Positions 1 through 64,000 of a stretch of DNA of 64,000 bases are shown one piece after another. Below the pieces are notes generated by a model, which saw only the letters and a program-made list of their open reading frames with translations, did not search any database and was not told where the DNA came from. This DNA comes from Armatimonas rosea (GTDB lineage: Bacteria; Armatimonadota; Armatimonadia; Armatimonadales; Armatimonadaceae), in contig NZ_JACHGW010000001.1 of assembly GCF_014202505.1 (NCBI RefSeq), forward strand, positions 1,054,001-1,118,000. The letters run 5' to 3'. Each line of letters begins with the position of its first letter. The first letter of the stretch is position 1. A program made the translations under genes and the position numbers.

Positions 1-1
1 C

Positions 2-937
2 CTCGGGGTCGATATCGGCGGGGCCACCACCGATGTCTTCTCGGTCTTTAAGGGGATCTACAACCGCACGGTCTCGGCCAACCTGGGGATGAGCTACTCG
101 ATCTGTAATGTCCTCACCGAGGCGGGGCTGGAGAACATCAAGCGCTGGCTGCCCTTCGACCTGGGCGACTCCTACATCCGCAACCAGCTGCGCAATAAGA
201 TGATCCGCCCGACCACGATCCCCCAGGACCTCAAGGACCTCCAGATCGAGCAGGCCGCCGCCCGCGAGGCGCTGCGCCTGGCCTTCGAGCACCACAAGAG
301 CCTGGCCCGCGAGATGGTCGGAGTCCAGCAGAGCCGCGATATCGGCGAGATCTTTGAGCAGGCCGCGGGTGGAAAGACCCTCGTGGACATGTTCTCGCTG
401 GACATGATTATCGGCTCGGGCGGGGTGCTGGCCCACGCGCCGGAGTTTGCCCAGACCTGTATCATGATGATGGACGCCTACGCGCCCGAGGGCCTGACCA
501 CTCTGGCCAAGGACTCGATCTTCATGATGCCCCAGCTCGGGGTGCTCTCCGTGCTCCTCCCCGAGGCCGCGACCCAGGTCTTTGAGAAGGACTGTCTGAT
601 CCGCCTGGCCGACTGTATCGCGCCGGTGGGAACGGCCAAAGACGGCGAAGCCTGCTGTACGTTTGTGATCAATGGCACCACCCACGATGTCAAGTTCGGC
701 CAGCTCGTGCTCCTGCCGCTGGAGCAAGGTGCCACCGCGACCGTCGAGTGCCGCCCCGCCAAGAACTTCGATCTAGGCCAAGGCAAGGGCAAGAGTGTCA
801 CGTTTAATGTCCAAGGCGGCGAGGTTGGTCTGATCCTCGACTGCCGTGGTCGTCCGATCGCCATCCCGGACCAAGACGCCGCCCGCGCCGCCAAGATGCG
901 CGAGTGGCTCAAGGCGCTGAAGCTACGCAGCGAGTAG
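2..937 (+). CDS. GlmL/MutL-family ATPase, 5' truncated
   Basis: This is the C-terminal 311 residues of a gene that begins before the window; the frame is open from base 2, so the ATG at 89 is internal. The fragment opens with an actin-like ATPase phosphate loop, DIGGATTD, followed by the NRTVSANLGMSYS stretch and a second glycine-rich motif, DMIIGSGGV. These are typical of the GlmL/MutL family, which in glutamate mutase clusters is the activator or chaperone of the B12-dependent mutase. No mutase gene is visible here, so a coupled function cannot be shown. The family assignment is good; the exact role is inference. Confidence 0.8.
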   Translation, partial: LGVDIGGATTDVFSVFKGIYNRTVSANLGMSYSICNVLTEAGLENIKRWLPFDLGDSYIRNQLRNKMIRPTTIPQDLKDLQIEQAAAREALRLAFEHHKSLAREMVGVQQSRDIGEIFEQAAGGKTLVDMFSLDMIIGSGGVLAHAPEFAQTCIMMMDAYAPEGLTTLAKDSIFMMPQLGVLSVLLPEAATQVFEKDCLIRLADCIAPVGTAKDGEACCTFVINGTTHDVKFGQLVLLPLEQGATATVECRPAKNFDLGQGKGKSVTFNVQGGEVGLILDCRGRPIAIPDQDAARAAKMREWLKALKLRSE

Positions 938-941
938 GCAT

Positions 942-1084
942 CGCCGGGGTGTGCCGGGGATTGAAAATCCCCGGCAAGCGTTTTTAGGGAGCGTCCCGAG
1001 GACGCGTCGAGCCGGTTGGTTCCCGCGTCCCCGGGACGCTCTTTGCCTTGTGCCGGGGATTTCAACCCCTGGCACACCCCGGCG
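942..1084. repeat. Long imperfect hairpin repeat, copy 1 (family A)
   Basis: The two ends are reverse complements over about 60 bp each. The outer arms share CGCCGGGGTGTGCC, the middle part carries GGGGATTGAAAATCCCCGG, and the inner arms pair GAGCGTCCCGAGGACGCG with CGCGTCCCCGGGACGCTC around a loop of about 17 nt. A related element lies at 53593-53713. It fills the gap between two plus-strand genes and has no coding potential I would trust. It could act as an RNA hairpin or terminator, or be a non-autonomous mobile element. Confidence 0.85.
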
Positions 1085-1118
1085 CAACCCAAGCAGGGGC
1101 TGGTGAGTCAAAAGCGAC

Positions 1119-1574
1119 ATGGAACACATCACTTGTCCGAGCTGTGGGGCGAAGAACCTCAAGACCGATCTTCAGTGTCTGAGTTGTGGCACGTCGCTCA
1201 TCACCCGCCCCGCCCCGAGTCGCCCTGTGGAGCCTGCGCCGCTCTCAGAGCAGGCGCAGGCCGAGCTCGCGTTCTGGGAGAGTCCCACGGGCCAGCGGCG
1301 GATCGCGCTGCTCTCGGGGAGCGTCATGCTGGTCTGCCTCTGGGTGATCCTGCGCGGTGTCTTTGGCGTGATGCTCGTCCCCTTGCTGATCGCTGCCGGC
1401 ATCTGGGAGCTCTGCGCCTGGAGCCGGGAGCGCGAGCAGAACAAGCGCTTTGAGCAGGCCCGGGATAAAGAGACCCTCCAGGCCGAGCTCGCTCGCCACG
1501 ACCGTCCCGACCGCTTTGTCCAGACCAAGAGCGGTCCGGTCAAGGTCCGTGGCTTCGACTCCCGGCTGGACTAG
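1119..1574 (+). CDS. Zinc-ribbon membrane protein
   Basis: The protein has 151 residues. It starts with a double-CxxC zinc ribbon (CPSCG at 6-10 and CLSCG at 20-24), followed by a short linker and a hydrophobic stretch at about 68-100 that would form one or two membrane helices. A charged tail rich in Glu, Arg and Lys follows. It looks like a small zinc-ribbon membrane protein of unknown function. Its stop codon shares the palindrome CTAG with the stop of the opposing gene. Confidence 0.7.
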   Translation: MEHITCPSCGAKNLKTDLQCLSCGTSLITRPAPSRPVEPAPLSEQAQAELAFWESPTGQRRIALLSGSVMLVCLWVILRGVFGVMLVPLLIAAGIWELCAWSREREQNKRFEQARDKETLQAELARHDRPDRFVQTKSGPVKVRGFDSRLD

Positions 1575-1981
1575 CTCTTAGTCAGTGTTGCTGCCTTGCG
1601 CCGACGTTTTTCCACGACAGCAGGCACCGCACACTGTTGTGCTTCCCAAGCACTCATACCCTCGGTGCCGCTGCAGATTGTCGGTAAGAACAGCTGCGTG
1701 CAGTCATCGACCTGAGCAATGGTGGCGATGTAGGCGGCTGCGATCTGAAAGGTGCCTTGAAACAGGGGAGCGCAGGGGCGTGTGGTGGCACGTATGGGCT
1801 TCCCTTCCACCAGCCAGAAGACATCCTCAAGGGGAAGAAAGCGTGCGGTGTAGTTGCCACTCAGGAGTGCCTCGTAGTGCTTGCGTGAGAGACGGCCATA
1901 CCGGCACATCCCTCCCGCCTCAACATAGACCCAGATGGACTCGGCAACGGACTCAGAGGGATGGGGAAGGTTCATGCCCAT
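1571..1981 (-). CDS. Hypothetical protein
   Basis: I place the start at the ATG at 1981, or at the second ATG at 1975 (MGMN start). An AAGGAG and a nearer GGAG lie upstream on the minus strand. The longer open frame running to 2533 is only the shadow of the membrane protein gene on the plus strand. The 136-residue product is globular and has several Cys, many Ala and a basic C-terminal tail (EKRRRKAA). I recognise no domain. The gene is divergent from the 2042 gene, and its stop overlaps that of the zinc-ribbon gene in a shared CTAG. Confidence 0.5.
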   Translation of the reverse strand: MGMNLPHPSESVAESIWVYVEAGGMCRYGRLSRKHYEALLSGNYTARFLPLEDVFWLVEGKPIRATTRPCAPLFQGTFQIAAAYIATIAQVDDCTQLFLPTICSGTEGMSAWEAQQCAVPAVVEKRRRKAATLTKS

Positions 1982-2041
1982 AAACTCCACACCGCTCCTT
2001 GGAAACGGAACCACACAGACGATTTTAAGGTAGAGTTTGGT

Positions 2042-2563
2042 ATGCGTGAGGCCCTTAAAATCATCGCTCTGACAGTGGGGCTCTCCTGCGCCTACGGCAT
2101 TGTCCACGACCAGATCACCGCGCGGGTCTGCCTGGAGTACTTCACTGTCGGCCACTTCTCCCCGACAAATATTCCCTGGACTCCGACCGTGCTGGGTCTC
2201 TACTGGGGCATTGTTGCGACCTGGTGGGTGGGGCTGATTCTGGGGCTCCCGCTCGCTCTCTGTGCCCAGGTTGGGCCATGGCCCAAGCGCTCCGCCCGTG
2301 AGCTGCTTCGCCCACTCATCATACTTCTCCTGGTGACGTTCGCTTGCGCGATGACCGGCCTTCTCATAACCCGCCTGATGAACTTTACCGCGCCGCCGCA
2401 CGTGCTCCCGATGGTGCTCAACGCCGACCAGGGCGCTCGCTTCAGCGCCGATCTGGTGACGCACAATATCTCCTATGGTGTCGGGCTTTTTGGTGGCCCC
2501 TGGCTCTCGTCGTGGGTGCTCCGTCAGCGGCATCTGAAGGCACGGGCAGGGAGCCCACTCTAA
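2042..2563 (+). CDS. Small multi-pass membrane protein
   Basis: This 173-residue protein starts MREALKIIALTVG and has about four hydrophobic segments (near 4-25, 50-75, 90-110 and 145-160). The segments are separated by short loops containing Trp and Pro. The ATG at 1961 in the same frame would add an unlikely polar N-terminus. I recognise no family. The next gene begins 7 nt downstream, so the two are probably co-transcribed. Confidence 0.6.
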   Translation: MREALKIIALTVGLSCAYGIVHDQITARVCLEYFTVGHFSPTNIPWTPTVLGLYWGIVATWWVGLILGLPLALCAQVGPWPKRSARELLRPLIILLLVTFACAMTGLLITRLMNFTAPPHVLPMVLNADQGARFSADLVTHNISYGVGLFGGPWLSSWVLRQRHLKARAGSPL

Positions 2564-2570
2564 GAAGGCT

Positions 2571-3335
2571 ATGGAGCTGGCATTTTATACGGAGCACTTA
2601 GTGAAGGCGGGACGAGAGCTTCGCTGGGATGGGAGCGACCCGTACACCGCTTTGGTGCGCTGCAGGGTGGTAAACCAAGGCAGGGATGCGATCACCATCA
2701 GACACATGAGTTGCTCCTGGTGTGATAGTTACTCAACGACCACGCCCTATGTACATTTTGCAGGAAGCTGGAACTGCTTTAGTAATCACCTCATTCGCTG
2801 TACCCTGAAGCCAGGGGAGAGCTATGAGCGCGACCTCCCTCTGCTACTCCTCAGCCCGAGCCGTCGTCGTCCCCTCGACGCAGGTGAGACACGGACACTG
2901 CAGCTCTGGTTTGATACCTACCAGGGTACTCCCCTCTTGGAGAGCAAGCCACTGACCATCCGTGTGAGCGAAGTCGTTCCGCTTCTTGAGAAGGCACCGC
3001 TGGCAGTGACCCTACGTCCCTCTGGTATGTCTGCAGATGAGCTGGTGGGCGAGGTCAAGAATATCTCTCAGGAGCCGCTGGTTGTTGGGGAAGGTTACTG
3101 GGAGACCTGGATGTCACACCACACCAAGGTTTGGCTCCGCCCCGCACCGGGCTACTCTCAGCAGCGAGGGGATCGCCTTCTGTTGCCGGGCCAGAGCTAC
3201 CGCTGCCCTCTTCGCCTCACCTTCGTCGAGGCGCAGCCGGGAGAGAAAATCACCACCCGTATGCGGCTGGTGACCCAACACGGGAGGGTAATCCATGTGG
3301 ACAGTGAGCCTATTTCGCTGACAGTACCTTCGTAG
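2571..3335 (+). CDS. Hypothetical beta-rich protein
   Basis: The 254-residue product shows alternating hydrophobic and polar strands and two similar halves. Each half has a GESYERDL/GQSYRCPL-like strand, the pattern of tandem immunoglobulin-like beta sandwiches. Five Cys cluster in the first half. There is no signal peptide or membrane helix. An AAGAAGG precedes the ATG closely, and the gene follows the membrane protein by 7 nt. No function can be assigned. Confidence 0.55.
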   Translation: MELAFYTEHLVKAGRELRWDGSDPYTALVRCRVVNQGRDAITIRHMSCSWCDSYSTTTPYVHFAGSWNCFSNHLIRCTLKPGESYERDLPLLLLSPSRRRPLDAGETRTLQLWFDTYQGTPLLESKPLTIRVSEVVPLLEKAPLAVTLRPSGMSADELVGEVKNISQEPLVVGEGYWETWMSHHTKVWLRPAPGYSQQRGDRLLLPGQSYRCPLRLTFVEAQPGEKITTRMRLVTQHGRVIHVDSEPISLTVPS

Positions 3336-3339
3336 ACGA

Positions 3340-3345
3340 TAGAAT
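3340..3345 (+). promoter_or_regulatory. -10 element of a leaderless promoter (DCC gene)
   Basis: TAGAAT lies exactly 6 nt before the ATG at 3352, and CTGACA lies 16 nt further upstream (3318-3323). Transcription would begin at or next to the A of the start codon. No Shine-Dalgarno site is present. Confidence 0.6.
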
Positions 3346-3351
3346 GGGAGT

Positions 3352-3756
3352 ATGCCTCAGGCCGTTGTTCTCTTTGATGGTGTCTGCAACCTCTGTGACA
3401 AGAGCGTGCGCTTTATCTTCCGCCACGACCCGAGCGGCTACTTTCGCTTTGCGCCTCTCCAGAGCGAGACAGGACAGAAGCTCCTCGCCGAGGCGGGGGC
3501 GAGCGCGCCCGACCTCAACTCCATCCTGCTGATCGAAGACGGTAAGGTCTACGACCGCTCCACCGCCGCGCTACGAATCGCCCGTCGCCTGAGTGCACCG
3601 TTCTCCGCTTTGTGGGTGGGGATGATCGTCCCCAAGCCGCTACGTGACTTTGTGTACAAAATCATCGCGAAGAATCGCTACAAGTGGTTTGGTCAAAAAG
3701 AGAGCTGCGAGATGCCGCCCCAAGGCCTCCGAGAGCGCTTTCTCGCCTTCGAGTAG
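3352..3756 (+). CDS. DCC-family thiol-disulfide oxidoreductase (DUF393)
   Basis: The 134-residue protein has the family signature near the N-terminus, DGVCNLC, with the CxxC pair at Cys12 and Cys15. The conserved RFAPLQS strand follows, and an RIARRLSAPFSALW helix sits in the second half. Members adopt a thioredoxin-like fold and are thought to be redox proteins; substrates are unknown. Length and motif order match the family. Its promoter is of the leaderless type. Confidence 0.88.
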   Translation: MPQAVVLFDGVCNLCDKSVRFIFRHDPSGYFRFAPLQSETGQKLLAEAGASAPDLNSILLIEDGKVYDRSTAALRIARRLSAPFSALWVGMIVPKPLRDFVYKIIAKNRYKWFGQKESCEMPPQGLRERFLAFE

Positions 3757-3759
3757 CCC

Positions 3760-4488
3760 TCACGTCTCCCAGTCCTCCAGAATGCTCTGGGCGGCGGCCT
3801 TGAGCGCAGGCCGCACCAGCTGATCGGCGATGAACTCTTTGGTAGTGGTGTCTTTGTGGGCGGCAAGGACGATCATGACATGGATTTTTTCGTTGCTGGA
3901 GAGGCTCGGAAAGCTAGGATTGTGCCCACTTACCAGCGTGAAAAGGTAGCTCCGAGACTCAAACGAGAGTGCCCTTGCCTGCTCATCGGGGATGCGTGGG
4001 AGGAGGCTGCTGAGCGCTTTCCAGCAGGCGAGCCGGGTCTGCTCGCTCGCGGTGTCTTGCTGGCTCAGTGCAAGCAAGATCTCCACGGTGTCGATTTGCT
4101 GGACCTGGGCCGCATAGCGCGCAATCGCTTCCTCCCCATTCCTCGCCGCCCGAGGACGCAGTGAGCGCTGTGTGAGGATCACGGCCAGCAGGCAGGGAAG
4201 AATCGTGATGAGGACGATGGTCGTTACAATCATCTGAGGCACCAAGAGATGCAACACCTGAAAAAGTATCAGAGCGAGCATTGCCAGAGGGCTCAGAATC
4301 AAACAGAGTAGAAGTAGTATCGTTGACGTGCGGTTTAGGTGGACTTGTGAGCCCGCAATCAGTAGCTCCAGCGCGTCTTTATCGGGGAGCCCTTCGACAA
4401 GCCGAAGCGCCTCCTCGACACCGGCTTCCTTTGCCAGTGTTCTTGCCACCACCCGAATCTCTGGTGCGACCGCTTGCGCCTGGAACAC
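3760..4488 (-). CDS. Hypothetical membrane protein, paralogue 2 of a tandem pair
   Basis: This 242-residue protein starts with GTG, which overlaps the TAG of the upstream gene by one base (TAGTG). A GGAGGA sits just before it, so it is translationally coupled. The N-terminal 35 residues (EEALRLVEGLPDKDALELL) and the C-terminus (AQSILEDW) match those of the gene upstream. In between are two strong membrane helices (about 55-105) and a helical domain of about 120 residues. It looks like a recent local duplication. Function unknown. Confidence 0.65.
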   Translation of the reverse strand: MFQAQAVAPEIRVVARTLAKEAGVEEALRLVEGLPDKDALELLIAGSQVHLNRTSTILLLLCLILSPLAMLALILFQVLHLLVPQMIVTTIVLITILPCLLAVILTQRSLRPRAARNGEEAIARYAAQVQQIDTVEILLALSQQDTASEQTRLACWKALSSLLPRIPDEQARALSFESRSYLFTLVSGHNPSFPSLSSNEKIHVMIVLAAHKDTTTKEFIADQLVRPALKAAAQSILEDWET

Positions 4489-5210
4489 TACCAGTCCTCC
4501 AAGATGCTCTGCGCCACTTCTCGTAAGGACGGATGGGTGAGCTTACTTCGAATAAGTTGATAGGTGGCTTGGTCTTTAACGGCTGCTAGAGCCAGCATTG
4601 CCGCGATCTTATCGTAGTCAGTAGCGAGGGTAGGGGAGAGTGTTTTTCCGATCACCAACTGATGTAAGAATATCCGAGCTTCTGGCGAGAGTGCCCTTGC
4701 CTCTGTATCAGAGATCCGTGCGAGTAGCCGCATTGCAGAGGCCCAACACGCTTCGCCTGAATCGTGAGTTTTAGGATTCTTCGCGATATAGCGCAGGAGG
4801 TAATCCAGCGCATTGGTATCGGAAATATTGTGTACACGGTGAGCAATTGCCGCTTTGAGATTATTTTGAAAGATATCTGGGTTTAGACCAAGAATTCCTA
4901 GACAGAGAAGGGGGAGACCCTTTAACAGAAAGACCAGAAACTGGATACTCATCTCCCACTTTTGGTGGGTAAGGATGCGGTAGAACTCCAGGAGATGCCC
5001 GAGTATCCAGCAGGTAGCACCGGTAACTAAAAATGGCTTGATGCGCCGAGGTCGCACGAGCCTGGCGCTCTCCAGTAGCTCTAGCGCGTCTTTATCGGGG
5101 AGGTGCTCGACGAGGCGTAGGGCTTCGTCGGCACCTCCTTCTTTCTTGCGTAGCGCCTTGGCGACCGCCTGAACATCGGAAGGTATGGCCTGCGGTTTCT
5201 GGCGCTGCAT
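4488..5210 (-). CDS. Hypothetical membrane protein, paralogue 1 of a tandem pair
   Basis: The 240-residue protein has the same layout as its downstream neighbour: a short helical head with ADEALRLVEHLPDKDALELL, two membrane helices (about 55-105), and a helical C-terminal domain ending AQSILEDW. The gene starts 6 nt after the BNR-repeat gene and runs directly into its paralogue. All belong to one minus-strand operon from 7061 to 3760. No family is recognised. Confidence 0.65.
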   Translation of the reverse strand: MQRQKPQAIPSDVQAVAKALRKKEGGADEALRLVEHLPDKDALELLESARLVRPRRIKPFLVTGATCWILGHLLEFYRILTHQKWEMSIQFLVFLLKGLPLLCLGILGLNPDIFQNNLKAAIAHRVHNISDTNALDYLLRYIAKNPKTHDSGEACWASAMRLLARISDTEARALSPEARIFLHQLVIGKTLSPTLATDYDKIAAMLALAAVKDQATYQLIRSKLTHPSLREVAQSILEDW

Positions 5211-5216
5211 GACAGT

Positions 5217-6305
5217 TTAGAGCTTCTGGACAAACACCCGTAGCTGCGTGCCTTGCTTGGCCTCGTAGGCGACCGTGGTCTGCGCTCCGACCACCAGCAC
5301 GGGAAAGGCGGCTTGGCCGTCGCTGGGGGCGCTGAGCTGCCGGCCTTGGTCGCCGTTCTTGGAGGTGCGGTACCAGACACTCTGCCGTCCGCTACGGGTC
5401 TCCTCCCAGACCGCCGACCAGGTGCCATCGGCGGACAGGGCGAGGCAGGGATGGTCTTGCGTGCCGCCGGGCTGGGGCTGAAGGTCCGCATCCGGCGCGG
5501 GGGCCGTCGCCTCGCGCCAGGAGACATGGGGGGCGGACTTATTGACATGCTTCCACGCCACCAGCACGCGCCGGCTATCGCCCGAGACCACGGTGGTGGG
5601 GAGCGACATGGGGCAGCCGGTCTCCAGCGTGGGGGACGTATTGATGCGCTGGACGGCCCCAAAGCGCTTTCCGCCATCGAGCGAGCGCCGTAGGAAGAGC
5701 TCCCGGCTATTTTTTAGCCCGCCCTCACGCCAGGCGATTGTCGGGTTTCCCTTGCTATCGAGCCCCAGCCCCGGCGCGCAGCACTCACAGACCGTCCGCG
5801 CGACTGTCGTGCGGTCGGTGAGCTCCCCGTTGACCAGGCGGGCGTAGTTGAGGTCCTGCCCCGGCCCGGAGCGTGCGGAGATATCCAGCCAGGCGAGATG
5901 CGCCACGCCGTCTGCGCTGACCGAGAGCATGTGCAGCCCCTCGGGCGCTTTCTTCTCCAGCAGGTTGATCCGAAGCGGCGAGGAGAACGTCTTGCCACCG
6001 TCTTGGGACTGCACCAAGTAGAGCTCCGGCGCGGGGTAGCGCTTCTTGCGCTCCTCGGCGTCGAAGGTAACCGGCGCCGAGACCGTGATCGTCCCCCGTG
6101 CGTCGATCCCGATCCGGGGGCCGCGCTGGCGCCCACCGCGTGCTTGGCCCGCACAGTCCATCGCGACCACGGGCTCCGAGAAGCTCGCGCCGCCGTCTTT
6201 GGAGAGCGCGACCGTGATATTGCCGCGCTGGAGCATCGCCAAGGCTACCAAGCCACCGGGCCCAAGCGCCAGCGCCGGCTGCTGGGCATCGTCGAAAGAG
6301 GGCAT
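5217..6305 (-). CDS. Sialidase-like BNR-repeat protein
   Basis: This 362-residue beta-propeller protein carries at least three Asp-box (BNR) motifs: SKDGGASF, SQDGGKTF and SLDGGKRF. Such repeats are typical of the sialidase fold. An AGGAAA site about six bases upstream supports the ATG at 6305. There is no signal peptide, which is unusual for a sialidase-fold protein, and the full set of sialidase catalytic residues cannot be confirmed by eye. It may be a non-enzymatic propeller. It lies 9 nt after the SDR gene in the same operon. Confidence 0.7.
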   Translation of the reverse strand: MPSFDDAQQPALALGPGGLVALAMLQRGNITVALSKDGGASFSEPVVAMDCAGQARGGRQRGPRIGIDARGTITVSAPVTFDAEERKKRYPAPELYLVQSQDGGKTFSSPLRINLLEKKAPEGLHMLSVSADGVAHLAWLDISARSGPGQDLNYARLVNGELTDRTTVARTVCECCAPGLGLDSKGNPTIAWREGGLKNSRELFLRRSLDGGKRFGAVQRINTSPTLETGCPMSLPTTVVSGDSRRVLVAWKHVNKSAPHVSWREATAPAPDADLQPQPGGTQDHPCLALSADGTWSAVWEETRSGRQSVWYRTSKNGDQGRQLSAPSDGQAAFPVLVVGAQTTVAYEAKQGTQLRVFVQKL

Positions 6306-6314
6306 GATGATTTC

Positions 6315-7061
6315 CTACATTCCCGTCTGGGTGATGCGCCCACCGGTGACCGGCAGGTAGACCCCCGTGACATAGTTGGCCAGGTGCGAGAGGAAGAAGA
6401 CGCAGCCGTTGCCGATCTCCTCGGCGCTCCCGTGTACTCGCAATGGGAGGGACTTGGCGAAGTTCTTGCTCCCCTCGCTCTCCGTATCTACTTTCTCATC
6501 GGCCATCCAGCCGGGAGCGACCATATTGACCGTGATGTTCTCCGGCCCCAGCTCGGTGGCGAGCGAGCGGCTCATCCCGACCATCGCGCCCTTGCCCGCG
6601 GTGTACATGCTCCAGCCCGCCGGTGCCATGTTCCAGAGCTCGGTGACGATATTGACGACACGTCCGCCGCCTTGGGCATTGAAGTGTGGCCGCGCCGCGG
6701 TGAGCGTGTTGTAGACCGCCTTGACATTGTAGTCCAGCATGTTCTGGTAGCCTGCCCAGCCGTGCTCGCCCAGCTTGCCGGGCTGCGAGCCCGCGATCGC
6801 GTTGTTGATGACCCCGTCGATGCGCCCAAAGTCCGCGACAATGGCGTCGATCATCGCCTTCACACTGGCTTCGTCGGTGACATCCGCTTGGTACGCCTTG
6901 GCATCGTTGCCGATCTCCGCCGCCACCGCCTCGGCCTTTTCCGCGCTCTTGCCGTAGTTCACCGCGACAATCGCTCCCTCGCGCGCCAGCACCCGGCAGA
7001 TCGCCGCTCCGATCCCACGCCCGCCGCCGGTGACGAGCACCACTTTCCCTGAAAGAAGCAT
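6315..7061 (-). CDS. SDR-family oxidoreductase, FabG-like
   Basis: The 248-residue classical short-chain dehydrogenase has the nucleotide-binding motif TGGGRGIG (residues 11-18), the NNAI motif and the catalytic YxxxK as YTAGK. The usual catalytic Ser, 13 residues before the Tyr, appears to be Thr. The C-terminal VTGGR motif is intact. Substrate unknown; annotation as 3-oxoacyl-ACP reductase would be over-precise. It heads a four-gene operon and has a GGAGGATA site and a TAGAAT hexamer upstream. Confidence 0.85.
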   Translation of the reverse strand: MLLSGKVVLVTGGGRGIGAAICRVLAREGAIVAVNYGKSAEKAEAVAAEIGNDAKAYQADVTDEASVKAMIDAIVADFGRIDGVINNAIAGSQPGKLGEHGWAGYQNMLDYNVKAVYNTLTAARPHFNAQGGGRVVNIVTELWNMAPAGWSMYTAGKGAMVGMSRSLATELGPENITVNMVAPGWMADEKVDTESEGSKNFAKSLPLRVHGSAEEIGNGCVFFLSHLANYVTGVYLPVTGGRITQTGM

Positions 7062-7115
7062 AAACTCTATCCTCCGGCTCCATTCTACCTGCCGGGTATT
7101 CGTCGTGGCCTATGG

Positions 7116-7121
7116 TAGAAT
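7116..7121 (+). promoter_or_regulatory. -10 element close to the start of the HAF-like gene
   Basis: TAGAAT lies 8 nt before the ATG at 7130. No Shine-Dalgarno is present, so a leaderless or near-leaderless mRNA is likely. This favours 7130 over the ATG at 7112, which lies upstream of the hexamer. Confidence 0.5.
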
Positions 7122-7129
7122 TCCCACCA

Positions 7130-8281
7130 ATGAAAAAGCCGCTCTCCTCCCTGAAAAACTCTCTCTGTCTCCTGATAACTGTTGTGGCCTTCGCAGGCTG
7201 TGGAGGAAGTGGGCCCGGCTCTGGACCGACGCCGACACCTACCCCCACCCCCACTCCAAGCCCAGTACCGACACCCACCCCCGCGCCTGCGGATCGCTAC
7301 GAGGCGATTCTCTTACACCCGAGTGGGTATCTCTACAGCACGGCGAGTGGGGTAGCCGGTGACGTGCAGGTTGGCTCGGCGATGCTTGCTTCCAGCACGA
7401 GGCAAGCGGTGCTCTGGCGGAGCACGACCTCCTCGGTGAATCTCCATCCGTCGGGGTTTTCCGCCAGCGCGGGGACGCGCGCACTGGGCGAGCTCCAAGT
7501 GGGGTACGGCCACTCGACGACACAGGGGGGAAGCCATGCGCTTCTCTGGCGAGGCAGTGCCGCCAGTGTCACCGACCTTCATTCATCGGCGTTCTTCTCC
7601 ACACAGGCACAAGGGCTCTCCGCAACCGCGCAGGTGGGGAATGGTACCTTTAATACGATCGCGGGGACGCATGCCCTGCTCTGGTATGGGACGCCAGAGA
7701 GTGTGGTCGATCTCCACCCGAGCGGCTACTACGATAGCTATGCCCGCGATGTGGACGGGGAGTACCAGGTGGGGGTGGGGTACACCGTGGGAACCTTCAA
7801 GCCACATGCCCTTCTCTGGCGAGGCACGGCGGCGAGTGCTGTCGATCTGAATCCTGCGGGATTTGCTCTCAGCGAGGCCCTGGCTGTCTCTGGGGAGTAC
7901 CAGGGAGGCTATGGAGTGCTGAGTACAGGCACTCCCAATCTCGTCCACGCGCTCCTGTGGCGAGGGACCGCAGCCAGTGTCGTGGACCTGAGCCCGGCGG
8001 GATTCAGTGAGTCTGAGGTGACAGATCTCGCGGGGGACAGGCAGGTGGGGTTTGGGCTCTCAAACGAGGGAGGTGCCAGCCATGCCCTTGTCTGGCGCGG
8101 CACCCCACAGAGTGTCGTGGACCTTCACTCGCTCCTCACGGGCCTGACGGTCGATGGCCGCCGCCTCAATGTGGGGAGCTCCACGGCGCTGGGAGTCGAT
8201 AGCGCAGGGAATGTGGTCGGGGAGGTCTTCGAGGGGGGGATGGCGGCCGGCTATGCTGTCCTCTGGCGACGGCTACCCTAA
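7130..8281 (+). CDS. Secreted HAF-like repeat lipoprotein
   Basis: The 383-residue protein begins MKKPLSS, has a hydrophobic core and then a lipobox ending AFAGC, so it is probably a lipoprotein. A Thr-Pro linker follows (about 30-55). The rest is roughly seven repeats of about 50 residues, each with HALLWRG, a [ST]xVDLHPSGF strand and a QVGxG strand. These resemble the HAF extracellular repeats, thought to form beta structures on the cell surface. Function unknown. The last bases overlap a small gene on the opposite strand. Confidence 0.75.
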   Translation: MKKPLSSLKNSLCLLITVVAFAGCGGSGPGSGPTPTPTPTPTPSPVPTPTPAPADRYEAILLHPSGYLYSTASGVAGDVQVGSAMLASSTRQAVLWRSTTSSVNLHPSGFSASAGTRALGELQVGYGHSTTQGGSHALLWRGSAASVTDLHSSAFFSTQAQGLSATAQVGNGTFNTIAGTHALLWYGTPESVVDLHPSGYYDSYARDVDGEYQVGVGYTVGTFKPHALLWRGTAASAVDLNPAGFALSEALAVSGEYQGGYGVLSTGTPNLVHALLWRGTAASVVDLSPAGFSESEVTDLAGDRQVGFGLSNEGGASHALVWRGTPQSVVDLHSLLTGLTVDGRRLNVGSSTALGVDSAGNVVGEVFEGGMAAGYAVLWRRLP

Positions 8282-8467
8282 GGACTCGAGCCGTGCCCGG
8301 CGCTCGTCGGCGCGGTGGCTCGCCCGCTCACGCTTGCTGTAGCGCCCGCGCTGGTCTGCGTGGGCGCCGGCACCGCTGCGGTAGAGGGCACTGGTAAAGA
8401 GCGCCGACGGCAGGTGCTTGAGGGCTTTAAGCTGCTTGGTGGGTTGTGTGACGGGTATGCGTTTCAT
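8273..8467 (-). CDS. Small basic protein
   Basis: The 64-residue product (start MKRIPVTQPTKQLKAL) is strongly basic in its second half, with many Arg, His and Ala. A clear TAGGAG sits six bases before the ATG, which is the main reason to accept it. It overlaps the end of the HAF-like gene by 9 bp tail to tail. No family is recognised; a nucleic-acid-binding role is possible but unsupported. Confidence 0.5.
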   Translation of the reverse strand: MKRIPVTQPTKQLKALKHLPSALFTSALYRSGAGAHADQRGRYSKRERASHRADERRARLESLG

Positions 8468-8609
8468 GGTGATCTCCTACTCTCTCCCTCACTTTGGGGA
8501 CTCTCTCCCTCTCTATCGCAGTGAGACACCAAAGTGCTTAAGAAGTTACAGAAAGAGCGCATCGCTTCCCTTTCACGACTTCTTCATAACCCTCAGGTAC
8601 TGTGCCTCC

Positions 8610-9083
8610 ATGCTTGAAAAGACACGTGTGGGAGTCTTGCGCCACGAGGGGCAGTTTCAGCTGCGGGCAACCGAGGCGATCACGGCCGGGGAGCGGCTCT
8701 TTCGGATCGAGGGGGAGCGGACAAACACCCCGACACGCTACTCCGTCCAGCTCGACGAAACGACGCATATCGACTTAGGGGAGCGCCCACTGGAGGAGTT
8801 TCTGGACCGCTACTTCTGGCGCTTCATGAACCACCACTGCGAGCCGAGCACGTTTCTGCGCGGCGATGAGGTCTACGCGGCCCGTAACCTTGCGCCCTGG
8901 GACGAGCTCACCTTCAACTACAACACGACCGAGTACGACATGGCGGAGCCGTTTGACTGCCGCTGTGGGAGCCCGCACTGCCAAAGGGTCGTCCGTGGCT
9001 TTCGCTGGCTTCCCGCCGCCGAGCAAGAGGCGCTTCGGCCCTGGCTGGCACCGTACCTGCTGCGTCTCCTCGATAGTGCGTAA
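8610..9083 (+). CDS. SET-domain protein
   Basis: I place the start at 8610, where TACTGT lies 6 nt upstream in the leaderless pattern. The longer frame from 8418 adds no family-like sequence. The 157 residues contain the SET core: NHHCEPST (usual NHSCxPN), DELTFNYNTTEYD (usual ELTxDY), and a post-SET-like CRCGSPHC cysteine cluster. SET proteins transfer methyl groups from S-adenosylmethionine to lysines. The target is unknown. The gene lies 21 nt before the Pls/PosA-type synthetase. Confidence 0.85.
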   Translation: MLEKTRVGVLRHEGQFQLRATEAITAGERLFRIEGERTNTPTRYSVQLDETTHIDLGERPLEEFLDRYFWRFMNHHCEPSTFLRGDEVYAARNLAPWDELTFNYNTTEYDMAEPFDCRCGSPHCQRVVRGFRWLPAAEQEALRPWLAPYLLRLLDSA

Positions 9084-9089
9084 AGCCCG

Positions 9090-9095
9090 TACAAT
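9090..9095 (+). promoter_or_regulatory. -10 element before the synthetase gene
   Basis: TACAAT lies 9 nt before the ATG at 9105 and just after the SET-domain stop codon. It could give the synthetase its own nearly leaderless transcript. Confidence 0.45.
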
Positions 9096-9104
9096 GGGGA
9101 CAGT

Positions 9105-12100
9105 ATGACGACGCCTACCTGGCTCCCTGAGTTCTTCGAGCACGCCGTTCGCACCTGGCCCGATGCCCTTGCCATCGACATTCCCCCCGGCCCGACCCGG
9201 CCGGAGCGGACGACCCTCACCTACGCTGCGCTGGCCGAGCAGGTCGAGGCACTTCGTACGGCGATTCAGGACCATGTGGTGGGCGAGTGCATTGTCGCCA
9301 TCCTGCTGGGCCGCGATACCGAGCGCCTCTATGTCGCCCAGCTCGCGGTCTTGAGCGCGGGCGCGGCCTATCTCTGTATCGACCCCTCATTCCCCGACGA
9401 GCAAGTGCGTGAGATTCTCCGCGACTCCGCCGCCGTTCTGCTCCTCACCGACGCGGCCGGCCAAGCCCGCGCCGCGCGCGGGGAGTTTCCCGTGCGCGTG
9501 TTTAACCTCTCCGGAGGTAACCTCTCCCTCCCCCAGCCCCTCCCTCCCCCGGACGCTCATTCTTCGCTGGGGAAGAGAGGGGAGCCAAATTCGCTTTCCC
9601 CTTTCCCAGTGAGGTACGAACGCCCGGGAGAGGGGCTAGGGGAGAGGTTACTCCCGGAGAGGTTAGCCTACGTCATCTACACCTCGGGGACGACCGGGAA
9701 GCCCAAGGGGGTTCTGATCGAGCACCGGAGTATCGTCAGCCTGGTGCAGTCCGATCTTATGGAGTTCGGGCTCGGGCCGGGCGACCGCGTGGCCCAGGGA
9801 TCGTCGCCCGCCTATGACTCGTCGGTGGAGGAGCTCTGGCTCGCACTCGCCTCAGGGGCGACGGTCGTGGCGATGGACGACGACGCGGCGCGGCTGGGGC
9901 CGGACTTGGTGGGCTGGCTGCAGCGCGAGCGCATCACCGTGCTCTGTCCGCCGCCCACGCTTCTGCGAACCACCGGCTGCGAGAGTCCTGCCGAGCTCCT
10001 CCCCGCGCTCAAGCTGCTCTATGTCGGCGGCGAGGCACTCCCCCGCGATATCGCCGATACATGGGCCAAAGGGCGGCGGCTGGTCAATGGCTACGGCCCC
10101 ACGGAGTGCACGGTCACAGCCCTGCGCGGCGACGTTCGAGTCGGGGAGACGATCACGATTGGGACGCCCGTGCCGGGGCTAGAGTCCTGGGTGCTGGATA
10201 GTGCGCTGGACCTTGTCCCCGATGGCAGTGCGGGCGAGCTCTGTCTGGGAGGAGTCGGGCTGGCGCGGGGCTACCACCAGCGCCCCGAGCTCACTGCGGA
10301 GAAGTTTATCGACCACCCGACTCTGGGACGGCTCTACCGTACGGGCGATCTCGTCCACCGCGACCCGGCGAGCGGCGCGTTTCACTACCACGGGCGAATG
10401 GACTCGCAAGTGAAGCTCCGTGGCTACCGGATCGAGCTGGAGGCGATCGAGACCTGCCTGGCCGCCTGCCCCGGCGTCCGCGAGGCCGCCTGCTGTGTCC
10501 AAGGCAACGACCTCGCCGCGTTTATTGTCCCCGAGGAGGTGAGCGCGCCTCCCACCTTCGATGCGCTCCGTGCGGCCCTCCGTGAAGCCCTTCCCAGCTA
10601 CATGGTGCCCGCGCTCTTTGGAGTCTTGAGGGAGCTCCCGCGCAGTGTCGGCGGAAAGCTCAAGCGCGAGGGCCTGCCCCTGCTGAGCCGGGGGGAGCGA
10701 CCCATCGGGGAGCGGGAGTTTGTCGCACCCCGGACTGCGCGGGAGCGCGCACTGGCCGCTGCGGTTGCCCAGACACTGGCCCTGACCGGCGAGGTCTCGG
10801 TCACCGACGATTTTTTCCAGGAGCTGGGGGGCACCTCGCTTCAGGCGGCGCAGCTGATCTCCCGCCTCCGCACCGACCCCGCCACTGCCTCAGTCACGGT
10901 CCGCGAGCTCTACGAGGCTAGGACGGTCGCCGCGCTCGCCCTGCGCGTGACTCCGCCGCTGCCGCCCCAGCAGCAGCGCCCGCGACAGGCTCCCCTAGAC
11001 ACACGCGGCGAGCTACGGACCGGGGTCTTACAGGGGCTCTGGCTCTTGCTGGAGCTGACGGTGGCATCGTTTGCCGCCTACGAGGTTTTCTACAGCCTCC
11101 TGCCCGCACTCCTCGCACGCCTGGGAGTTGCGCTCCTGTTCCTGCTCACGCCACTCCTGCTCCTGGGGGGGCTCGTGCTCTACACGCCGCTTGCCGTCCT
11201 CGTCGCGGTGGCGGTCAAGCGCCTGCTGATCGGGAAGTACACCCCGCGCCGCGAGCCGGTCTGGGGGGCGTTCTACCTTCGGCACTGGATCGTGGTCCAG
11301 ACCGCGCGGCTGATTCCCTGGCCCGTGCTGGGGGGGACGGAGTTTCAGTGCATGGTGCTCCGGGCACTCGGGGCGCGGATTGGGCAGCGCGTGCACCTCC
11401 ACCGCGGGGTGGACCTGACCCAAGGTGGCTGGGACCTGCTGACCCTCGCCGATGATGTCACGGTAGGCCAGGACGCGGCCCTGCGTCTGGTCGAGCTGGA
11501 GAGCCGGGAGCTGGTGCTCGGCCCGATCACGCTGGGGGAGGGCGCGACGCTGGAGGTGCGTGCCGGAGTCGCGCCGGGCGGAGCTCTGGAGCCGGGTGCC
11601 TCTCTGACCGCGCTCTCGTCGCTGCCCGCTGGCGCGACCGTGCCCGCGGGCGAGCGCTGGGACGGCATCCCGGCACGTCCCACGGGAGCGACACCGCCTG
11701 CTCCCGTGCCCACACAACACCCGCCCACGCTCTCGCCGCTTGCCTACAGTGTCGCGCTCCTGCTCGCACAGAGCGCCCTCTGGTCGGTGCTGGCCCTGCC
11801 GCTGGAGCTCCTTAGCCTCGGGGCGCTGGTCTGGGTAAAGGCCTCGGACGCGCTCCCGCTCTACACCGCACTTCTCACTCTCTCGCTCCCTCTCACTCTG
11901 GCACTGGAGGCCCTCGCCGTGCGCGCCTTGGGCCGGGTCTCCCAGGGCGTCCTCCCGCGCTGGAGCCTGGCCTACCTGCGGGTCTGGCTCAAGGCGGGGC
12001 TCGTGGATACGGCGGGGGAGTGGCTCAGTGGCGCGCTCTTCTGGCCGCTCTGGCTCCGTGCCGCGGGGATGCGGGTCGGGGCGGGCTGCGAGATCAGCAC

Positions 12101-13055
12101 GATTATCGACGTCGTCCCAGAGCTCATTGAGATCGGCCCGGAGACCTTCTTCGCCGATGGCATCTACCTCGGTGGTCCGCGGGTCCACCGTGGCACGGTG
12201 ACCCTGGCGAGCGTGCAGATCGGCACCAATGTCTTTCTGGGAAACCACGTGGTGGTCGCGGGCGGCCAGCGACTCCCCGACAATCTCCTCCTTGGTGTTT
12301 GCACGGTCGCCGACGATCAGCTTATGCACGAGGGGAGCTCCTGGTTTGGCCACCCGCCCTTTGCGCTTCCCCACCGCGAGATAGTGGCGTGCGACCGGAG
12401 CCTCACCCACAGTCCCTCCGCGATCCGCTATGTCAATCGTGTTTTCTGGGAGACCCTGCGTTTCGCCCTGCCCGTAGTCCCCGCCCTCGTGCTCTACGAG
12501 AGCCTCTCTGCGATGGCGACGGGCGGGCTTGCGATCCCTCTGGCGGCACTGGCGGGCACGAGCGCCCTCTGCTTGCTGATCCTCGCGCTCAAGTGGCTCT
12601 TGCTGGGCCGCGCGCGCCCCGGTACCCACCCGCTCTGGTCGTGCTGGTGTAGCCGCTGGGACTTTCTCTATGTCGCCTGGGGAGTCTACGCCCGTGGGAC
12701 ACTCACGGCTCTGGAGGGCACGCCGCTCCTCACTCTCTACCTGCGTGCCATGGGGCTGAAGCTCGGAAAAGGGGTTGTCCTAGGCAGTGGCTTCTCTCAG
12801 GTGGTAGACCCCGACATGATCGAGCTCGGCGACGGTGCCACGGTGACGGCGGCGTTCCAAGCCCACACGTTCGAGGACCGTGTCTTAAAGCTTGATAAAG
12901 TCCGAATCGGGGCCAGTGCGACTGTCGGGAGCAACACCGTCCCCCTCTACGGCGCCACAACAGGGGAGGGAGCCTATGTCGCGCCGCATAGTGTGATCAT
13001 GAAGGACGAGCACCTACTCCCGCACCGGCACTACGAAGGAGCCCCCACGCGGTGA
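9105..13055 (+). CDS. Pls/PosA-family non-ribosomal peptide synthetase
   Basis: The 1316 residues comprise an adenylation domain (about 1-530; YIYTSGTTGKPKG-type loop, YDSSVEELW, GYGPTE and YRTGD motifs) and a carrier domain with LGGTSL near residue 575. A long C-terminal part has several membrane helices and left-handed beta-helix-like repeats (about 640-1316). There is no classical condensation or thioesterase domain. This order matches the epsilon-poly-lysine synthetase type (Pls/PosA), which activates one basic amino acid and polymerises it at the membrane. The substrate cannot be read reliably here. A palindromic repeat adds about 54 residues (134-187) just before the ATP-binding loop. 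The next gene starts inside its stop codon. Confidence 0.88.
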   Translation: MTTPTWLPEFFEHAVRTWPDALAIDIPPGPTRPERTTLTYAALAEQVEALRTAIQDHVVGECIVAILLGRDTERLYVAQLAVLSAGAAYLCIDPSFPDEQVREILRDSAAVLLLTDAAGQARAARGEFPVRVFNLSGGNLSLPQPLPPPDAHSSLGKRGEPNSLSPFPVRYERPGEGLGERLLPERLAYVIYTSGTTGKPKGVLIEHRSIVSLVQSDLMEFGLGPGDRVAQGSSPAYDSSVEELWLALASGATVVAMDDDAARLGPDLVGWLQRERITVLCPPPTLLRTTGCESPAELLPALKLLYVGGEALPRDIADTWAKGRRLVNGYGPTECTVTALRGDVRVGETITIGTPVPGLESWVLDSALDLVPDGSAGELCLGGVGLARGYHQRPELTAEKFIDHPTLGRLYRTGDLVHRDPASGAFHYHGRMDSQVKLRGYRIELEAIETCLAACPGVREAACCVQGNDLAAFIVPEEVSAPPTFDALRAALREALPSYMVPALFGVLRELPRSVGGKLKREGLPLLSRGERPIGEREFVAPRTARERALAAAVAQTLALTGEVSVTDDFFQELGGTSLQAAQLISRLRTDPATASVTVRELYEARTVAALALRVTPPLPPQQQRPRQAPLDTRGELRTGVLQGLWLLLELTVASFAAYEVFYSLLPALLARLGVALLFLLTPLLLLGGLVLYTPLAVLVAVAVKRLLIGKYTPRREPVWGAFYLRHWIVVQTARLIPWPVLGGTEFQCMVLRALGARIGQRVHLHRGVDLTQGGWDLLTLADDVTVGQDAALRLVELESRELVLGPITLGEGATLEVRAGVAPGGALEPGASLTALSSLPAGATVPAGERWDGIPARPTGATPPAPVPTQHPPTLSPLAYSVALLLAQSALWSVLALPLELLSLGALVWVKASDALPLYTALLTLSLPLTLALEALAVRALGRVSQGVLPRWSLAYLRVWLKAGLVDTAGEWLSGALFWPLWLRAAGMRVGAGCEISTIIDVVPELIEIGPETFFADGIYLGGPRVHRGTVTLASVQIGTNVFLGNHVVVAGGQRLPDNLLLGVCTVADDQLMHEGSSWFGHPPFALPHREIVACDRSLTHSPSAIRYVNRVFWETLRFALPVVPALVLYESLSAMATGGLAIPLAALAGTSALCLLILALKWLLLGRARPGTHPLWSCWCSRWDFLYVAWGVYARGTLTALEGTPLLTLYLRAMGLKLGKGVVLGSGFSQVVDPDMIELGDGATVTAAFQAHTFEDRVLKLDKVRIGASATVGSNTVPLYGATTGEGAYVAPHSVIMKDEHLLPHRHYEGAPTR
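9504..9664. repeat. In-frame palindromic repeat inside the adenylation domain (family B, copy 1)
   Basis: The 161-bp element is an imperfect inverted repeat: AACCTCTCC(GGAGG)TAACCTCTCCC at one end pairs with GGGGAGAGGTTACTCCCGGAGAGGTT at the other, and the similarity continues through arms of about 75 nt. It stays open in the frame of the synthetase and encodes a Pro/Gly/Leu-rich segment. The same element recurs at 13055-13251 in the next gene. Confidence 0.85.
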
Positions 13056-14173
13056 GTAACCTCTCCCACCCCCAGCCCCTCCCCGGGTACCCTCTGGGTG
13101 CGGACGCTCATTCTTCGCTGGGGAAGAGAGGGGAGCAAATCCCCTTAGATTCCCCTTTCCCAGCGAGGAACGACGGGTACCCTCTGGGTGCGGGAGAGGG
13201 GCTAGGGGAGAGGTTATCGGGGGCAGGGGGAGAGGTTACTCCCGGAGAGGTGACCCGCCTTCCCGCACTCGACCTCGCCCGTGGGATCGCGGTGGTGGGG
13301 ATGATCTACATGCACTTCGTGGGCTCGAAGCTCGCGACAATCCTCGAAGGCCGGGCGGCGGCGCTGTTTTTTATCCTCGCGGGGATCGCCTGGGCGCTCT
13401 CCGGAAAGTCACGTGCGCGTCGGGCCTTGGTGCTGGCGGCGTTTGGCGTGCTCTTCCACCGCCTCGTCTGGCCGACTGAGGTGCTCGTGCCGCTGGCGCT
13501 GATGATGCTTCTCTGTCAGGGCCTCTGGCGACGAGGACCATGGGCCGTGGGGGGCGCGCTGACACTGGTCTTGGCAGTTACGCCGCTGGCGCAGGCACGC
13601 TTTTCCTCGCTGATCGTGAGCGACTGGCTCGACGACGGTAGCCACCTTGCCGATCACACCCTGGGCTGGCCGACCCTGCGGGCGCTGGTGCTGGACGGTA
13701 ACTACCCGCTCCTGCCGTGGCTGGCACTGCCGCTCTTGGGGATGCTCGCGGTGGCGGGCACGGGGCTGACGGCGCGGCGCACGCGGCTCTGGTTTTTTTG
13801 TGCCCTCCCCCTGGCCGCGTTGGCGCAGTGTCTTGGCCCTGCCACCTGGGTGCCGACCACACTGCCGTTTCTCCTGCGGATCGGGAGCACGGCGGCGGCG
13901 CTGATCGCTGGCCTCCTCTGGTGGGATGCTGCCCGAGGGCTGCCGCGCTTCACGCTCCCGCTGGCAGCGCTGGGGCGGCTCTCACTCACACACTACGTCG
14001 GGCATATCGTGCTGGTCTTTGCCCCCCTGCGCCTGCTCTACCCCGATGAAGACTGGCCGCTCCGTGTGGGGCTTGCCGCGTTCTTAGGCTACGTGGCAGT
14101 GGCCATGCCGCTGAGCATGCTCTGGCTACGGCGCTCTCCGCACGGGCCGCTGGAGACTCTCTGGAGAAAATAA
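13052..14173 (+). CDS. Multi-pass membrane acyltransferase-like protein
   Basis: The GTG start overlaps the synthetase TGA (GTGA), with AAGGAG upstream, so translation is coupled. The 373-residue product has about 10 membrane helices and begins, after a repeat-derived head of about 66 residues, with LPALDLARGIAVVGM. That resembles the first helix of DUF418/DUF1624-type (HGSNAT-like) acyltransferases. A GTG at 13250 may be the ancestral start. The context suggests it modifies or exports the synthetase product; that is inference. Confidence 0.7.
   Translation: MSNLSHPQPLPGYPLGADAHSSLGKRGEQIPLDSPFPARNDGYPLGAGEGLGERLSGAGGEVTPGEVTRLPALDLARGIAVVGMIYMHFVGSKLATILEGRAAALFFILAGIAWALSGKSRARRALVLAAFGVLFHRLVWPTEVLVPLALMMLLCQGLWRRGPWAVGGALTLVLAVTPLAQARFSSLIVSDWLDDGSHLADHTLGWPTLRALVLDGNYPLLPWLALPLLGMLAVAGTGLTARRTRLWFFCALPLAALAQCLGPATWVPTTLPFLLRIGSTAAALIAGLLWWDAARGLPRFTLPLAALGRLSLTHYVGHIVLVFAPLRLLYPDEDWPLRVGLAAFLGYVAVAMPLSMLWLRRSPHGPLETLWRK
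13055..13251. repeat. In-frame palindromic repeat at a gene start (family B, copy 2)
   Basis: It shares long stretches with copy 1, including GACGCTCATTCTTCGCTGGG and GGGCTAGGGGAGAGGTTA. Each arm carries an extra unit, CGGGTACCCTCTGGGTGCGG (13084-13103 and 13174-13193), that copy 1 lacks. It forms the first 66 codons of the acyltransferase-like gene. Confidence 0.85.
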
Positions 14174-14205
14174 AAACCGAGCAAGGGCTCTTCCCTGCTC
14201 GGTTT
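14174..14205. terminator. Bidirectional rho-independent terminator
   Basis: AACCGAGCA-GGG pairs with CCC-TGCTCGGTT around a short loop. There is a T-rich run after it and an A-run before it. It lies between the convergent ends of the acyltransferase-like gene and yebC and could serve both. Confidence 0.75.
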
Positions 14206-14223
14206 CGTTTATCTGACGTGTGA

Positions 14224-14964
14224 CTAGTCTTCGAGAGCCTCTTCGCTGAGCTCCAGGTTATGGTAGACATTCTGCACATCGTCGTTGTCTTCCAGGGCAT
14301 CCAAGAGCTTGAGGACTTTCTTCTGCTCCGCCACATCGAGCTCCGCACGCGTGGTCGGGATCTGCTGGATATCGGCCGACGAGGTCGCGATCTTGGCGGC
14401 GTCTAGGGCATCACGGACGGTCGCGAAGTCCTCAAAGGCCGTTGTCACCTCAAAGCCGCCATCCTCGCTGGGCTGCACGTCTTCTGCACCCGCCTCGATC
14501 GCGACCTCCATCAGGACCTCTTCGGTCGTGACACCAGGGTCGATCACTAGGATGCCCTTGCGCTCGAAGAGATACGCGACACTCCCGGAGTCTCCAATGC
14601 GCCCGCCGTTCTTGGCGAAGGCGCTGCGTAGCTCGGGGTAGGTGCGGTTGATATTATCGGTGAGCGACTCGACAATGATGGCGACACCGCCGGGGCCATA
14701 GCCCTCAAAGGTGCGCTCGTCCAGGTTGCCGCCATCGAGCTCACCGGTTCCGCGCTGGATCGCGCGCTTGATCGTGTCCGCGGGCACCGAGTTCTGCTTT
14801 GCGGTCTGAACCGCCATGCGCAGTCGGATATTGGTGTCCGGGTTGCCGCCGCCCTTGGCCGCGATAATGATCTCTTTTGCCAGCTTGGTAAAGAGCTTGC
14901 CGCGCACGGCGTCTTGCTTGCCTTTGCGGAGCCGAATATTATGCCACTTACTATGGCCAGACAT
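14224..14964 (-). CDS. yebC: YebC/PmpR-family regulatory protein
   Basis: The 246-residue protein begins with the family hallmark MSGHSKWHNIRLRKGKQD and keeps the three-domain length of the family. The conserved blocks IKRAIQRGTGE and YGPGGVAIIVE are present. Members are DNA-binding regulators or ribosome-associated translation factors that help decode difficult stretches. A GGAGGA site and a TAAAAT hexamer precede the start. It is the only obvious housekeeping gene between two specialised clusters. Confidence 0.95.
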   Translation of the reverse strand: MSGHSKWHNIRLRKGKQDAVRGKLFTKLAKEIIIAAKGGGNPDTNIRLRMAVQTAKQNSVPADTIKRAIQRGTGELDGGNLDERTFEGYGPGGVAIIVESLTDNINRTYPELRSAFAKNGGRIGDSGSVAYLFERKGILVIDPGVTTEEVLMEVAIEAGAEDVQPSEDGGFEVTTAFEDFATVRDALDAAKIATSSADIQQIPTTRAELDVAEQKKVLKLLDALEDNDDVQNVYHNLELSEEALED

Positions 14965-15206
14965 AGTTCTTAAAATCCTCCGCTCGATTTTACCGCATGT
15001 GAGGAAGGGGAGGCGAAAAAGCGGGGAGCAGCTTCAGGAGGCCCGCACAGGCTCCAGCGCCCACTCCCCATGGTTGGTTGATAAACAGGATGGTTTCTAC
15101 GATCTCCCTAACTCCACCTGTGCCACTGCCAAGGCAGTAAAAGTACAGGGTCACTATAGAACACGATCCTTACACAGGCCTTACACTTAGGCTTACACTT
15201 TTGTGT
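14965..15206. promoter_or_regulatory. Intergenic region with TTACAC direct repeats
   Basis: This 242-bp gap lies between yebC and the SARP gene and holds no convincing gene. Three direct repeats TTACAC(A/T) start at 15170, 15181 and 15193, an 11-12 bp spacing. On the minus strand the last repeat is followed 11 nt later by TATAGT (about 15142-15147), a possible -10. SARP-family regulators are known to bind direct heptamer repeats with 11-bp spacing near the -10. A small ACAC-TTTT-GTGT hairpin lies at 15195-15206. The yebC promoter (TAAAAT, GGAGGA) is at the yebC end. Confidence 0.45.
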
Positions 15207-18104
15207 CTAGGCGCTCTCCAGGGCGAGTTTGACCACTTGGTCGGGCTTGAGGGCCTGCCCCATGGTGAAGGCTGCCACGGCATCGCCCACAAACGTGGCA
15301 CGCACCTGCTCCGCGAGCCCATCGAGCTCCTCTTGTTCAGAGCGAGTACGCAGGCAGCCTGTCGCGGTGATGATCGCCTGAACCCCGCCAAGGAGCATGA
15401 GTGCACGTAGAGAGTTACCGGAGTGGGTGTGGCAGTAGACAAGACCAATCAGTCCCTCGATCAGTAGGTCGGTCTCCGCGAGGCTGTGACAATCTCGGAC
15501 ACTGCTGCGGTAGAGTGTCAGCGCTCGCTCCCAGTCGCCCGCTCGCCGGTAGAGCTCTGCCTCGTACCAGCCGATCCGTAGCAGACTATGCTGATCCCCC
15601 AGCGCCTCAAAGAGCACGGTCGACTCCTGGTAGTGTGTCAGACCCACAGCGTGGGCACCCAGACGACCGTAGACAATGCCCAGGGAGCAGAGGATAATGG
15701 CCTCAAGACGCTGGTTTTTCTCCTCACGCGCATTGAGGTGCTTGGCTCGCTGCAATAGCTCCAGCGCCTCCTCGTGCTGCCCAATTCGGGTGTGGAGCGA
15801 CGACATATTGACACAGGCGAGGATGTAGCGAAACGTGGGGATAGCGTTGTCTTTGACCAGCTCGGTGTAGTAGTTGAGCGATTTTTCGATATTGCCTAAG
15901 AAGGCAAAGGCCTTGGCCTTACTCTCCACAAAGAGGTAGCTATAGTCACACTTGCGGTCGATGGTATCGATCAGCGCAAAGGCTTTTTTGAAGCTACTGG
16001 TCCGTGCATAGTGGAGGGTAATCTCGATCAGGAGCTGGTTGTAGGTGGCGGGGATACTCTCGAGCTCCAGGAGACGCTCCAGGCTCCGCTCGATGGTGGT
16101 GAAGTTGAACTGGAGGGTCCCCTGGCGCATCCAGTGGAAGAATAGCGACTCGGCGAGGCGAAGCTCACGCGGGATATCGGGCGGAGCACTCTGGAACCAC
16201 TGGAGCGCCAGGACCCGGTTCTCATACTCCTCTTTGGAGCTATCCTGGCTAAAGTAGTGGGCGTGCTGCTGGCAGAGGGTGGTGCGCTCCTGGTCGCTGA
16301 GGAGGGAGTGGGCGAACTGCCGGATGCTCTCGAGCAGCCGGTAGCGGATACTCTCGCCCTGGCCCTCGCGCACGACCAGCGACGCATCCACCAGCTCGGT
16401 GAGAGGGCCCAGGAGAGCCGCACTACCACTGATCGCCTCCGCAGCCTCCAGGGTGCACCCTCCCCGAAAGACCGAGAGCAGGCGCAGGAACCACTGGGCA
16501 TCCCCCGAGAGAAGCTGGTAGCTCCAGAGAAAAGTCGCCTCCAGCGAGAGGTGCCGGGGGTGGACATCGGTGTGGGCACTCACCAAGACTGCGATACTCT
16601 CGGTGAGCTTCTGGACAACGGCGCGGGGGGAGAGGGTCGCGAGGCGCGCGGCAGCCATCTCCAGCGCCAGAGGGATGCCATCGAGCTGGCGGCAGAGCTG
16701 GCGGAGGGGCCCCAGGGGGCTCCCCTGGAGAGAGAGCTCCGGGCGCAGGAGGCTCACACGATCCTGGAGGAGCTGGAGACTGGGACAGAGCCAAGCCTGC
16801 TCGTCGCTCAGAGAGTCTGGGAGCGGGAGGGGCTCGAGCACATAGACCTGCTCCCCACTCAGTGCCAGCCGCCGCCGCGATGTACACAAGAGCGAGAGGC
16901 CACGCACACGGCGCAAGAGGGTCTTGACACACTCCTGAAGGTGCTCTTCTTGGAGGTGCTCCAGGTTGTCGAGCACCAGCAGGCAGGGCTCTTGCAGCAG
17001 CAACGCGACTACCTCCTCTTGGGCCTGATCGGCATCGGGCGCGATGAGCTGCGGCGGAGATGCCTTTCCCTGTCGGCGTAGGGTGGTCAAGAGCACCTCC
17101 CAGAGCCGGCTCTCCGCAGGGGTATCGGCGAGGGGAACCCAGTAGGCCAGCTCACCCTGCTCCTCAGCGTGTCGGGCGAGCTCGCGCGCCAGCCGGGTCT
17201 TGCCAATGCCGCCCACCCCGACCAGGGTCAAGAGGCGGCTGCCGCGTGCCCGGAGGAACTGGAGCTCTTGCTGCTCGCTCTCTCGCCCAAAAAATCGGGT
17301 GAGCTCCAGAGGCAGGTTGCTGGGACGGGGTGCTGTGGCCACGGGAGCGACAGGTGCCACGAGAGAGGGAAGGGCACTTGGCGAGAGCAGGGCGACTGTC
17401 GCCTCGGTGGGGGCGATATTGAGCTCCCGCCGGAGCAGGCGCTCCAGCTCCTGGAAGTGGGTCCGTGCCGCGGTCACCCGGCCCGCCGCTTGGTAGACTC
17501 TCAAGAGGGTCTGGTGGGTCTCTTCTCGCAGAGGATCGTGCTGCAGCGCTTGGCGACAGCTCGCAATGGCATCGTCCCAGCGCCGCTCACCCGCCTGGAG
17601 CAGGGCAAGTTGGTTGAGTGTCTCCAGGAAGGCCTCTTGCAGGCGCTGGCGCTCCCCGAGGACCCAGGGCTCGTCGAAAGTGGGCAGGAGCGGGCCTTGG
17701 TAGGCTGCCAGGGCACGCTCTAGCTGCTCCCGGTGGCGTGGGTCTTGGGGAGTGAGCTTACGGGCGCGCTGGAGGGCCCCGTCAAACTCCGCCACATCGG
17801 TCTTGAGGGCCTGCGGGTCGAGCTGGAGCTGGTAGCGCTCGGTGCGGAGGAGCTGCTTGCCCTCCAGCCGCTGGCGGATGCGTGACAGCGCGACATTGAG
17901 GGAGTTGCGCCCCGCCTCCAGCTCCACCTGCGGCCAGAGCATCCCGATCAGGGTATCTCGGTCGTGTGGTCTGTCTTTATACAGAGCAAGGTACGCCAGG
18001 AGTATTCCCGCCTTACGGTGCTGAAACGCCCGGATCTCTCGCTCGTTGTGCCAGAGGCGTAGCCCCCCCAGAAGTCGGATATCCCAGTGCTGTTCTGTAG
18101 TCAA
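15207..18104 (-). CDS. SARP/BTAD regulator with NB-ARC ATPase and TPR domains
   Basis: The 965 residues start with a winged-helix OmpR-like DNA-binding domain (about 5-95) and a bacterial transcriptional activator domain (about 100-245). An ATPase with Walker A GVGGIGKTR (near 300) and Walker B LLVLDN follows, then a TPR-like C-terminal half. This is the AfsR/large-SARP layout, which activates secondary metabolite clusters. The start is TTG with TATAAA 8 nt upstream, so it may have its own promoter besides operon read-through. It lies last in the 10-kb gene set and 27 nt from the FAD oxidase gene. Confidence 0.85.
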   Translation of the reverse strand: MTTEQHWDIRLLGGLRLWHNEREIRAFQHRKAGILLAYLALYKDRPHDRDTLIGMLWPQVELEAGRNSLNVALSRIRQRLEGKQLLRTERYQLQLDPQALKTDVAEFDGALQRARKLTPQDPRHREQLERALAAYQGPLLPTFDEPWVLGERQRLQEAFLETLNQLALLQAGERRWDDAIASCRQALQHDPLREETHQTLLRVYQAAGRVTAARTHFQELERLLRRELNIAPTEATVALLSPSALPSLVAPVAPVATAPRPSNLPLELTRFFGRESEQQELQFLRARGSRLLTLVGVGGIGKTRLARELARHAEEQGELAYWVPLADTPAESRLWEVLLTTLRRQGKASPPQLIAPDADQAQEEVVALLLQEPCLLVLDNLEHLQEEHLQECVKTLLRRVRGLSLLCTSRRRLALSGEQVYVLEPLPLPDSLSDEQAWLCPSLQLLQDRVSLLRPELSLQGSPLGPLRQLCRQLDGIPLALEMAAARLATLSPRAVVQKLTESIAVLVSAHTDVHPRHLSLEATFLWSYQLLSGDAQWFLRLLSVFRGGCTLEAAEAISGSAALLGPLTELVDASLVVREGQGESIRYRLLESIRQFAHSLLSDQERTTLCQQHAHYFSQDSSKEEYENRVLALQWFQSAPPDIPRELRLAESLFFHWMRQGTLQFNFTTIERSLERLLELESIPATYNQLLIEITLHYARTSSFKKAFALIDTIDRKCDYSYLFVESKAKAFAFLGNIEKSLNYYTELVKDNAIPTFRYILACVNMSSLHTRIGQHEEALELLQRAKHLNAREEKNQRLEAIILCSLGIVYGRLGAHAVGLTHYQESTVLFEALGDQHSLLRIGWYEAELYRRAGDWERALTLYRSSVRDCHSLAETDLLIEGLIGLVYCHTHSGNSLRALMLLGGVQAIITATGCLRTRSEQEELDGLAEQVRATFVGDAVAAFTMGQALKPDQVVKLALESA

Positions 18105-18131
18105 CTTCTATTTTTATACCCGCGTTTTGGT

Positions 18132-19679
18132 TCAGCTGTCCCAGGAAGGATAGGAAATATTTTCATCTGTGAACATCGACGGTACCTGGGAGCGGGTGAT
18201 CCCGGGCGTGTCCGGGTAGGGCGAGATGCTCTGGGGGAAGTGGAAGAAGTTCTCTGGGTCGTACTTTTGCTTGATAAAAAGTAGGCTGTTGAACGAGTCT
18301 CCCCAGTACTGCCAGCGGTAGTCGGTGTAGAACGGCTGGGGGTAGTTCTGGTAGCGGAAGCCATTGAAGTAGGGAGCCATCACCTGCATGCCTCCCTCCA
18401 TCCACTTACGGGCGGAGTCTTTGTCGTTGAGCTTGCTATCGGCCGATGCGGCAAAGAACGAGTCGATAAAGAAGTCGCCGTAGGTCTTGCGGTGGATAAA
18501 GGCGCACTCGGTCACGGGGATGGAGTTGAGCTTGCCACCGTAGGGCTCGATCACGGCGATATTAAACGTATTGGGCGAGGTAGCAAAGTAGTCGCAGAAC
18601 GCCTTCCAGCCCGTCACCCCCAGCTCGGTGCCGAGGTAGCCGCAGTCCTTGAGCTCCCCCGAGCCATCTGGGACACCGGGAAGCACCCCCAGCAGCGCCT
18701 CGTTGAGCACGTTGTAGGTATCGGTTTTATCAAAGAGGAAGGTCGGGGTCCCCACGGCGACCAGGGGCGCAAGCGCCTCTCGTCCTGCCTTCTCGGTGCC
18801 GTGGTAGGTTCCCATCACCAGCAGGACAGGCCCCTTGCCCAGGTTGCTCAGCACCACCAGGTACCCGACCTGGTCCTTGCCGATCCCCATGTACTCCCTC
18901 TGGAGCACGTCCAGCGCCTCCGGGGCCTGCTCCAGCGGCCAGCTCAGGCAGTAGCCCCAGAGCCGCTGGACATCCCAGAGCTTGTAGCGCGCCTCCAGCA
19001 AGATCCCGAAGTTACCGCCCGTCCCGCCGCGCACCGCCCAGTAGAGATCGGGGTTGACCATCGAGTCCGCCTCGACAATCTTGCCACTGGCGAGCATGAC
19101 GGTCACCCCGACTACACAGTCGCAGTTGAGGCCGAACTCACGCGAGGTGAACCCGTAGCCGCCGCCTTGCATGTGGCCGCCGATACTGACAGTGTCGCAG
19201 GTGCCGCCGGGGATATGGAGCTTGTAGGTATTGAGCTGGGCATTGATGTGGCCAAACTGCGCCCCGCCCCCGATCCGGGCGAGCTTCTGAGCCGGGTCGA
19301 TGGCGACATAGTCGATCCCGCTCACATCAATCACCATCCCCGAGCTCACCGAGTACCCGGCGCTGGAGTGCCCCCCGGCGCGGCAGGCAACCCACCAGCG
19401 ATGCCGCCGCGCCCACTCCAGGCAGAGGCGCACATCGGCAAAGGTCGTGCAGTAGGCAATGATCAGGGGCTTGTTGTCGCCCGCGCTGGCGCTATCGGCG
19501 GGGTAGGCGGGCATGCCCGGAAGCACGACGGTCGCGTTGGTGTGGAGCTTGCCCGCAAAGGTCGTGAGCTCCTTGCGCGAGACCCCCAGCTTTTGGAAGA
19601 CCCAGTCCGGGACATCGGGCCACTGTTGTGCAAGCTGTGCCGTCTTGGCGGTGCGAGGCGAGTTACTATTTATTGCCAT
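18132..19679 (-). CDS. FAD-linked oxidase, berberine-bridge type, bicovalent flavin
   Basis: The 515-residue protein has a FAD-binding type 4 domain and a C-terminal BBE segment (near 470: YDPENFFHFPQS). Both flavin anchors are visible: His in RAGGHSSAGYS (about residue 110) and Cys in PGGTCDTVSIGGH (about 170). Such enzymes use O2 to oxidise amines, alcohols or sugars, often in natural-product pathways. There is no signal peptide. It sits 20 nt after the hypothetical partner of the ferritin-like protein, which suggests a shared pathway. Confidence 0.88.
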   Translation of the reverse strand: MAINSNSPRTAKTAQLAQQWPDVPDWVFQKLGVSRKELTTFAGKLHTNATVVLPGMPAYPADSASAGDNKPLIIAYCTTFADVRLCLEWARRHRWWVACRAGGHSSAGYSVSSGMVIDVSGIDYVAIDPAQKLARIGGGAQFGHINAQLNTYKLHIPGGTCDTVSIGGHMQGGGYGFTSREFGLNCDCVVGVTVMLASGKIVEADSMVNPDLYWAVRGGTGGNFGILLEARYKLWDVQRLWGYCLSWPLEQAPEALDVLQREYMGIGKDQVGYLVVLSNLGKGPVLLVMGTYHGTEKAGREALAPLVAVGTPTFLFDKTDTYNVLNEALLGVLPGVPDGSGELKDCGYLGTELGVTGWKAFCDYFATSPNTFNIAVIEPYGGKLNSIPVTECAFIHRKTYGDFFIDSFFAASADSKLNDKDSARKWMEGGMQVMAPYFNGFRYQNYPQPFYTDYRWQYWGDSFNSLLFIKQKYDPENFFHFPQSISPYPDTPGITRSQVPSMFTDENISYPSWDS

Positions 19680-19699
19680 GGATCAATTCTTTCTTAGCG

Positions 19700-20584
19700 T
19701 CAAGAGAGATACGGAATCTGGAGCGAGCCCTCGACATAGCAGCTCAGGGCATCCGGGTCCCAGGCACCCATCCAGAAATCAAGGCGCCAGGGTGGGGTTG
19801 GGGTGGTGGCGGAGCTGATAACCCCTCCCAGGCAGTCCTGCTGGTTGCCGTGGATCGTGGTGGGGCCGCCGATAAAGAACCCAAAGCGCTCGACAAAGTT
19901 GCGGGCGAGTACCCGGCGGTCGGTGGGGTTGGCGAGGGCGTAGTTGAGCTCGTAGAGGCGCCCCTCCAGCGCCGCGATTGCCACGGGGTCGCCATTATGC
20001 GCCTGGAGCGCCTCTAGGTCTTTCTGGAGCAGGGCCTGGCGCTGCTGCACGACGGCCAGCGAGTTCCAGATTCCGGTCGCCCTCCCGATTGTCTCCGGCT
20101 CGAACTCCATCCCATGGGCACCCTGTGCCTGGATCAGCGCCGAGTCCATCTCCCAGAGGGGCCTGTCGGGCTGGTTGGGGTCGAGGGGAGCATCGCGGCG
20201 CACCGTGAGCTCCTGGCCCGCGATCTGAAAGTGAAAGGGGACGATCGGCTCGTAGCCGGGCAGGGTCAGGTTCCAGTTGCGGTTCTGGAGCTGGGGCCGA
20301 TCCAGCAGGGAGACCGGCGCGCCCACCAGCGCGGGAAGCGATTCCTGCTGATCAATCGATGTGAAGCGCTGGGCACTGCGGACATTGACCCCAATCGAAG
20401 GGCAGTGCGACCGGTGCGTGAAGTTCTCGGGCTGCTGGAAGTGGAGGATCGCATCGAGATCGGGCTCCCCGGCAAAGGCAAACGTGTACCCACTGATCCC
20501 ACGGGGCTCATCGGAGGGGTCCGGGTCGGTGGGGAGGCGCAGGAGGCACCAGCCCGAGAACTGAATCAGTAAGAGAGCACTCAT
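19700..20584 (-). CDS. Protein resembling the N-terminal part of VioB/RebD-type enzymes
   Basis: The ATG overlaps the stop of the ferritin-like gene (ATGA), so the two are translationally coupled. The 294-residue N-terminus (IQFSGWCLLRLPTDPDP, then FAFAGEPDLD) resembles, from memory, the start of VioB, which has RIHFRGWARVNAPT and VAMAGEPFDL. VioB/RebD enzymes are long proteins whose C-terminal part carries the ferritin-like domain; here the two parts would be separate genes. The resemblance is short and must be tested by profile search. Otherwise the protein is of unknown function. Confidence 0.5.
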   Translation of the reverse strand: MSALLLIQFSGWCLLRLPTDPDPSDEPRGISGYTFAFAGEPDLDAILHFQQPENFTHRSHCPSIGVNVRSAQRFTSIDQQESLPALVGAPVSLLDRPQLQNRNWNLTLPGYEPIVPFHFQIAGQELTVRRDAPLDPNQPDRPLWEMDSALIQAQGAHGMEFEPETIGRATGIWNSLAVVQQRQALLQKDLEALQAHNGDPVAIAALEGRLYELNYALANPTDRRVLARNFVERFGFFIGGPTTIHGNQQDCLGGVISSATTPTPPWRLDFWMGAWDPDALSCYVEGSLQIPYLS

Positions 20585-21885
20585 GGGTTTTGTTTTCTAC
20601 TATTGTTAAAGTCAAAGCTAATGCGCGCCAGGTTCTCGTAGACCAGGGTCAGGCGGTCCCGGACCGGCTTGGGGTACGTGTAGTTGTACAGGAGCATCTT
20701 CGCGCTCTGGGTGAGGGCCTCCAGCTGGAGGGCGAGCACGCCCCAGGCCGCTGCCCGGTCGGGGAGCAGGTGCATGGCGCGGGTCGTGGCAAAGGTCGGG
20801 CCGGCCGTGGGAGCCCCCGGCGAGAGGTCTTCCGTGGCAGGCAGGAGTGTCAGCACCTCCCCGAGGGGGCGAATCACCACGGTCATCATGGGGAAAAAGA
20901 CCGCCTTTTGCAGTGCCGCAAGCTCCTCCGTGCTCTCGCTGGTGTGGGCAAAGAAGCGAATGAGCATCAGCATCATGGTCTCGTAGGCACCGTCGAAGAG
21001 AAGCGAGACCGCGTTGGTGGCCAGATTGGTGATGAGAGTGGTGTTGGGCTGGGGGGGCATCACATCCTGCCCCGAGGTCTGGGGGTTGGTCACGACATTG
21101 CGTGCGGGAGCGAACTGAGGGTCTTTCTCTTTCTCTTGCACGAGCTCCTCGAAGATCTGGAGAAAGTACGTGAAGTGGCAGGGCTGCTGGTCGTGGTGCG
21201 CGCCCTCTCCCTCCGTGACAATCTGGTGGACGGTCGCCAGCGCCGAGTCGCGGTCGGTGACCGGGCGCATGAGGACATTGTAGAGCGGGGTGTTGGGGGG
21301 GAGCGTGATCCCCCGGATCGGCACGGGGATCACCTCACTGGTGGTGATCTGTGTGCGCGGCGAGCCCAGAAAGAGCGCCTCGGGAGCGGTCTGCTCAAAG
21401 AGCGTCTTGATCTCGTCGTAGAGGGCCCCGATCGTGAAGCTAGTCAGCAACACGGCAGGAAAGAGCTTGCTCAGGAGCTTCTCGTTCTCGCCGCTGAGCT
21501 CTGCGGGGCGCTCCAGATCGATAAAGCGCAAGAGAGCCGACTCACCAAAACCCTCGAGCTTGGAGGGGATCGCCAGCTTGTAGTACCGGGGAGAGACCGG
21601 AAAGTTGGGGCGCTGGAAGTGGGGGGCCTCGCCCAGTGCCAGGAGTAAGTTGGCCACCAAGCCCAGGTGCTCCATCTCCTGGCGTGCGATCAGCATCAGG
21701 TGGCTGCCCCACTGGCGCATCTTCTCCAGCTGCGCCCAGGTCACCCCCCCCTCCTCCGGGTGCCGCTTGAGCGAGAAGGCGGCATAGAGATACTGGCAGA
21801 GCACCATGTGCTCGATCTCGGCGGCCTCATCCAGGAGCGCGACCAGGCGCTGTCGGTTGGCAAGGTCTTGTGGTGTCACACTCAT
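20581..21885 (-). CDS. Ferritin-like protein, VioB/RebD iminophenyl-pyruvate dimer synthase domain type
   Basis: The 434-residue protein carries two diiron-type helices: EAAEIEHMVLCQYLYAAFSL near residue 20, and ARQEMEHLGLVANLLLALG near 70. These match the ExxH-bearing helices of the PF12902 family, found in VioB/RebD-type enzymes that couple amino-acid-derived imines. Its start overlaps the stop of the cyclase gene (ATGA) and its stop overlaps the next start. The domain call is fairly firm; the substrate is unknown. Confidence 0.75.
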   Translation of the reverse strand: MSVTPQDLANRQRLVALLDEAAEIEHMVLCQYLYAAFSLKRHPEEGGVTWAQLEKMRQWGSHLMLIARQEMEHLGLVANLLLALGEAPHFQRPNFPVSPRYYKLAIPSKLEGFGESALLRFIDLERPAELSGENEKLLSKLFPAVLLTSFTIGALYDEIKTLFEQTAPEALFLGSPRTQITTSEVIPVPIRGITLPPNTPLYNVLMRPVTDRDSALATVHQIVTEGEGAHHDQQPCHFTYFLQIFEELVQEKEKDPQFAPARNVVTNPQTSGQDVMPPQPNTTLITNLATNAVSLLFDGAYETMMLMLIRFFAHTSESTEELAALQKAVFFPMMTVVIRPLGEVLTLLPATEDLSPGAPTAGPTFATTRAMHLLPDRAAAWGVLALQLEALTQSAKMLLYNYTYPKPVRDRLTLVYENLARISFDFNNSRKQNP

Positions 21886-24800
21886 ACGCTTTTTAGTACC
21901 TCACTCGTGCGCTGTACCAGCAGGGGAACCCCCCGTGCTGTGGCCAGAGCGTGGGCCTTTTGGTAGTGGCCCTGTGCCTCATCGGGAGGCGCGAGCGTGC
22001 CGAGGCGGCGGTAGAGCTCGGGCTCCCACCAGCGCTCACCGGTACGCTCGACCTGTGCAATCGCCTCTTGCAGGGTGGCGCGGGCGGCATCGGGCTGCCC
22101 CGCGAGCTGCTGCCCCTCGGCCAGTAGGCTCAGCAAGAAGGGCCGAAGCAGCTCCGAGCCGGTCATCGCCCAGAGCCCAATCCCTTGCTGCATCGCGGCA
22201 AGACCCTCCGCGTGGCTTCCGAGGCGCACCTGAGCGCTCCCCAGGTAGACCAACCCCTGGGCGAGCCAGTTAGGAAAGCCGTTCTGGTTGGCCAGCTCAC
22301 AGATACTCCCCGCGAGCTGGGCAAGCTCCTGGGTCTCTCCCCGGGCATAGCGCACCAGCGCCTCACCGCAGAAACTCCAGAGGCGGCTAAAGGGGTGGGG
22401 CCAGCTCTCGGTCAGGGCGGTGGCGGCCTGCATCTCTTGCAGTGCCTGGTCCAGGTCGCCCTCAAGGCAGCTGGTGAGCCCGAGATGCACATGCGCGACA
22501 CAGCCGGGGTTCTTGCCGTAGAGAAAGATATGGTGGTAGTGCCGCTCGGAGTCGAAGAGCGCGTGGACCTGGTCCATGTGGGGGCGCACCTGGGCGATCT
22601 CACCTCGGTAGAAGTGGACCGCGCCTAGATCGTGCTCCGCCTCCAGCAAGAGCTCAGGGTCGCCCAGGCGAAGCGCGACCTCAAGGTTGTGCTGCGCCAT
22701 CGCGAGGGCATCGTCGTACTGCCCACGGACTAGGTAGTAGGTCAGCACCCCCACGAGGGTGGGGAAGAGCTGAGGTGCCTCTCCGACCCGCTGGATCAGC
22801 ACCTGGGCACGCTGGTAGGCCGCCCCCACCTCCGGTGCCGCCCAGCCACGGGTGAGGGTGAGAGGGATCGCCAAGGAGACCTGGAGGCTGAGCTCCTGGG
22901 AATCGCGCTCCGCGGACTCGGGGAGGCGTGCCAGGAGAGAGAGGGCCGATGAAAAGTGCCCGATGGCTTCTAGTAGAGCGTTGCTACGGAGCGCCTGGTC
23001 CCCGCTCTTTTGGGCATAGAGGATCGCCTTGGGCAGCGCCTCGGGAGTCGGGATGCCCGTCTCTACCACCCGGTTCCAGTGGTAGGCCAGCACGGAGTAG
23101 TGGGGGGTGAGGTCGCTGGCGTAGGTCTGCTCGTACCACAAGGCGATCGCATGGTGGAGCGGCTGGCGCTGGGTGGCGAGCATCAGGCTGTAGGCGACCT
23201 CTTGGGTGAGGACATGCTTGAAGAGATAGGCCTGCTCGGGGAGCGTGAGCTCCCGCGGGGTCAGGTCCAGCCGAGAGAGCTCCTCCAGGTTGTGCGGGAG
23301 CGCGGGGACATCCTGGGAGAGAGGGTAGATCGCGCTGAGCGTCCGTAGGGTAAAGAGCCGCCCGACCACACTGGCGACCTTGATGGCAAACTGCTGCTGG
23401 GGCGAGAGCCGGTCGATACGGCTGGTGATGACTCCTTGAACCGTGTCGGGGAAGGCGAGCTCCAAGAGGTTCGGGGCATCGGGGGCGAGCCGACAGACAC
23501 CCTGGGAGATCTGGATCATGCCCGCATCGCGTAGGGCGTAGGCGAGCTCCTCACTAAAGAAGGGATGCCCCTCCGCCTTTTGCTGGATGAGCCGCACCAC
23601 CACCTCGGGGAGCTCGTGGACACCCAGGCACTCGGCCACCACCTGGGCGATATCCTCGCCACTCAGGGCCTGAAGCTGTAGGAAGTCGGTGCTGGGGTGG
23701 GCACGGAGCGCCTCGTACTCCGGGAGGTAGGGGGGCAGGAGCGGGCGTGTGTCTACCACGATCAGCAGGCCCTCCAGCTGCTCCACGACCCGGAGCAGGA
23801 GCGCCCAAGACGCCGAGTCGAACCAGTGGGCATCCTCCATGACCAGGAGAAGGTGCTGCTCGACCGCATGGCGCCGCAGGAGGCTGACCAGCAGCTCTAG
23901 AGTTGCCTCGGAGCGGTCACGGCCCACGAGCATGGCGGTCGTGGCATTGTCGGGAAGCTCCACGGGCAGGACCACCCCCAGGAGCGGCGCGAGCGGCTGC
24001 TGGCTTGGGCTGAGGTGTGTAAGAACCGCCGCGGCATCCGTGGCCGCCGCGCCAAAGATCTGGGTAAAGACACTGCGCCAGGCACCGTAGAGGGTCGCGC
24101 GACCGATGGAGTCGCCGGCTCCCAGCAGGGTCGGAACTCCCTTGGCCTGCGCTTGCTCCAGAAAGTGGGCCACGAGGCAGGACTTGCCAATGCCCGCCTC
24201 CCCCTCGACAAGGATCAGCCCTCCCCGTCCCGCCTCCAGCCGCTCGGTGAAGCGCCGCTGCTCCGCATGACGCCCGACCAGCGAGACCGTGCGACTCGGA
24301 GCGGCACTGGCCTCAAAGGCCTGCGGCTCTCCCAGAACGACGGGCTCACTGCGGCCACGGATGGAGAGAGAGCCGAGTGGGTTGAAGCGGAGCGTGTGGG
24401 CACAGGCCGCCATGGTGGTGCTCTCACACCGGACTCCCTGCCCCGCCGCCATGATGCGCGCCGCGACATTGATCGTGTCCCCGAGCATGGTGTACTCACA
24501 GCGCTGGCTGCTACCAATGGCCCCGCAGAACACCGGGCCGGTCGCAACCCCGACGGAGACAACAAGCCCTGCACTCTCAGCCAGTGCCGCGACTCCCAGC
24601 GCTGCCCGCACCGCGCGCGTGGCATCGTCTTCGTGGGCGAGCGGGGGGAGGCCAAAGGCCGCCAGGACCGTGATTCCCTGCCCATCCACCCCAACCCGGG
24701 TGACCACGCCCTCCAGCTCGCTGAGCACCCGCTGGATACCCTGGATGACCGCTTGAGCACGGGCAAAATCGGCATGGAGATCGAGGGTGGGAAGATGGAT

Positions 24801-25529
24801 AAAGAGCGCACTCACCCGCCGTAGCTCCGCGAGCCACTCTCCTTGGCCACTCTCTAGGCGGGCCAGAACCGGGCGCGGGACATAGCCTCGGGCGGCGGCG
24901 GGAAGGCGCTCCAAGGAGGCAGGTGCCTCGACCGGGAGCGGGGTGGGCACGCCAAGCGGGGGCTGGTACTGGCTCAGGGCCTCTGGGCTCAGCACGACCT
25001 GGCCCGGCTCGGCCTGGCGCTGGGCGCTGTAGGACTGCTGGACCGCCTCGCCGCCCAGGACAAACTCCCAGTGGTCTGGCTCGCCCCCAACACTCGCGGC
25101 AAAGACCTCGCCCACACCGATGCCAATGCGCAGGGAGAGGCGCAGGGATGCGTTGCGTGCAGCATTGTCGCGCAGGTGCTCCTGGATCCGACTGCCACAG
25201 TGCACGGCCTGGGAGAGCGAGGTCGGCTGGTCGGGCCAGTAGGCGAGGAGGCCATCGCCGGCGAACTTCACCACATCGCCGCCATGCTCGACCACGAGCT
25301 GGGTGAGGTGGCTGAAGTAGCCATTGAGCAGGCTGCTGAGCTCCTCTACCCCGGCGCTTCCCTGCTCTGCAAGGCGCTCCGAGATCGCGGTGAACCCGGA
25401 GATATCCGCAAAGAGAACCACCCCCGACTGGTTATCGCAGTAGGCATGAGCCGTATGGTCCGCATCTTGAAGAAGACGCTGGAGCAGGAGGCGGGGGATA
25501 TAGCTGACAAAAGTAGATAGGGCTGACAC
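21882..25529 (-). CDS. Soluble-adenylyl-cyclase-like regulator: two cyclase domains, AAA ATPase and TPR
   Basis: The 1215 residues begin with a class III cyclase domain (about 35-170; FADISGFT and KFAGDGLLAYW carry both metal-binding Asp). A second, degenerate domain (about 240-400) has ALFIHLPTLD at the metal site but keeps CEYTMLGDTINVAAR. An ATPase with GEAGIGKS and a TPR-rich half follow. The layout is that of mammalian-type soluble adenylyl cyclase, where both domains form one active site. The start is GTG. It heads the coupled gene set, so it may sense and signal for the pathway. Confidence 0.85.
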   Translation of the reverse strand: MSALSTFVSYIPRLLLQRLLQDADHTAHAYCDNQSGVVLFADISGFTAISERLAEQGSAGVEELSSLLNGYFSHLTQLVVEHGGDVVKFAGDGLLAYWPDQPTSLSQAVHCGSRIQEHLRDNAARNASLRLSLRIGIGVGEVFAASVGGEPDHWEFVLGGEAVQQSYSAQRQAEPGQVVLSPEALSQYQPPLGVPTPLPVEAPASLERLPAAARGYVPRPVLARLESGQGEWLAELRRVSALFIHLPTLDLHADFARAQAVIQGIQRVLSELEGVVTRVGVDGQGITVLAAFGLPPLAHEDDATRAVRAALGVAALAESAGLVVSVGVATGPVFCGAIGSSQRCEYTMLGDTINVAARIMAAGQGVRCESTTMAACAHTLRFNPLGSLSIRGRSEPVVLGEPQAFEASAAPSRTVSLVGRHAEQRRFTERLEAGRGGLILVEGEAGIGKSCLVAHFLEQAQAKGVPTLLGAGDSIGRATLYGAWRSVFTQIFGAAATDAAAVLTHLSPSQQPLAPLLGVVLPVELPDNATTAMLVGRDRSEATLELLVSLLRRHAVEQHLLLVMEDAHWFDSASWALLLRVVEQLEGLLIVVDTRPLLPPYLPEYEALRAHPSTDFLQLQALSGEDIAQVVAECLGVHELPEVVVRLIQQKAEGHPFFSEELAYALRDAGMIQISQGVCRLAPDAPNLLELAFPDTVQGVITSRIDRLSPQQQFAIKVASVVGRLFTLRTLSAIYPLSQDVPALPHNLEELSRLDLTPRELTLPEQAYLFKHVLTQEVAYSLMLATQRQPLHHAIALWYEQTYASDLTPHYSVLAYHWNRVVETGIPTPEALPKAILYAQKSGDQALRSNALLEAIGHFSSALSLLARLPESAERDSQELSLQVSLAIPLTLTRGWAAPEVGAAYQRAQVLIQRVGEAPQLFPTLVGVLTYYLVRGQYDDALAMAQHNLEVALRLGDPELLLEAEHDLGAVHFYRGEIAQVRPHMDQVHALFDSERHYHHIFLYGKNPGCVAHVHLGLTSCLEGDLDQALQEMQAATALTESWPHPFSRLWSFCGEALVRYARGETQELAQLAGSICELANQNGFPNWLAQGLVYLGSAQVRLGSHAEGLAAMQQGIGLWAMTGSELLRPFLLSLLAEGQQLAGQPDAARATLQEAIAQVERTGERWWEPELYRRLGTLAPPDEAQGHYQKAHALATARGVPLLVQRTSEVLKSV

Positions 25530-25722
25530 GATACTTCTCTAAATTTTCAGTGTGTCTCTTACTGGGTCCCACTCTACGGATGATAATGGGGGAGTGGTGG
25601 GATTGTAACATAACTATCTTCGCTAGAGATGTTATTTTTACTAGAATTTATCGAGCGGTGTTACGAGATACAGAGCGACTATCCCGAGGTCCACACGGGG
25701 TAACTCACCCAGATGGTTCTGT
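25530..25722. promoter_or_regulatory. AT-rich intergenic promoter region of the cyclase gene set
   Basis: This 193-bp gap is the most AT-rich stretch of the area and holds no gene. On the minus strand TACAAT (25602-25607) can serve as a -10, which would give a leader of about 65 nt. Upstream, two imperfect direct repeats ending CTAGA (25614-25627 and 25632-25645, 18 bp apart, about 10 of 14 identical) could be an activator site. No terminator is evident. Confidence 0.4.
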
Positions 25723-26145
25723 CTAGAGCTCTTCTTGAAGATGCAGGCAGGCCTCCACAAGTGCTTTGGTCGCCTTGTGAAGCTCCTCCTGAACCGCTTC
25801 GTAGCGGCGTGCACGCTCTAGAGTATCGAAGCCCTCGTAGCCCTCCTGGAGCTCCCTTGCCCAGCGCACAAGAGGCTCAAGGCTCGCCCCAATAGCGGCG
25901 AGCTGGTCGAGCTTCTCCCCGATAAGCGAGAGCTGCCTCGAATTATTGGAAATGACCTTGGTGGTAATGGGAGAGCTGTCGACCAAGGTCGGCAGGATCT
26001 TCGACAGAACCCAGCCATGGGTTCTCCGGTAGCTCTTGCCATTGACCGTCATACGCCATGGGAAAGCAGGGTCGCCCGTCGGGGTGAAGGTGCGTACAAG
26101 CTTCTCGCCGCGGTACTGCTCAATGGTGCACTCGCTATTTTTCAT
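25723..26145 (-). CDS. Hypothetical coiled protein
   Basis: The 140-residue product begins with a short strand-rich head containing WRMTVNGKSYRRTHGW, followed by helical, Glu-rich sequence with coiled-coil character. TACAAT lies exactly 6 nt before the ATG (26152-26157), a leaderless arrangement. There is no recognised domain, signal peptide or membrane segment. The head suggests it could bind a nucleic acid or another protein, but nothing shows this. Confidence 0.6.
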   Translation of the reverse strand: MKNSECTIEQYRGEKLVRTFTPTGDPAFPWRMTVNGKSYRRTHGWVLSKILPTLVDSSPITTKVISNNSRQLSLIGEKLDQLAAIGASLEPLVRWARELQEGYEGFDTLERARRYEAVQEELHKATKALVEACLHLQEEL

Positions 26146-26151
26146 TCGGGA

Positions 26152-26157
26152 ATTGTA
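26152..26157 (-). promoter_or_regulatory. -10 element of a leaderless promoter
   Basis: TACAAT on the minus strand lies exactly 6 nt before the ATG at 26145. No Shine-Dalgarno is present. Confidence 0.55.
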
Positions 26158-26165
26158 CTAGGGTA

Positions 26166-26567
26166 TCAGAAGCGAGAATTTGGATTGCGTTGCTCGCGTG
26201 GAGGACCCGCCACCACATCCCAGTGCTCCACAATAAGCCCCTGCTCGACACGAAAGATATCGACAATCGCATAGATAGGGGCGCCAGGTGCGGGAGTGAA
26301 CCGGGCGTGCAGAGCAACAAGGTTGTCTTCGGCAATGGTCCGGACAATCTCCCAAGTCGCATCCGGTAGCTCTGCCATGATGCTTTCGAGAAACTCAGCC
26401 GCCTTGGCGCGTGTGCCCTCGGCAACATCGGGCTTGTGCTCGATAAAGTCAGGTGCCATAAAGCGCAAGAACGCCGTCTGGGGGCTGCGGACCACGAGCG
26501 CTTCGTTGTAGAACGCCCGTATCACGGCCTGAGGGGAGGGATGCTCAGAGGTGAATTCGTTTTCCAT
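26166..26567 (-). CDS. SnoaL-like (NTF2-fold) protein
   Basis: Start at MENEF (26567), with a GAGG nine bases upstream; the longer frame only adds shadow sequence. The 133 residues follow the SnoaL/NTF2 pattern: an AVIRAFYNEALV helix, FMAPDFIEHKPDVAEG, and a C-terminal strand DIFRVEQGLIVEHWDVV. Such domains form a cone-shaped pocket and serve as small hydrolases, isomerases or binding proteins. Overlap with the upstream gene is 23 bp. Substrate unknown. Confidence 0.75.
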   Translation of the reverse strand: MENEFTSEHPSPQAVIRAFYNEALVVRSPQTAFLRFMAPDFIEHKPDVAEGTRAKAAEFLESIMAELPDATWEIVRTIAEDNLVALHARFTPAPGAPIYAIVDIFRVEQGLIVEHWDVVAGPPREQRNPNSRF

Positions 26568-27060
26568 GGGCCGTTGCCTCGCCGCCGCCGTCGATGGCCT
26601 TGCCGTCTTTGTTGAAGAGTTTAAGCGTGAGCTTGGAGTCGAAGGCGTTGCCATCTGCCGAGAGCGTGATCTTTTGCGTCAGGATGCCGTAGCCATCGGG
26701 GGCCCAGCCGCCGCCTTTTACCAGCTCGTCGGCCGAGGCGACTGCCTTGGGCTGAAAGAAGCGGTACTTCGCTTCGTACGTGCGGGGGGCGACTTTTCGC
26801 CAGACACCGTAGGCCGGGGGAGCGGGCGGCGCGCCATCGTAGTTCGACGACTCATTCATGGTGCCGCCGGCGTGGAAGGCGTACATAAACTCCAGGTCCT
26901 TGACTGTCGCAAAGGCCCCGGTCGTGAACTGGACTTTTCCCTGCCACGCGCCCGCCAGGCTATCGGTTGCCTTGCGTGGCTGTGCGAGGCTGGTGCTCGA
27001 ACCTACGGTGGCGAAAAGCGCGAGGGCGCAAGCGGTGAGCGCTACTGGTCTGGTGTGCAT
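26545..27060 (-). CDS. Secreted hypothetical protein
   Basis: The 171-residue protein starts with a typical signal peptide (MHTRPVALTACALALFATV, cleavage near SLAQ). The rest is beta-rich and resembles a small barrel that could bind a ligand, with WQGKVQFTTG and YGVWRKVAPRTYEAKYRFF strands. A GAGGAA site lies eight bases upstream. Its 3' end overlaps the SnoaL-like gene. No family is recognised. Confidence 0.65.
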   Translation of the reverse strand: MHTRPVALTACALALFATVGSSTSLAQPRKATDSLAGAWQGKVQFTTGAFATVKDLEFMYAFHAGGTMNESSNYDGAPPAPPAYGVWRKVAPRTYEAKYRFFQPKAVASADELVKGGGWAPDGYGILTQKITLSADGNAFDSKLTLKLFNKDGKAIDGGGEATAHGKRIHL

Positions 27061-27117
27061 GTGCGTGTTCCTCGAAAAGGATGGTGCATTCTACCCCAAG
27101 CTGTGCAGGCTGCTCGC

Positions 27118-27924
27118 TTAGCTGGGCATGCGGATAAACATGGGAACGGAGTCCACATCGCGGAAGCCAAGGCGCTGGTAGACCGAGTGTCCCGCAGCCG
27201 ATGCTTGGAGCACTCCGACACCGTACCCGAGCCGACTCGCGACCCGCAGGGCCTCCGCCGTGACATGCGCCCCGAGGCCCTTGCCCCGCTCGTCGGGCAG
27301 CGTGGCCACGCAGTAGATGCCCGCCAGCCCGTTCGCGAGATAGAGCAGGGAGGCTGCAACCAGCTTTCCTTTGTTTTGGATGCCAAAGAACTGGACAGCG
27401 GCATCGGGCTCTGTGCGTACGCCCTGAACTTCCGGCGACAGAAGCCGAGCAAGCCCGCGTGGGAGCCCAAAGCCCTCCGCGACCACCTCCGTCCAGGCAA
27501 CTCCCTCTTCGACCGAGGACACCCGGAGAAACTCGTAGCCGTCGGGGAGCAGGGTAGAGGCCACCGAGGCGGTGTCGATGGCCATCGCGGGCATCGGCGA
27601 GACCTTGGCAAAGCCCAGGGCTGTCAGTGCCTCCGAGACCGCCTCACTGACGCCCGCGACGAAAAGAACCGCGGACGGTTGCGAGAGCTCTCGCAAGGGC
27701 GCGACGGCCTCGTGGACGGCGCTAGTATCACCGGGCTCACGCAAGATGACGAGGTTTCCCAGAGGGTGCGCCTCGCCGGTGATCACCCGAAAATACTGCT
27801 CATTCTCAACCGAGCCCTGGGATTGCATCAGGTCCCGCCAGATCAGGTCAAAATGCAATACGGCTTCGCGGCCAATAGACGCCTCACTTGAGGCGATCGA
27901 CGGGACGGGGGGATGTGTTGTCAT
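27118..27924 (-). CDS. GNAT-family acetyltransferase
   Basis: The 268 residues end in a GNAT fold. The acetyl-CoA loop is visible as ATLPDERGKGLGAHVTAEAL (about 205-224), followed by a YGVGVLQASAAGHSVYQRLGF block near the C-terminus. The N-terminal half is a degenerate GNAT-like segment, as in two-domain members. Substrate unknown. It lies 8 nt after a second SnoaL-like gene and is probably co-transcribed with it. Confidence 0.85.
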   Translation of the reverse strand: MTTHPPVPSIASSEASIGREAVLHFDLIWRDLMQSQGSVENEQYFRVITGEAHPLGNLVILREPGDTSAVHEAVAPLRELSQPSAVLFVAGVSEAVSEALTALGFAKVSPMPAMAIDTASVASTLLPDGYEFLRVSSVEEGVAWTEVVAEGFGLPRGLARLLSPEVQGVRTEPDAAVQFFGIQNKGKLVAASLLYLANGLAGIYCVATLPDERGKGLGAHVTAEALRVASRLGYGVGVLQASAAGHSVYQRLGFRDVDSVPMFIRMPS

Positions 27925-27932
27925 GCTGTTTG

Positions 27933-28322
27933 CTACTTGAGGGCGCTTTGCACAACAGCCGTGTCTGTGTGCTGCGTGAAGGAGGCAATGCCACTGTCCT
28001 TGAACTTCCAGACATGCACAAACGGGGCGCGGAAGCTCTTTCCGGTTGCCTTGTACGTCCCGCTGTACTCCCCCAGCGCCACAACTGTCTCCCCCTCAGC
28101 GATCAGCTCGTGCGACACGGCGGCAAAGCCATCCCACTCAGTGCCGAGCTTTAGGAAGACATTCTGGAGGACTGCCTCCGGGCCAATGTAGGTGCCGCCG
28201 TAGGGAAAACCCTCTGCTTCCGTCCAGCGGGTATCGGGCCCAAGGGCCGCCAGTACGGTCGGGATATCGCCGCTCGCGAAGGCTGCGTAAAGCCGCTCGA
28301 TCGTCTCGGAATGTTGTGTCAT
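27933..28322 (-). CDS. SnoaL-like (NTF2-fold) protein
   Basis: GAGGAG lies six bases before the ATG at 28322, which fixes this start over the upstream one at 28376. The 129 residues match the family: TIERLYAAFASGDIPTVLAALGPDTRW, then YIGPEAV, and a C-terminal HVWKFKDSGIASFTQHTDTA. Pocket ligands are unknown. It is a distant relative of the 26166 gene and leads into the GNAT gene. Confidence 0.8.
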   Translation of the reverse strand: MTQHSETIERLYAAFASGDIPTVLAALGPDTRWTEAEGFPYGGTYIGPEAVLQNVFLKLGTEWDGFAAVSHELIAEGETVVALGEYSGTYKATGKSFRAPFVHVWKFKDSGIASFTQHTDTAVVQSALK

Positions 28323-28377
28323 GGGTTGCTCCTCTGCAAACACGTGTCCGCCGTAGCAGACATCGCTCTGGTGCATT

Positions 28378-28917
28378 CTACCCTAGCTCGGTGAGGGGGC
28401 GCTCCATAAAACGCCAGCGGCTGTGGAACGCTACGGGCACCTCGACACCTTCGTAGGCGGCGCAGTCCGAAAACCCACTGGCTTCGTAGAGGCGCTGTGC
28501 AGACGTCATAAAGACACCTGTGTCGAGGCAGATGCGCTTGTAGCCAAACGCCCGGGCATCGTCGAGCAGGCGGTTGAGGGTGAGCTCCCCCAGCTTCCTG
28601 CCACGAAACTCAGGGCGGATGTAGAGGCGCTTGACCTCCGCCAGCTCGGGACGAAGAAAGCGAAGCCCCCCCATTCCCGCCAGCTGACCGTCGGCCTTGA
28701 CCAGATAGAAGATGCCACGCGGCGGCGGATCGCCACAGACCTTGTCGATTATTGTGGGCACATACTCGCGAACCGGCATCCCCGTGACCTCATCCACAGG
28801 CACCCCAAACAGGCTCTCGATCTCTGTAAAGACCCACGAGAGGTACTCGATATTGAGCTCCGTGAGCTCCGCCCGGTGAGAGGCGACATTGGCAACGACA
28901 AATTCGTGATGGGGCAT
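28378..28917 (-). CDS. GNAT-family acetyltransferase
   Basis: The 179-residue protein shows the GNAT core: LAGMGGLRFLRPELAEVKRLYIRPEFRGRKLGELTLNRLLDDARA, with the RxxGxG-type loop RGRKLG, and a C-terminal AQRLYEASGF. I choose the ATG at 28917 (MPHHEF). An ATG at 28941 overlaps the TAGAAT hexamer itself, so it would lie outside the transcript. Substrate unknown. Confidence 0.85.
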   Translation of the reverse strand: MPHHEFVVANVASHRAELTELNIEYLSWVFTEIESLFGVPVDEVTGMPVREYVPTIIDKVCGDPPPRGIFYLVKADGQLAGMGGLRFLRPELAEVKRLYIRPEFRGRKLGELTLNRLLDDARAFGYKRICLDTGVFMTSAQRLYEASGFSDCAAYEGVEVPVAFHSRWRFMERPLTELG

Positions 28918-28986
28918 GGTGGGCTCGGTCTGACGAGCCATTCTACCTGATCTCAACATCTGCCATAGAGCAGGGAGCGCAGGCCT

Positions 28987-29403
28987 TTACGAAGGGGGAA
29001 AAACGGTCTTCTGAGGCACATTCCTGCCGGCTCCGAGCCAGCGACGGTGATGCCAGACGGTTGTGTTCAAGGAACGGGAGAGCGTCTGTCCTACAAAGGC
29101 AACCAAAGGCGCGACCGTCTCTGGGGGGAGTGCGCTTGTGTAAGGAATGAGGAGAGTCATCCCAAAGTTGCAGCCCGGCGGCACGGTCGCATCCCAGTGC
29201 TGCAAGGTCCCTTCTTCGTAGGGGCGGGAGAGATTGTACTCAACCCCCTCCTTCACCGCGATTCCCCACTCAGTCTCGTTTTCGTTGTCGTAGCGGAACG
29301 GTGGGAGCTCCAGGGCAGTGCGAGCAATCTCACAAAGCTCTTCCAGAGGGAACTCTGTGCGAAAGGCGAGGTGCTCCATAAACTTGGTTTCGTTGGGGCG
29401 CAT
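28987..29403 (-). CDS. Hypothetical protein downstream of mnmG
   Basis: The true gene is the 138-residue frame starting MRPNETKFMEHLAF, 5 nt after the mnmG stop; the longer frame to 30084 is a shadow of mnmG. The protein is globular, begins with a helical segment (LEELCEIARTALELP), has a central WGIAVKEGVEYNLSRPYEEG block and an Arg-rich end. No family is recognised. Coupling to mnmG is likely from spacing alone. Confidence 0.55.
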   Translation of the reverse strand: MRPNETKFMEHLAFRTEFPLEELCEIARTALELPPFRYDNENETEWGIAVKEGVEYNLSRPYEEGTLQHWDATVPPGCNFGMTLLIPYTSALPPETVAPLVAFVGQTLSRSLNTTVWHHRRWLGAGRNVPQKTVFPPS

Positions 29404-29408
29404 GGGAT

Positions 29409-31319
29409 TTAGGAAGAGCCGGCCTTTCGGCTCACTAAGTAGATATGAAGTGCAGAGATGTCGGCGGGGTTGATGCCGGGAATTCTTGCCGCTTGTCCGA
29501 GCGTGGCGGGGCGGAGGCGGCTCCATTTTTCCAGGGCTTCGTTGGCGATGGATGGCACGAGCGCGTAGTCCAGATCGGTGGGGAGGGCGAGGTGGTCGGC
29601 GCGGCGGGCGACATCGATCTGTAGCTCCTCGCGGCGGATGTAGGCATCGTAGCGGGCGGTGATGAAGCACTGCTCTAGGCCATCGGCGTAGTGCGTCGGG
29701 TCGAGGCCGGCGAGGCTTGCGACCGACTCCAGGCTCACTTCCGGGCGGCGGAGCAGGTCGAGATAGGAGAGGCGCGCGGTGATGGGCGCAAAGCCGAGCG
29801 CTTCCAGGCGTGGGCTGTCCAGTCCCCCGACCGTGTTCTCGGTGAGGGTCTTCTCGACATGCTCGATACGTGCCTTGCGCTCCTGGAAAAGCTCCCACTG
29901 CTCGTCGCCCACCAGCCCGAGGGCACGGCCCATGGGGGTGAGGCGCAGGTCGGCGTTGTCGTTGCGTAGGGTCAGGCGGAACTCGGCGCGGCTGGTGAGC
30001 AGGCGGTAGGGGTCGTTGACACCCTTGGTCACCAGATCGTCCACCATGACCCCCATGTAGGCATCGCTGCGGGTCAGGCTCCACGGCTTGCGGCCCTGCA
30101 CATAGAGCGCCGCGTTGGCCCCCGCGATCAGCCCCTGGCCCGCCGCCTCTTCGTAGCCCGACGTCCCATTGAGCTGCCCGGCAAAGAACAGCCCCTCGAC
30201 CCGCTTGGTCATGAGCGCCGATGTCAGCTCCGTGGGCGGGACGGCATCGTACTCCACGGCGTAGCCCGGCTTCAGCATCACGGCGTCTTCGAGGCCGGGG
30301 AGGGTCTTGACAAACTCCGCCTGCACCTCGGCGGGGAGGCTCGTGCTCATGCCCTGCACATAGACCTGCGGCGTGTCCCAGCCCTCTATTTCGAGGAAGA
30401 CTTGGTGGCGGTCCTTGTCGGCAAAGCGCACGACTTTGTCCTCAATCGACGGGCAGTAGCGGGGCCCGACCCCCTCGATCTGCCCGCCGTACATCGCCGA
30501 GCGGTGGAGGTTCTCGCGGATGACCTTGTGGGTTGCCTCGTTGGTCCAGGTGAGATACGCCGCCAGGAGGCCGTCGTGGCTTCGCTTGGGCGTGCGAAAG
30601 CTCAGCGATGGGCAGTCCGGCTCGGTGGGCTGTGCCTCGGTGCGGGAAAAGTCGATCGTGTTCTTATCCATCCGGGGCGTCGTCCCGGTCTTGAGCCGCA
30701 GGAGCGGAAAGCCCAGCGACGAGAGCGATGCCGAGAGCCCGTAGGCTGCCGCCTCATCGTTGCGCCCCGCCTCCCACTTGTCCTCGCCGCGGTGGCAGAG
30801 CCCGCGCAGAAAGGTCCCCGTGGTCACGACAACCGTCTTGGCCGCGAGCTGTGTCCCGTCCGAAAGCGTCACGCCCAGCACCTGCCGGGCTCCCCCACCG
30901 CCGAAGGCGGATTTGAGTCCCGCTTCGCGGGTGGGGGCGGGGGGGGCGATCAGCGCCTCGACCATCGCCTCGCGGAGCGTGAGATTGGGCTGGTTTTGGA
31001 GATAGGCCTGCATCGCCGCGGGGTACTTCTCCACATCGACCTGTGCCCGGATCGCCCGAACCGCGGGGCCCTTTCCCGTGTTGAGCATCCTAATGTGGGT
31101 GAGAGTCGCATCGGAGATCAGCCCCATCGCCCCGCCGAGCGCGTCCACTTCCCGCACCACATGGCCCTTGGCCGGGCCACCAATCGAGCAGTTGCAGGGC
31201 AGCCACCCGATCCGATCCAGCCGCCCCGTCACCAGAAGCGTCTTACAGCCAAGCCGCGCCGCCGCCAGCGCCGCCTCACACCCCGCGTGCCCGCCCCCGA
31301 TCACCAGAACATCAAACAT
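29409..31319 (-). CDS. mnmG: tRNA uridine-5-carboxymethylaminomethyl modification enzyme MnmG (GidA)
   Basis: The 636-residue FAD protein starts with the dinucleotide loop [17 protein letters not shown] (8-24) and keeps the MnmG signatures [20 protein letters not shown] and [13 protein letters not shown]. With MnmE it modifies U34 of certain tRNAs. A palindromic repeat of about 55 bp inserts roughly 19 residues ([16 protein letters not shown]) in the loop before the VLGVTLSDG strand. The start ATG has TAGAAT exactly 6 nt upstream. Confidence 0.96.
30892..30948. repeat. In-frame palindromic repeat inside mnmG
   Basis: CCCCAC and GTGGGG form the outer arms, enclosing two small hairpins (GCCGAAGGC and CCCGCTTCGCGGG), a cloverleaf-like shape. 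It is open in the mnmG frame and adds a loop absent from typical MnmG. Confidence 0.75.
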
Positions 31320-31325
31320 GATGCT

Positions 31326-31331
31326 ATTCTA
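31326..31331 (-). promoter_or_regulatory. -10 element of the leaderless mnmG promoter
   Basis: TAGAAT on the minus strand, followed by AGCATC and the ATG at 31319, gives exactly 6 nt spacing. No Shine-Dalgarno site is visible. Confidence 0.6.
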
Positions 31332-31367
31332 TCGCCGCAGAGTGGCCGTTTGCTTGAGATCGCCCGG

Positions 31368-32249
31368 CTAGCCCCGGAGCACGAGGACGCTCTTGTGGCA
31401 GGTGGTGACAGCGCGAAAGGAGACACTTCCGAGGGTGAGGCGCTCCAGCAGGGTCTGGCCCTTGGCACCAAGAATCAGGAGATCGGCCCCGGTCTCTGCG
31501 AGCGCGGTGTCGATGGCCTCGGAGATAGAGCCGCGGGCGATCCGGCTGTCGATGGCACCCTCGGTGAGCCCCAGGCTCTTGCCGAGCACGGTCGCCGCCT
31601 TGGCCGTGACCTCCTCCACCTCCTGGATGGGGCGTCCATAAACCTCATGGGCAATCTCTTGGGCGAGGTGGTCTGTGGCGGCACGGTAGGCGGGGGGCAG
31701 GACATGTAGGAGAGTGAGCTGACCAAGCCCGTGGGGGGCCCAGCGGCTCAGCCGTGCCAGTGCCTTCTCCATGTACTCGGAGTGATCCGTTGCGATCAGG
31801 ACTTTGAGCGGCTCTTGTGGGATGGGGCCACGGGTGAGCAAGACGCTCTGCTCGGCTCCCTCGACCAGGGCGCGGGCGACGCTACCCAAGAAGAACGCGG
31901 CGATCCCTCCTTTATTGGAGCCCCGTACTGCGATCAGCTCCGCGCGGGTCTCATCGGCGCGGTTGAGCAGCTCGCGGGCCTGATTGCCAATCCGCACCCG
32001 CACCTTCACTGTCTCGCCGCGGGGCTCTGCGCGCTCCGTGAGGCTGCGCTGCATGCGCCCCGCGAGCCTTTCTTCGAGCTGGTCGGTTCGGTTCGCGCCG
32101 ACAATCGGGTCCAGGCTCCAGACCGTGCTCGCCTGCGAGGGGACAACATGCATCCACTCCTGGGTGAGGTTGGCAAAGCGCAGGCTCTCCACCCAGCCGC
32201 TGATCTCCTCCACGCTCTCACTCTCGTCCACACCCACTAAAACATGCAT
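31368..32249 (-). CDS. Universal stress protein, two UspA domains
   Basis: The 293-residue protein has two Usp domains. The C-terminal one is complete and contains the ATP-binding type loop GAKGQTLLERLTLGSVSFRAV, and the N-terminal one has GSNKGGIAAFFLGSVARALV. I start it at MHVLVGVDES (32249), where GGAGG precedes the ATG; the track-type start at 32270 adds seven residues without support. Ligand or stress signal unknown. Confidence 0.9.
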   Translation of the reverse strand: MHVLVGVDESESVEEISGWVESLRFANLTQEWMHVVPSQASTVWSLDPIVGANRTDQLEERLAGRMQRSLTERAEPRGETVKVRVRIGNQARELLNRADETRAELIAVRGSNKGGIAAFFLGSVARALVEGAEQSVLLTRGPIPQEPLKVLIATDHSEYMEKALARLSRWAPHGLGQLTLLHVLPPAYRAATDHLAQEIAHEVYGRPIQEVEEVTAKAATVLGKSLGLTEGAIDSRIARGSISEAIDTALAETGADLLILGAKGQTLLERLTLGSVSFRAVTTCHKSVLVLRG

Positions 32250-32327
32250 CCCGGCCTCCGTTTCCGACACTATTGTAGCCGGGTCTGGACTTCCTTGCCT
32301 CCACGCCCTGACGGATTTGTTCTCGGG

Positions 32328-32333
32328 TAGAAT
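32328..32333 (+). promoter_or_regulatory. -10 element of a leaderless promoter
   Basis: TAGAAT, then CAGGAA, then the GTG start at 32340: spacing is exactly 6 nt. The AGGAA is too close to act as a normal Shine-Dalgarno. Confidence 0.55.
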
Positions 32334-32339
32334 CAGGAA

Positions 32340-33083
32340 GTGAAAAAAGCGACAGCGGGATGGGTGTGTTCGGAGCTCGACGATGAGTACGGGGAGCTGG
32401 TGTGGCGCTCACACGGGGAGCCGCTGGACGCGCTGGTGCAGACTATTCTCTCCCAGGCGACCTCGGACATCAATAGTGGGCGGGCCTTTGATAGCCTGCG
32501 GCGGGCGTTTCCCGGCGGCTGGGACACTGTGCGTCTCGCCGAGGAAAAAGCCATTGCCGATGCCATCCGCTGCGGGGGGCTCGCCGACTCTAAAGCGCCG
32601 CGGATCAAGGCGGTCCTCCAGGAGATCTACGAGCGCACGGGCAAGACCGACCTGGAGTTTCTCAAGACCACGCCCACCGATGAAGCCAAGGCGTTTCTGA
32701 CGAGCTTTCATGGGGTGGGGCCCAAGACCGCAGCGTGCGTGCTGATGTTCTCGCTGGGGCGGCCCGTGCTCCCGGTGGACACGCATGTCTTTCGGGTCTC
32801 GCACCGGCTGGGGCTGATCGACGAAAAACTAGGGGAGGCGAGGGCGCATGGTGCGCTCCAGAGTCAGCTCAAAGATACCGAGGTTTATGCGTACCATGTC
32901 CATCTCATTCGGCATGGGCGGCGGGTGTGTGTCGCCCAGCAGCCCCGTTGCGAGGAGTGTGTCTTGGGGGCGCGTTGTGCGTACCGGCGCGAAGGGGGTA
33001 AAATGTCCAGAAGGTCCCTCGCACAAAATTTACCGGGAACGCTCCATGGATTGAAGGAAAAACAAGGAGAGGGGTCGAACTAG
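32340..33083 (+). CDS. Endonuclease III-like DNA glycosylase (HhH-GPD, 4Fe-4S)
   Basis: The 247-residue protein has a helix-hairpin-helix with the catalytic Lys in HGVGPKTAACVL, the catalytic Asp in PVDTHVFRVS, and the iron-sulfur cluster CX6CX2CX5C (CVAQQPRCEECVLGARC). This is the endonuclease III layout, which removes oxidised pyrimidines in base excision repair. A tail of about 30 residues after the last Cys is longer than usual and overlaps the likely promoter of the next gene. Confidence 0.9.
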   Translation: MKKATAGWVCSELDDEYGELVWRSHGEPLDALVQTILSQATSDINSGRAFDSLRRAFPGGWDTVRLAEEKAIADAIRCGGLADSKAPRIKAVLQEIYERTGKTDLEFLKTTPTDEAKAFLTSFHGVGPKTAACVLMFSLGRPVLPVDTHVFRVSHRLGLIDEKLGEARAHGALQSQLKDTEVYAYHVHLIRHGRRVCVAQQPRCEECVLGARCAYRREGGKMSRRSLAQNLPGTLHGLKEKQGEGSN

Positions 33084-33092
33084 GCGTAAGCG

Positions 33093-33683
33093 ATGCAGAA
33101 ACCACAGCCAAAGGATGTAAAGAAGCCGACCCTCTCGCGGGCCAACCTAGCGAAGACGGCGCAGTTTACCATCACGACCGTCATGGCACCCAAGAGCGGC
33201 CCGAAGGACACACAAGTCTTTCAGGTAGCGGTCAGCGGCCCGAAGGCGCGTCTGGACTATAAAGACAAGGCTCTCGGTGAGGTCTGCTATATGGTCAATG
33301 AGAAGGGGACATTCTTCTACCTGCCTGTCAACAAGGCGGCTCAGAAGATGAACCTGAAGATCGAGGACGGCCTCAAGACGGTCTTCTCACAGGCGAGTGA
33401 GGTTCTGGCAGGAGCACAGAAGACCGGCAAGGCGACCGTCGCGGGGATCGCTTGTGATATCTACACCAATCCACGCACGGGCTCGGTGGTGTATCTGGGG
33501 ACAACACCCGGCTTTACGGTTCCGGTGAAGCTAGAGATCAAGAACGCGGGGGGAATGCAGACCATGCAGGCCTCCAATATCAAACTCAATGGGAATATCC
33601 CGGCGGCGCTCTTTGCGCTTCCGGCGGGCACACAGATTATCGAAGGGCAGGGGGGAGCATCTGGGCTTCCCGGGTCCCGGTAA
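33093..33683 (+). CDS. LolA-like outer-layer protein, no signal peptide
   Basis: The 196-residue product resembles LolA/LppX-fold lipid-binding proteins: strands VFQVAVSGPKARLDYK, YMVNEKGTFFYLP and a C-terminal segment ending PAALFALPAGTQI. Family members are normally exported, but this frame has no signal peptide and an in-frame TAA lies two codons upstream. A start or frame problem is possible. A TAAAAT hexamer lies inside the preceding gene. Two other LolA-like genes (40973, 60485) lie in the window. Confidence 0.6.
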   Translation: MQKPQPKDVKKPTLSRANLAKTAQFTITTVMAPKSGPKDTQVFQVAVSGPKARLDYKDKALGEVCYMVNEKGTFFYLPVNKAAQKMNLKIEDGLKTVFSQASEVLAGAQKTGKATVAGIACDIYTNPRTGSVVYLGTTPGFTVPVKLEIKNAGGMQTMQASNIKLNGNIPAALFALPAGTQIIEGQGGASGLPGSR

Positions 33684-33707
33684 AAGAAAGCTAAGAGTGA
33701 GGATAGT

Positions 33708-35543
33708 ATGCAGAGCAAGGCATTAGGCACACTTCTGGCCACCCTCGGTGTGGCAGCGATCTCCTGGGCACAGCAAGTGCCCTTCCAGGTTGCGGGGCCC
33801 CAGAACGGGGCGACCGTACGGGAGACCGTCAAGATTCGCATCCCGCGGATGAGCCTAGAGGGGGTTAAGTACCTCTCTCTGGGAGTCGATGGCAAGTTCC
33901 GCGCGGGCGTGATGGTTCCCGCGCCGGGCCAGAAGGTCGAGACCGACCTGATCCAGATGGACAAGGCGGGCATGATGGTCACGCTGCTCTGGAACACCAA
34001 GGCCAAGGTCAAGGACGAGTCCTCGCAGCAGGTCTTCGATGGGGTCGATGATGGTCCGCACACGCTGGAGCTGATCGCCTACGATGCGAGCAATAAGAAG
34101 CTGGGCAAACAGACCCTCACCCTGACCGTGAATAACCGGGGCGACCTGCGCATGCCCGCCGATGGGATCGCGCTGGCCTACCGCTTCGCCGTGGGAGAGC
34201 AGAGCCAGTACAAGCAGCGCACCGATCTGGAGTATGTCAACGATGTCAAGACTCCCGAGAACACGATTGTTACCCAGCGCCGCAGTGGCTACTACTCCCA
34301 GGGACGTGGGCAGGGTGGCTTTAGTGGCGGCGGCGGCGGTCTCGATGGCGGTGAGGGCGGCTTCCCCGGCAGTGGCAAGGGCGGCGGGATGTCCGGCAGC
34401 GGGATGCCCGGCGGCATGATGGGCAGCGGCGGCATGCAGGGGCGGCGCGGTGGCGGCTCCGGTAGCCTCGGGATGCCCGGTGGTGGGATGTCCGGTAGCG
34501 GAATGCCCGGTGGAATGATGCCCGGCGGTGGCAGTGGAATGCCCGGTGGGATGATGCCGGGCGGGATGATGGGTGGTGGAATGCCCGGCGGCATGATGGG
34601 CGGCGGCGGTGGAAGCAACCCCTTCGACAACATGCCTGTCGGTGCCTACCGAATCCCGGTGCAGACAGTCAAGGCCAACTATATCCGCACCACCGAGGAT
34701 CGCATCAACGCCAGTGACTTCTTTATCCGCGATAAGGTACAAGATGGCACGATTGTCTCCCCCGCAGGAGGCGCGGCTCGTCTGCAAGATATCTACGACT
34801 TCAAGTCCCGCTACCGCACCGTGGCCTCGTCTGGGAAGGTGCTGGACCATGGAATCGCCAATGGAGCACGGCCCGGTGCCTATGTTGCCCTACCGATGAT
34901 CGAGCTGGGGGGCAAGCGCCGGATCGGCCAGAAGTGGACCACGATGGCTCCCATTCTCCTGGAGTGGGCCACCCTCGATACCCCGACTCAGGTTCCTTGT
35001 ACCAACGTGCTTGAGGGCCTAGAGTGGGAGAGCGGCTACCAGTGTGCCAAGATCCACCAGACCTACAACGCCAAGGCGAATGTCCAGATCTTTGGTGGCG
35101 CAGGCAAGATCCAGGGCGCTAAGATCAAGATGGACCGGATCATCTGGTTCAGCTACAAGGCCGGTAAGATCATCAAGACCGAGACGGTCACCGAGGTCGA
35201 GGGCGATACCCCCTCCGATATCCTCAGCGCCATGGTTCCGCAGGCCGGTGTCGGCGGCGGCATGGGCGGCGGGATGATGGGCGGCGGTGGCCTGGATGGC
35301 GAAGGCATGGGCGGCATGATGATGGGCAGCGGCTTCCCCGGTGGCGGCGGTAAGGGCGGCGGCATGATGCCCGGTGGGATGATGCCCGGCGGCGGTGGCG
35401 ATGCCAGCGGCTTCGGTGGCATGCAGGGCGGACAGCAGATGGAGGCCCCCAAGGTCCCCGCGAAGTTCCGCTCCACCACGGTCGTTGAGCTGGTGGTCGC
35501 ACCCCCCGTGGTGAAGACTGCCTCCGCGACAACCACGAAGTAA
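33708..35543 (+). CDS. Secreted Gly/Met-rich protein
   Basis: The 611-residue protein has a signal peptide ending SWAQQ and an N-terminal Ig-like segment (about 25-145). It has two low-complexity regions of Gly, Met, Ser and Pro (about 205-305 and 510-580; repeated GGMM, GMPGG and GGGM). A conserved-looking beta domain lies between them. GAGGATAGT precedes the ATG. Such tracts may be disordered linkers or bind metals; nothing proves this. A terminator follows the gene. Confidence 0.75.
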   Translation: MQSKALGTLLATLGVAAISWAQQVPFQVAGPQNGATVRETVKIRIPRMSLEGVKYLSLGVDGKFRAGVMVPAPGQKVETDLIQMDKAGMMVTLLWNTKAKVKDESSQQVFDGVDDGPHTLELIAYDASNKKLGKQTLTLTVNNRGDLRMPADGIALAYRFAVGEQSQYKQRTDLEYVNDVKTPENTIVTQRRSGYYSQGRGQGGFSGGGGGLDGGEGGFPGSGKGGGMSGSGMPGGMMGSGGMQGRRGGGSGSLGMPGGGMSGSGMPGGMMPGGGSGMPGGMMPGGMMGGGMPGGMMGGGGGSNPFDNMPVGAYRIPVQTVKANYIRTTEDRINASDFFIRDKVQDGTIVSPAGGAARLQDIYDFKSRYRTVASSGKVLDHGIANGARPGAYVALPMIELGGKRRIGQKWTTMAPILLEWATLDTPTQVPCTNVLEGLEWESGYQCAKIHQTYNAKANVQIFGGAGKIQGAKIKMDRIIWFSYKAGKIIKTETVTEVEGDTPSDILSAMVPQAGVGGGMGGGMMGGGGLDGEGMGGMMMGSGFPGGGGKGGGMMPGGMMPGGGGDASGFGGMQGGQQMEAPKVPAKFRSTTVVELVVAPPVVKTASATTTK

Positions 35544-35565
35544 GTCACGGAAAGCAACCAACCCC

Positions 35566-35595
35566 GACCCCCCTGAGCTCTCAGGGGGGTCTTTT
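35566..35595 (+). terminator. Rho-independent terminator
   Basis: GACCCCCCTGAG pairs with CTCAGGGGGGTC in a near-perfect hairpin, followed by TTTTC. It lies directly after the Gly/Met-rich gene. Confidence 0.85.
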
Positions 35596-35611
35596 CATTG
35601 AGGAAAACAAT

Positions 35612-36514
35612 ATGCTTGAACCAACCCTCGCCGAGCGCCTTGGCTACAAGGCCACGGATAGGCTGCTGCTGATCCATGCTGATGATGTGGGGATGTGCCA
35701 CTCGGTCAATGCCGCCACCACCGATGCCATGGAGCGTGGGGTCGTGACCTGCGCCAGCATCATGGTGCCCTGCCCCTGGTTCCCCGAGATTGCCGCCTAC
35801 TGCCGTGAGCACCCTGAGAAAGACTTTGGGCTCCACTTGACCCTCACCAGCGAGTGGAAGTACTACCGCTGGAAGCCCCTGACCGCCGCCAAAGAGACCC
35901 CAGGGCTCCTCGACAAAGAGGGCTTTATCCACCGCGACGAAGGCGATACCGCGCGCCATGCCAGCGCCGCTGAGGTGGAGAAAGAGATTCGGGCACAGAT
36001 CGCACGCGCCCGTGAGTTTGGGCTCAAGCCCACCCATATCGACTCGCACATGGGGACCCTCTTTGCCGGGGTGTTCTATCCCACCTACACCAAGGTGGGC
36101 CGGGAGACGGGCCTCATGCCCATGGTTCTCTACCCCACTCCCGAGCGGATCGCTCAGGCAAAGAACGAGTTTGGCCAGCGCGACCCGCTGGGCTCTTACC
36201 AGCAGCTCAAAAAACAAAACTTTGTCTTCCTGGACTACCTCAAAGAAGGTGCCGAGGGGAGCACGTTAGAGGCGCGACGCAAGCACTACTACGATGCCCT
36301 ACGTGCCCTCAAGCCCGGGGTGACGGAGTTCATTGTTCACCTGAGCCTCGATGATGCGGAGATTCGGCACATCACGGGCAACTGGGAGGCGCGCTGGAAC
36401 GAGTACCAGCTCATGACCGACCCTCGCACCCGGGAGCTGATCGACTCACTGGGGATCAAGCTGATCGGCTACCGTGAGCTCAGCAAGCTCGCCTTCAAGC
36501 CCGTGGCCGCGTAA
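35612..36514 (+). CDS. ChbG/HpnK (YdjC)-family carbohydrate deacetylase
   Basis: The 300-residue protein shows family motifs in order: the metal site IHADDVGMCHSVN, then FGLHLTLT, then THIDSHMGTL, and a C-terminal FIVHLSLDDAE. Members remove acetyl groups from N-acetylated sugars such as chitobiose derivatives. A GAGGAAAACAAT site fits the ATG. It is followed by tatC and nagA, so a link to amino-sugar use is plausible but not shown. Confidence 0.88.
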   Translation: MLEPTLAERLGYKATDRLLLIHADDVGMCHSVNAATTDAMERGVVTCASIMVPCPWFPEIAAYCREHPEKDFGLHLTLTSEWKYYRWKPLTAAKETPGLLDKEGFIHRDEGDTARHASAAEVEKEIRAQIARAREFGLKPTHIDSHMGTLFAGVFYPTYTKVGRETGLMPMVLYPTPERIAQAKNEFGQRDPLGSYQQLKKQNFVFLDYLKEGAEGSTLEARRKHYYDALRALKPGVTEFIVHLSLDDAEIRHITGNWEARWNEYQLMTDPRTRELIDSLGIKLIGYRELSKLAFKPVAA

Positions 36515-36540
36515 AATTTTAGGGGCGTTTTTTTCACCGA

Positions 36541-36546
36541 TATAAT
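36541..36546 (+). promoter_or_regulatory. -10 element before tatC
   Basis: TATAAT lies 10 nt before the ATG at 36557. The ATG at 36545 overlaps the hexamer itself, so the transcript cannot include it. The second ATG is therefore the better start. Confidence 0.55.
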
Positions 36547-36556
36547 GAAACTTGTT

Positions 36557-37678
36557 ATGGCACTTATCGGAAAAAAGAAAAATGTCCCTGAAGATGGCCA
36601 GATGGAGCTTGTCGAGCACCTGGCAGAGCTACGCACGCGGATCTTCCGCTCGCTCCTCTATCTGATCGTGGGAATGGTGGTCACCTACAACTTCTTCAAG
36701 CCGCTCTACCGGATCATCAACGACCCCCTGACTCGTGCGCTGGTGCAGCATGGGGTGTCCGGGACCATCAAGTTTGATTCCGTCCAGGATGCCTTCTTCC
36801 TGAAGCTTCAGGTCAGCTTTATCGCGGGGCTGGCTATCGCCTTGCCTCTGCTCGTCATGGAGCTCTGGGGCTTCATCAAGCCGGCCCTCACCCCCAAGGA
36901 GCGCGAGCCGGTGAAGTTCCTGGCACCGTTCTCGGTCCTGCTCTTTCTGGCGGGTGTTGGGACGGGCTACGCGGTCCTGCCCCTAGCCTACGACTGGATG
37001 GTGGGCTACCTGGGAGATGTCCCGGATGCCCAGCTCCTCCAAGATGCCGCAAAGTACTTGCTGCTCTCGGTCAAGATCATCCTGGCCTTTGGGATCGCCT
37101 TCCAGCTCCCCGTGGTGCTACTCTTCTTGGCCCGTGTCGGGATCCTGACCTCCAAGCTGATGGTGGCCTACTGGCGCCACGCCGTGGTGGTTCTGGCTGC
37201 CCTGGCCGCGATCTTTGTGCCCTCCAACGACCCGATCACCATGGTGATGATGGCCGTCCCGATGGCCGGTCTGTACCTGCTCTCGATCAGCCTGGTGAAG
37301 GCCTTTGAGCCGCGGGAAGATGGAACGCAGAACAAGCCGCTGCTGACCATGATCCTGGTCTCTCTGGCTCCTGCGATCATGCTGGGGGCTGTGAGCTACT
37401 GGATCGTGCGCCAGCGTGCGGTGCCGATCCAAAAGCCGGGTATGATCCTGCCCACTGCGACCTCCGCGCCGACAGTCAGCCCCGATATCGAGAAGCGCCT
37501 GGCCGCGCTGGAGGAGAAAGTCACCCAGCAGGCCGAGGAGCTCGCGGCCCTGAAGGCGGCACTGGAGCAGAAGACTGCCACGCCGTCACCCGTGCCCCAG
37601 GCAACCCCCGCACCAACCGCGGAGCCAAGTGCAACCCCCAACCCGGTGACTCCCAACATGCCCCAGGATGGCCGCTAG
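36557..37678 (+). CDS. tatC: Sec-independent translocase TatC with long C-terminal tail
   Basis: The protein has the TatC signature EHLAELRTRIFRSL near residue 20 and six membrane helices (about 30-260), including FIKPALTPKERE. Tat exports folded, often cofactor-bearing, proteins with TatA/B. Beyond the usual end it has an extra helix, a coiled coil (EKRLAALEEKVTQQAEELAALKAAL-like, about 300-330) and a Pro/Thr/Ala-rich tail. Its TAG overlaps the GTG of nagA (TAGTG). Confidence 0.92.
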   Translation: MALIGKKKNVPEDGQMELVEHLAELRTRIFRSLLYLIVGMVVTYNFFKPLYRIINDPLTRALVQHGVSGTIKFDSVQDAFFLKLQVSFIAGLAIALPLLVMELWGFIKPALTPKEREPVKFLAPFSVLLFLAGVGTGYAVLPLAYDWMVGYLGDVPDAQLLQDAAKYLLLSVKIILAFGIAFQLPVVLLFLARVGILTSKLMVAYWRHAVVVLAALAAIFVPSNDPITMVMMAVPMAGLYLLSISLVKAFEPREDGTQNKPLLTMILVSLAPAIMLGAVSYWIVRQRAVPIQKPGMILPTATSAPTVSPDIEKRLAALEEKVTQQAEELAALKAALEQKTATPSPVPQATPAPTAEPSATPNPVTPNMPQDGR

Positions 37679-38787
37679 TGGAGCTGCGTAATGTTCGCAT
37701 CGTGACACCCGAGCGGGTGATCGAGAACGGGACGCTCACGCTGGAGGCGGGGCGCATCCAGGCGATCACCGAGACCGCAGGGACACCATCCGGGCGGACC
37801 GTGCTTCCTGGCTTTATCGACCTGCACATTCATGGCGGCGGTGGCGCGGACACGATGAACGCGACCCCGGAGGCGCTGGCGACGATCTGTAAGACGCACG
37901 CGGCGCACGGTACGACCCGCCTGCTCGCCACGACGATCACCCAGAGTGACGCGGCGATCACGGCGGCGCTTGCCAATGCGGCGGCCTCCCCCGAGCCCCT
38001 GCTGGCGGGCATTCACTTGGAGGGGCCGTACATCAGCCCCAACAAGCCCGGTGCGCAGCCCAAGGAGTTTGTGCGCCCCTACGACGAGGCGGAGTTTGCG
38101 GGCTGGCTGGCGGCGGCTCAGGGGAAGCTGCGGCAGATCACGCTCGCGCCCGAGCAGCCCGGCGGCGACGCGCTGATCGCGGCGTGCAATGCGGCGGGGA
38201 TCGTGGTCTCGCTGGGGCACACGGATATCACGGCGGAGCAGACTCGGCGCGCACTGGCCCTGGGAGCGCGGCAGGCGACCCACCTCTTCAACGCGATGAG
38301 CGGGATTCACCACCGCAACCCTGGCCCGATTCCCGTCTTCCTCACCGATCCCCGTGCCCGTGTCGAGGTGATCGCCGATGGGCACCATGTCGCGCCCGAG
38401 GTGATCGCCATGACCTACGCTGCGGTCGGCCCGAAGCGCTTTATCGCGATCACCGATGCGATGGAGGGCGCGGGCAAGGGCGATGGGGTCTACGGCCTCG
38501 GGGGGCATGAGGTGACCGTGGTCAATGGCAAGGCTACCCTCGCCGATGGAACGCTGGCGGGCTCGCTGCTCTTGATGGACCAGGCCGCCCGCAATCTTCG
38601 CGCGTGGTGCGCCCTTGGCTGGCAAGAAATCGCCCAAGTCACCGCCACCAACGCCGCCGATCAGCAAGGCTGGCTCGACACCGGGCGTCTCGTTGAGGGC
38701 TGCGTCGCGGATTTGGTGGTCGTGGACGATGGCCTCACGGTGCAAGCAACCTATGTGGCCGGAGAGTGCGTCTACTCCGCCGCGTAG
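37678..38787 (+). CDS. nagA: N-acetylglucosamine-6-phosphate deacetylase
   Basis: The 369-residue amidohydrolase carries all NagA landmarks: DLHIHGGGG, HLEGPYIS, LGHTDI, THLFNAMSG, ADGHHVAPE and ITDAMEGAG. It removes acetate from GlcNAc-6-phosphate in amino-sugar recycling. The GTG start overlaps the tatC stop, so it is translationally coupled. The last 16 bases overlap the convergent ATP-grasp gene. Confidence 0.95.
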   Translation: MELRNVRIVTPERVIENGTLTLEAGRIQAITETAGTPSGRTVLPGFIDLHIHGGGGADTMNATPEALATICKTHAAHGTTRLLATTITQSDAAITAALANAAASPEPLLAGIHLEGPYISPNKPGAQPKEFVRPYDEAEFAGWLAAAQGKLRQITLAPEQPGGDALIAACNAAGIVVSLGHTDITAEQTRRALALGARQATHLFNAMSGIHHRNPGPIPVFLTDPRARVEVIADGHHVAPEVIAMTYAAVGPKRFIAITDAMEGAGKGDGVYGLGGHEVTVVNGKATLADGTLAGSLLLMDQAARNLRAWCALGWQEIAQVTATNAADQQGWLDTGRLVEGCVADLVVVDDGLTVQATYVAGECVYSAA

Positions 38788-39572
38788 GGGGCAACGGCGC
38801 GCACGATAACCTCAGGGTCGCAGGCGTAGAGCCCGGCGGTGCCAAAGGTGTTGAGCTCTAGCACGAAGTAGCCCTCCGCGGTCTCGGCGATATCCACCAC
38901 AAAGACATCGGTGGGGCGCCATGGGTGCGCTGCCACGGCTCGCGCGACTGCCCAGGCACCATCGGGGGCACCGCGCTCTAGCACCAGGCTCTCCCCCAGC
39001 TTGTACTGCGACGCCGCGACTACCTGCTCGCCGACAATCACGAAGCGCCACTCCCCGAAAATCTCATGGGGAGGCGCGACGAGCAATAAAAACTCCTCGG
39101 GAAGCTCGGGCCAGCGCCGGTGGCGTGAGAAGTGCGCGTCTTGCAGGCTCGCTCCCGGCTCCAGCAAGAGCCCCGAGAGCAGCTTCCCCCCAGCCGCGGG
39201 CTTGAGAAACACCGGCTCGGTGCGGGGGCGCGTCAGAAACTCCCCATAGGTCACCCACTGCGCCCCCGCGTTGAGCGCCAGCGCACCGTAGGCCGGGAGC
39301 CAGTGCCGCGCCTCCAGCCGCTCAGAGCGAAACGCGCCCGGACGAAGCGGCCAGTGCGCGTGCGCCCAAATCGCAAAGCCCACAGAGCCGGTGAGGAGCA
39401 GCGGCCGCCCCGAGTCAAAGTAGGGGATCGCCTCAGGCGCAAGGTGCCCCTTGGCGGGATCGAAGTGTGTCTCAATAACCTCGTGCCCACAGGAGCGGAT
39501 CACGTCCACGAGCGGCTCGCCCGTCAGCCCCAGGTTGCGTGCGGGCTGCTGATCGACAATCCAGAGTGCCAT
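38772..39572 (-). CDS. ATP-grasp-like protein
   Basis: The 266-residue product has late-domain ATP-grasp features: FLKPAAGGKLLSG, a strand EWRFVIVGEQVVAASQY, and FVVDIAETAEGYFVLELNTF, with the metal-ligating E and N. It resembles the DUF4343-type ligase subgroup. Substrate unknown. TATACC, a weak -10, lies 7 nt before the ATG. The 3' end overlaps nagA tail to tail. Confidence 0.75.
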   Translation of the reverse strand: MALWIVDQQPARNLGLTGEPLVDVIRSCGHEVIETHFDPAKGHLAPEAIPYFDSGRPLLLTGSVGFAIWAHAHWPLRPGAFRSERLEARHWLPAYGALALNAGAQWVTYGEFLTRPRTEPVFLKPAAGGKLLSGLLLEPGASLQDAHFSRHRRWPELPEEFLLLVAPPHEIFGEWRFVIVGEQVVAASQYKLGESLVLERGAPDGAWAVARAVAAHPWRPTDVFVVDIAETAEGYFVLELNTFGTAGLYACDPEVIVRAVAPYAAE

Positions 39573-39640
39573 GCTCTAGGGTATACCATAGGTCAGTACT
39601 CCGCTGTCTTTCGTCATCTCTCCGCCTTCGCACGGCTCAG

Positions 39641-39691
39641 GCACCTCTCTTCCCATCATGGCTCGTGCCTCGCCGGGAAGAGAGGAGGCGC
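39641..39691. repeat. Intergenic hairpin upstream of the aminotransferase gene
   Basis: CCTCTCTTCCC pairs with GGGAAGAGAGG around about 20 nt. The GGGAAGAGAGG arm is close to the GGGGAAGAGAGGGG of repeat family B. It lies about 35 nt before the aminotransferase start. The whole gap 39573-39724 has no gene. Confidence 0.55.
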
Positions 39692-39724
39692 TCTAAGGCG
39701 CGGGGAGATGGTAAAACAAAAGGC

Positions 39725-40945
39725 ATGACCCCCGGCCCTAAATCCCGCGCTCTGGCGGCAACGCTCCGCCAGTTTGAGTCTCCCAACGTGACGTTCCTCG
39801 CCGACGATGGCAGCTTTCCGATCTTCTGGGAGGAGGCGCACGGCTGCACGGTCACCGATGCCGACGGCCAAGCGTACCTCGACCTCACGGCGGCGTTTGG
39901 GGTGGCCAGTGTCGGGCACACCAACCCGGCGGTGGCGGCGGCGATTGCGGCGCAGGCGCAGAAGCTCATCCATGGCATGGGCGATGTCCACCCCAGCCGC
40001 GTGAAAGTGGCGCTGGCGCAGAAGCTGAGCGCACTGACACCGGGCGATCTGGGCGGGGCGCTGCTGGGGACATCGGGGGGCGATGCGGTGGAGGCGGCGC
40101 TCAAGACCGCACGGGTCTTTACGGGCAAGCCGGGAGTCGTGGCGTTCACGGGGGGCTACCACGGGCTCAATCTTGGGGCGCTGGCGGTGACCTGGCGCGC
40201 GGACTTTCGGGAGCCGTTTGCCGGACAGATCGCGCCCTTTGCGGTGCACAAGCCCTATGGGGAGTTTCTGACGGAACTGCCCGACGGTGTGGGGGCGGTG
40301 CTGGTCGAGGCGATCCAGGGGCGGGGCGGGATTGTCGTCCCGCCGCCGGGCTGGCTGGAGTCGCTCAAGGCGCTCTGTGAAAAGAGCGGTGCAGTGCTCA
40401 TTCTCGACGAGATCTTCACCGGCTGGGGGCGCACCGGCGACTGGTTTGCCTGTGAGCACGAGGGGGTCGTGCCGGACATTCTCTGCGTGGGCAAAGCACT
40501 GGGCGGGGGCCTGCCGATCTCCGCCTGCCTCGCTCGGCCCGACGTCATGGCGGCCTGGGGGGTCTCGACCGGTGAGGCACTGCACACATCGACGTTTCTC
40601 GGAAACCCGCTCTGCTGCGCCGCTGCGCTGGCGTCTTTGGGCGAGCTAGAGCGCCTCGCTGCCCCCGGGCTGGCACGCGAGCGTGGGGCGTTTTTTATCG
40701 AGCAGCTAGAGCGCCTTCAAAGCCAGTTTCCGACCAAGATTCGCGGCGTCCGCGGGCGCGGGCTCATGCTGGGGATTCAGCTCACGAGCGCGTTTGCCGG
40801 CGAGCTCATGGTCCAGCTCCTGCACCGGGGCGTGATTGTCTTGCCAGCAGGCGACGGTGACATTCTAGAGTTTACGCCCCCGCTGGTAATCTCCGAGGAG
40901 GAAATTACCCATGCGGTCACACAATTGAAGCTAGTACTGTCTTAG
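39725..40945 (+). CDS. Class III aminotransferase (PLP-dependent)
   Basis: The 406-residue enzyme contains the cofactor-binding pattern GTSGGDAVEAAL, GGYHGLNLGAL, ILDEIFTGWGRTG, and the Schiff-base Lys in CVGKALGGGLPI. Class III members act on omega-amino groups (ornithine, GABA, diaminobutyrate and others). The start is the ATG at 39725; TAAAAC lies 7 nt upstream, and the longer frame from 39539 is not family-like. Substrate cannot be fixed. Confidence 0.88.
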   Translation: MTPGPKSRALAATLRQFESPNVTFLADDGSFPIFWEEAHGCTVTDADGQAYLDLTAAFGVASVGHTNPAVAAAIAAQAQKLIHGMGDVHPSRVKVALAQKLSALTPGDLGGALLGTSGGDAVEAALKTARVFTGKPGVVAFTGGYHGLNLGALAVTWRADFREPFAGQIAPFAVHKPYGEFLTELPDGVGAVLVEAIQGRGGIVVPPPGWLESLKALCEKSGAVLILDEIFTGWGRTGDWFACEHEGVVPDILCVGKALGGGLPISACLARPDVMAAWGVSTGEALHTSTFLGNPLCCAAALASLGELERLAAPGLARERGAFFIEQLERLQSQFPTKIRGVRGRGLMLGIQLTSAFAGELMVQLLHRGVIVLPAGDGDILEFTPPLVISEEEITHAVTQLKLVLS

Positions 40946-40972
40946 TATCTAGAGAAAGGTTGATTTTTCGTC

Positions 40973-42094
40973 ATGATTCCTATGGTTCCTGCCCTGGTCC
41001 TGGTGGCACAAGCCCCCGATGCGGCCATCCAAAAAATAATCGCGGACACGGCTGCGGCCTACCGCAATGCTTCGTCCCTCGCCCTGACCCTCACCAGTGG
41101 CACGACAACATCGGAGATAACCCTGCTGAAGGCCGGGAAGCTTGCCGCCACCGTTACGACCGGGACCGTGGTCAAGCGCGTGATCGCCGATGGAACAACG
41201 ATCTACAGTGATAGCTCCACGGACAAGGCCAGCAAGTACGTCAAGCAGCCGGGCAATACCCTGCAGCAGGCGGTGAATGCGCTCAGCAGTAGCCGTGGTG
41301 TCGGAGTCGGGCTCCTGCCGATTCTCCTGACCAGCCCTGCGGCCGAGAAGCAGATCATCCCCGGAAAGCCCGAGTCCGTGACCAAGGGGCCCGACGAGAC
41401 ACTCGATGGGGTCGCCTGTGATGTCATCACGGCGGTTATCGGCAACGCCCAGCAGAAGTCGGCCTACCAGTTTGCGATTGGCAAGGGGGATCACTTCCTG
41501 CGCCGGCTGACGATCGGCCCGGCCGGGGGAGCACCCAGCATCACCGAGACCTACAGCAAGATCACGACCACGCCTGAGACAACGGAGGCGACCTTTACCT
41601 ATGTCCCTGCGGCGGGCGCGGTGGCCATGGACCCGCCCAAGGCACCGGCGTACTTCGACGAGCGCCTGAAGGTGGGGGCGGAGCCCTTTAAGCTGGTGGG
41701 CGTGGACCTGGCCGGAAAGCCGGTCTCCTACGCCGACTACAAGGGCAAGGTGCTCCTCGTGGACTTCTGGGCGACCTGGTGTGGCCCGTGTGTCGCGGAG
41801 CTTCCCAATGTGCAGGCCGCCTACGCCAAGTACCACAGCCAGGGCTTTGAGATCCTGGGCATCTCCCTGGACCAGGACACGGCGCGTGCCAAGCTGGAGA
41901 CCTTTATCAAGGACAAGAACATGCCCTGGCGCCAGATCTACGATGGCAAGTACTGGCAGTCCGCCAATGCAGTGGCCTACGGGGTCCGCGCGATTCCCTT
42001 CACGCTGCTCATCGGCAAGGACGGCAAGATCGCAGCCGTGGGCGCACGCGGCGAGGCCCTTGCTCCGGCTATTGAGGCGGCGCTGAAGAAATAA
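40973..42094 (+). CDS. Exported protein with LolA-like and TlpA-like thioredoxin domains
   Basis: The 373-residue protein has a short hydrophobic N-terminus (MIPMVPALVLVAQA), then a LolA-like beta domain (about 15-215). The C-terminal TlpA/ResA-type thioredoxin domain has the active site WATWCGPC and the cis-Pro in RAIPFTLLIG. It is probably periplasmic and reductive. The two-domain fusion is uncommon. The 3' end overlaps murB by 26 bp; a hairpin (42105-42129) may stop transcription of both genes. Confidence 0.82.
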   Translation: MIPMVPALVLVAQAPDAAIQKIIADTAAAYRNASSLALTLTSGTTTSEITLLKAGKLAATVTTGTVVKRVIADGTTIYSDSSTDKASKYVKQPGNTLQQAVNALSSSRGVGVGLLPILLTSPAAEKQIIPGKPESVTKGPDETLDGVACDVITAVIGNAQQKSAYQFAIGKGDHFLRRLTIGPAGGAPSITETYSKITTTPETTEATFTYVPAAGAVAMDPPKAPAYFDERLKVGAEPFKLVGVDLAGKPVSYADYKGKVLLVDFWATWCGPCVAELPNVQAAYAKYHSQGFEILGISLDQDTARAKLETFIKDKNMPWRQIYDGKYWQSANAVAYGVRAIPFTLLIGKDGKIAAVGARGEALAPAIEAALKK

Positions 42095-43115
42095 CGGTCG
42101 CGCCCTCGGGGAGCGCTTCGCTCCCCGAGAACCCGACAAAGATAGGCTCCGGGTGCAGGACAACTCCCCAGTGCTGGTGGACACGCTCCTGCACCCGTTT
42201 TGCTGCCTCGACCACATCCGCGCTCGTGGCCCCGCCCTGGTTGACCAGCGCGAGAATATGCTTACTTGAGAGCCCCATCCCACCGGCCAGCGTCTCGCCG
42301 CGGGTGAGCCCGGAGCGCTCGATGAGCCAAGCCGCGGGAACTTTCACCGTGCCATCGGGCTGGGCGAAGCGCGGGGCATCGTCGGGAACCAAGGGGGCTT
42401 CCAGGATCGGATTTTTGAAGAACGAGCCCGCGCTACGGCTATCGGGGTCGTGGGGATCGACCACCATACCCTTCTTTGCCCGAATCTGGCGCACCGCGGC
42501 AGCGACCTCGGCGAGGGTGGGGTGGGGGGCTTCCTCGAAGTGCTGCACCAAGTCGCGGTACTTGAGCGCGGGGGTGGCGTTTTCTTGGAGCTGGAACGTC
42601 ACCTCGACAATCAGCCAGCGGCCCAGCTCATCGGTGTTGAAGCGGCTCTGGCGGTAGGCGAACCGGCACTCGGCCTTGGAGAACGTGCGCAGCTCCAGGC
42701 TCTGGCGGTCGAGGGCTGTCACTGAGACAATGGTCTCGCTGACCTCTTGGCCGTAGGCCCCGACATTCTGGATGGGGGTGGCACCGACCGTGCCGGGGAT
42801 CCCCGCAAGGCACTCCACGCCCGCAAGATTCTGCGCGACACAGTGGTCCACAAAGGTGTTCCAGTCTGTACCCGCCCCAACGATCCCCCCGTCTTGGTGG
42901 GTGAGCTGTGGTGCAAGCACGAGGCCCGGCCAGCCGGCATCCGCAACCACCAGGTTGCTCCCTCCACCTAGAACAAAGACAGGTAAGGAGCGCTGCTGTG
43001 CCTCGACGAGGGCGGCGTGAACCTCGGTGATAGTCGTCAGGGCAGCGAAGAAGCGTGCTAGACCACCAACTCCGAGGGTGGTGCGGGGGGCGAGGGGGAT
43101 ATTTTCCAAAAACAC
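42069..43115 (-). CDS. murB: UDP-N-acetylenolpyruvoylglucosamine reductase
   Basis: The 348-residue flavoprotein has VFVLGGGSNLVVAD, AGIPGTVGATPIQNVGAYG and the catalytic region GSFFKNP, all typical of MurB. It makes UDP-N-acetylmuramate for peptidoglycan. I choose the GTG at 43115 because TACACT lies 7 nt before it and the earlier ATG at 43148 lies in the promoter; the family N-terminus begins there too. The end overlaps the TlpA-like gene. Confidence 0.94.
   Translation of the reverse strand: MFLENIPLAPRTTLGVGGLARFFAALTTITEVHAALVEAQQRSLPVFVLGGGSNLVVADAGWPGLVLAPQLTHQDGGIVGAGTDWNTFVDHCVAQNLAGVECLAGIPGTVGATPIQNVGAYGQEVSETIVSVTALDRQSLELRTFSKAECRFAYRQSRFNTDELGRWLIVEVTFQLQENATPALKYRDLVQHFEEAPHPTLAEVAAAVRQIRAKKGMVVDPHDPDSRSAGSFFKNPILEAPLVPDDAPRFAQPDGTVKVPAAWLIERSGLTRGETLAGGMGLSSKHILALVNQGGATSADVVEAAKRVQERVHQHWGVVLHPEPIFVGFSGSEALPEGATVISSAPPQ
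42105..42129. terminator. Hairpin at the convergent ends of the TlpA-like gene and murB
   Basis: CTCGGGGAGC pairs with GCTCCCCGAG around GCTTC. It lies just past the TlpA-like stop and inside the end of murB. There is no clear T-run, so termination is only likely. Confidence 0.5.
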
Positions 43116-43142
43116 GGCACTTAGTGTATCGTATGAAACGAA

Positions 43143-43171
43143 AAACACCCGGCGCGTACGCCGGGTGTTTG
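43143..43171 (-). terminator. Rho-independent terminator of the RNA-binding protein gene
   Basis: AACACCCGGCG pairs with CGCCGGGTGTT around CGTA; on the minus strand it is followed by TTTCGTTT. It lies 20 nt after the stop of the RNA-binding protein gene. Confidence 0.8.
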
Positions 43172-43190
43172 TTTTAGAGGGGGAGGGGAA

Positions 43191-43721
43191 CTACCAGCGA
43201 CCGCCGCCGCCACCGTAGTCGCCGCCACGGCCACCGCCGGAGCGACCACCGCCGCCGGAGCGACCACCGCCACCGGAGCGACCGCCGCCGCCGCCGTAGC
43301 CACCACCGCCACCGGAGCGTCCACCGCCACCGTAGTCGCTGTAGCCACCGCCGCCGCCGGAGCGTCCGCCGCCACCGCCGTAGCCACCGCCACCGCCGTA
43401 GCCACCGCCGCCGCCGGAGCGACCACCGCCGCCGCCGTAGCCACCGCCGCCACCAGAGCGACCACCGCCGCCGCCTTCTTCACGAGGACGAGCCTCGTTG
43501 ACGGTCAGGGAGCGTCCGCCGTAGCTGGAGCCATTGAGAGCGGCGATTGCCTGCTGGGCCTCGTCACTGCTTCCCATCTCAACGAAGCCGAAACCACGGG
43601 ACTGACCGGAAAACTTGTCCGAGACCACCTGTGCGTCATCCACTCCGCCGTACTCACCGAAAATGCGCGCCAGCTCTTCTGACGTCACCGAAAAGGGCAA
43701 ACCGCCCACATAGATCCGCAT
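43191..43721 (-). CDS. Glycine-rich RNA-binding protein, one RRM
   Basis: The 176-residue protein starts MRIYVGGLPFSV (RNP2) and has the RNP1 octamer SRGFGFVEM near residue 40, so it holds a complete RRM (1-78). A C-terminal tail of about 90 residues is built from repeated GGGGRSGGGGGY units. Such Gly-rich RRM proteins resemble cyanobacterial Rbp and plant GRP proteins, some linked to cold stress. The start is the ATG at 43721; the 5' frame extension is unlikely. The gene has its own terminator. Confidence 0.9.
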   Translation of the reverse strand: MRIYVGGLPFSVTSEELARIFGEYGGVDDAQVVSDKFSGQSRGFGFVEMGSSDEAQQAIAALNGSSYGGRSLTVNEARPREEGGGGGRSGGGGGYGGGGGRSGGGGGYGGGGGYGGGGGRSGGGGGYSDYGGGGRSGGGGGYGGGGGRSGGGGRSGGGGRSGGGRGGDYGGGGGRW

Positions 43722-43973
43722 GGAATCTGCTCTCCAGACAGGAAGCGGCACTAGTGCTTCCTGGAACTTCATTGCCCCCACCAACGAACGATGCGCACCA
43801 CTGACGCACCCGAGTGCTCGTTCAACCAACATCTAGAGCAGAATTCCGCATGGAACCGAACGCTGTCCGAAGAAGTCGCTAAACCCATTAGCTGGAGGGA
43901 GGGCCTCCCCCATTGCACCGAAATAGAGTATATCTCATATCTTGTGCAAAGCGCAAATTGGTATAATAAACAC
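43722..43973. promoter_or_regulatory. Divergent intergenic region, 252 bp
   Basis: It separates the RNA-binding protein gene from the dehydrogenase gene. The dehydrogenase promoter is TATAAT at 43962-43967, 6 nt before the GTG. The rest, up to 240 bp, could be a long 5' leader for the RNA-binding protein gene, a common trait of cold-regulated RRM genes. I see no clear stem-loop or small gene in it. Confidence 0.4.
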
Positions 43974-44909
43974 GTGAAAATAACTGTATTAGATGCTGCT
44001 CCTGCACTTGAAGGGCTTGCTTTGCACACTCTTTCCGCACTTGGAGAGCTTGATTTGTACCAGAAGACGTCGCCAGATCAGCTCACGGAGCGCCTGGCCG
44101 ATGCCGAGATTGTCGTGCTCAATAAAGTTCCGCTGACCGCTGCGACCCTCGCGCTTGCCCCCAAGCTCAAGCTGGTCACGGTGCTGGCGACGGGCCACGA
44201 TGTGGTCGATGGGGCTGCGGCGCGCGCCGCCGGGGTGACGCTCTGCAATGTCGCGGGCTACTCGACCGCCTCCACGGCGCAGCACGCGATCGCCTTGCTC
44301 CTAGAGCTCACGAATCAAGTGGGGCAACACGCGGCCTCCGTGGCAGCAGGGGAGTGGCAGGCCCGTGGGATCTGGAGCTGGGCCGATACCCCGCTCACGG
44401 AGCTCGATGGCAAGACCCTCGTCTTGGTGGGCTACGGGGCGATTGGGCGACGGGTGGCCATGATCGCCGAGGCGCTGGGCTTGCGCGTTCTGCCCGTGGC
44501 CCGCACCCCGCGCGAGGGAACCTACCCCCTCGATCAGGCGCTTGCCCAGGCCGATATCGTGCTCTTGCAGTGTCCGCTGACCCCCGCGACTCGTGGCCTG
44601 ATCAACGCCGAGACCCTTGCACTGCTAAAGCCCGGAGCACTCCTGGTCAACTGCGCCCGGGGCCCCGTGATCGACGAAGCCGCCGTCGCCGCTGCCCTCC
44701 ACTCTGGGCACCTGGCGGGCTTTGCCACGGATGTTCTCTCCACCGAGCCCCCCGCCTCGGACAACCCCCTGCTCCGCGCGCCGAACACACGGATCACGCC
44801 GCACCATGCCTGGGCCACAAAGGCCGCCCGCGAGCGCCTCCTGGCAGAGACCGTGGCCAATATCGCGGCGTTCCAGGCGGGACACCCACGCAACGTGGTC
44901 AATGGCTGA
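43974..44909 (+). CDS. D-isomer-specific 2-hydroxyacid dehydrogenase
   Basis: The 311 residues have the NAD motif LVGYGAIGRRVAM, with substrate/catalytic Arg (NCARGPVID), Glu (DVLSTEP) and His (ITPHHAW). These are the active residues of the D-2-hydroxyacid dehydrogenase family, here closest in pattern to glycerate dehydrogenase-like members. The GTG start has TATAAT exactly 6 nt upstream; the frame upstream from 43791 is not family-like. Substrate uncertain. Confidence 0.9.
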   Translation: MKITVLDAAPALEGLALHTLSALGELDLYQKTSPDQLTERLADAEIVVLNKVPLTAATLALAPKLKLVTVLATGHDVVDGAAARAAGVTLCNVAGYSTASTAQHAIALLLELTNQVGQHAASVAAGEWQARGIWSWADTPLTELDGKTLVLVGYGAIGRRVAMIAEALGLRVLPVARTPREGTYPLDQALAQADIVLLQCPLTPATRGLINAETLALLKPGALLVNCARGPVIDEAAVAAALHSGHLAGFATDVLSTEPPASDNPLLRAPNTRITPHHAWATKAARERLLAETVANIAAFQAGHPRNVVNG

Positions 44910-44977
44910 AAAAAATCCCACGGAGCCGTAACCGAAAGCGCCATAATGACGTTACAAACAACAGGAGTTTTTTTGTG

Positions 44978-46714
44978 ATGCGACGCCTGACACTCACTGC
45001 CCTACTTGGTCTCAGCCTGCTGACGGTCTCCACCGCGCTGGCCGCTGGTCCCGATCTCTCCGCGAAGCCACGCTTTGGGGCCGCCCTCATGCCAGGCTAC
45101 GACCAGCCGGTCACGGTCACGGTGACCAATCCCGCCGATGCCGGGGCGTTCACCGGTGAAGTGGTCTTGCAGCGGGGGCAGCAGAGCTGGCGTGCGCCTG
45201 TCTCGCTCCCCGCGGGCCCATCGGTGGCGACTGTCGATCTGCGCATCTACATTCCGGCCAATAGCTGGTACCCCACTGCCCTCTCTCTGCGCGGCTCACA
45301 CGGGGAGAACAAGAGCATCCCATGGAACCCTGCGGTCAAGCCCACGAACTTGCTGCGTGTTCTCGTGGTCACCAAAGACGGTAACCTGCCGACGGAGTGG
45401 GAAGCGCTCAACGGCCAGACCCGCGGTGTCCACCGCTCTCTTGGTTATCTCGCCAAGGCCGGCCCTCGTCGCCGCCCCGACGAGCCCTACCGCGGTGGCC
45501 AGCTCCCGGAGGAAGACTATCTCTCCGTGGTCGCGGCAAGCCCCACCCAGCTCACCGATCAGGCGGGCGATCTGGACCAGTTTGGGATTGTGGTGCTCTC
45601 GGGGGAGCTGGGCCTGAGCGAGGCGCAGAGCGCGGCCCTGCGGCGCTGGGTCAATGCCGGCGGGACACTGATCCCTCTGCCAGCGGAGACAGATGGCCCC
45701 GTTGAAGCAGTAGAGCGATTGGGAGTGGGGCGCATCCGCCATGTGGGGCTGGAGAACCCTGCCCCGCTACTAACCTCTTGGAATCAGGTCGGTGCCCTTC
45801 GTGCCGCACAGGCAAGCGATGGAGACTACTACAATCAGGGGAGCCAGAACTTCTTCCCGCAGATCCTGCAGAACTCCGATGTCAAGGCCCCGCCGTTCTC
45901 GACAATCGCCCTCTTTTTGGGAGCCTATCTCTTTGCGGTGGTTCCTCTTCAGTACATTGTCCTGCGCCGCCTGGATAAGCGCGAGTGGGCCTGGGGAACC
46001 ACCCCGCTCCTCGCCGGTGTGTTTGCGGTCGGGGCCTATGTCGTGGGAAGTCAGGGGCGCAGCGATACCGCCTTCTACACGTCGGCCGCCGTGATCGAGA
46101 CCGGCTCCGGCCAGACCACGGGCAATGCGGTGGCACGCTACGGGCTCTACTCGCCGCACCGGACCACCTACAGCCTGACCGCCCCGACCCCCGATACCAC
46201 GTTCTTCCGGACGGTCGGCGATGTCGTCAACCTCGCGACCCAGCAGAACACGGGGCAGCCACCCCGCCTGGATGAGTTCAGCGTTCCCCAGTGGGCGATG
46301 CGCTCGGTCGCTTTCCAGAGTAAGGACCTTCCTCTGGGCGGTGGCATTGTCGCAGACCTCAAAGAAGTTCGGGGGATGCTCACGGGGACGATCACCAACA
46401 ACACGCCGGTCGTGCTGGAGAGTGTGACCCTGCATCGCTACGGGATGGTGGGGCGCGTGGAGACGATCGCTCCGGGACAGACGGTCACGGTGCAGTCGGC
46501 GGAGATGCCTTGGCGCTCCACCACCGGGTTAGAGCCGGAGCGACGCTACTACTCCATGCTGACGGAGAACAACCTACGCAGCTGGGGCTCTAAGACGGAG
46601 GTCGTCATCACAGCCCTGACCCCACAAGACCTCGTGCCCCTTCAGCTGGGCGGCGGTAAGGCCGTGGCAAAGACCACCAACAGCCTGCTGATTGTCCATG
46701 CTCCCCTGAAGTAG
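44978..46714 (+). CDS. Secreted or membrane protein of unknown function
   Basis: The 578-residue protein begins with a signal peptide ending ALAAG. An N-terminal beta domain, a central GATase-like segment (RRWVNAGGTLIPLP), two membrane helices (about 305-350) and a beta-rich C-terminal domain follow. CAGGAG lies upstream of the ATG at 44978; the frame from 44354 is a shadow of the dehydrogenase gene. The architecture suggests a cell-surface or envelope protein. Confidence 0.7.
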   Translation: MRRLTLTALLGLSLLTVSTALAAGPDLSAKPRFGAALMPGYDQPVTVTVTNPADAGAFTGEVVLQRGQQSWRAPVSLPAGPSVATVDLRIYIPANSWYPTALSLRGSHGENKSIPWNPAVKPTNLLRVLVVTKDGNLPTEWEALNGQTRGVHRSLGYLAKAGPRRRPDEPYRGGQLPEEDYLSVVAASPTQLTDQAGDLDQFGIVVLSGELGLSEAQSAALRRWVNAGGTLIPLPAETDGPVEAVERLGVGRIRHVGLENPAPLLTSWNQVGALRAAQASDGDYYNQGSQNFFPQILQNSDVKAPPFSTIALFLGAYLFAVVPLQYIVLRRLDKREWAWGTTPLLAGVFAVGAYVVGSQGRSDTAFYTSAAVIETGSGQTTGNAVARYGLYSPHRTTYSLTAPTPDTTFFRTVGDVVNLATQQNTGQPPRLDEFSVPQWAMRSVAFQSKDLPLGGGIVADLKEVRGMLTGTITNNTPVVLESVTLHRYGMVGRVETIAPGQTVTVQSAEMPWRSTTGLEPERRYYSMLTENNLRSWGSKTEVVITALTPQDLVPLQLGGGKAVAKTTNSLLIVHAPLK

Positions 46715-46736
46715 CCTCAGGGAGGAGAGGGGGACC

Positions 46737-47651
46737 TTGCTGGCCAATCTCTCTTCCATGACCACCGCGAACCCCTCTTCTGTCTTAAGCCCTGCGCAGG
46801 TGCAGGGCTTTCTTGATAATGGTTATCTTGTTGTCAAGGGCTGCCTCGATCCCGAGCTGGCCCGGCGCTGGGTGGACGATGGCTTTGCCCGGCTTGGCTA
46901 CGACCCGGGCGAGCCCAGCACCTGGAAAAAAGACATTGTCTGGATGGACCACCACCACAAGCTCCCCGTGCGAGAGCTCGCGCCCAAGGCATGGGCCGCG
47001 CTCTGTGAGGTAATTGGGGGCGAGGAGCGGCTGGAGACCCAGGTGATGCAGATCGAGTCGGCGCATTTTTCGACCATCAACTCTTGGCTCTGGTCCGATG
47101 CCTTTGTCGCCAACTTCCACCGTGGTGCCGACCAGCCCTGGCAGCCTCCGAGCGCTGAGGTGGGCGGCTGGCACAAAGACGGCAGCTACTTCCGGCACTT
47201 TCTCGATAGCCGCGAGCAGGCGCTCCTCACCATTGTCCTCTGGTCCGATATGCGGCACCAAGGCGGCGGGACGTTTATCGCCCCGGACTCCGTGCGTGTG
47301 GTCGCTAAGTTCCTCGCGGAGCACCCCGAGGGAGTCGCGCCGGGAGACTTTAAGTTCCAGGAGCTCATTGCCCAGTGCCAGCGCTTCGAGGAGCTGACCG
47401 GCGAGGTGGGGGACTTCGTGATCCTGCACCCGTTTATGCTCCATGCCTCGTCGCAGAACACCCTCCGACGCCCGCGCTTTATGACCAACCCGCCCGTGGT
47501 GCTCAAAGAGCCCATGAACCTCAACCGTGAGAACCCCGAGGACTTCTCCCTGCTAGAGCGTGCGACCCTGCACTACCTCGGTAAGGAGCGCCTCGATTTT
47601 GTGCCCACGGCTCCTCGTGAGTCGTACTGGTGGCCCGCAACGACTGCCTAG
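46737..47651 (+). CDS. Phytanoyl-CoA dioxygenase (PhyH) family oxygenase
   Basis: The 304-residue protein starts at TTG (46737), where GGAGGAGAGGGGG lies upstream. The ATG at 46758 (297 residues) is the alternative. It has an HxD metal pair in GWHKDGSYF and the distal His in HPFMLHASSQN, with a following Arg, the iron/2-oxoglutarate site of the PhyH family. Substrate unknown. Neighbours give no pathway clue. Confidence 0.82.
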   Translation: MLANLSSMTTANPSSVLSPAQVQGFLDNGYLVVKGCLDPELARRWVDDGFARLGYDPGEPSTWKKDIVWMDHHHKLPVRELAPKAWAALCEVIGGEERLETQVMQIESAHFSTINSWLWSDAFVANFHRGADQPWQPPSAEVGGWHKDGSYFRHFLDSREQALLTIVLWSDMRHQGGGTFIAPDSVRVVAKFLAEHPEGVAPGDFKFQELIAQCQRFEELTGEVGDFVILHPFMLHASSQNTLRRPRFMTNPPVVLKEPMNLNRENPEDFSLLERATLHYLGKERLDFVPTAPRESYWWPATTA

Positions 47652-47697
47652 AGTGAGTTAAGAATGTCTTCATGGTCTGTGGCTAGAGTGGCAGGGT

Positions 47698-48759
47698 ATG
47701 AATGCGAACCTTGACCCTCAGATAGAGTTGCTCCGCCGCGACTTTGCGGCGGCTCGCCCTCAGGAAACCGACCTTGAGATCTACCGCCTCGACTGGACCG
47801 TCCCTCTGGCAACGGCACAAAAGCGTGCCCTTCAAGAGAGACGCCCCCTGCTGGTTGTCGCGGTGCGCAATGCCCACGGGGATACCTTTACGGGGCACTG
47901 CTGATCGAACTCCAACTACACGAGAGGGGGCGCTCTCTCGGACGCGGCGGTCGTCGCGCTTTTACAGCCTTTTGTCCTCACCACCTGGGCAGGTAGCTCA
48001 CCGAGCGAAGCGCCTGCTGGGATTCGTGACGCTCTCTTTGCCGCGGATAGCCCTGGCGAGACCACCTATTTTGTGATCGCCGATGCTACCGGGCGTATCC
48101 AGGGCGCGATTCCGGGCGGCACGATGCTCAATCGCCAGCCCGGAGCTGCCACGGGCTATGTCCGAGATCAGCTTCAGCGCGCCATTGCCTACCTGAAGCT
48201 CCCCCCGCACACCGCTCCGCTTCGCCCCGTTCGACTCCCGAGTCTCCCCCCAAGCAAAACTCCCTTGGCGGTGCCTGCAGGTGTTCGACTCTTCATCCGC
48301 CTGCCGGAGCACCCACAGCCGGCCTACCGTGTCCCTATCGTTCAGCCTATCGCCCTCACCAGCGCCGAGTGGGCTACGCTCGCACACCCCAGCGCCCCAC
48401 GCACGGTCGCCGCGGAGCTGCTGCGTGTCTGGCTGGAGCAGGTCTTTCCGGTGGGGATGAAGGAGATGGTGGGGGCTAATATCCACAACGACAGGGTGGG
48501 CGGCTCTCTCACCCTCCGACCCGCTGGGAGTGATACAAAGTACCGCTATGCGATTCTCTCTGGCACGGTGGCTCTCACGCTTGCGGGGCGCACGCAGGTG
48601 GAGCATGGCGGTACGCTCAAGGCTGTCCTCGCCTATCCTAAGACCGGCTCTGGTATTGTCGCGCTGAAAGGGATTCTCAACGGCACCTACCCCGAGACCG
48701 ACTCCTTCCAGACCCGAGTCACCCAACACCCCTACGTGGTCGTGCTTGAGTCGCTCTAG
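47698..48759 (+). CDS. Thioredoxin-like protein with in-frame UGA at codon 69 (candidate selenoprotein or nonsense mutation)
   Basis: Reading on through one TGA at 47902-47904, the frame stays open for 353 codons from ATG 47698. Before the TGA it encodes a thioredoxin-like start (WTVPLATAQKRALQERRPLLVVAV); after it comes a matching continuation (LSDAAVVALLQPFV, then TTYFVIADATGRIQG). The codon pair at the stop is TGC-TGA, so a Cys-Sec motif is possible, but a TGG-to-TGA mutation (Cys-Trp) would look the same. A 6-bp hairpin (47921-47940) follows 16 nt later. TAGAGT lies 8 nt before the start. No Sec machinery gene is in the window. Confidence 0.5.
47921..47940 (+). promoter_or_regulatory. Candidate SECIS-like hairpin
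   Basis: CGAGAG pairs with CTCTCG around an 8-nt loop GGGGCGCT, beginning 16 nt after the in-frame TGA. Bacterial SECIS elements are short hairpins just after the UGA, so position fits; the loop lacks an obvious GU and the fit is modest. Confidence 0.3.
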
Positions 48760-48791
48760 CGCATGCCTTCCGCTTCAGGCACAATGCTCCC

Positions 48792-49259
48792 ATGGAAAAA
48801 CACGAAACCGAGCTTCTGGCAGTGCTCTCCCTGATGCACCGCAACACGGTGGAGACGGAGTCCTGGATCACGCCGCTCCGCGACGTTCTGGAGGGAATCG
48901 ACGAAGACGAGGCGGCGTGGCGCCCGGCACCGGGCGAGCGCTCGCTCTGGGAGATCGTGCTCCATATCGAGGCCTGGACAAGCTGGGCGGTACACTTCCT
49001 TCAGGGCAGAGATACCACCGTCACCGACTGGCCCCCGACCGCCACGGAGAGCTGGGCGGCCACCCAGCAGCGGGTGGAGTCGACGCTTACAGCCTTTGGC
49101 GAGGGGATCGCCGCCCTCCGTGCCGAGGCGCTCTTCGAGTCTCCCACCCCAGAGGTTACCCCGACTAGCCGCCTGCTGGGGATCGCCAGTATTCTCGTGC
49201 ACAACGCCTACCACGCCGGGCAGCTCACGAAGCTCCGGGACCAGTACACCCGCCGTTGA
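48792..49259 (+). CDS. DinB-family protein
   Basis: The 155-residue four-helix protein has the metal-binding His in EIVLHIEAW and NAYHAGQL, as in DinB/YfiT family members, which are often stress-induced thiol or metal-dependent enzymes. CACAAT, then GCTCCC, precedes the ATG by 6 nt. Function beyond family is unknown. Confidence 0.85.
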   Translation: MEKHETELLAVLSLMHRNTVETESWITPLRDVLEGIDEDEAAWRPAPGERSLWEIVLHIEAWTSWAVHFLQGRDTTVTDWPPTATESWAATQQRVESTLTAFGEGIAALRAEALFESPTPEVTPTSRLLGIASILVHNAYHAGQLTKLRDQYTRR

Positions 49260-49273
49260 CAAGAGGAACCTTC

Positions 49274-49882
49274 ATGCCACGTCCCCAACCCTCCCGTACT
49301 CCCTCTCTCTTTTGCGAAAAAGCGTACAACGCCGCAGTCCTTGCCGAGGCAGTGAATTACTTTGTGGCTCTGGGAGAGAGACGCGCCGCAACAGAGCTGG
49401 CCCAGCTCGCTCCCCAAGCCTTCGATCCGAAGACACCTTTGGAAGTGCGAGTCGCACGAGGCTTTGAGCGTCATGATCGCGTGGGCTGGGTTCTTCGGAT
49501 TCTCTTCCTGCCTAAGAAGGCATACCCTTTGCGTGAGCCGCGCTACGGCGGGCTGAGCCTCCCAACCCTCACGATGCCTCCAGCACGCTGGCCTCTCTAT
49601 CCCGTGGTTGCCTCAGGAAGCTCTTACTTTGTCTTGAGCGAGGGATATATGCTAGGGGGGAGCCCCGAAGACCCGCTGAAATACCTGAGGTACTGTCAGA
49701 CGGAAGGGCGTTTTCGCACGCAACCCGTTCCTGTGCCCACACGGGAGCAAGCACTTCAGGACGTACTCGCAGTGCGCCAGTCGGAGGCTTGGAAGGACAG
49801 TGCGCCCGGTCGTCGCTATACGATGCACGAAGGAGCTGTCTATGATTACTTAAAGGCCCAAGCAGACTCTATTCCCACGTAG
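49274..49882 (+). CDS. Hypothetical protein
   Basis: The 202-residue product starts at ATG 49274, where AGAGGAACCTTC lies upstream. It is a soluble alpha/beta protein with no signal peptide, membrane segment or recognised motif. An N-terminal helix-rich part (AVLAEAVNYFVALGERRAATELAQLA) is followed by a Pro- and aromatic-rich region. It follows the DinB gene by 14 nt and may be co-transcribed. Confidence 0.55.
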   Translation: MPRPQPSRTPSLFCEKAYNAAVLAEAVNYFVALGERRAATELAQLAPQAFDPKTPLEVRVARGFERHDRVGWVLRILFLPKKAYPLREPRYGGLSLPTLTMPPARWPLYPVVASGSSYFVLSEGYMLGGSPEDPLKYLRYCQTEGRFRTQPVPVPTREQALQDVLAVRQSEAWKDSAPGRRYTMHEGAVYDYLKAQADSIPT

Positions 49883-49905
49883 CTCTTGTTTTGCTTGAAT
49901 TTTGT

Positions 49906-49959
49906 CAGCCCGCACCCAGAGGGGATCCGGGCTTTGCAGACGCCGGTTTCAACCGGTGG
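49906..49959. repeat. Intergenic remnant of repeat family B
   Basis: Between the convergent ends of the 49274 gene and uxuA lies GCACCCAGAGGGGATCCGGGC, close to the GCACCCAGAGGGTACCCGGC unit of the family B copies, and a small palindrome CCGGTTTCAACCGG. It may also act as a terminator. No gene is present. Confidence 0.5.
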
Positions 49960-51006
49960 CTACACTGCGCCGCCGAACTCGTTGTTGACGGCTTGCACCA
50001 AGGCTTTCATGTAGGCAATCGAGTAGGCGAGGCCCGTGCGGGAGCCGCCGAGCATCTGGGGGATGTGGTCGGGGATGATCGCACCGTCGTACTCGACTTC
50101 CCGGAGCGCGCGCATCACCTGGTGCATATCCTGGTAGCCATCGTCGATGAAGGTCTCCTGCCAGGGCTCGGGCATGGGGTTGCTGACATTGCGGAAGTGC
50201 ACCTTAAAGAGCTTCTTCTGCGCCGCGAAGCTCTTGATCGCGGAGATTACATCGCACCCCATCCCGACCGTCCCACCCTCCAGCCAGCACCCCACGCAGA
50301 GGCAGACTCCGATGTAGGGGGAGTTTGCGATATCGAGTGCCCGCTGGTAGCCCGCGGCGTTGCCGAAGATGCAGCGGGGAATCCCGCCGAGCGCGTAGAC
50401 CGGGGGATCGTCGGGGTGGATGCCGATACAGACCTTGGTCTCCTCGGCCACCGGCACGACCTGCTTGATAAAGTACGTGTAGTTCTCCCAGAGCTCGTCC
50501 TCGGTGTAGACCCGCCCGTGGGTCAGCTCGCCCTCGAAGACCTTCTCGATCCAGTGCCCCTTGGCGTTCTTGATGTCCAGCACGCGCGCTTGGACGCCCC
50601 CGCGCCCGTCGGTGTGGCCCGTGCTCCAGATGCCGTTTCCCATGTGGGCGTAGGTGTGGTAGAAGATCCCCGCCTTTTGGAGATTGCGCAGAAAGCCCAG
50701 GAACTCCTCGATCTTCTGGTCGCGGCCCGGCAGGTTTAGCGTGATCTCAGGGACATTGTGGACCCCGTGGTTGCCGATCCGGTAGATCTTCACCCCGTAC
50801 TTCGCCAGCCGCTCGCTGAATCGACAATAGTCCTCCGCCGTATGGTGCGCCGGGTTGACGATATTAAGCATCGCCCACTCCACCCCGAGCTGCTGCAAGA
50901 ACTGCAAGTCGTCGTCGCTTGCCTCGGAGCTGACATAGGTGCCGATCTGAATGCCCGGTTTGGTGCCATAGAAGCCGGGAACCGCCCGGAGCGGATAACG
51001 ATCCAT
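49960..51006 (-). CDS. uxuA: Mannonate dehydratase-like protein
   Basis: The 348 residues carry GIHPDDPP, GGIPRCIFG, VHFRNVSNPMP-like and PDHIPQMLGG, the UxuA pattern (D-mannonate to 2-keto-3-deoxygluconate in glucuronate breakdown). The start is ATG 51006 with a GAGGTAAG site; the longer frame to 51165 runs through a hairpin repeat. It is shorter than the E. coli enzyme and may be a related sugar-acid dehydratase. Confidence 0.8.
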   Translation of the reverse strand: MDRYPLRAVPGFYGTKPGIQIGTYVSSEASDDDLQFLQQLGVEWAMLNIVNPAHHTAEDYCRFSERLAKYGVKIYRIGNHGVHNVPEITLNLPGRDQKIEEFLGFLRNLQKAGIFYHTYAHMGNGIWSTGHTDGRGGVQARVLDIKNAKGHWIEKVFEGELTHGRVYTEDELWENYTYFIKQVVPVAEETKVCIGIHPDDPPVYALGGIPRCIFGNAAGYQRALDIANSPYIGVCLCVGCWLEGGTVGMGCDVISAIKSFAAQKKLFKVHFRNVSNPMPEPWQETFIDDGYQDMHQVMRALREVEYDGAIIPDHIPQMLGGSRTGLAYSIAYMKALVQAVNNEFGGAV

Positions 51007-51042
51007 ACTTACCTCATTGTTGTTTGGATCACTCCCGTTGGA

Positions 51043-51145
51043 GGGGAGCGTCAACGAGCCTCGTGCCTCGGCTGCAAAGGCCTTCGGCCATACCGAATAT
51101 CTTATGACCGAAGGCCTTCCCAGCCGCAGGCTCGTTGACGCCCCG
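51043..51145. repeat. Intergenic inverted repeat upstream of uxuA
   Basis: Arms GGGAGCGTCAACGAGCC ... AAGGCCTTCGGCCATA and its complement on the other side pair over about 40 nt, with a 9-nt extra TCGTGCCTC in one arm. It separates the uxuA start from the DUF1553 stop. Confidence 0.75.
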
Positions 51146-51170
51146 CTCTCACCGGGGCGATTCAACTGCG

Positions 51171-53579
51171 TTAGTGATTGAACAAAAACTCCTTGGAGTT
51201 GAGCAGTGCCCAGAGAATATCCTCAGCCTCCTGGCGCTTGTCCTTGGCCTCGCGCAGGGAGACCACGGCATCGAAGAGCTCGCCTTGGTCGGGGAGGCGC
51301 GAGACGGACGCGAGATAGAGCTCCTCGACCAGCTTGGTATCGGGTGTCTTTGCCTCGATCAGCTTGGCGATGCGGCCTGTCTTGCTGGAGAGCTTCTCGT
51401 TGATGCCCTTGCCGTTCATGAAGTGCAGAAGCTGCCCGAGGTTGGGGGCGTCTTGGCGCTCGCACTGGCAGACAATATTGCGGGCGGGGCGGCCAAAGAG
51501 ATCGAGGAAGTACGAGCCCGCTGTGGTGTCGGGGAGCTCGGCGGCGCGCATGCCGGCCGGGTAGCCGCCGAACTTCTCGGGTGAGCCCGTGGCGCTCCCC
51601 ACTGCATCGAGGAGGGACTCAGCGTCGAGGCGCTTGAAGAAGTAGTGCGAGAAGTAGCGCGTGTCGGCGACATTGATCTTGGTGGGGAAGGCGGTGCGCT
51701 GGTAGGCACGGGTCGCAAGAATGGTGCGCATCGTGTGCTTCAGGTCGTAGCCATGGTTCACAAAGTCTGCCGCCAGCCAATCTAAGAGAACGGGGTTGGT
51801 GGGCGGGTTGGTGACACGCACATCGTCGACCGGCTCGATCAACCCTTGTCCCAGGAAGTGCTTCCAGAGGCGGTTGACCACGACTTTGGCAAAGAACGGG
51901 TTTTTCGTGTCCGTGAGCCAGTCCGCAAACGCGAGGCGGCGGTCGCCCGTGAACTCTTTGGCGACGGGGGCACCACCGAGCGCGGTGGGGACCATGGTCT
52001 TGCCCGTGCGCGGGTTCACCGACTCGCCCGAGCTGACCGTGTAGACAATCTTCTCATCCGCAGCCTCGCCGTTTTTCGTCTTGACACGGGAGAAGAACGC
52101 TGCGAACTGGTAGTACTGGTCCTGCTTCCACTTTTCATAGGGGTGGTTGTGGCAGCGGGCGCACTGAATCCGCACGCCCAGAAAGACCTGCGACGTGGTC
52201 TCGGTGAGGGCATCGGGGGTGGCGGCGGCGCGGAAGTAGTTGGCCGGGCCGTCGTCGTAGGCGCTGCCCTGCGCCAGGAGCAGCTCGCGGGCCATGGTGT
52301 TCCAGGGCTTGTTGGCCGCCACACTGTCGCGAATCCAGCGGTTGAGCGCGATAAGCCCCTTATCGTTGAGGACATTGCGGTTGCTGCGCAGGAGATCGCC
52401 CCACTTGAGAGTCCAGTAGTCCACGTACTCCGGGCGTGCCAGCAGGGTCTCCACGAGCTTGCTGCGCTTCTGGGGATCGGTGTCGGCGAGGAAGGCGCGG
52501 GTGGTATCGGGGGTGGGGAGCAGGCCGGTGAGGTCCAGCGAGACCCGGCGCAGGTAGTCCGAGTCGGAGCAGGTGGGCGAGGCATCCAGCCCAAGCGCGG
52601 CGAGCTTGTTCTCGATCAGGCGGTCGATGTTAGTGGGCTGGGGCTGCGCAGGGCGTGGCTTGGAAAACGGGGAGAGCAGGGACGCCGTTGCGACCCGGTC
52701 TTGGTAGCGGATCAGGATCGCGCCCTCGCCCTTACCCACGATCTTGGCATCGCCCTCGGGAGAGACCTGGGCAACCGTCCCATCGCTGACACTAAACAGC
52801 GCCTCCGCGCTCACATCGCGGCGGGCCTTGTCGGCGAAGTTGGCCCAGACCCGGAAGCGCTGCTTCTGCCCGAGAGCGAGCGTGCGGGTCGGGGGGACGA
52901 TCTCCAGGCCCGTGACCTCGGGCTCGTCGGCTTTGGGCCGTGGCATCCCCGCCGCGATCCAGTCCACGAGTAGCTGGTAGGGCGGCGAGCCGGGCTCAAA
53001 GAGCTGGCCGCCTTTGTGGCTGACTCGCATCGTCGGCTTGCGTAGGAGCAGGCTGTTCTCCGGCTGGGCGGGGCTCAGGCGGCGGCCCGCGGCGGCACGG
53101 GTGATGGAGTCGTAGTCCGCCTCAGGATCGTAGCCCTGGAGGGAGAGCTTGAAGCCGCCCTTGCCCTGGGTCGCGCCATGACAGCCGCCCTGGTTGCAGC
53201 CGTAGCGGGTGAGCACGGGGATCACGTCCGACGTAAACCGTGGTGGCTTGGCCCCCGTGAGCCCAGTGACGGTGACCGGAATGGTAATTTTCTGCCCTTT
53301 GTACTGCGCGGTGAGGACGGTCGTGCCGTCTTTTCGCGGCCAGAGTGTCCCGTTCTTGCTAAGCACCGCCAGCTTCGGATCGGCCAGCGACAGGGCCACC
53401 TCGCCGCTCACATCTCGCCCGCTCTCCTCGACCAGCACCCGCGCCGATGCGTACGCGCCCGCGAGCGCGATAGCTTTCTCACCGCCCGAAAAAGCCAGGG
53501 TGGGTTTTGTGGGCGGGGGGGCGCTGTAGCTAAGCGCTGCTAGCCCCAGCAATGCCCCGATGCATAGCAGTTTTCTCAT
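51171..53579 (-). CDS. Planctomycete-type surface protein with DUF1549 and DUF1553
   Basis: The 802-residue protein has a signal peptide (MRKLLCIGALLGLAALSYSA) and a Big2-like Ig domain. A cytochrome-c-like PSCyt1 region with GCNQGGCHG, a second Ig-like domain, DUF1549 (RLIENKLAALGLDASP) and a C-terminal DUF1553 (NRLWKHFLGQGLIEP) follow. Such proteins are abundant in Planctomycetes and often lie next to DUF1501 genes, which is not the case here. The leaderless promoter TATAAT-CCCTGC-ATG fits. Confidence 0.9.
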   Translation of the reverse strand: MRKLLCIGALLGLAALSYSAPPPTKPTLAFSGGEKAIALAGAYASARVLVEESGRDVSGEVALSLADPKLAVLSKNGTLWPRKDGTTVLTAQYKGQKITIPVTVTGLTGAKPPRFTSDVIPVLTRYGCNQGGCHGATQGKGGFKLSLQGYDPEADYDSITRAAAGRRLSPAQPENSLLLRKPTMRVSHKGGQLFEPGSPPYQLLVDWIAAGMPRPKADEPEVTGLEIVPPTRTLALGQKQRFRVWANFADKARRDVSAEALFSVSDGTVAQVSPEGDAKIVGKGEGAILIRYQDRVATASLLSPFSKPRPAQPQPTNIDRLIENKLAALGLDASPTCSDSDYLRRVSLDLTGLLPTPDTTRAFLADTDPQKRSKLVETLLARPEYVDYWTLKWGDLLRSNRNVLNDKGLIALNRWIRDSVAANKPWNTMARELLLAQGSAYDDGPANYFRAAATPDALTETTSQVFLGVRIQCARCHNHPYEKWKQDQYYQFAAFFSRVKTKNGEAADEKIVYTVSSGESVNPRTGKTMVPTALGGAPVAKEFTGDRRLAFADWLTDTKNPFFAKVVVNRLWKHFLGQGLIEPVDDVRVTNPPTNPVLLDWLAADFVNHGYDLKHTMRTILATRAYQRTAFPTKINVADTRYFSHYFFKRLDAESLLDAVGSATGSPEKFGGYPAGMRAAELPDTTAGSYFLDLFGRPARNIVCQCERQDAPNLGQLLHFMNGKGINEKLSSKTGRIAKLIEAKTPDTKLVEELYLASVSRLPDQGELFDAVVSLREAKDKRQEAEDILWALLNSKEFLFNH

Positions 53580-53585
53580 GCAGGG

Positions 53586-53591
53586 ATTATA
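53586..53591 (-). promoter_or_regulatory. -10 element of a leaderless promoter
   Basis: TATAAT on the minus strand, followed by CCCTGC and the ATG at 53579, is exactly 6 nt away. A hairpin repeat (family A, copy 2) starts next to it. Confidence 0.6.
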
Positions 53592-53592
53592 C

Positions 53593-53713
53593 ACTGTCGG
53601 GGATTGAAAATCCCCGCCTGGTAAAAGAGAGCGTCCCGAGGACGCGCTGAGTTTTGGGGCTTGCACGTCCTCGGGACGCTCCTGCTTGGAGACGGGTATT
53701 TCACTACCTGGCG
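53593..53713. repeat. Long imperfect hairpin repeat, copy 2 (family A)
   Basis: It shares GGGGATTGAAAATCCCCG and GAGCGTCCCGAGGACGCG with the element at 942-1084 and has a long inverted arm. It fills the space between the divergent DUF1553 and FmdB-type genes, and leaderless-style -10 hexamers lie at both edges. Confidence 0.8.
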
Positions 53714-53716
53714 CGG

Positions 53717-53722
53717 TAAAAT
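53717..53722 (+). promoter_or_regulatory. -10 element before the FmdB-like gene
   Basis: TAAAAT lies 8 nt before the ATG at 53731, next to the edge of the repeat. Confidence 0.45.
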
Positions 53723-53730
53723 ACACCACC

Positions 53731-53967
53731 ATGCCGATCTATGAGTACCGCTGTAAGCCCTGTGAGCGCAGCTTTGAGACGCTACGAACGCTCTCGCAAA
53801 AAGACGAACCCACGCCCTGCCCGAGCTGTGGCACGCCCACCAAGACACGCCTGCTCTCGATGGTTGCCGCCCATGTCTCCGCCGACGGAGCCGGGGCCTG
53901 TGCGACCAGTGCCGCTCTGAACATGCCCTGCTGCGGTGGGGGGTGTGGTCTGCCGATGCGACGCTAG
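53731..53967 (+). CDS. FmdB-type zinc-ribbon protein
   Basis: The 78-residue protein starts MPIYEYRCKPCERSF, the signature of the FmdB/CxxC_CxxC_SSSS family: CxxC at 8-11, CxxC around 30. It ends in a Cys- and Gly-rich tail CCGGGCG. It is a small metal-binding regulator of unknown target. The frame upstream from 53686 is not family-like. Confidence 0.9.
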   Translation: MPIYEYRCKPCERSFETLRTLSQKDEPTPCPSCGTPTKTRLLSMVAAHVSADGAGACATSAALNMPCCGGGCGLPMRR

Positions 53968-53976
53968 CCGTCTTTC

Positions 53977-54939
53977 ATGCAACGTCTGCCAGCGCTCGAT
54001 GCGCTGCGTTTTCTCGCGGCTCTGGTGGTCGTGGTCTCCCATATTGGCGTCCCTTTCTTCAGCGCGGAGCGGGGAGCTGTCCCAAGCCTGCCCCAGCAGC
54101 TGGTGATGTTTTTCTTCAATGGCCCCGCCGCCGTGATGGTGTTCTTCATCATCTCGGGGTTCTGTATCCACCTGCCGTTTGTGGGGGAGCGCCCCCTGGA
54201 GCTGCGCGCGTTCTACCTGCGCCGGGTCCTGCGGCTCGTACTGCCGCTGGCGCTCTGGCTACCCGTGGCACTGGTACTAAAGGAGCGCTCCCTGAGCCTG
54301 GCAGCGCTCTGGAGCCTCTGGGCCGAGCTGATCTACTACGCGCTCTACCCCGCGCTACGACTCGCTGTCCGCCGGGTCGGCTGGGGGATAGTCTACGGCG
54401 CGGCGCTCGCCATCGCGCTCGCGATTCTCGTCTTTTCACCCGTGCGGGAGGGAATTCCCGGCTATGGCCCGACACTCTCCTGGGCACTGGGCCTGCCCGT
54501 CTGGCTCCTCGGCGTGCGGCTGGCCGAGCAGTGGAGCATGCGGCGCCTTTTTGCCCTGGAGCTGGGAGAGCTCTGGGGCGTGCGGCTTGCGCTGGCGCTG
54601 GCGGGCTGGGGCGCGGCGGCACTCCACTGGAAGCAGGTCCCCGATGGGCTCACCCTCAATGCCTTCGCGTGGCTCGCGGCCTACTGGCTGGGGCAGGAGC
54701 TCCTCAGAGCACAGAAGTACCCCTTTCCCGCGTGGCTGGTCGCGGCTGGGGCCTGGAGCTACTCGCTCTACCTGACCCATATCGGGGTGGGCTGGAGCCT
54801 GGTGATTCTCCTCAATCTTCATCCTCCGTTTGCCAGTGCCCTTGCCCTCACCGCCGCTCTGGGATTTGCCTGGCTCTACGGCCGCTTTGTCGAGGCGCCC
54901 GCCCATGCGCTGGCCCGGCGAGCAAGCGCGGTAAAATAG
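53977..54939 (+). CDS. Acyltransferase 3 (membrane)
   Basis: The 320-residue protein has about ten membrane helices and begins RLPALDALRFLAALVVVVSHIG, with the catalytic His near residue 22. It follows the family pattern (FIISGFCIHLPF, FYLRRVLRLVLPLALW). Such enzymes acylate sugars, lipids or peptides at the envelope. The gene follows the FmdB gene by 9 nt. Substrate unknown. Confidence 0.88.
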   Translation: MQRLPALDALRFLAALVVVVSHIGVPFFSAERGAVPSLPQQLVMFFFNGPAAVMVFFIISGFCIHLPFVGERPLELRAFYLRRVLRLVLPLALWLPVALVLKERSLSLAALWSLWAELIYYALYPALRLAVRRVGWGIVYGAALAIALAILVFSPVREGIPGYGPTLSWALGLPVWLLGVRLAEQWSMRRLFALELGELWGVRLALALAGWGAAALHWKQVPDGLTLNAFAWLAAYWLGQELLRAQKYPFPAWLVAAGAWSYSLYLTHIGVGWSLVILLNLHPPFASALALTAALGFAWLYGRFVEAPAHALARRASAVK

Positions 54940-54979
54940 CCTTTAGGATTGCTGTCGCTGCGGCGATACTGAGTTCACT

Positions 54980-56974
54980 ATGCCTGAAAAACGCTACTAC
55001 ATCACCACCCCGATCTACTATGTCAATGGAGTTCCCCACGTGGGGAGCGCCACGACCACGCTCCTGTGCGATGCCCACACCCGCTACCGAAAGCTGCGCG
55101 GCGACGATGCCTACTTCCTGACGGGCACCGATGAGCACGCCCAGAAAGTCGCCGATGCGGCCGCGAAAGTGGGGAAGACGCCGCAGGACTTTGTGGACGA
55201 GGTCAGCCAGCGCTATGTGGAGTGCTGGGAATACCTAGGAATAAAATACAATAGCTTCATTCGCACCAGCGAGGAGCGCCACAAGAAAGTAGTCCGGGAG
55301 ATCTTCTCGCGCCTGCAGGCCAGCGGCGATATCTACCTCGGTGTCTACGAGGGCTGGTACTCGGTCGCGGATGAGACCTTCTTCCGAGACACCGATGTCG
55401 ATGAGAACGGGATTGTGAAAGAGACCGGCGCGAAGGTGATTCGCATCCAGGAAGATGTCCACTACTTCCGGCTCTCGGCCTACGGCGAGCGGCTCAAGGC
55501 GCATATCGCGGCCAACCCGACTTTTCTGCTCCCCGAGACCCGCCGCAATGAAGTGCTGGCCATGATCGACGATGGCCTACGGGATATTGCGATCTCGCGC
55601 AAGAACGCGGGCTGGGGGATCGAGGTGCCAGGCGACGAGGGGAAAGTCTTCTATGTCTGGTTCGATGCCCTGATCAACTACCTGAGCGAGACCGGCTGGC
55701 CCGACAACGAAAACTGGAGCACGCTCTGGCCCGCCGATGCGCACCTGATGGCCAAGGAGATCTACGCCCGCTTCCACGCCACTTTCTGGCCCGCGATGCT
55801 GATGGGGCTCGGCCTGCCGTTGCCCAAGCACGTGGTCGGGCACGGCTGGTGGACGGTCGGTGGGGAGAAGGGGAGCAAGTCCAAGGGCAATATCCCCGAG
55901 CCCAAGGCGGTGGTCGATGCGCTGGTTGCGGCCAGTGGGGCGGCGGAGAGCACGGCAAAAGATGCCCTGCGCTACTACCTCCTGCGCGATATCCGCTTCA
56001 CCGACGACTCCGAGTTCTCGCTGGAGCTTCTGGCCAACCGCTGGAACGCCGATCTGGGCAACGACTTTGGCAATGTCCTCAACCGCATCCTCAAGGCGAC
56101 CTACTTCGACGGTGTCATCCCCGCAAGCGCCCCGCTCGATCCCGGCCTGACCGCGGTTGCGGCGGAGGCGGTCGCTGCCTACGAGAAAGCCCTGGAGCGC
56201 TTCGACTGGGGCAGCGCGCTCTCGTCGGTGTGGCCCCTCTTGCGCGCGGTCAATGTCTACCTCGCCGAGAAAGCGCCGTGGAAAGCGGCCAAGGCAGGCG
56301 AGACAGCGGCGGTCGCCGAGGCGGTCTACAACGCGCTGGAGGGAGTGCGCCTGGCGACCTACCTCCTCTCGCCTGTCATGCCCACGGTCGCTGCGGAGGT
56401 GGCGAGCCAGCTGGGCCTAGAGTCGCTCACGAGTGGCACCTGGGAAGACAGCACCCGCTTTGGCGCCCTGCCCGGCGGGATCAAGACCGGCGAGCCCGCC
56501 CCGCTCTTCCCGCGTGTCGATACTAAAATTCTACTCGCTCCGCCTCCCCCCGGCGACAGCGCCGTTTCCCCCTCCGCACCCAAAGGGTACCCGGCGAAGG
56601 GGGAGAAAAGTGATAAGCAACCTATGGAAACTGAAGCCCCTACGTCTAACGAGATTACGATCGATGACTTCCTGAAAGTCGAGCTCCGTGTCGCCGATAT
56701 TGTCGCGGCGGAGAAAGTGCCCGATGCCGATAAGCTGCTAAAGCTCCAGCTCAAGATTGGTGAGGAAGACCGCCAGATTGTCAGTGGGATCGCGACCGCC
56801 TACACGCCCGAGGAGCTGGTCGGCCGCCAGATTGTCGTGGTCTACAACCTCAAGCCCCGCAAGATGCGCGGGGTGGAGAGCAAGGGAATGCTCCTGGCCG
56901 CCACCGATGCCGAGGGCAATGCGATCCTGCTCCAGCCCGATAAAAAGGCCGACTCGGGGAGCACGGTGCGGTAA
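54980..56974 (+). CDS. metG: Methionyl-tRNA synthetase
   Basis: The 664-residue enzyme has the class I motif PHVGSA (HIGH) near residue 17 and the GSKSKG form of KMSKS near 296. It has an anticodon-binding domain and a C-terminal tRNA-binding OB domain (about 555-660; LRVADIVAAEKVPDADKLLKL). The linker at about 519-548 is repeat-derived (family B): APPPPGDSAVSPSAPKGYPA. The Cys-rich zinc knuckle seen in some forms is absent. It is close to a FAH gene (2 nt). Confidence 0.95.
   Translation: MPEKRYYITTPIYYVNGVPHVGSATTTLLCDAHTRYRKLRGDDAYFLTGTDEHAQKVADAAAKVGKTPQDFVDEVSQRYVECWEYLGIKYNSFIRTSEERHKKVVREIFSRLQASGDIYLGVYEGWYSVADETFFRDTDVDENGIVKETGAKVIRIQEDVHYFRLSAYGERLKAHIAANPTFLLPETRRNEVLAMIDDGLRDIAISRKNAGWGIEVPGDEGKVFYVWFDALINYLSETGWPDNENWSTLWPADAHLMAKEIYARFHATFWPAMLMGLGLPLPKHVVGHGWWTVGGEKGSKSKGNIPEPKAVVDALVAASGAAESTAKDALRYYLLRDIRFTDDSEFSLELLANRWNADLGNDFGNVLNRILKATYFDGVIPASAPLDPGLTAVAAEAVAAYEKALERFDWGSALSSVWPLLRAVNVYLAEKAPWKAAKAGETAAVAEAVYNALEGVRLATYLLSPVMPTVAAEVASQLGLESLTSGTWEDSTRFGALPGGIKTGEPAPLFPRVDTKILLAPPPPGDSAVSPSAPKGYPAKGEKSDKQPMETEAPTSNEITIDDFLKVELRVADIVAAEKVPDADKLLKLQLKIGEEDRQIVSGIATAYTPEELVGRQIVVVYNLKPRKMRGVESKGMLLAATDAEGNAILLQPDKKADSGSTVR
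56536..56625. repeat. In-frame palindromic repeat in the MetRS linker
   Basis: TTTCCCCCTCCGC pairs with GCGAAGGGGGAGAAA around GCACCCAAAGGGTACCCGGC, which is the reverse complement of the unit found twice in family B copy 2. It codes for a Pro/Gly/Ser-rich linker between the catalytic and tRNA-binding domains. Confidence 0.75.
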
Positions 56975-56976
56975 GG

Positions 56977-57858
56977 ATGAAACTGGCACTTCTTTCGGAC
57001 AATCGGCTGGCCGTGACCTACGGCGACGAAGAGCAGCTCCTTCCCGTGGTGGCGGCGCTGGCGGCGGCGGGGGACACGGCTCCTGCGCCGGCGACCCCGT
57101 TTGAGGCGGCGTGTGAGGCCGCAGCACTCAGCACGCGGCTGGAGCGGGCGCTCTCGGTTCTGCTGGAGACGGGGCAACTTGAAGACTTGCTCCTTCCGCC
57201 GTTTGCACCACGCCACGCGCCGATCCCCAAGCCCAATCGCATCCTCGCTATCGGCCGCAACTACGCTGAGCACGCCAAGGAGCTGGGCAACGCGGTCCCC
57301 GATGAGCCCGTGGTCTTTCTCAAGGCATCCCAGAGCGTGATCGGGCCGGACCAGGAGATTCTGGTTCCCGACGGCATCGGGCGTGTGGACTACGAGGGCG
57401 AGCTGCTGGTGGTGCTGGGCAAGGGCGGCAAGAACATCCCCGAGAGCGAGGCCATGGGCTGCGTGGTGGCCTATAGCTGCTTCAACGATGTGACGGCCCG
57501 CGAGAAGTCCAAGGCGCTCCAGAGCAAGGGGCACCCGTGGTTTCTGGCCAAGAGCCTCGATACCTTCGGGCCGCTTGGGCCGCACCTGGTCACCGCCGAC
57601 GAGCTCCCCGATCCCTCCGAGATTCGAGTGCAGCTGCGCGTGAACGGCGAGACCAAGCAAGACGGCACCACAGGCCAGATGATCCACTCGATCCCCAAGC
57701 TGATCGCCTACCTCTCGACCTGGTTTGCGCTGGAGCCCGGCGACGTGATCGCCACAGGAACCCCGCCGGGAGTGGGGCCGCTGGTGGTCGGGGACATGGT
57801 CGAGGTGGAGATCGACGGCATCGGGGTGCTGCGGAGCGCGGTTAGCCCGGCTTCTTAA
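56977..57858 (+). CDS. Fumarylacetoacetate hydrolase-family protein
   Basis: The 293-residue protein has the FAH catalytic core: AIGRNYAEHAKELG, EPVVFLKASQSVIGP, YEGELLVVLGK, and GTPPGVGPL near the C-terminus. Members cleave or decarboxylate acylpyruvates. The N-terminal 75 residues are a variable domain. The gene begins 2 nt after the metG stop, so co-translation is likely. Its end overlaps the DUF4126 gene by 17 bp. Confidence 0.9.
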   Translation: MKLALLSDNRLAVTYGDEEQLLPVVAALAAAGDTAPAPATPFEAACEAAALSTRLERALSVLLETGQLEDLLLPPFAPRHAPIPKPNRILAIGRNYAEHAKELGNAVPDEPVVFLKASQSVIGPDQEILVPDGIGRVDYEGELLVVLGKGGKNIPESEAMGCVVAYSCFNDVTAREKSKALQSKGHPWFLAKSLDTFGPLGPHLVTADELPDPSEIRVQLRVNGETKQDGTTGQMIHSIPKLIAYLSTWFALEPGDVIATGTPPGVGPLVVGDMVEVEIDGIGVLRSAVSPAS

Positions 57859-58414
57859 ACAGCCCCAGAAGCGCCTTGCGAATCCGCGAGAAGAGAAACA
57901 GCGAGATGCCCACGCCGACCACGACCACCACAATCGCGGCGGCGGGGTAGAACGCGGCCAGGGAGGCGGTGCCAATGGCGACACCGTCTTCCGCAAGGCT
58001 CACGAGGGCACCCGCACCGGGCGCTGCATTGATCGCGGGGCGCGCTGCGGCCTTGGCACCGTGGCTGGAGAGGGCAATCGTCCCCCCAATCAGAAACGCG
58101 ATGGTTTTGATAGTCGGATCGAAGTGCCCAAAGGCGCCCGCCGCGAGAACTGCCCCGGCAGGAACCCGCAGAAACGTGTGGATCGCATCCCAGGCATGGT
58201 CCACCACGGGAATCTTATCGGCGATAAACTCGACCACGTAGAGCACGAGCGCCACCCCGATCACCCACCAGCTCGTGAGGATCGTCAGGTCGCCGGGCAG
58301 GGTCAGATGGGCAAAGCGTCCCAAGAGCCCCAGAGTCGCCACGGTCGCGTATAAATTGATCCCTGAGACCCACGCACTCCCCAGCGCCATGCCCAAGGTC
58401 GCTAATCCACCCAT
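57842..58414 (-). CDS. DUF4126 membrane protein
   Basis: The 190-residue protein has about five hydrophobic segments, starting with a Gly-rich helix (GGLATLGMALGSAWVSGINLY). It keeps the family-type pattern IPVVDHAWDAIHTFLRVPAGAVLAAGAF. Function is unknown. GGAGGGG sits before the ATG at 58414. The first bases (ATGGGTGGATTAGC) recur exactly at 58550-58563. Confidence 0.8.
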   Translation of the reverse strand: MGGLATLGMALGSAWVSGINLYATVATLGLLGRFAHLTLPGDLTILTSWWVIGVALVLYVVEFIADKIPVVDHAWDAIHTFLRVPAGAVLAAGAFGHFDPTIKTIAFLIGGTIALSSHGAKAAARPAINAAPGAGALVSLAEDGVAIGTASLAAFYPAAAIVVVVVGVGISLFLFSRIRKALLGLFKKPG

Positions 58415-58549
58415 GTTTCCCCTCCCCGTCCCGCACGGTAAACGTGGGGCTATGGGGCGTCGTGCCTCCGCCGTTCGCTTCGCTCAGATTTTACCGACGA
58501 GGCACGAGGAGGCGGCCGAAGGCCCCATAGCGGGACGATTTCCGTCCAC
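58415..58549. repeat. Hairpin element flanked by a 14-bp direct repeat
   Basis: The 135-bp gap has inverted arms: CTATGGGGC, CGTCGTGCCTC on one side and GAGGCACGA, GCCCCATAG on the other. It is flanked by identical GCTAATCCACCCAT at 58401-58414 and 58550-58563; the first is the start region of DUF4126. This looks like a target duplication, but the length is unusual. Confidence 0.6.
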
Positions 58550-58565
58550 GCTAATCCACCCATAG

Positions 58566-60401
<1,836 letters not shown>

Positions 60402-60409
60402 AGGCTTTT

Positions 60410-60415
60410 ATTGTA
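60410..60415 (-). promoter_or_regulatory. -10 element before glmS
   Basis: TACAAT on the minus strand lies 8 nt before the ATG at 60401. No Shine-Dalgarno is visible. Confidence 0.55.
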
Positions 60416-60484
60416 TCGTGCCCACCCCTGCCCGGAACCCACTTTCTTTGGGGATCGTCTGAAGTCTATAAAAGGAAAATCTCG

Positions 60485-61096
60485 ATGCGACAGAGATCTA
60501 TTGATCCCAAGGCAGTGACGCTATTAGAGGCCGTTGCCCAGCGAGGAAGGTCGATTCAGTCCCTCTCTCTGGACACTCTCTTAGAGACTCCGGCGCGTAA
60601 GGTGCAGGGCCACCTCGACTTTAAGCGTCCGCTCGCCTACCGCTCCCTGCAAGCCGATAGGCGGATTATCGCGCTCTCCAACCAGGGGCGCGATATTCAG
60701 CTAGACACGCTGAAGAAGACCTATGTCAAGAGCCCCTTTAGCTCCACCACGCTCAGGAACCTCCTGCCCTACCTTGAGGGCTGGCCCGAGCTCCACTCGG
60801 AGGAGCTGGCCTATCTCAAGTACCTAGGAACCGAGCGACTGGGGGCGGTCACCTGTGATGTTGTCCGTGGAGATATCGTGAGCGGTCTGAGCCTAGGGAG
60901 TAATGGCTGGCCGACTCAGATAACACGGCTCTACATTGGCCCGGATCGTCTGATCTACCGTGTCCGAAATGAGCGCGACGGGGGCAAGGATATCTCGCAG
61001 ACAACCTACTCCCAGGTGGTGATCAACCCGAACCTTCCTGACAGCATGTTTCTTTTACCGCCGGGCTATACGCCGGGGCCGCGTTCCGGGTACTAA
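60485..61096 (+). CDS. LolA-like protein
   Basis: The 203-residue protein matches the LolA/DUF2092-type beta scaffold: RKVQGHLDFKRPLAYRSLQAD, IALSNQGRDIQLDTLKKTY and a C-terminal YSQVVINPNLPDSMFLLPPGY. It has no signal peptide, which is odd for the fold. AGGAAAA precedes the ATG. The downstream DUF2156-like gene starts 8 nt later with its own SD. Confidence 0.6.
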   Translation: MRQRSIDPKAVTLLEAVAQRGRSIQSLSLDTLLETPARKVQGHLDFKRPLAYRSLQADRRIIALSNQGRDIQLDTLKKTYVKSPFSSTTLRNLLPYLEGWPELHSEELAYLKYLGTERLGAVTCDVVRGDIVSGLSLGSNGWPTQITRLYIGPDRLIYRVRNERDGGKDISQTTYSQVVINPNLPDSMFLLPPGYTPGPRSGY

Positions 61097-61104
61097 GGAG
61101 GGAC

Positions 61105-62136
61105 TTGAGCCTCTACTCCCTGCTCCGCCAGTACGCCTGGAACGCCACGGCCTACCAGATCGTGAATCCGGGGATCGTGCACTGGTTCTCCCCCGAGGGC
61201 GATGCTGTCATTGGCTATGTCACAAGGGCCGGGGTGCGGGTAGTGGCGGGGGCACCGGTCTGCGACGAAGCTCGGCTCGCGGCGGTGCTGGCGGCGTTTG
61301 CGCAGGAGGCTGCGCACGCGGGGGAGCAGGTCTGCTACTTTGGGGCGGCGGGGCGGGTGTTCTCTCTGCTCTCGGAGCTGGCGGGGCACTCGGTGGTCGT
61401 GCTGGGGGCGCAGCCGGTCTGGAACCCACAAGCGCTCCCGAACTGGCGACCGTCGCTACGGGCGCAGCTCTCCCGCGCTAGAAACAAAGGGGTCACCGTC
61501 CGCGAGTGGCCCGTGACCGAGGCGGAGAGCCACCCCGAACTGGCGCGGGTGCTGGGCGAGTGGCTGGCCCGCAAGCCCCTGCCGTCGATGCACTTCCTGG
61601 TCGAGCCCCAGACCCTCGCGGCGCTCACCGACAAGCGGGTCTTTGTCGCGGAGCAGGGGGGCTCGCCTCTGGGGTTTGTCACCCTCGCGCCCATTCCCGC
61701 ACGCCAGGGCTGGCTCACGGAGCAGTTTGTGCGGGGGAGGGGGGCACCCAATGGGACCGTGGAGCTGATGCTGGATGCGGCGCTACGGGCCATCGCTGCC
61801 GACGGTGCCCAGTACGCGACCATGGGCCTCGTCCCGCTCTCCTCGGGCACCTGGGACCCCGCGCTCTACAACCCGCTCTGGTTGCGTTTTACCCTCGGCT
61901 GGGTGCGGGCACACGGGCAGCGTTTTTATAACTTTGGGGGGCTGGAGGCGTTCAAGGCCAAGTTCTCCCCAAGCGGCTGGGAGCCGATCTACGCTATCGC
62001 CAACGAGCCGCGCTTCTCGCCGCGCACCCTCTGGGCGATCGCCGCCGCCTTCGCCGACCGCTCGCCCCTCTCAACCATAACGCGTGGCTTGTTCAAGGCC
62101 GTCCGCCAAGAGTGGCGCTGGCTCCGTCAGCGCTGA
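61105..62136 (+). CDS. DUF2156-type (MprF-like) aminoacyl-lipid transferase
   Basis: The 343-residue protein starts with TTG after AAGGAGG and follows the C-terminal DUF2156 domain of lysyl-phosphatidylglycerol synthases (FSPEGDAVIGYVTRAG, WRPSLRAQLSRARNKGV, NFGGLEAFKAKFSPSGW). No membrane N-terminus is present, so only the catalytic part is there. Its end overlaps the next convergent gene. Confidence 0.8.
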   Translation: MSLYSLLRQYAWNATAYQIVNPGIVHWFSPEGDAVIGYVTRAGVRVVAGAPVCDEARLAAVLAAFAQEAAHAGEQVCYFGAAGRVFSLLSELAGHSVVVLGAQPVWNPQALPNWRPSLRAQLSRARNKGVTVREWPVTEAESHPELARVLGEWLARKPLPSMHFLVEPQTLAALTDKRVFVAEQGGSPLGFVTLAPIPARQGWLTEQFVRGRGAPNGTVELMLDAALRAIAADGAQYATMGLVPLSSGTWDPALYNPLWLRFTLGWVRAHGQRFYNFGGLEAFKAKFSPSGWEPIYAIANEPRFSPRTLWAIAAAFADRSPLSTITRGLFKAVRQEWRWLRQR

Positions 62137-62474
62137 GCGTTGGTGTTTCGCTGCGCCTGGGCCTGCGGCTCAAAGCTCAGGACACGTGTCCCCCGCCGGG
62201 TGAGCGGCCCCACCTGCCCGACCTGGAGCGCCGAGTAGATCTCCGTGTCCACCGCGAGCTCCTCTTGGAGGCCGCCCTCAAAGGCAAAGGTCACAAAGCA
62301 GCCGACCCCATGGTACATCGAGGCAGTACGCTTCTCCATGACGGTCGCGGTGCACCGGATCAGGGGCTTGCGCCACACCCGCAGGTAGCTGGCGATCAGA
62401 AAAGTCAGGAGCGCCGTGAGCGCGACACAGCCCAGAAGAATCAGTGAGCCTGTATGGATCGTATTCATGCCCAT
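62127..62474 (-). CDS. Small membrane protein, DUF2500-like
   Basis: The 115-residue product starts MGMNTIHTGSLILLG (alternative start 62468), has a single membrane helix (about 8-30) and a short beta domain with a TATVMEKRTASMYHG strand and an FAFEGG motif. It resembles DUF2500-type small membrane proteins. The longer frame to 62846 crosses the HNH gene and is a shadow. Confidence 0.5.
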   Translation of the reverse strand: MGMNTIHTGSLILLGCVALTALLTFLIASYLRVWRKPLIRCTATVMEKRTASMYHGVGCFVTFAFEGGLQEELAVDTEIYSALQVGQVGPLTRRGTRVLSFEPQAQAQRNTNAQR

Positions 62475-62494
62475 GAGAGACCCGCAGGGCCCAA

Positions 62495-62812
62495 CTAAGT
62501 TGCCGCTCTCTCTGCCGCATGGAGCGCTTGTGCGTACGACGAGCCAATCAAGGCGTAGAGCTGGTCGGGGGAGAAGCCCGGTGCCGCAACTCCTGTCTCC
62601 CAGAGCTGCTCGGCGAGCCGGTGGCACAGAGCACAGAGGCTGATGCCGTTCTCTTTGACATAGCCACCGCCGGGCAGGGTCGTGCGGTCGGAGATATGGT
62701 GGGCATCCAGCGCGGTATCGCTCCGCCCGCAGACACGGCAGCAGTGGCCATCCCGGGCAAAGACCGCCTCCCGAAACGCTGCCCGCACGGCCTTTTTGTG
62801 GTGTTTCCCCAT
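62495..62812 (-). CDS. HNH endonuclease-like protein
   Basis: The 105-residue protein has the HNH pattern: CRVCGRSDTALDAHHISDRT and then NGISLCALCHRLAE, with Cys pairs for zinc and the His-His catalytic pair. HNH nucleases cut DNA; this could be a lone enzyme or a mobile-element remnant. It lies 20 nt from the M23 gene and shares its strand. Confidence 0.85.
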   Translation of the reverse strand: MGKHHKKAVRAAFREAVFARDGHCCRVCGRSDTALDAHHISDRTTLPGGGYVKENGISLCALCHRLAEQLWETGVAAPGFSPDQLYALIGSSYAQALHAAERAAT

Positions 62813-62832
62813 GCCTCTCTATCGCACGAGGG

Positions 62833-63909
62833 CTAGCCGTCGGCAAGGATGAGGATTATGCGCCCACTGCCCACGGCCCCGCCAAAGCGCGTGAAGCCGC
62901 TGTAGCGAAGGGCCTCCTGAACAACCTCCTGGGAAAAGAGGCTGGCAGGCGCACCCGAGAGTCCTAGGATCGCGGCCTGCTTGAGCTTGGTTCCGCGCAT
63001 GCGGAGCGGCCCGAGCGCCATGCTCCCCGTGCGGATCCAGCGCGGCGACGACAGCTTGGTAAACTGGGCGAGCTCGGCGGTGGCGCAGCGGGTGAGGGTG
63101 GCGTCCGGGCTCAGGCTGGAGCCGCTGAGCCGGACGAGCGGCTGACCACTCTCGGTAGCAGAGCGTGCGCCTGCTGGGACGAGGGTGGCGCGCTCGACCC
63201 GCTGCTTCTCGACCGTGAGGCTCACGACACGGCTGCGCTCCAGCGCGGCAAGCCCCGCCTCTCCCCCCAGCTGGGCCAGGGCTGTCTCGCTCAGGACGAG
63301 GGTCTTGTAGCGCGGCTCCGTGAGAGGCAGGACGGTAAGGCGGCGTGTTTTGGCAGCGAAGCGACGCACGCAGCCCTCAAGGCGATTGGGTTCGGGCGGG
63401 AGAAGGGGGAGGGGAGCACGGAGCCGCCGTGCCACTTTCAGCGACGGGGCAGGGTCGCGCATGCCCTCGGGGCCGTGGAGCTCAAAGTGCAGGTGCGGGC
63501 CATCGGCATCCCCGCTATCGCCGACATAGCCGATCAGCTGCCCCTCCCGCACCCGCTCCCCTGGGACGAGATTGGGCGCGAACATGAAATCCAAGTGCGC
63601 CTTGTTGTCGTTGGTGCCCGGGGTATCGTCGTTGAGGTGCGTCCCCAAGCACCCCCAGCCATCCTCGCGGACAATCCAAAAGGTCTGGGGCTTGAAGCCC
63701 AGCACCCCTGCGAACGGTGCGACCACGGGCGAGAGCTTGGGGGCGATCAGGTCACAGCCCGTGTGCCGGTGTGAGCCCCAGTCCTCGTTGTAGCTAGAGC
63801 GCCAGCGCGTGGGGTTGATCACCGGAAAGACCATGGGGATCGTCACCCGCTCCGTGGGCAGGTGCTGCTTGGTGTAGGGGGGGATGGGGGGAAGAAGAGG
63901 CTCAGGCAT
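62833..63909 (-). CDS. M23-family metallopeptidase-like protein
   Basis: The 358-residue protein has M23 motifs: HTGCD (the HxxxD zinc motif) and HLHFE, with GYVGDSGDADGPH. Such enzymes cut peptidoglycan or act in envelope remodelling. The N-terminus is rich in Pro and lacks a standard signal peptide, so the ATG at 63909 is provisional. A later ATG (63835 region) is possible. A TACAAT hexamer lies about 30 nt upstream. Confidence 0.82.
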   Translation of the reverse strand: MPEPLLPPIPPYTKQHLPTERVTIPMVFPVINPTRWRSSYNEDWGSHRHTGCDLIAPKLSPVVAPFAGVLGFKPQTFWIVREDGWGCLGTHLNDDTPGTNDNKAHLDFMFAPNLVPGERVREGQLIGYVGDSGDADGPHLHFELHGPEGMRDPAPSLKVARRLRAPLPLLPPEPNRLEGCVRRFAAKTRRLTVLPLTEPRYKTLVLSETALAQLGGEAGLAALERSRVVSLTVEKQRVERATLVPAGARSATESGQPLVRLSGSSLSPDATLTRCATAELAQFTKLSSPRWIRTGSMALGPLRMRGTKLKQAAILGLSGAPASLFSQEVVQEALRYSGFTRFGGAVGSGRIILILADG

Positions 63910-63958
63910 AAGAAGGCAACAGAGAAAGGGTGTCCGTATTGTACCGCTTTGAAGGGGG

Positions 63959-63964
63959 TACAAT
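63959..63964 (+). promoter_or_regulatory. -10 element of a leaderless promoter
   Basis: TACAAT, then CCCCCC, then the ATG at 63971: exactly 6 nt. A second TACAAT faces the other way for the M23 gene. Confidence 0.55.
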
Positions 63965-63970
63965 CCCCCC

Positions 63971-64000
63971 ATGAAGACCGTTCTGCTCGCGACCGAGGCC
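63971..64000 (+). CDS. Start of an unidentified gene, cut by the window end
   Basis: Only ten codons are visible (MKTVLLATEA). The leaderless-type promoter 6 nt before the ATG and the hydrophobic beta-strand start make it a probable gene, but its family cannot be named. Confidence 0.45.
   Translation, partial: MKTVLLATEA

Follow-up and report, generated by a model that had tools for sequence, protein, structure and literature searches.

A predicted thioredoxin-like selenoprotein family with a conserved in-frame UGA in Armatimonadota and Planctomycetota

The gene at positions 47698-48759 of the window (the whole 64,000-nucleotide stretch of Armatimonas rosea DNA that was analysed) very probably encodes a selenoprotein of a family that is absent from the curated libraries searched, with SelB and a hairpin directing the insertion of selenocysteine (Sec) at residue 69. 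The Sec reading is strongly supported because the genome carries the sel genes, the UGA is conserved among relatives, the hairpin keeps its register, and remote relatives feature either Sec or Cys at the corresponding position. The features discussed below are as follows:

47698..48759, plus strand: predicted selenoprotein gene for a 353-residue product that contains a single Sec and consists of a thioredoxin (Trx)-like domain followed by a C-terminal beta domain; frame open except for one TGA, with homology on both sides of it
47767..48207, plus strand: Trx-fold domain, residues 24-170; AlphaFold2 model, structural matches and hhalign
47899..47901, plus strand: Cys68 (TGC in the translation), which adjoins Sec69 and is the only Cys of the window protein
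47902..47904, plus strand: predicted Sec-UGA codon (Sec69); TGA at the identical codon in every family member that spans the site
47921..47940, plus strand: bacterial SECIS-like hairpin CGAGAGGG-GGCG-CUCUCUCG, 8-bp stem with the GGCG loop at 47929-47932; folding energy, conserved register and compensatory changes
48280..48756, plus strand: C-terminal beta-rich domain, residues 195-353; strands predicted in both models, no convincing structural match

The frame comprises 354 codons including the stop, starts with ATG and ends with TAG, and its sole internal stop is the TGA at codon 69, directly after a TGC, exactly as the sequence-only reading had described. When the bases of the gene were shuffled, the 284 codons that follow the TGA remained open in only 8 of 20,000 trials. 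GC content by codon position is 0.72/0.44/0.69 upstream of the TGA versus 0.68/0.53/0.71 downstream, a pattern that continues across the TGA; together with homology to L027 (see below) that flanks the TGA, this bears out the earlier claim of a protein-like pattern on both sides. The earliest in-frame start listed 3' of the TGA in the window is a GTG at 48073, so the portion beyond the TGA shows no clear sign of being a gene of its own, as had also been claimed. A true stop or regulated termination at the UGA, with a 68-residue main product and a downstream part that is translated separately, is very improbable. Two relatives (L034 and L036) do have an ATG three codons past the UGA, but the window offers no start until 48073, and a separate downstream gene was rejected there for this reason; in addition, such a stop would split the Trx fold right at the active site, and the Sec machinery of the genome is complete.

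When 291 Armatimonadota genomes were searched at the protein level, a full-length relative emerged in Chthonomonas sp. UBA2362 (L027/L036; G172), which is 30% identical over 350 residues (E 5e-48) and has its UGA aligned with that of the window. The UGA is likewise aligned in a relative from a Planctomycetia MAG (L034), found by a GTDB contig scan, and a profile of these three sequences retrieved 13 further Planctomycetota genes that span the site, all with UGA. UGA therefore occupies the identical codon in 16 of 16 genes from Armatimonadota and Planctomycetota (the window gene and 15 others), which share the motif GH[CT]-U-[AS], while the damaged copy L050 reads HAU. No full-length Cys or Trp form was found among the 291 Armatimonadota and 392 Planctomycetota genomes, including in a search with a 15-member profile.

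These data bear directly on the other alternative of the sequence-only reading, in which a recent TGG-to-TGA point mutation or a sequencing error broke an ordinary gene. One substitution would suffice for this, and the window copy is divergent, forming a long branch in the tree (1.83). The alignment of homologues at codon 69, which had been proposed as a check, nevertheless gave UGA in all 15 relatives spanning the site, from two phyla, and neither Trp nor Cys in any of them; the hairpin is conserved as well. As all 16 genes retain the UGA even though the window protein is only ~28-36% identical to its relatives, and no Cys or Trp relative was found, we regard a recent mutation or error as excluded and rejected this alternative.

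The versions of the gene in L034 (5938-7044, Planctomycetia MAG) and L036 (5947-7032, Chthonomonas MAG) are 59% identical, and the Armatimonadota members are scattered in the tree rather than forming one group, which suggests transfer between the phyla. No match was found in plasmid and viral collections. In L050 (the G422 copy), homology is lost 5' of the Sec motif at about 1500-1520 while the UGA and everything downstream are kept, likely reflecting a frameshift or assembly error. A weak match in L028 (G137) lies in a frame without an internal stop and covers only query residues 172-229; it was treated as chance. Conservation of the gene neighbourhood was not observed; the only recurring neighbours were antisense shadows of the gene and genes common to closely related pairs of loci (for example L063/L072 and L065/L068). 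In the window itself, an ORF on the same strand (46737-47651), judged by eye to be of the phytanoyl-CoA dioxygenase type, ends 46 bases 5' of the start of the selenoprotein gene. Judged by eye from its translation, a large ORF at 9084-13052 begins like an NRPS adenylation domain.

Outside the family, the residue aligned to Sec69 in more distant Trx-like relatives is Sec or Cys. Cys is found in L054, L055, L087 and L091 and in the CxxC proteins L035, L086 and L088, but in no family member. Both Armatimonadota and Planctomycetota also have remoter Trx-like genes in which a single UGA stands at the corresponding site (L075, L076, L077, L078, L056, L060, L058, L079, L080, L082, L085, L089, L090 and L002); their motifs include GRCUGG, QLCUTN, GHCUQNG, CTUNNG and RCULGG, and many have a similar hairpin.

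The hairpin begins 16 nt past the TGA, with 24 nt between the TGA and the loop, a location that the sequence-only reading had considered suitable for a bacterial SECIS element. Published limits for such elements are a loop of 3-9 nt with a G in its first two positions, a stem of 4-16 bp, a loop that lies 16-37 nt after the UGA, and an MFE of -7.5 or lower (PMC13188914). The window hairpin lies within all of these (4-nt loop GGCG, 8 bp, 24 nt, -13.2 kcal/mol), and this, along with the conserved register described next, supports the earlier proposal. Taken alone, the hairpin is not unusual under dinucleotide shuffling (z -0.72; 41 of 200 shuffles fold as well), a test that is uninformative on hairpin significance in GC-rich DNA; against synonymous recoding of its peptide, P is 0.004 for pairs and 0.006 for energy.

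Among the positions scanned, ungapped from the UGA, the register that pairs best across the 16 genes joins +18..+24 with +29..+35 around a four-base loop. In this register, 95 of 112 pairs are formed, as against 64.4 +/- 4.3 under a synonymous-codon null in which each peptide is randomly recoded (maximum 81 in 5000); the genes are related, so this comparison does not yield an exact probability. With four remoter UGA genes added, 85.7% of cells pair, compared with 53-72% when the 3' side is slid by 1-3 bases. Compensatory changes are found at +19/+34 (A-U in 8 genes, C-G in 7) and at +23/+30 (G-C in 11, C-G in 4), while neither "further pair types" nor "pairs with a change on both sides" exceeded their own shuffles. 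The stem is not formed in the shared register in L042, L043 and L052. In the Cys-bearing remote relatives L054, L087 and L091 nothing comparable to the hairpin is found, the folding energies being -8.8 (another structure), -4.7 and -0.2 kcal/mol, respectively.

A search of the full genome for selA, selB, selC and selD, another check that had been proposed, found all four above curated cut-offs and spread over four contigs. The tRNA-Sec (selC) scores 61.6 bits (cut-off 47) and has a UCA anticodon in the anticodon loop CUUCAAA, while SelB, SelA and SelD score 356.6, 506.7 and 372.3 bits, respectively. The SelD gene (L030, 1396-2514, minus strand) contains its own in-frame UGA within CAG-U-ASKIG, so that SelD is a predicted selenoprotein in its own right; this suggests that the genome makes use of Sec decoding. 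With the sel genes, the UGA in relatives and the conserved hairpin, the selenocysteine alternative of the sequence-only reading is thus well supported. SelB co-occurrence in Planctomycetota adds nothing to this, as 10 of the 14 genomes that carry the gene have SelB, and so do 14 of the 20 that lack it; three of the four carriers that lack SelB have a tRNA-Sec of at least 67 bits.

An AlphaFold2 model computed from three sequences has a moderate pLDDT of 67.6, lowest at the Sec loop. The top structural matches to its Trx domain are DsbD C-terminal (gamma) domains, AGR2/AGR3 and other Trx_7-type proteins at Z 8-9; with this moderate model as the query, VIA-align matched 3f9u_B with Z 9.1 and an rmsd of 4.0 over 123 aligned residues. 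In an hhalign comparison with the Bacteroidales CxxC protein L035 (probability 96%), Sec69 falls on the first of the two Cys residues in FTGHTCSNC, and the profile and structural matches together bear out the earlier description of the protein as thioredoxin-like. A sequence search of the PDB gave nothing meaningful. For the C-terminal domain, the best fold match (Z 7.3) was to outer-membrane barrels at 5% identity and was treated as no match, which does not make the fold of this domain new. A hydrophobic signal-like stretch opens most relatives but is missing from the window protein, which may therefore be cytoplasmic.

In the proposed mechanism, SelB loaded with Sec-tRNA(Sec) would bind to the hairpin that closely follows the UGA; rather than stopping, the ribosome would then place Sec at residue 69 and complete the 353-residue protein. 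Sec69 would take the position that the nucleophilic Cys, the first of the two, has in a thioredoxin CxxC motif. The family lacks CxxC itself, with UxxS in the window protein and mostly UxxA or UxxM in the relatives, such that the second Cys is replaced by Ser or mostly by Ala or Met. Resolution of oxidized Sec69 could fall to Cys68 in the proteins that have it, or else to an external thiol. The pairing of Sec with an adjacent Cys, which had been put forward from the window alone, holds for the window protein and most Planctomycetota members but is not essential, since L036 and L034 have Thr instead of Cys68; what is conserved is the unit GH[CT]U. As Sec69 occupies the nucleophile position and the second Cys is missing, the window protein is probably a one-selenol redox enzyme, either a thiol-disulfide oxidoreductase or a peroxidase-like reductase. 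The conserved UGA and hairpin, the complete Sec machinery and, from a moderate model, the Trx-like fold are computational findings. The insertion of Sec is inferred from this strong comparative evidence, and the redox chemistry and any substrate are inference beyond it.

Sec incorporation would also be compatible with a non-redox selenoprotein, one in which Sec69 together with Cys68 serves as a binding site for a metal or for a selenium/sulfur cargo while the partner docks on the beta domain. The missing second Cys of CxxC, the presence of Cys68 as the only other thiol, and a beta domain that has no convincing structural match would fit such a role; we consider it unlikely given that Sec occupies the nucleophilic site of a Trx fold.

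The family appears to be Sec-only. Tentatively, and with somewhat less than even confidence, the gene could represent one branch of a larger, unnamed Trx-like radiation of Armatimonadota and Planctomycetota whose members have come to require Sec and have abandoned the CxxC pair, many of them using an adjoining Cys-Sec redox unit. This is an additional predicted selenoprotein family, one whose genes standard annotation cuts in two at the UGA and for which the curated libraries used have no entry. Eight of the remoter UGA-containing Trx-like genes have no NCBIfam match, which suggests that the selenoproteomes of both phyla are under-counted.

Of the 15 members compared with NCBIfam, not one has a match at E 0.1. 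In Pfam, the window protein has no hit and so falls short of the gathering score, and PF13899 (Thioredoxin_7) is hit weakly by 3 of 15 members (best E 0.0055). Table 1 of a 2026 inventory of 119 families and subfamilies (PMC13188914) has no entry with the GH[CT]U motif, and a literature text search found neither GHCU nor GHTU among the papers listed; the families of Haft and Tolstoy 2025 were compared via NCBIfam and this table. We therefore call this a putative new family of bacterial selenoproteins, themselves a known kind, where new is relative to the curated libraries searched. The VPGUxxT family thioredoxin-like (seleno)protein (NF041383) similarly combines a Trx-like domain with Sec and weakly matches the remote relative L002 (E 2.8e-6), but its VPGUxxT motif differs from GH[CT]U and it matches neither the window protein nor 14 relatives. 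The Trx7/PDZ domain-containing (seleno)protein (NF041199) also features a Trx_7-like domain and Sec, whereas its listed motif is CxxU and it has, by name, a PDZ domain; the window protein carries U without CxxU and a beta domain, and does not match this model. In comparison with Thioredoxin_7 (PF13899), the DsbD C-terminal domain and AGR2, the window protein falls below the Pfam cut-off, carries an extra C-terminal domain, and has Sec in place of the CxxC Cys with loss of the second Cys, but shares with them the predicted fold and the position of the active-site residue.
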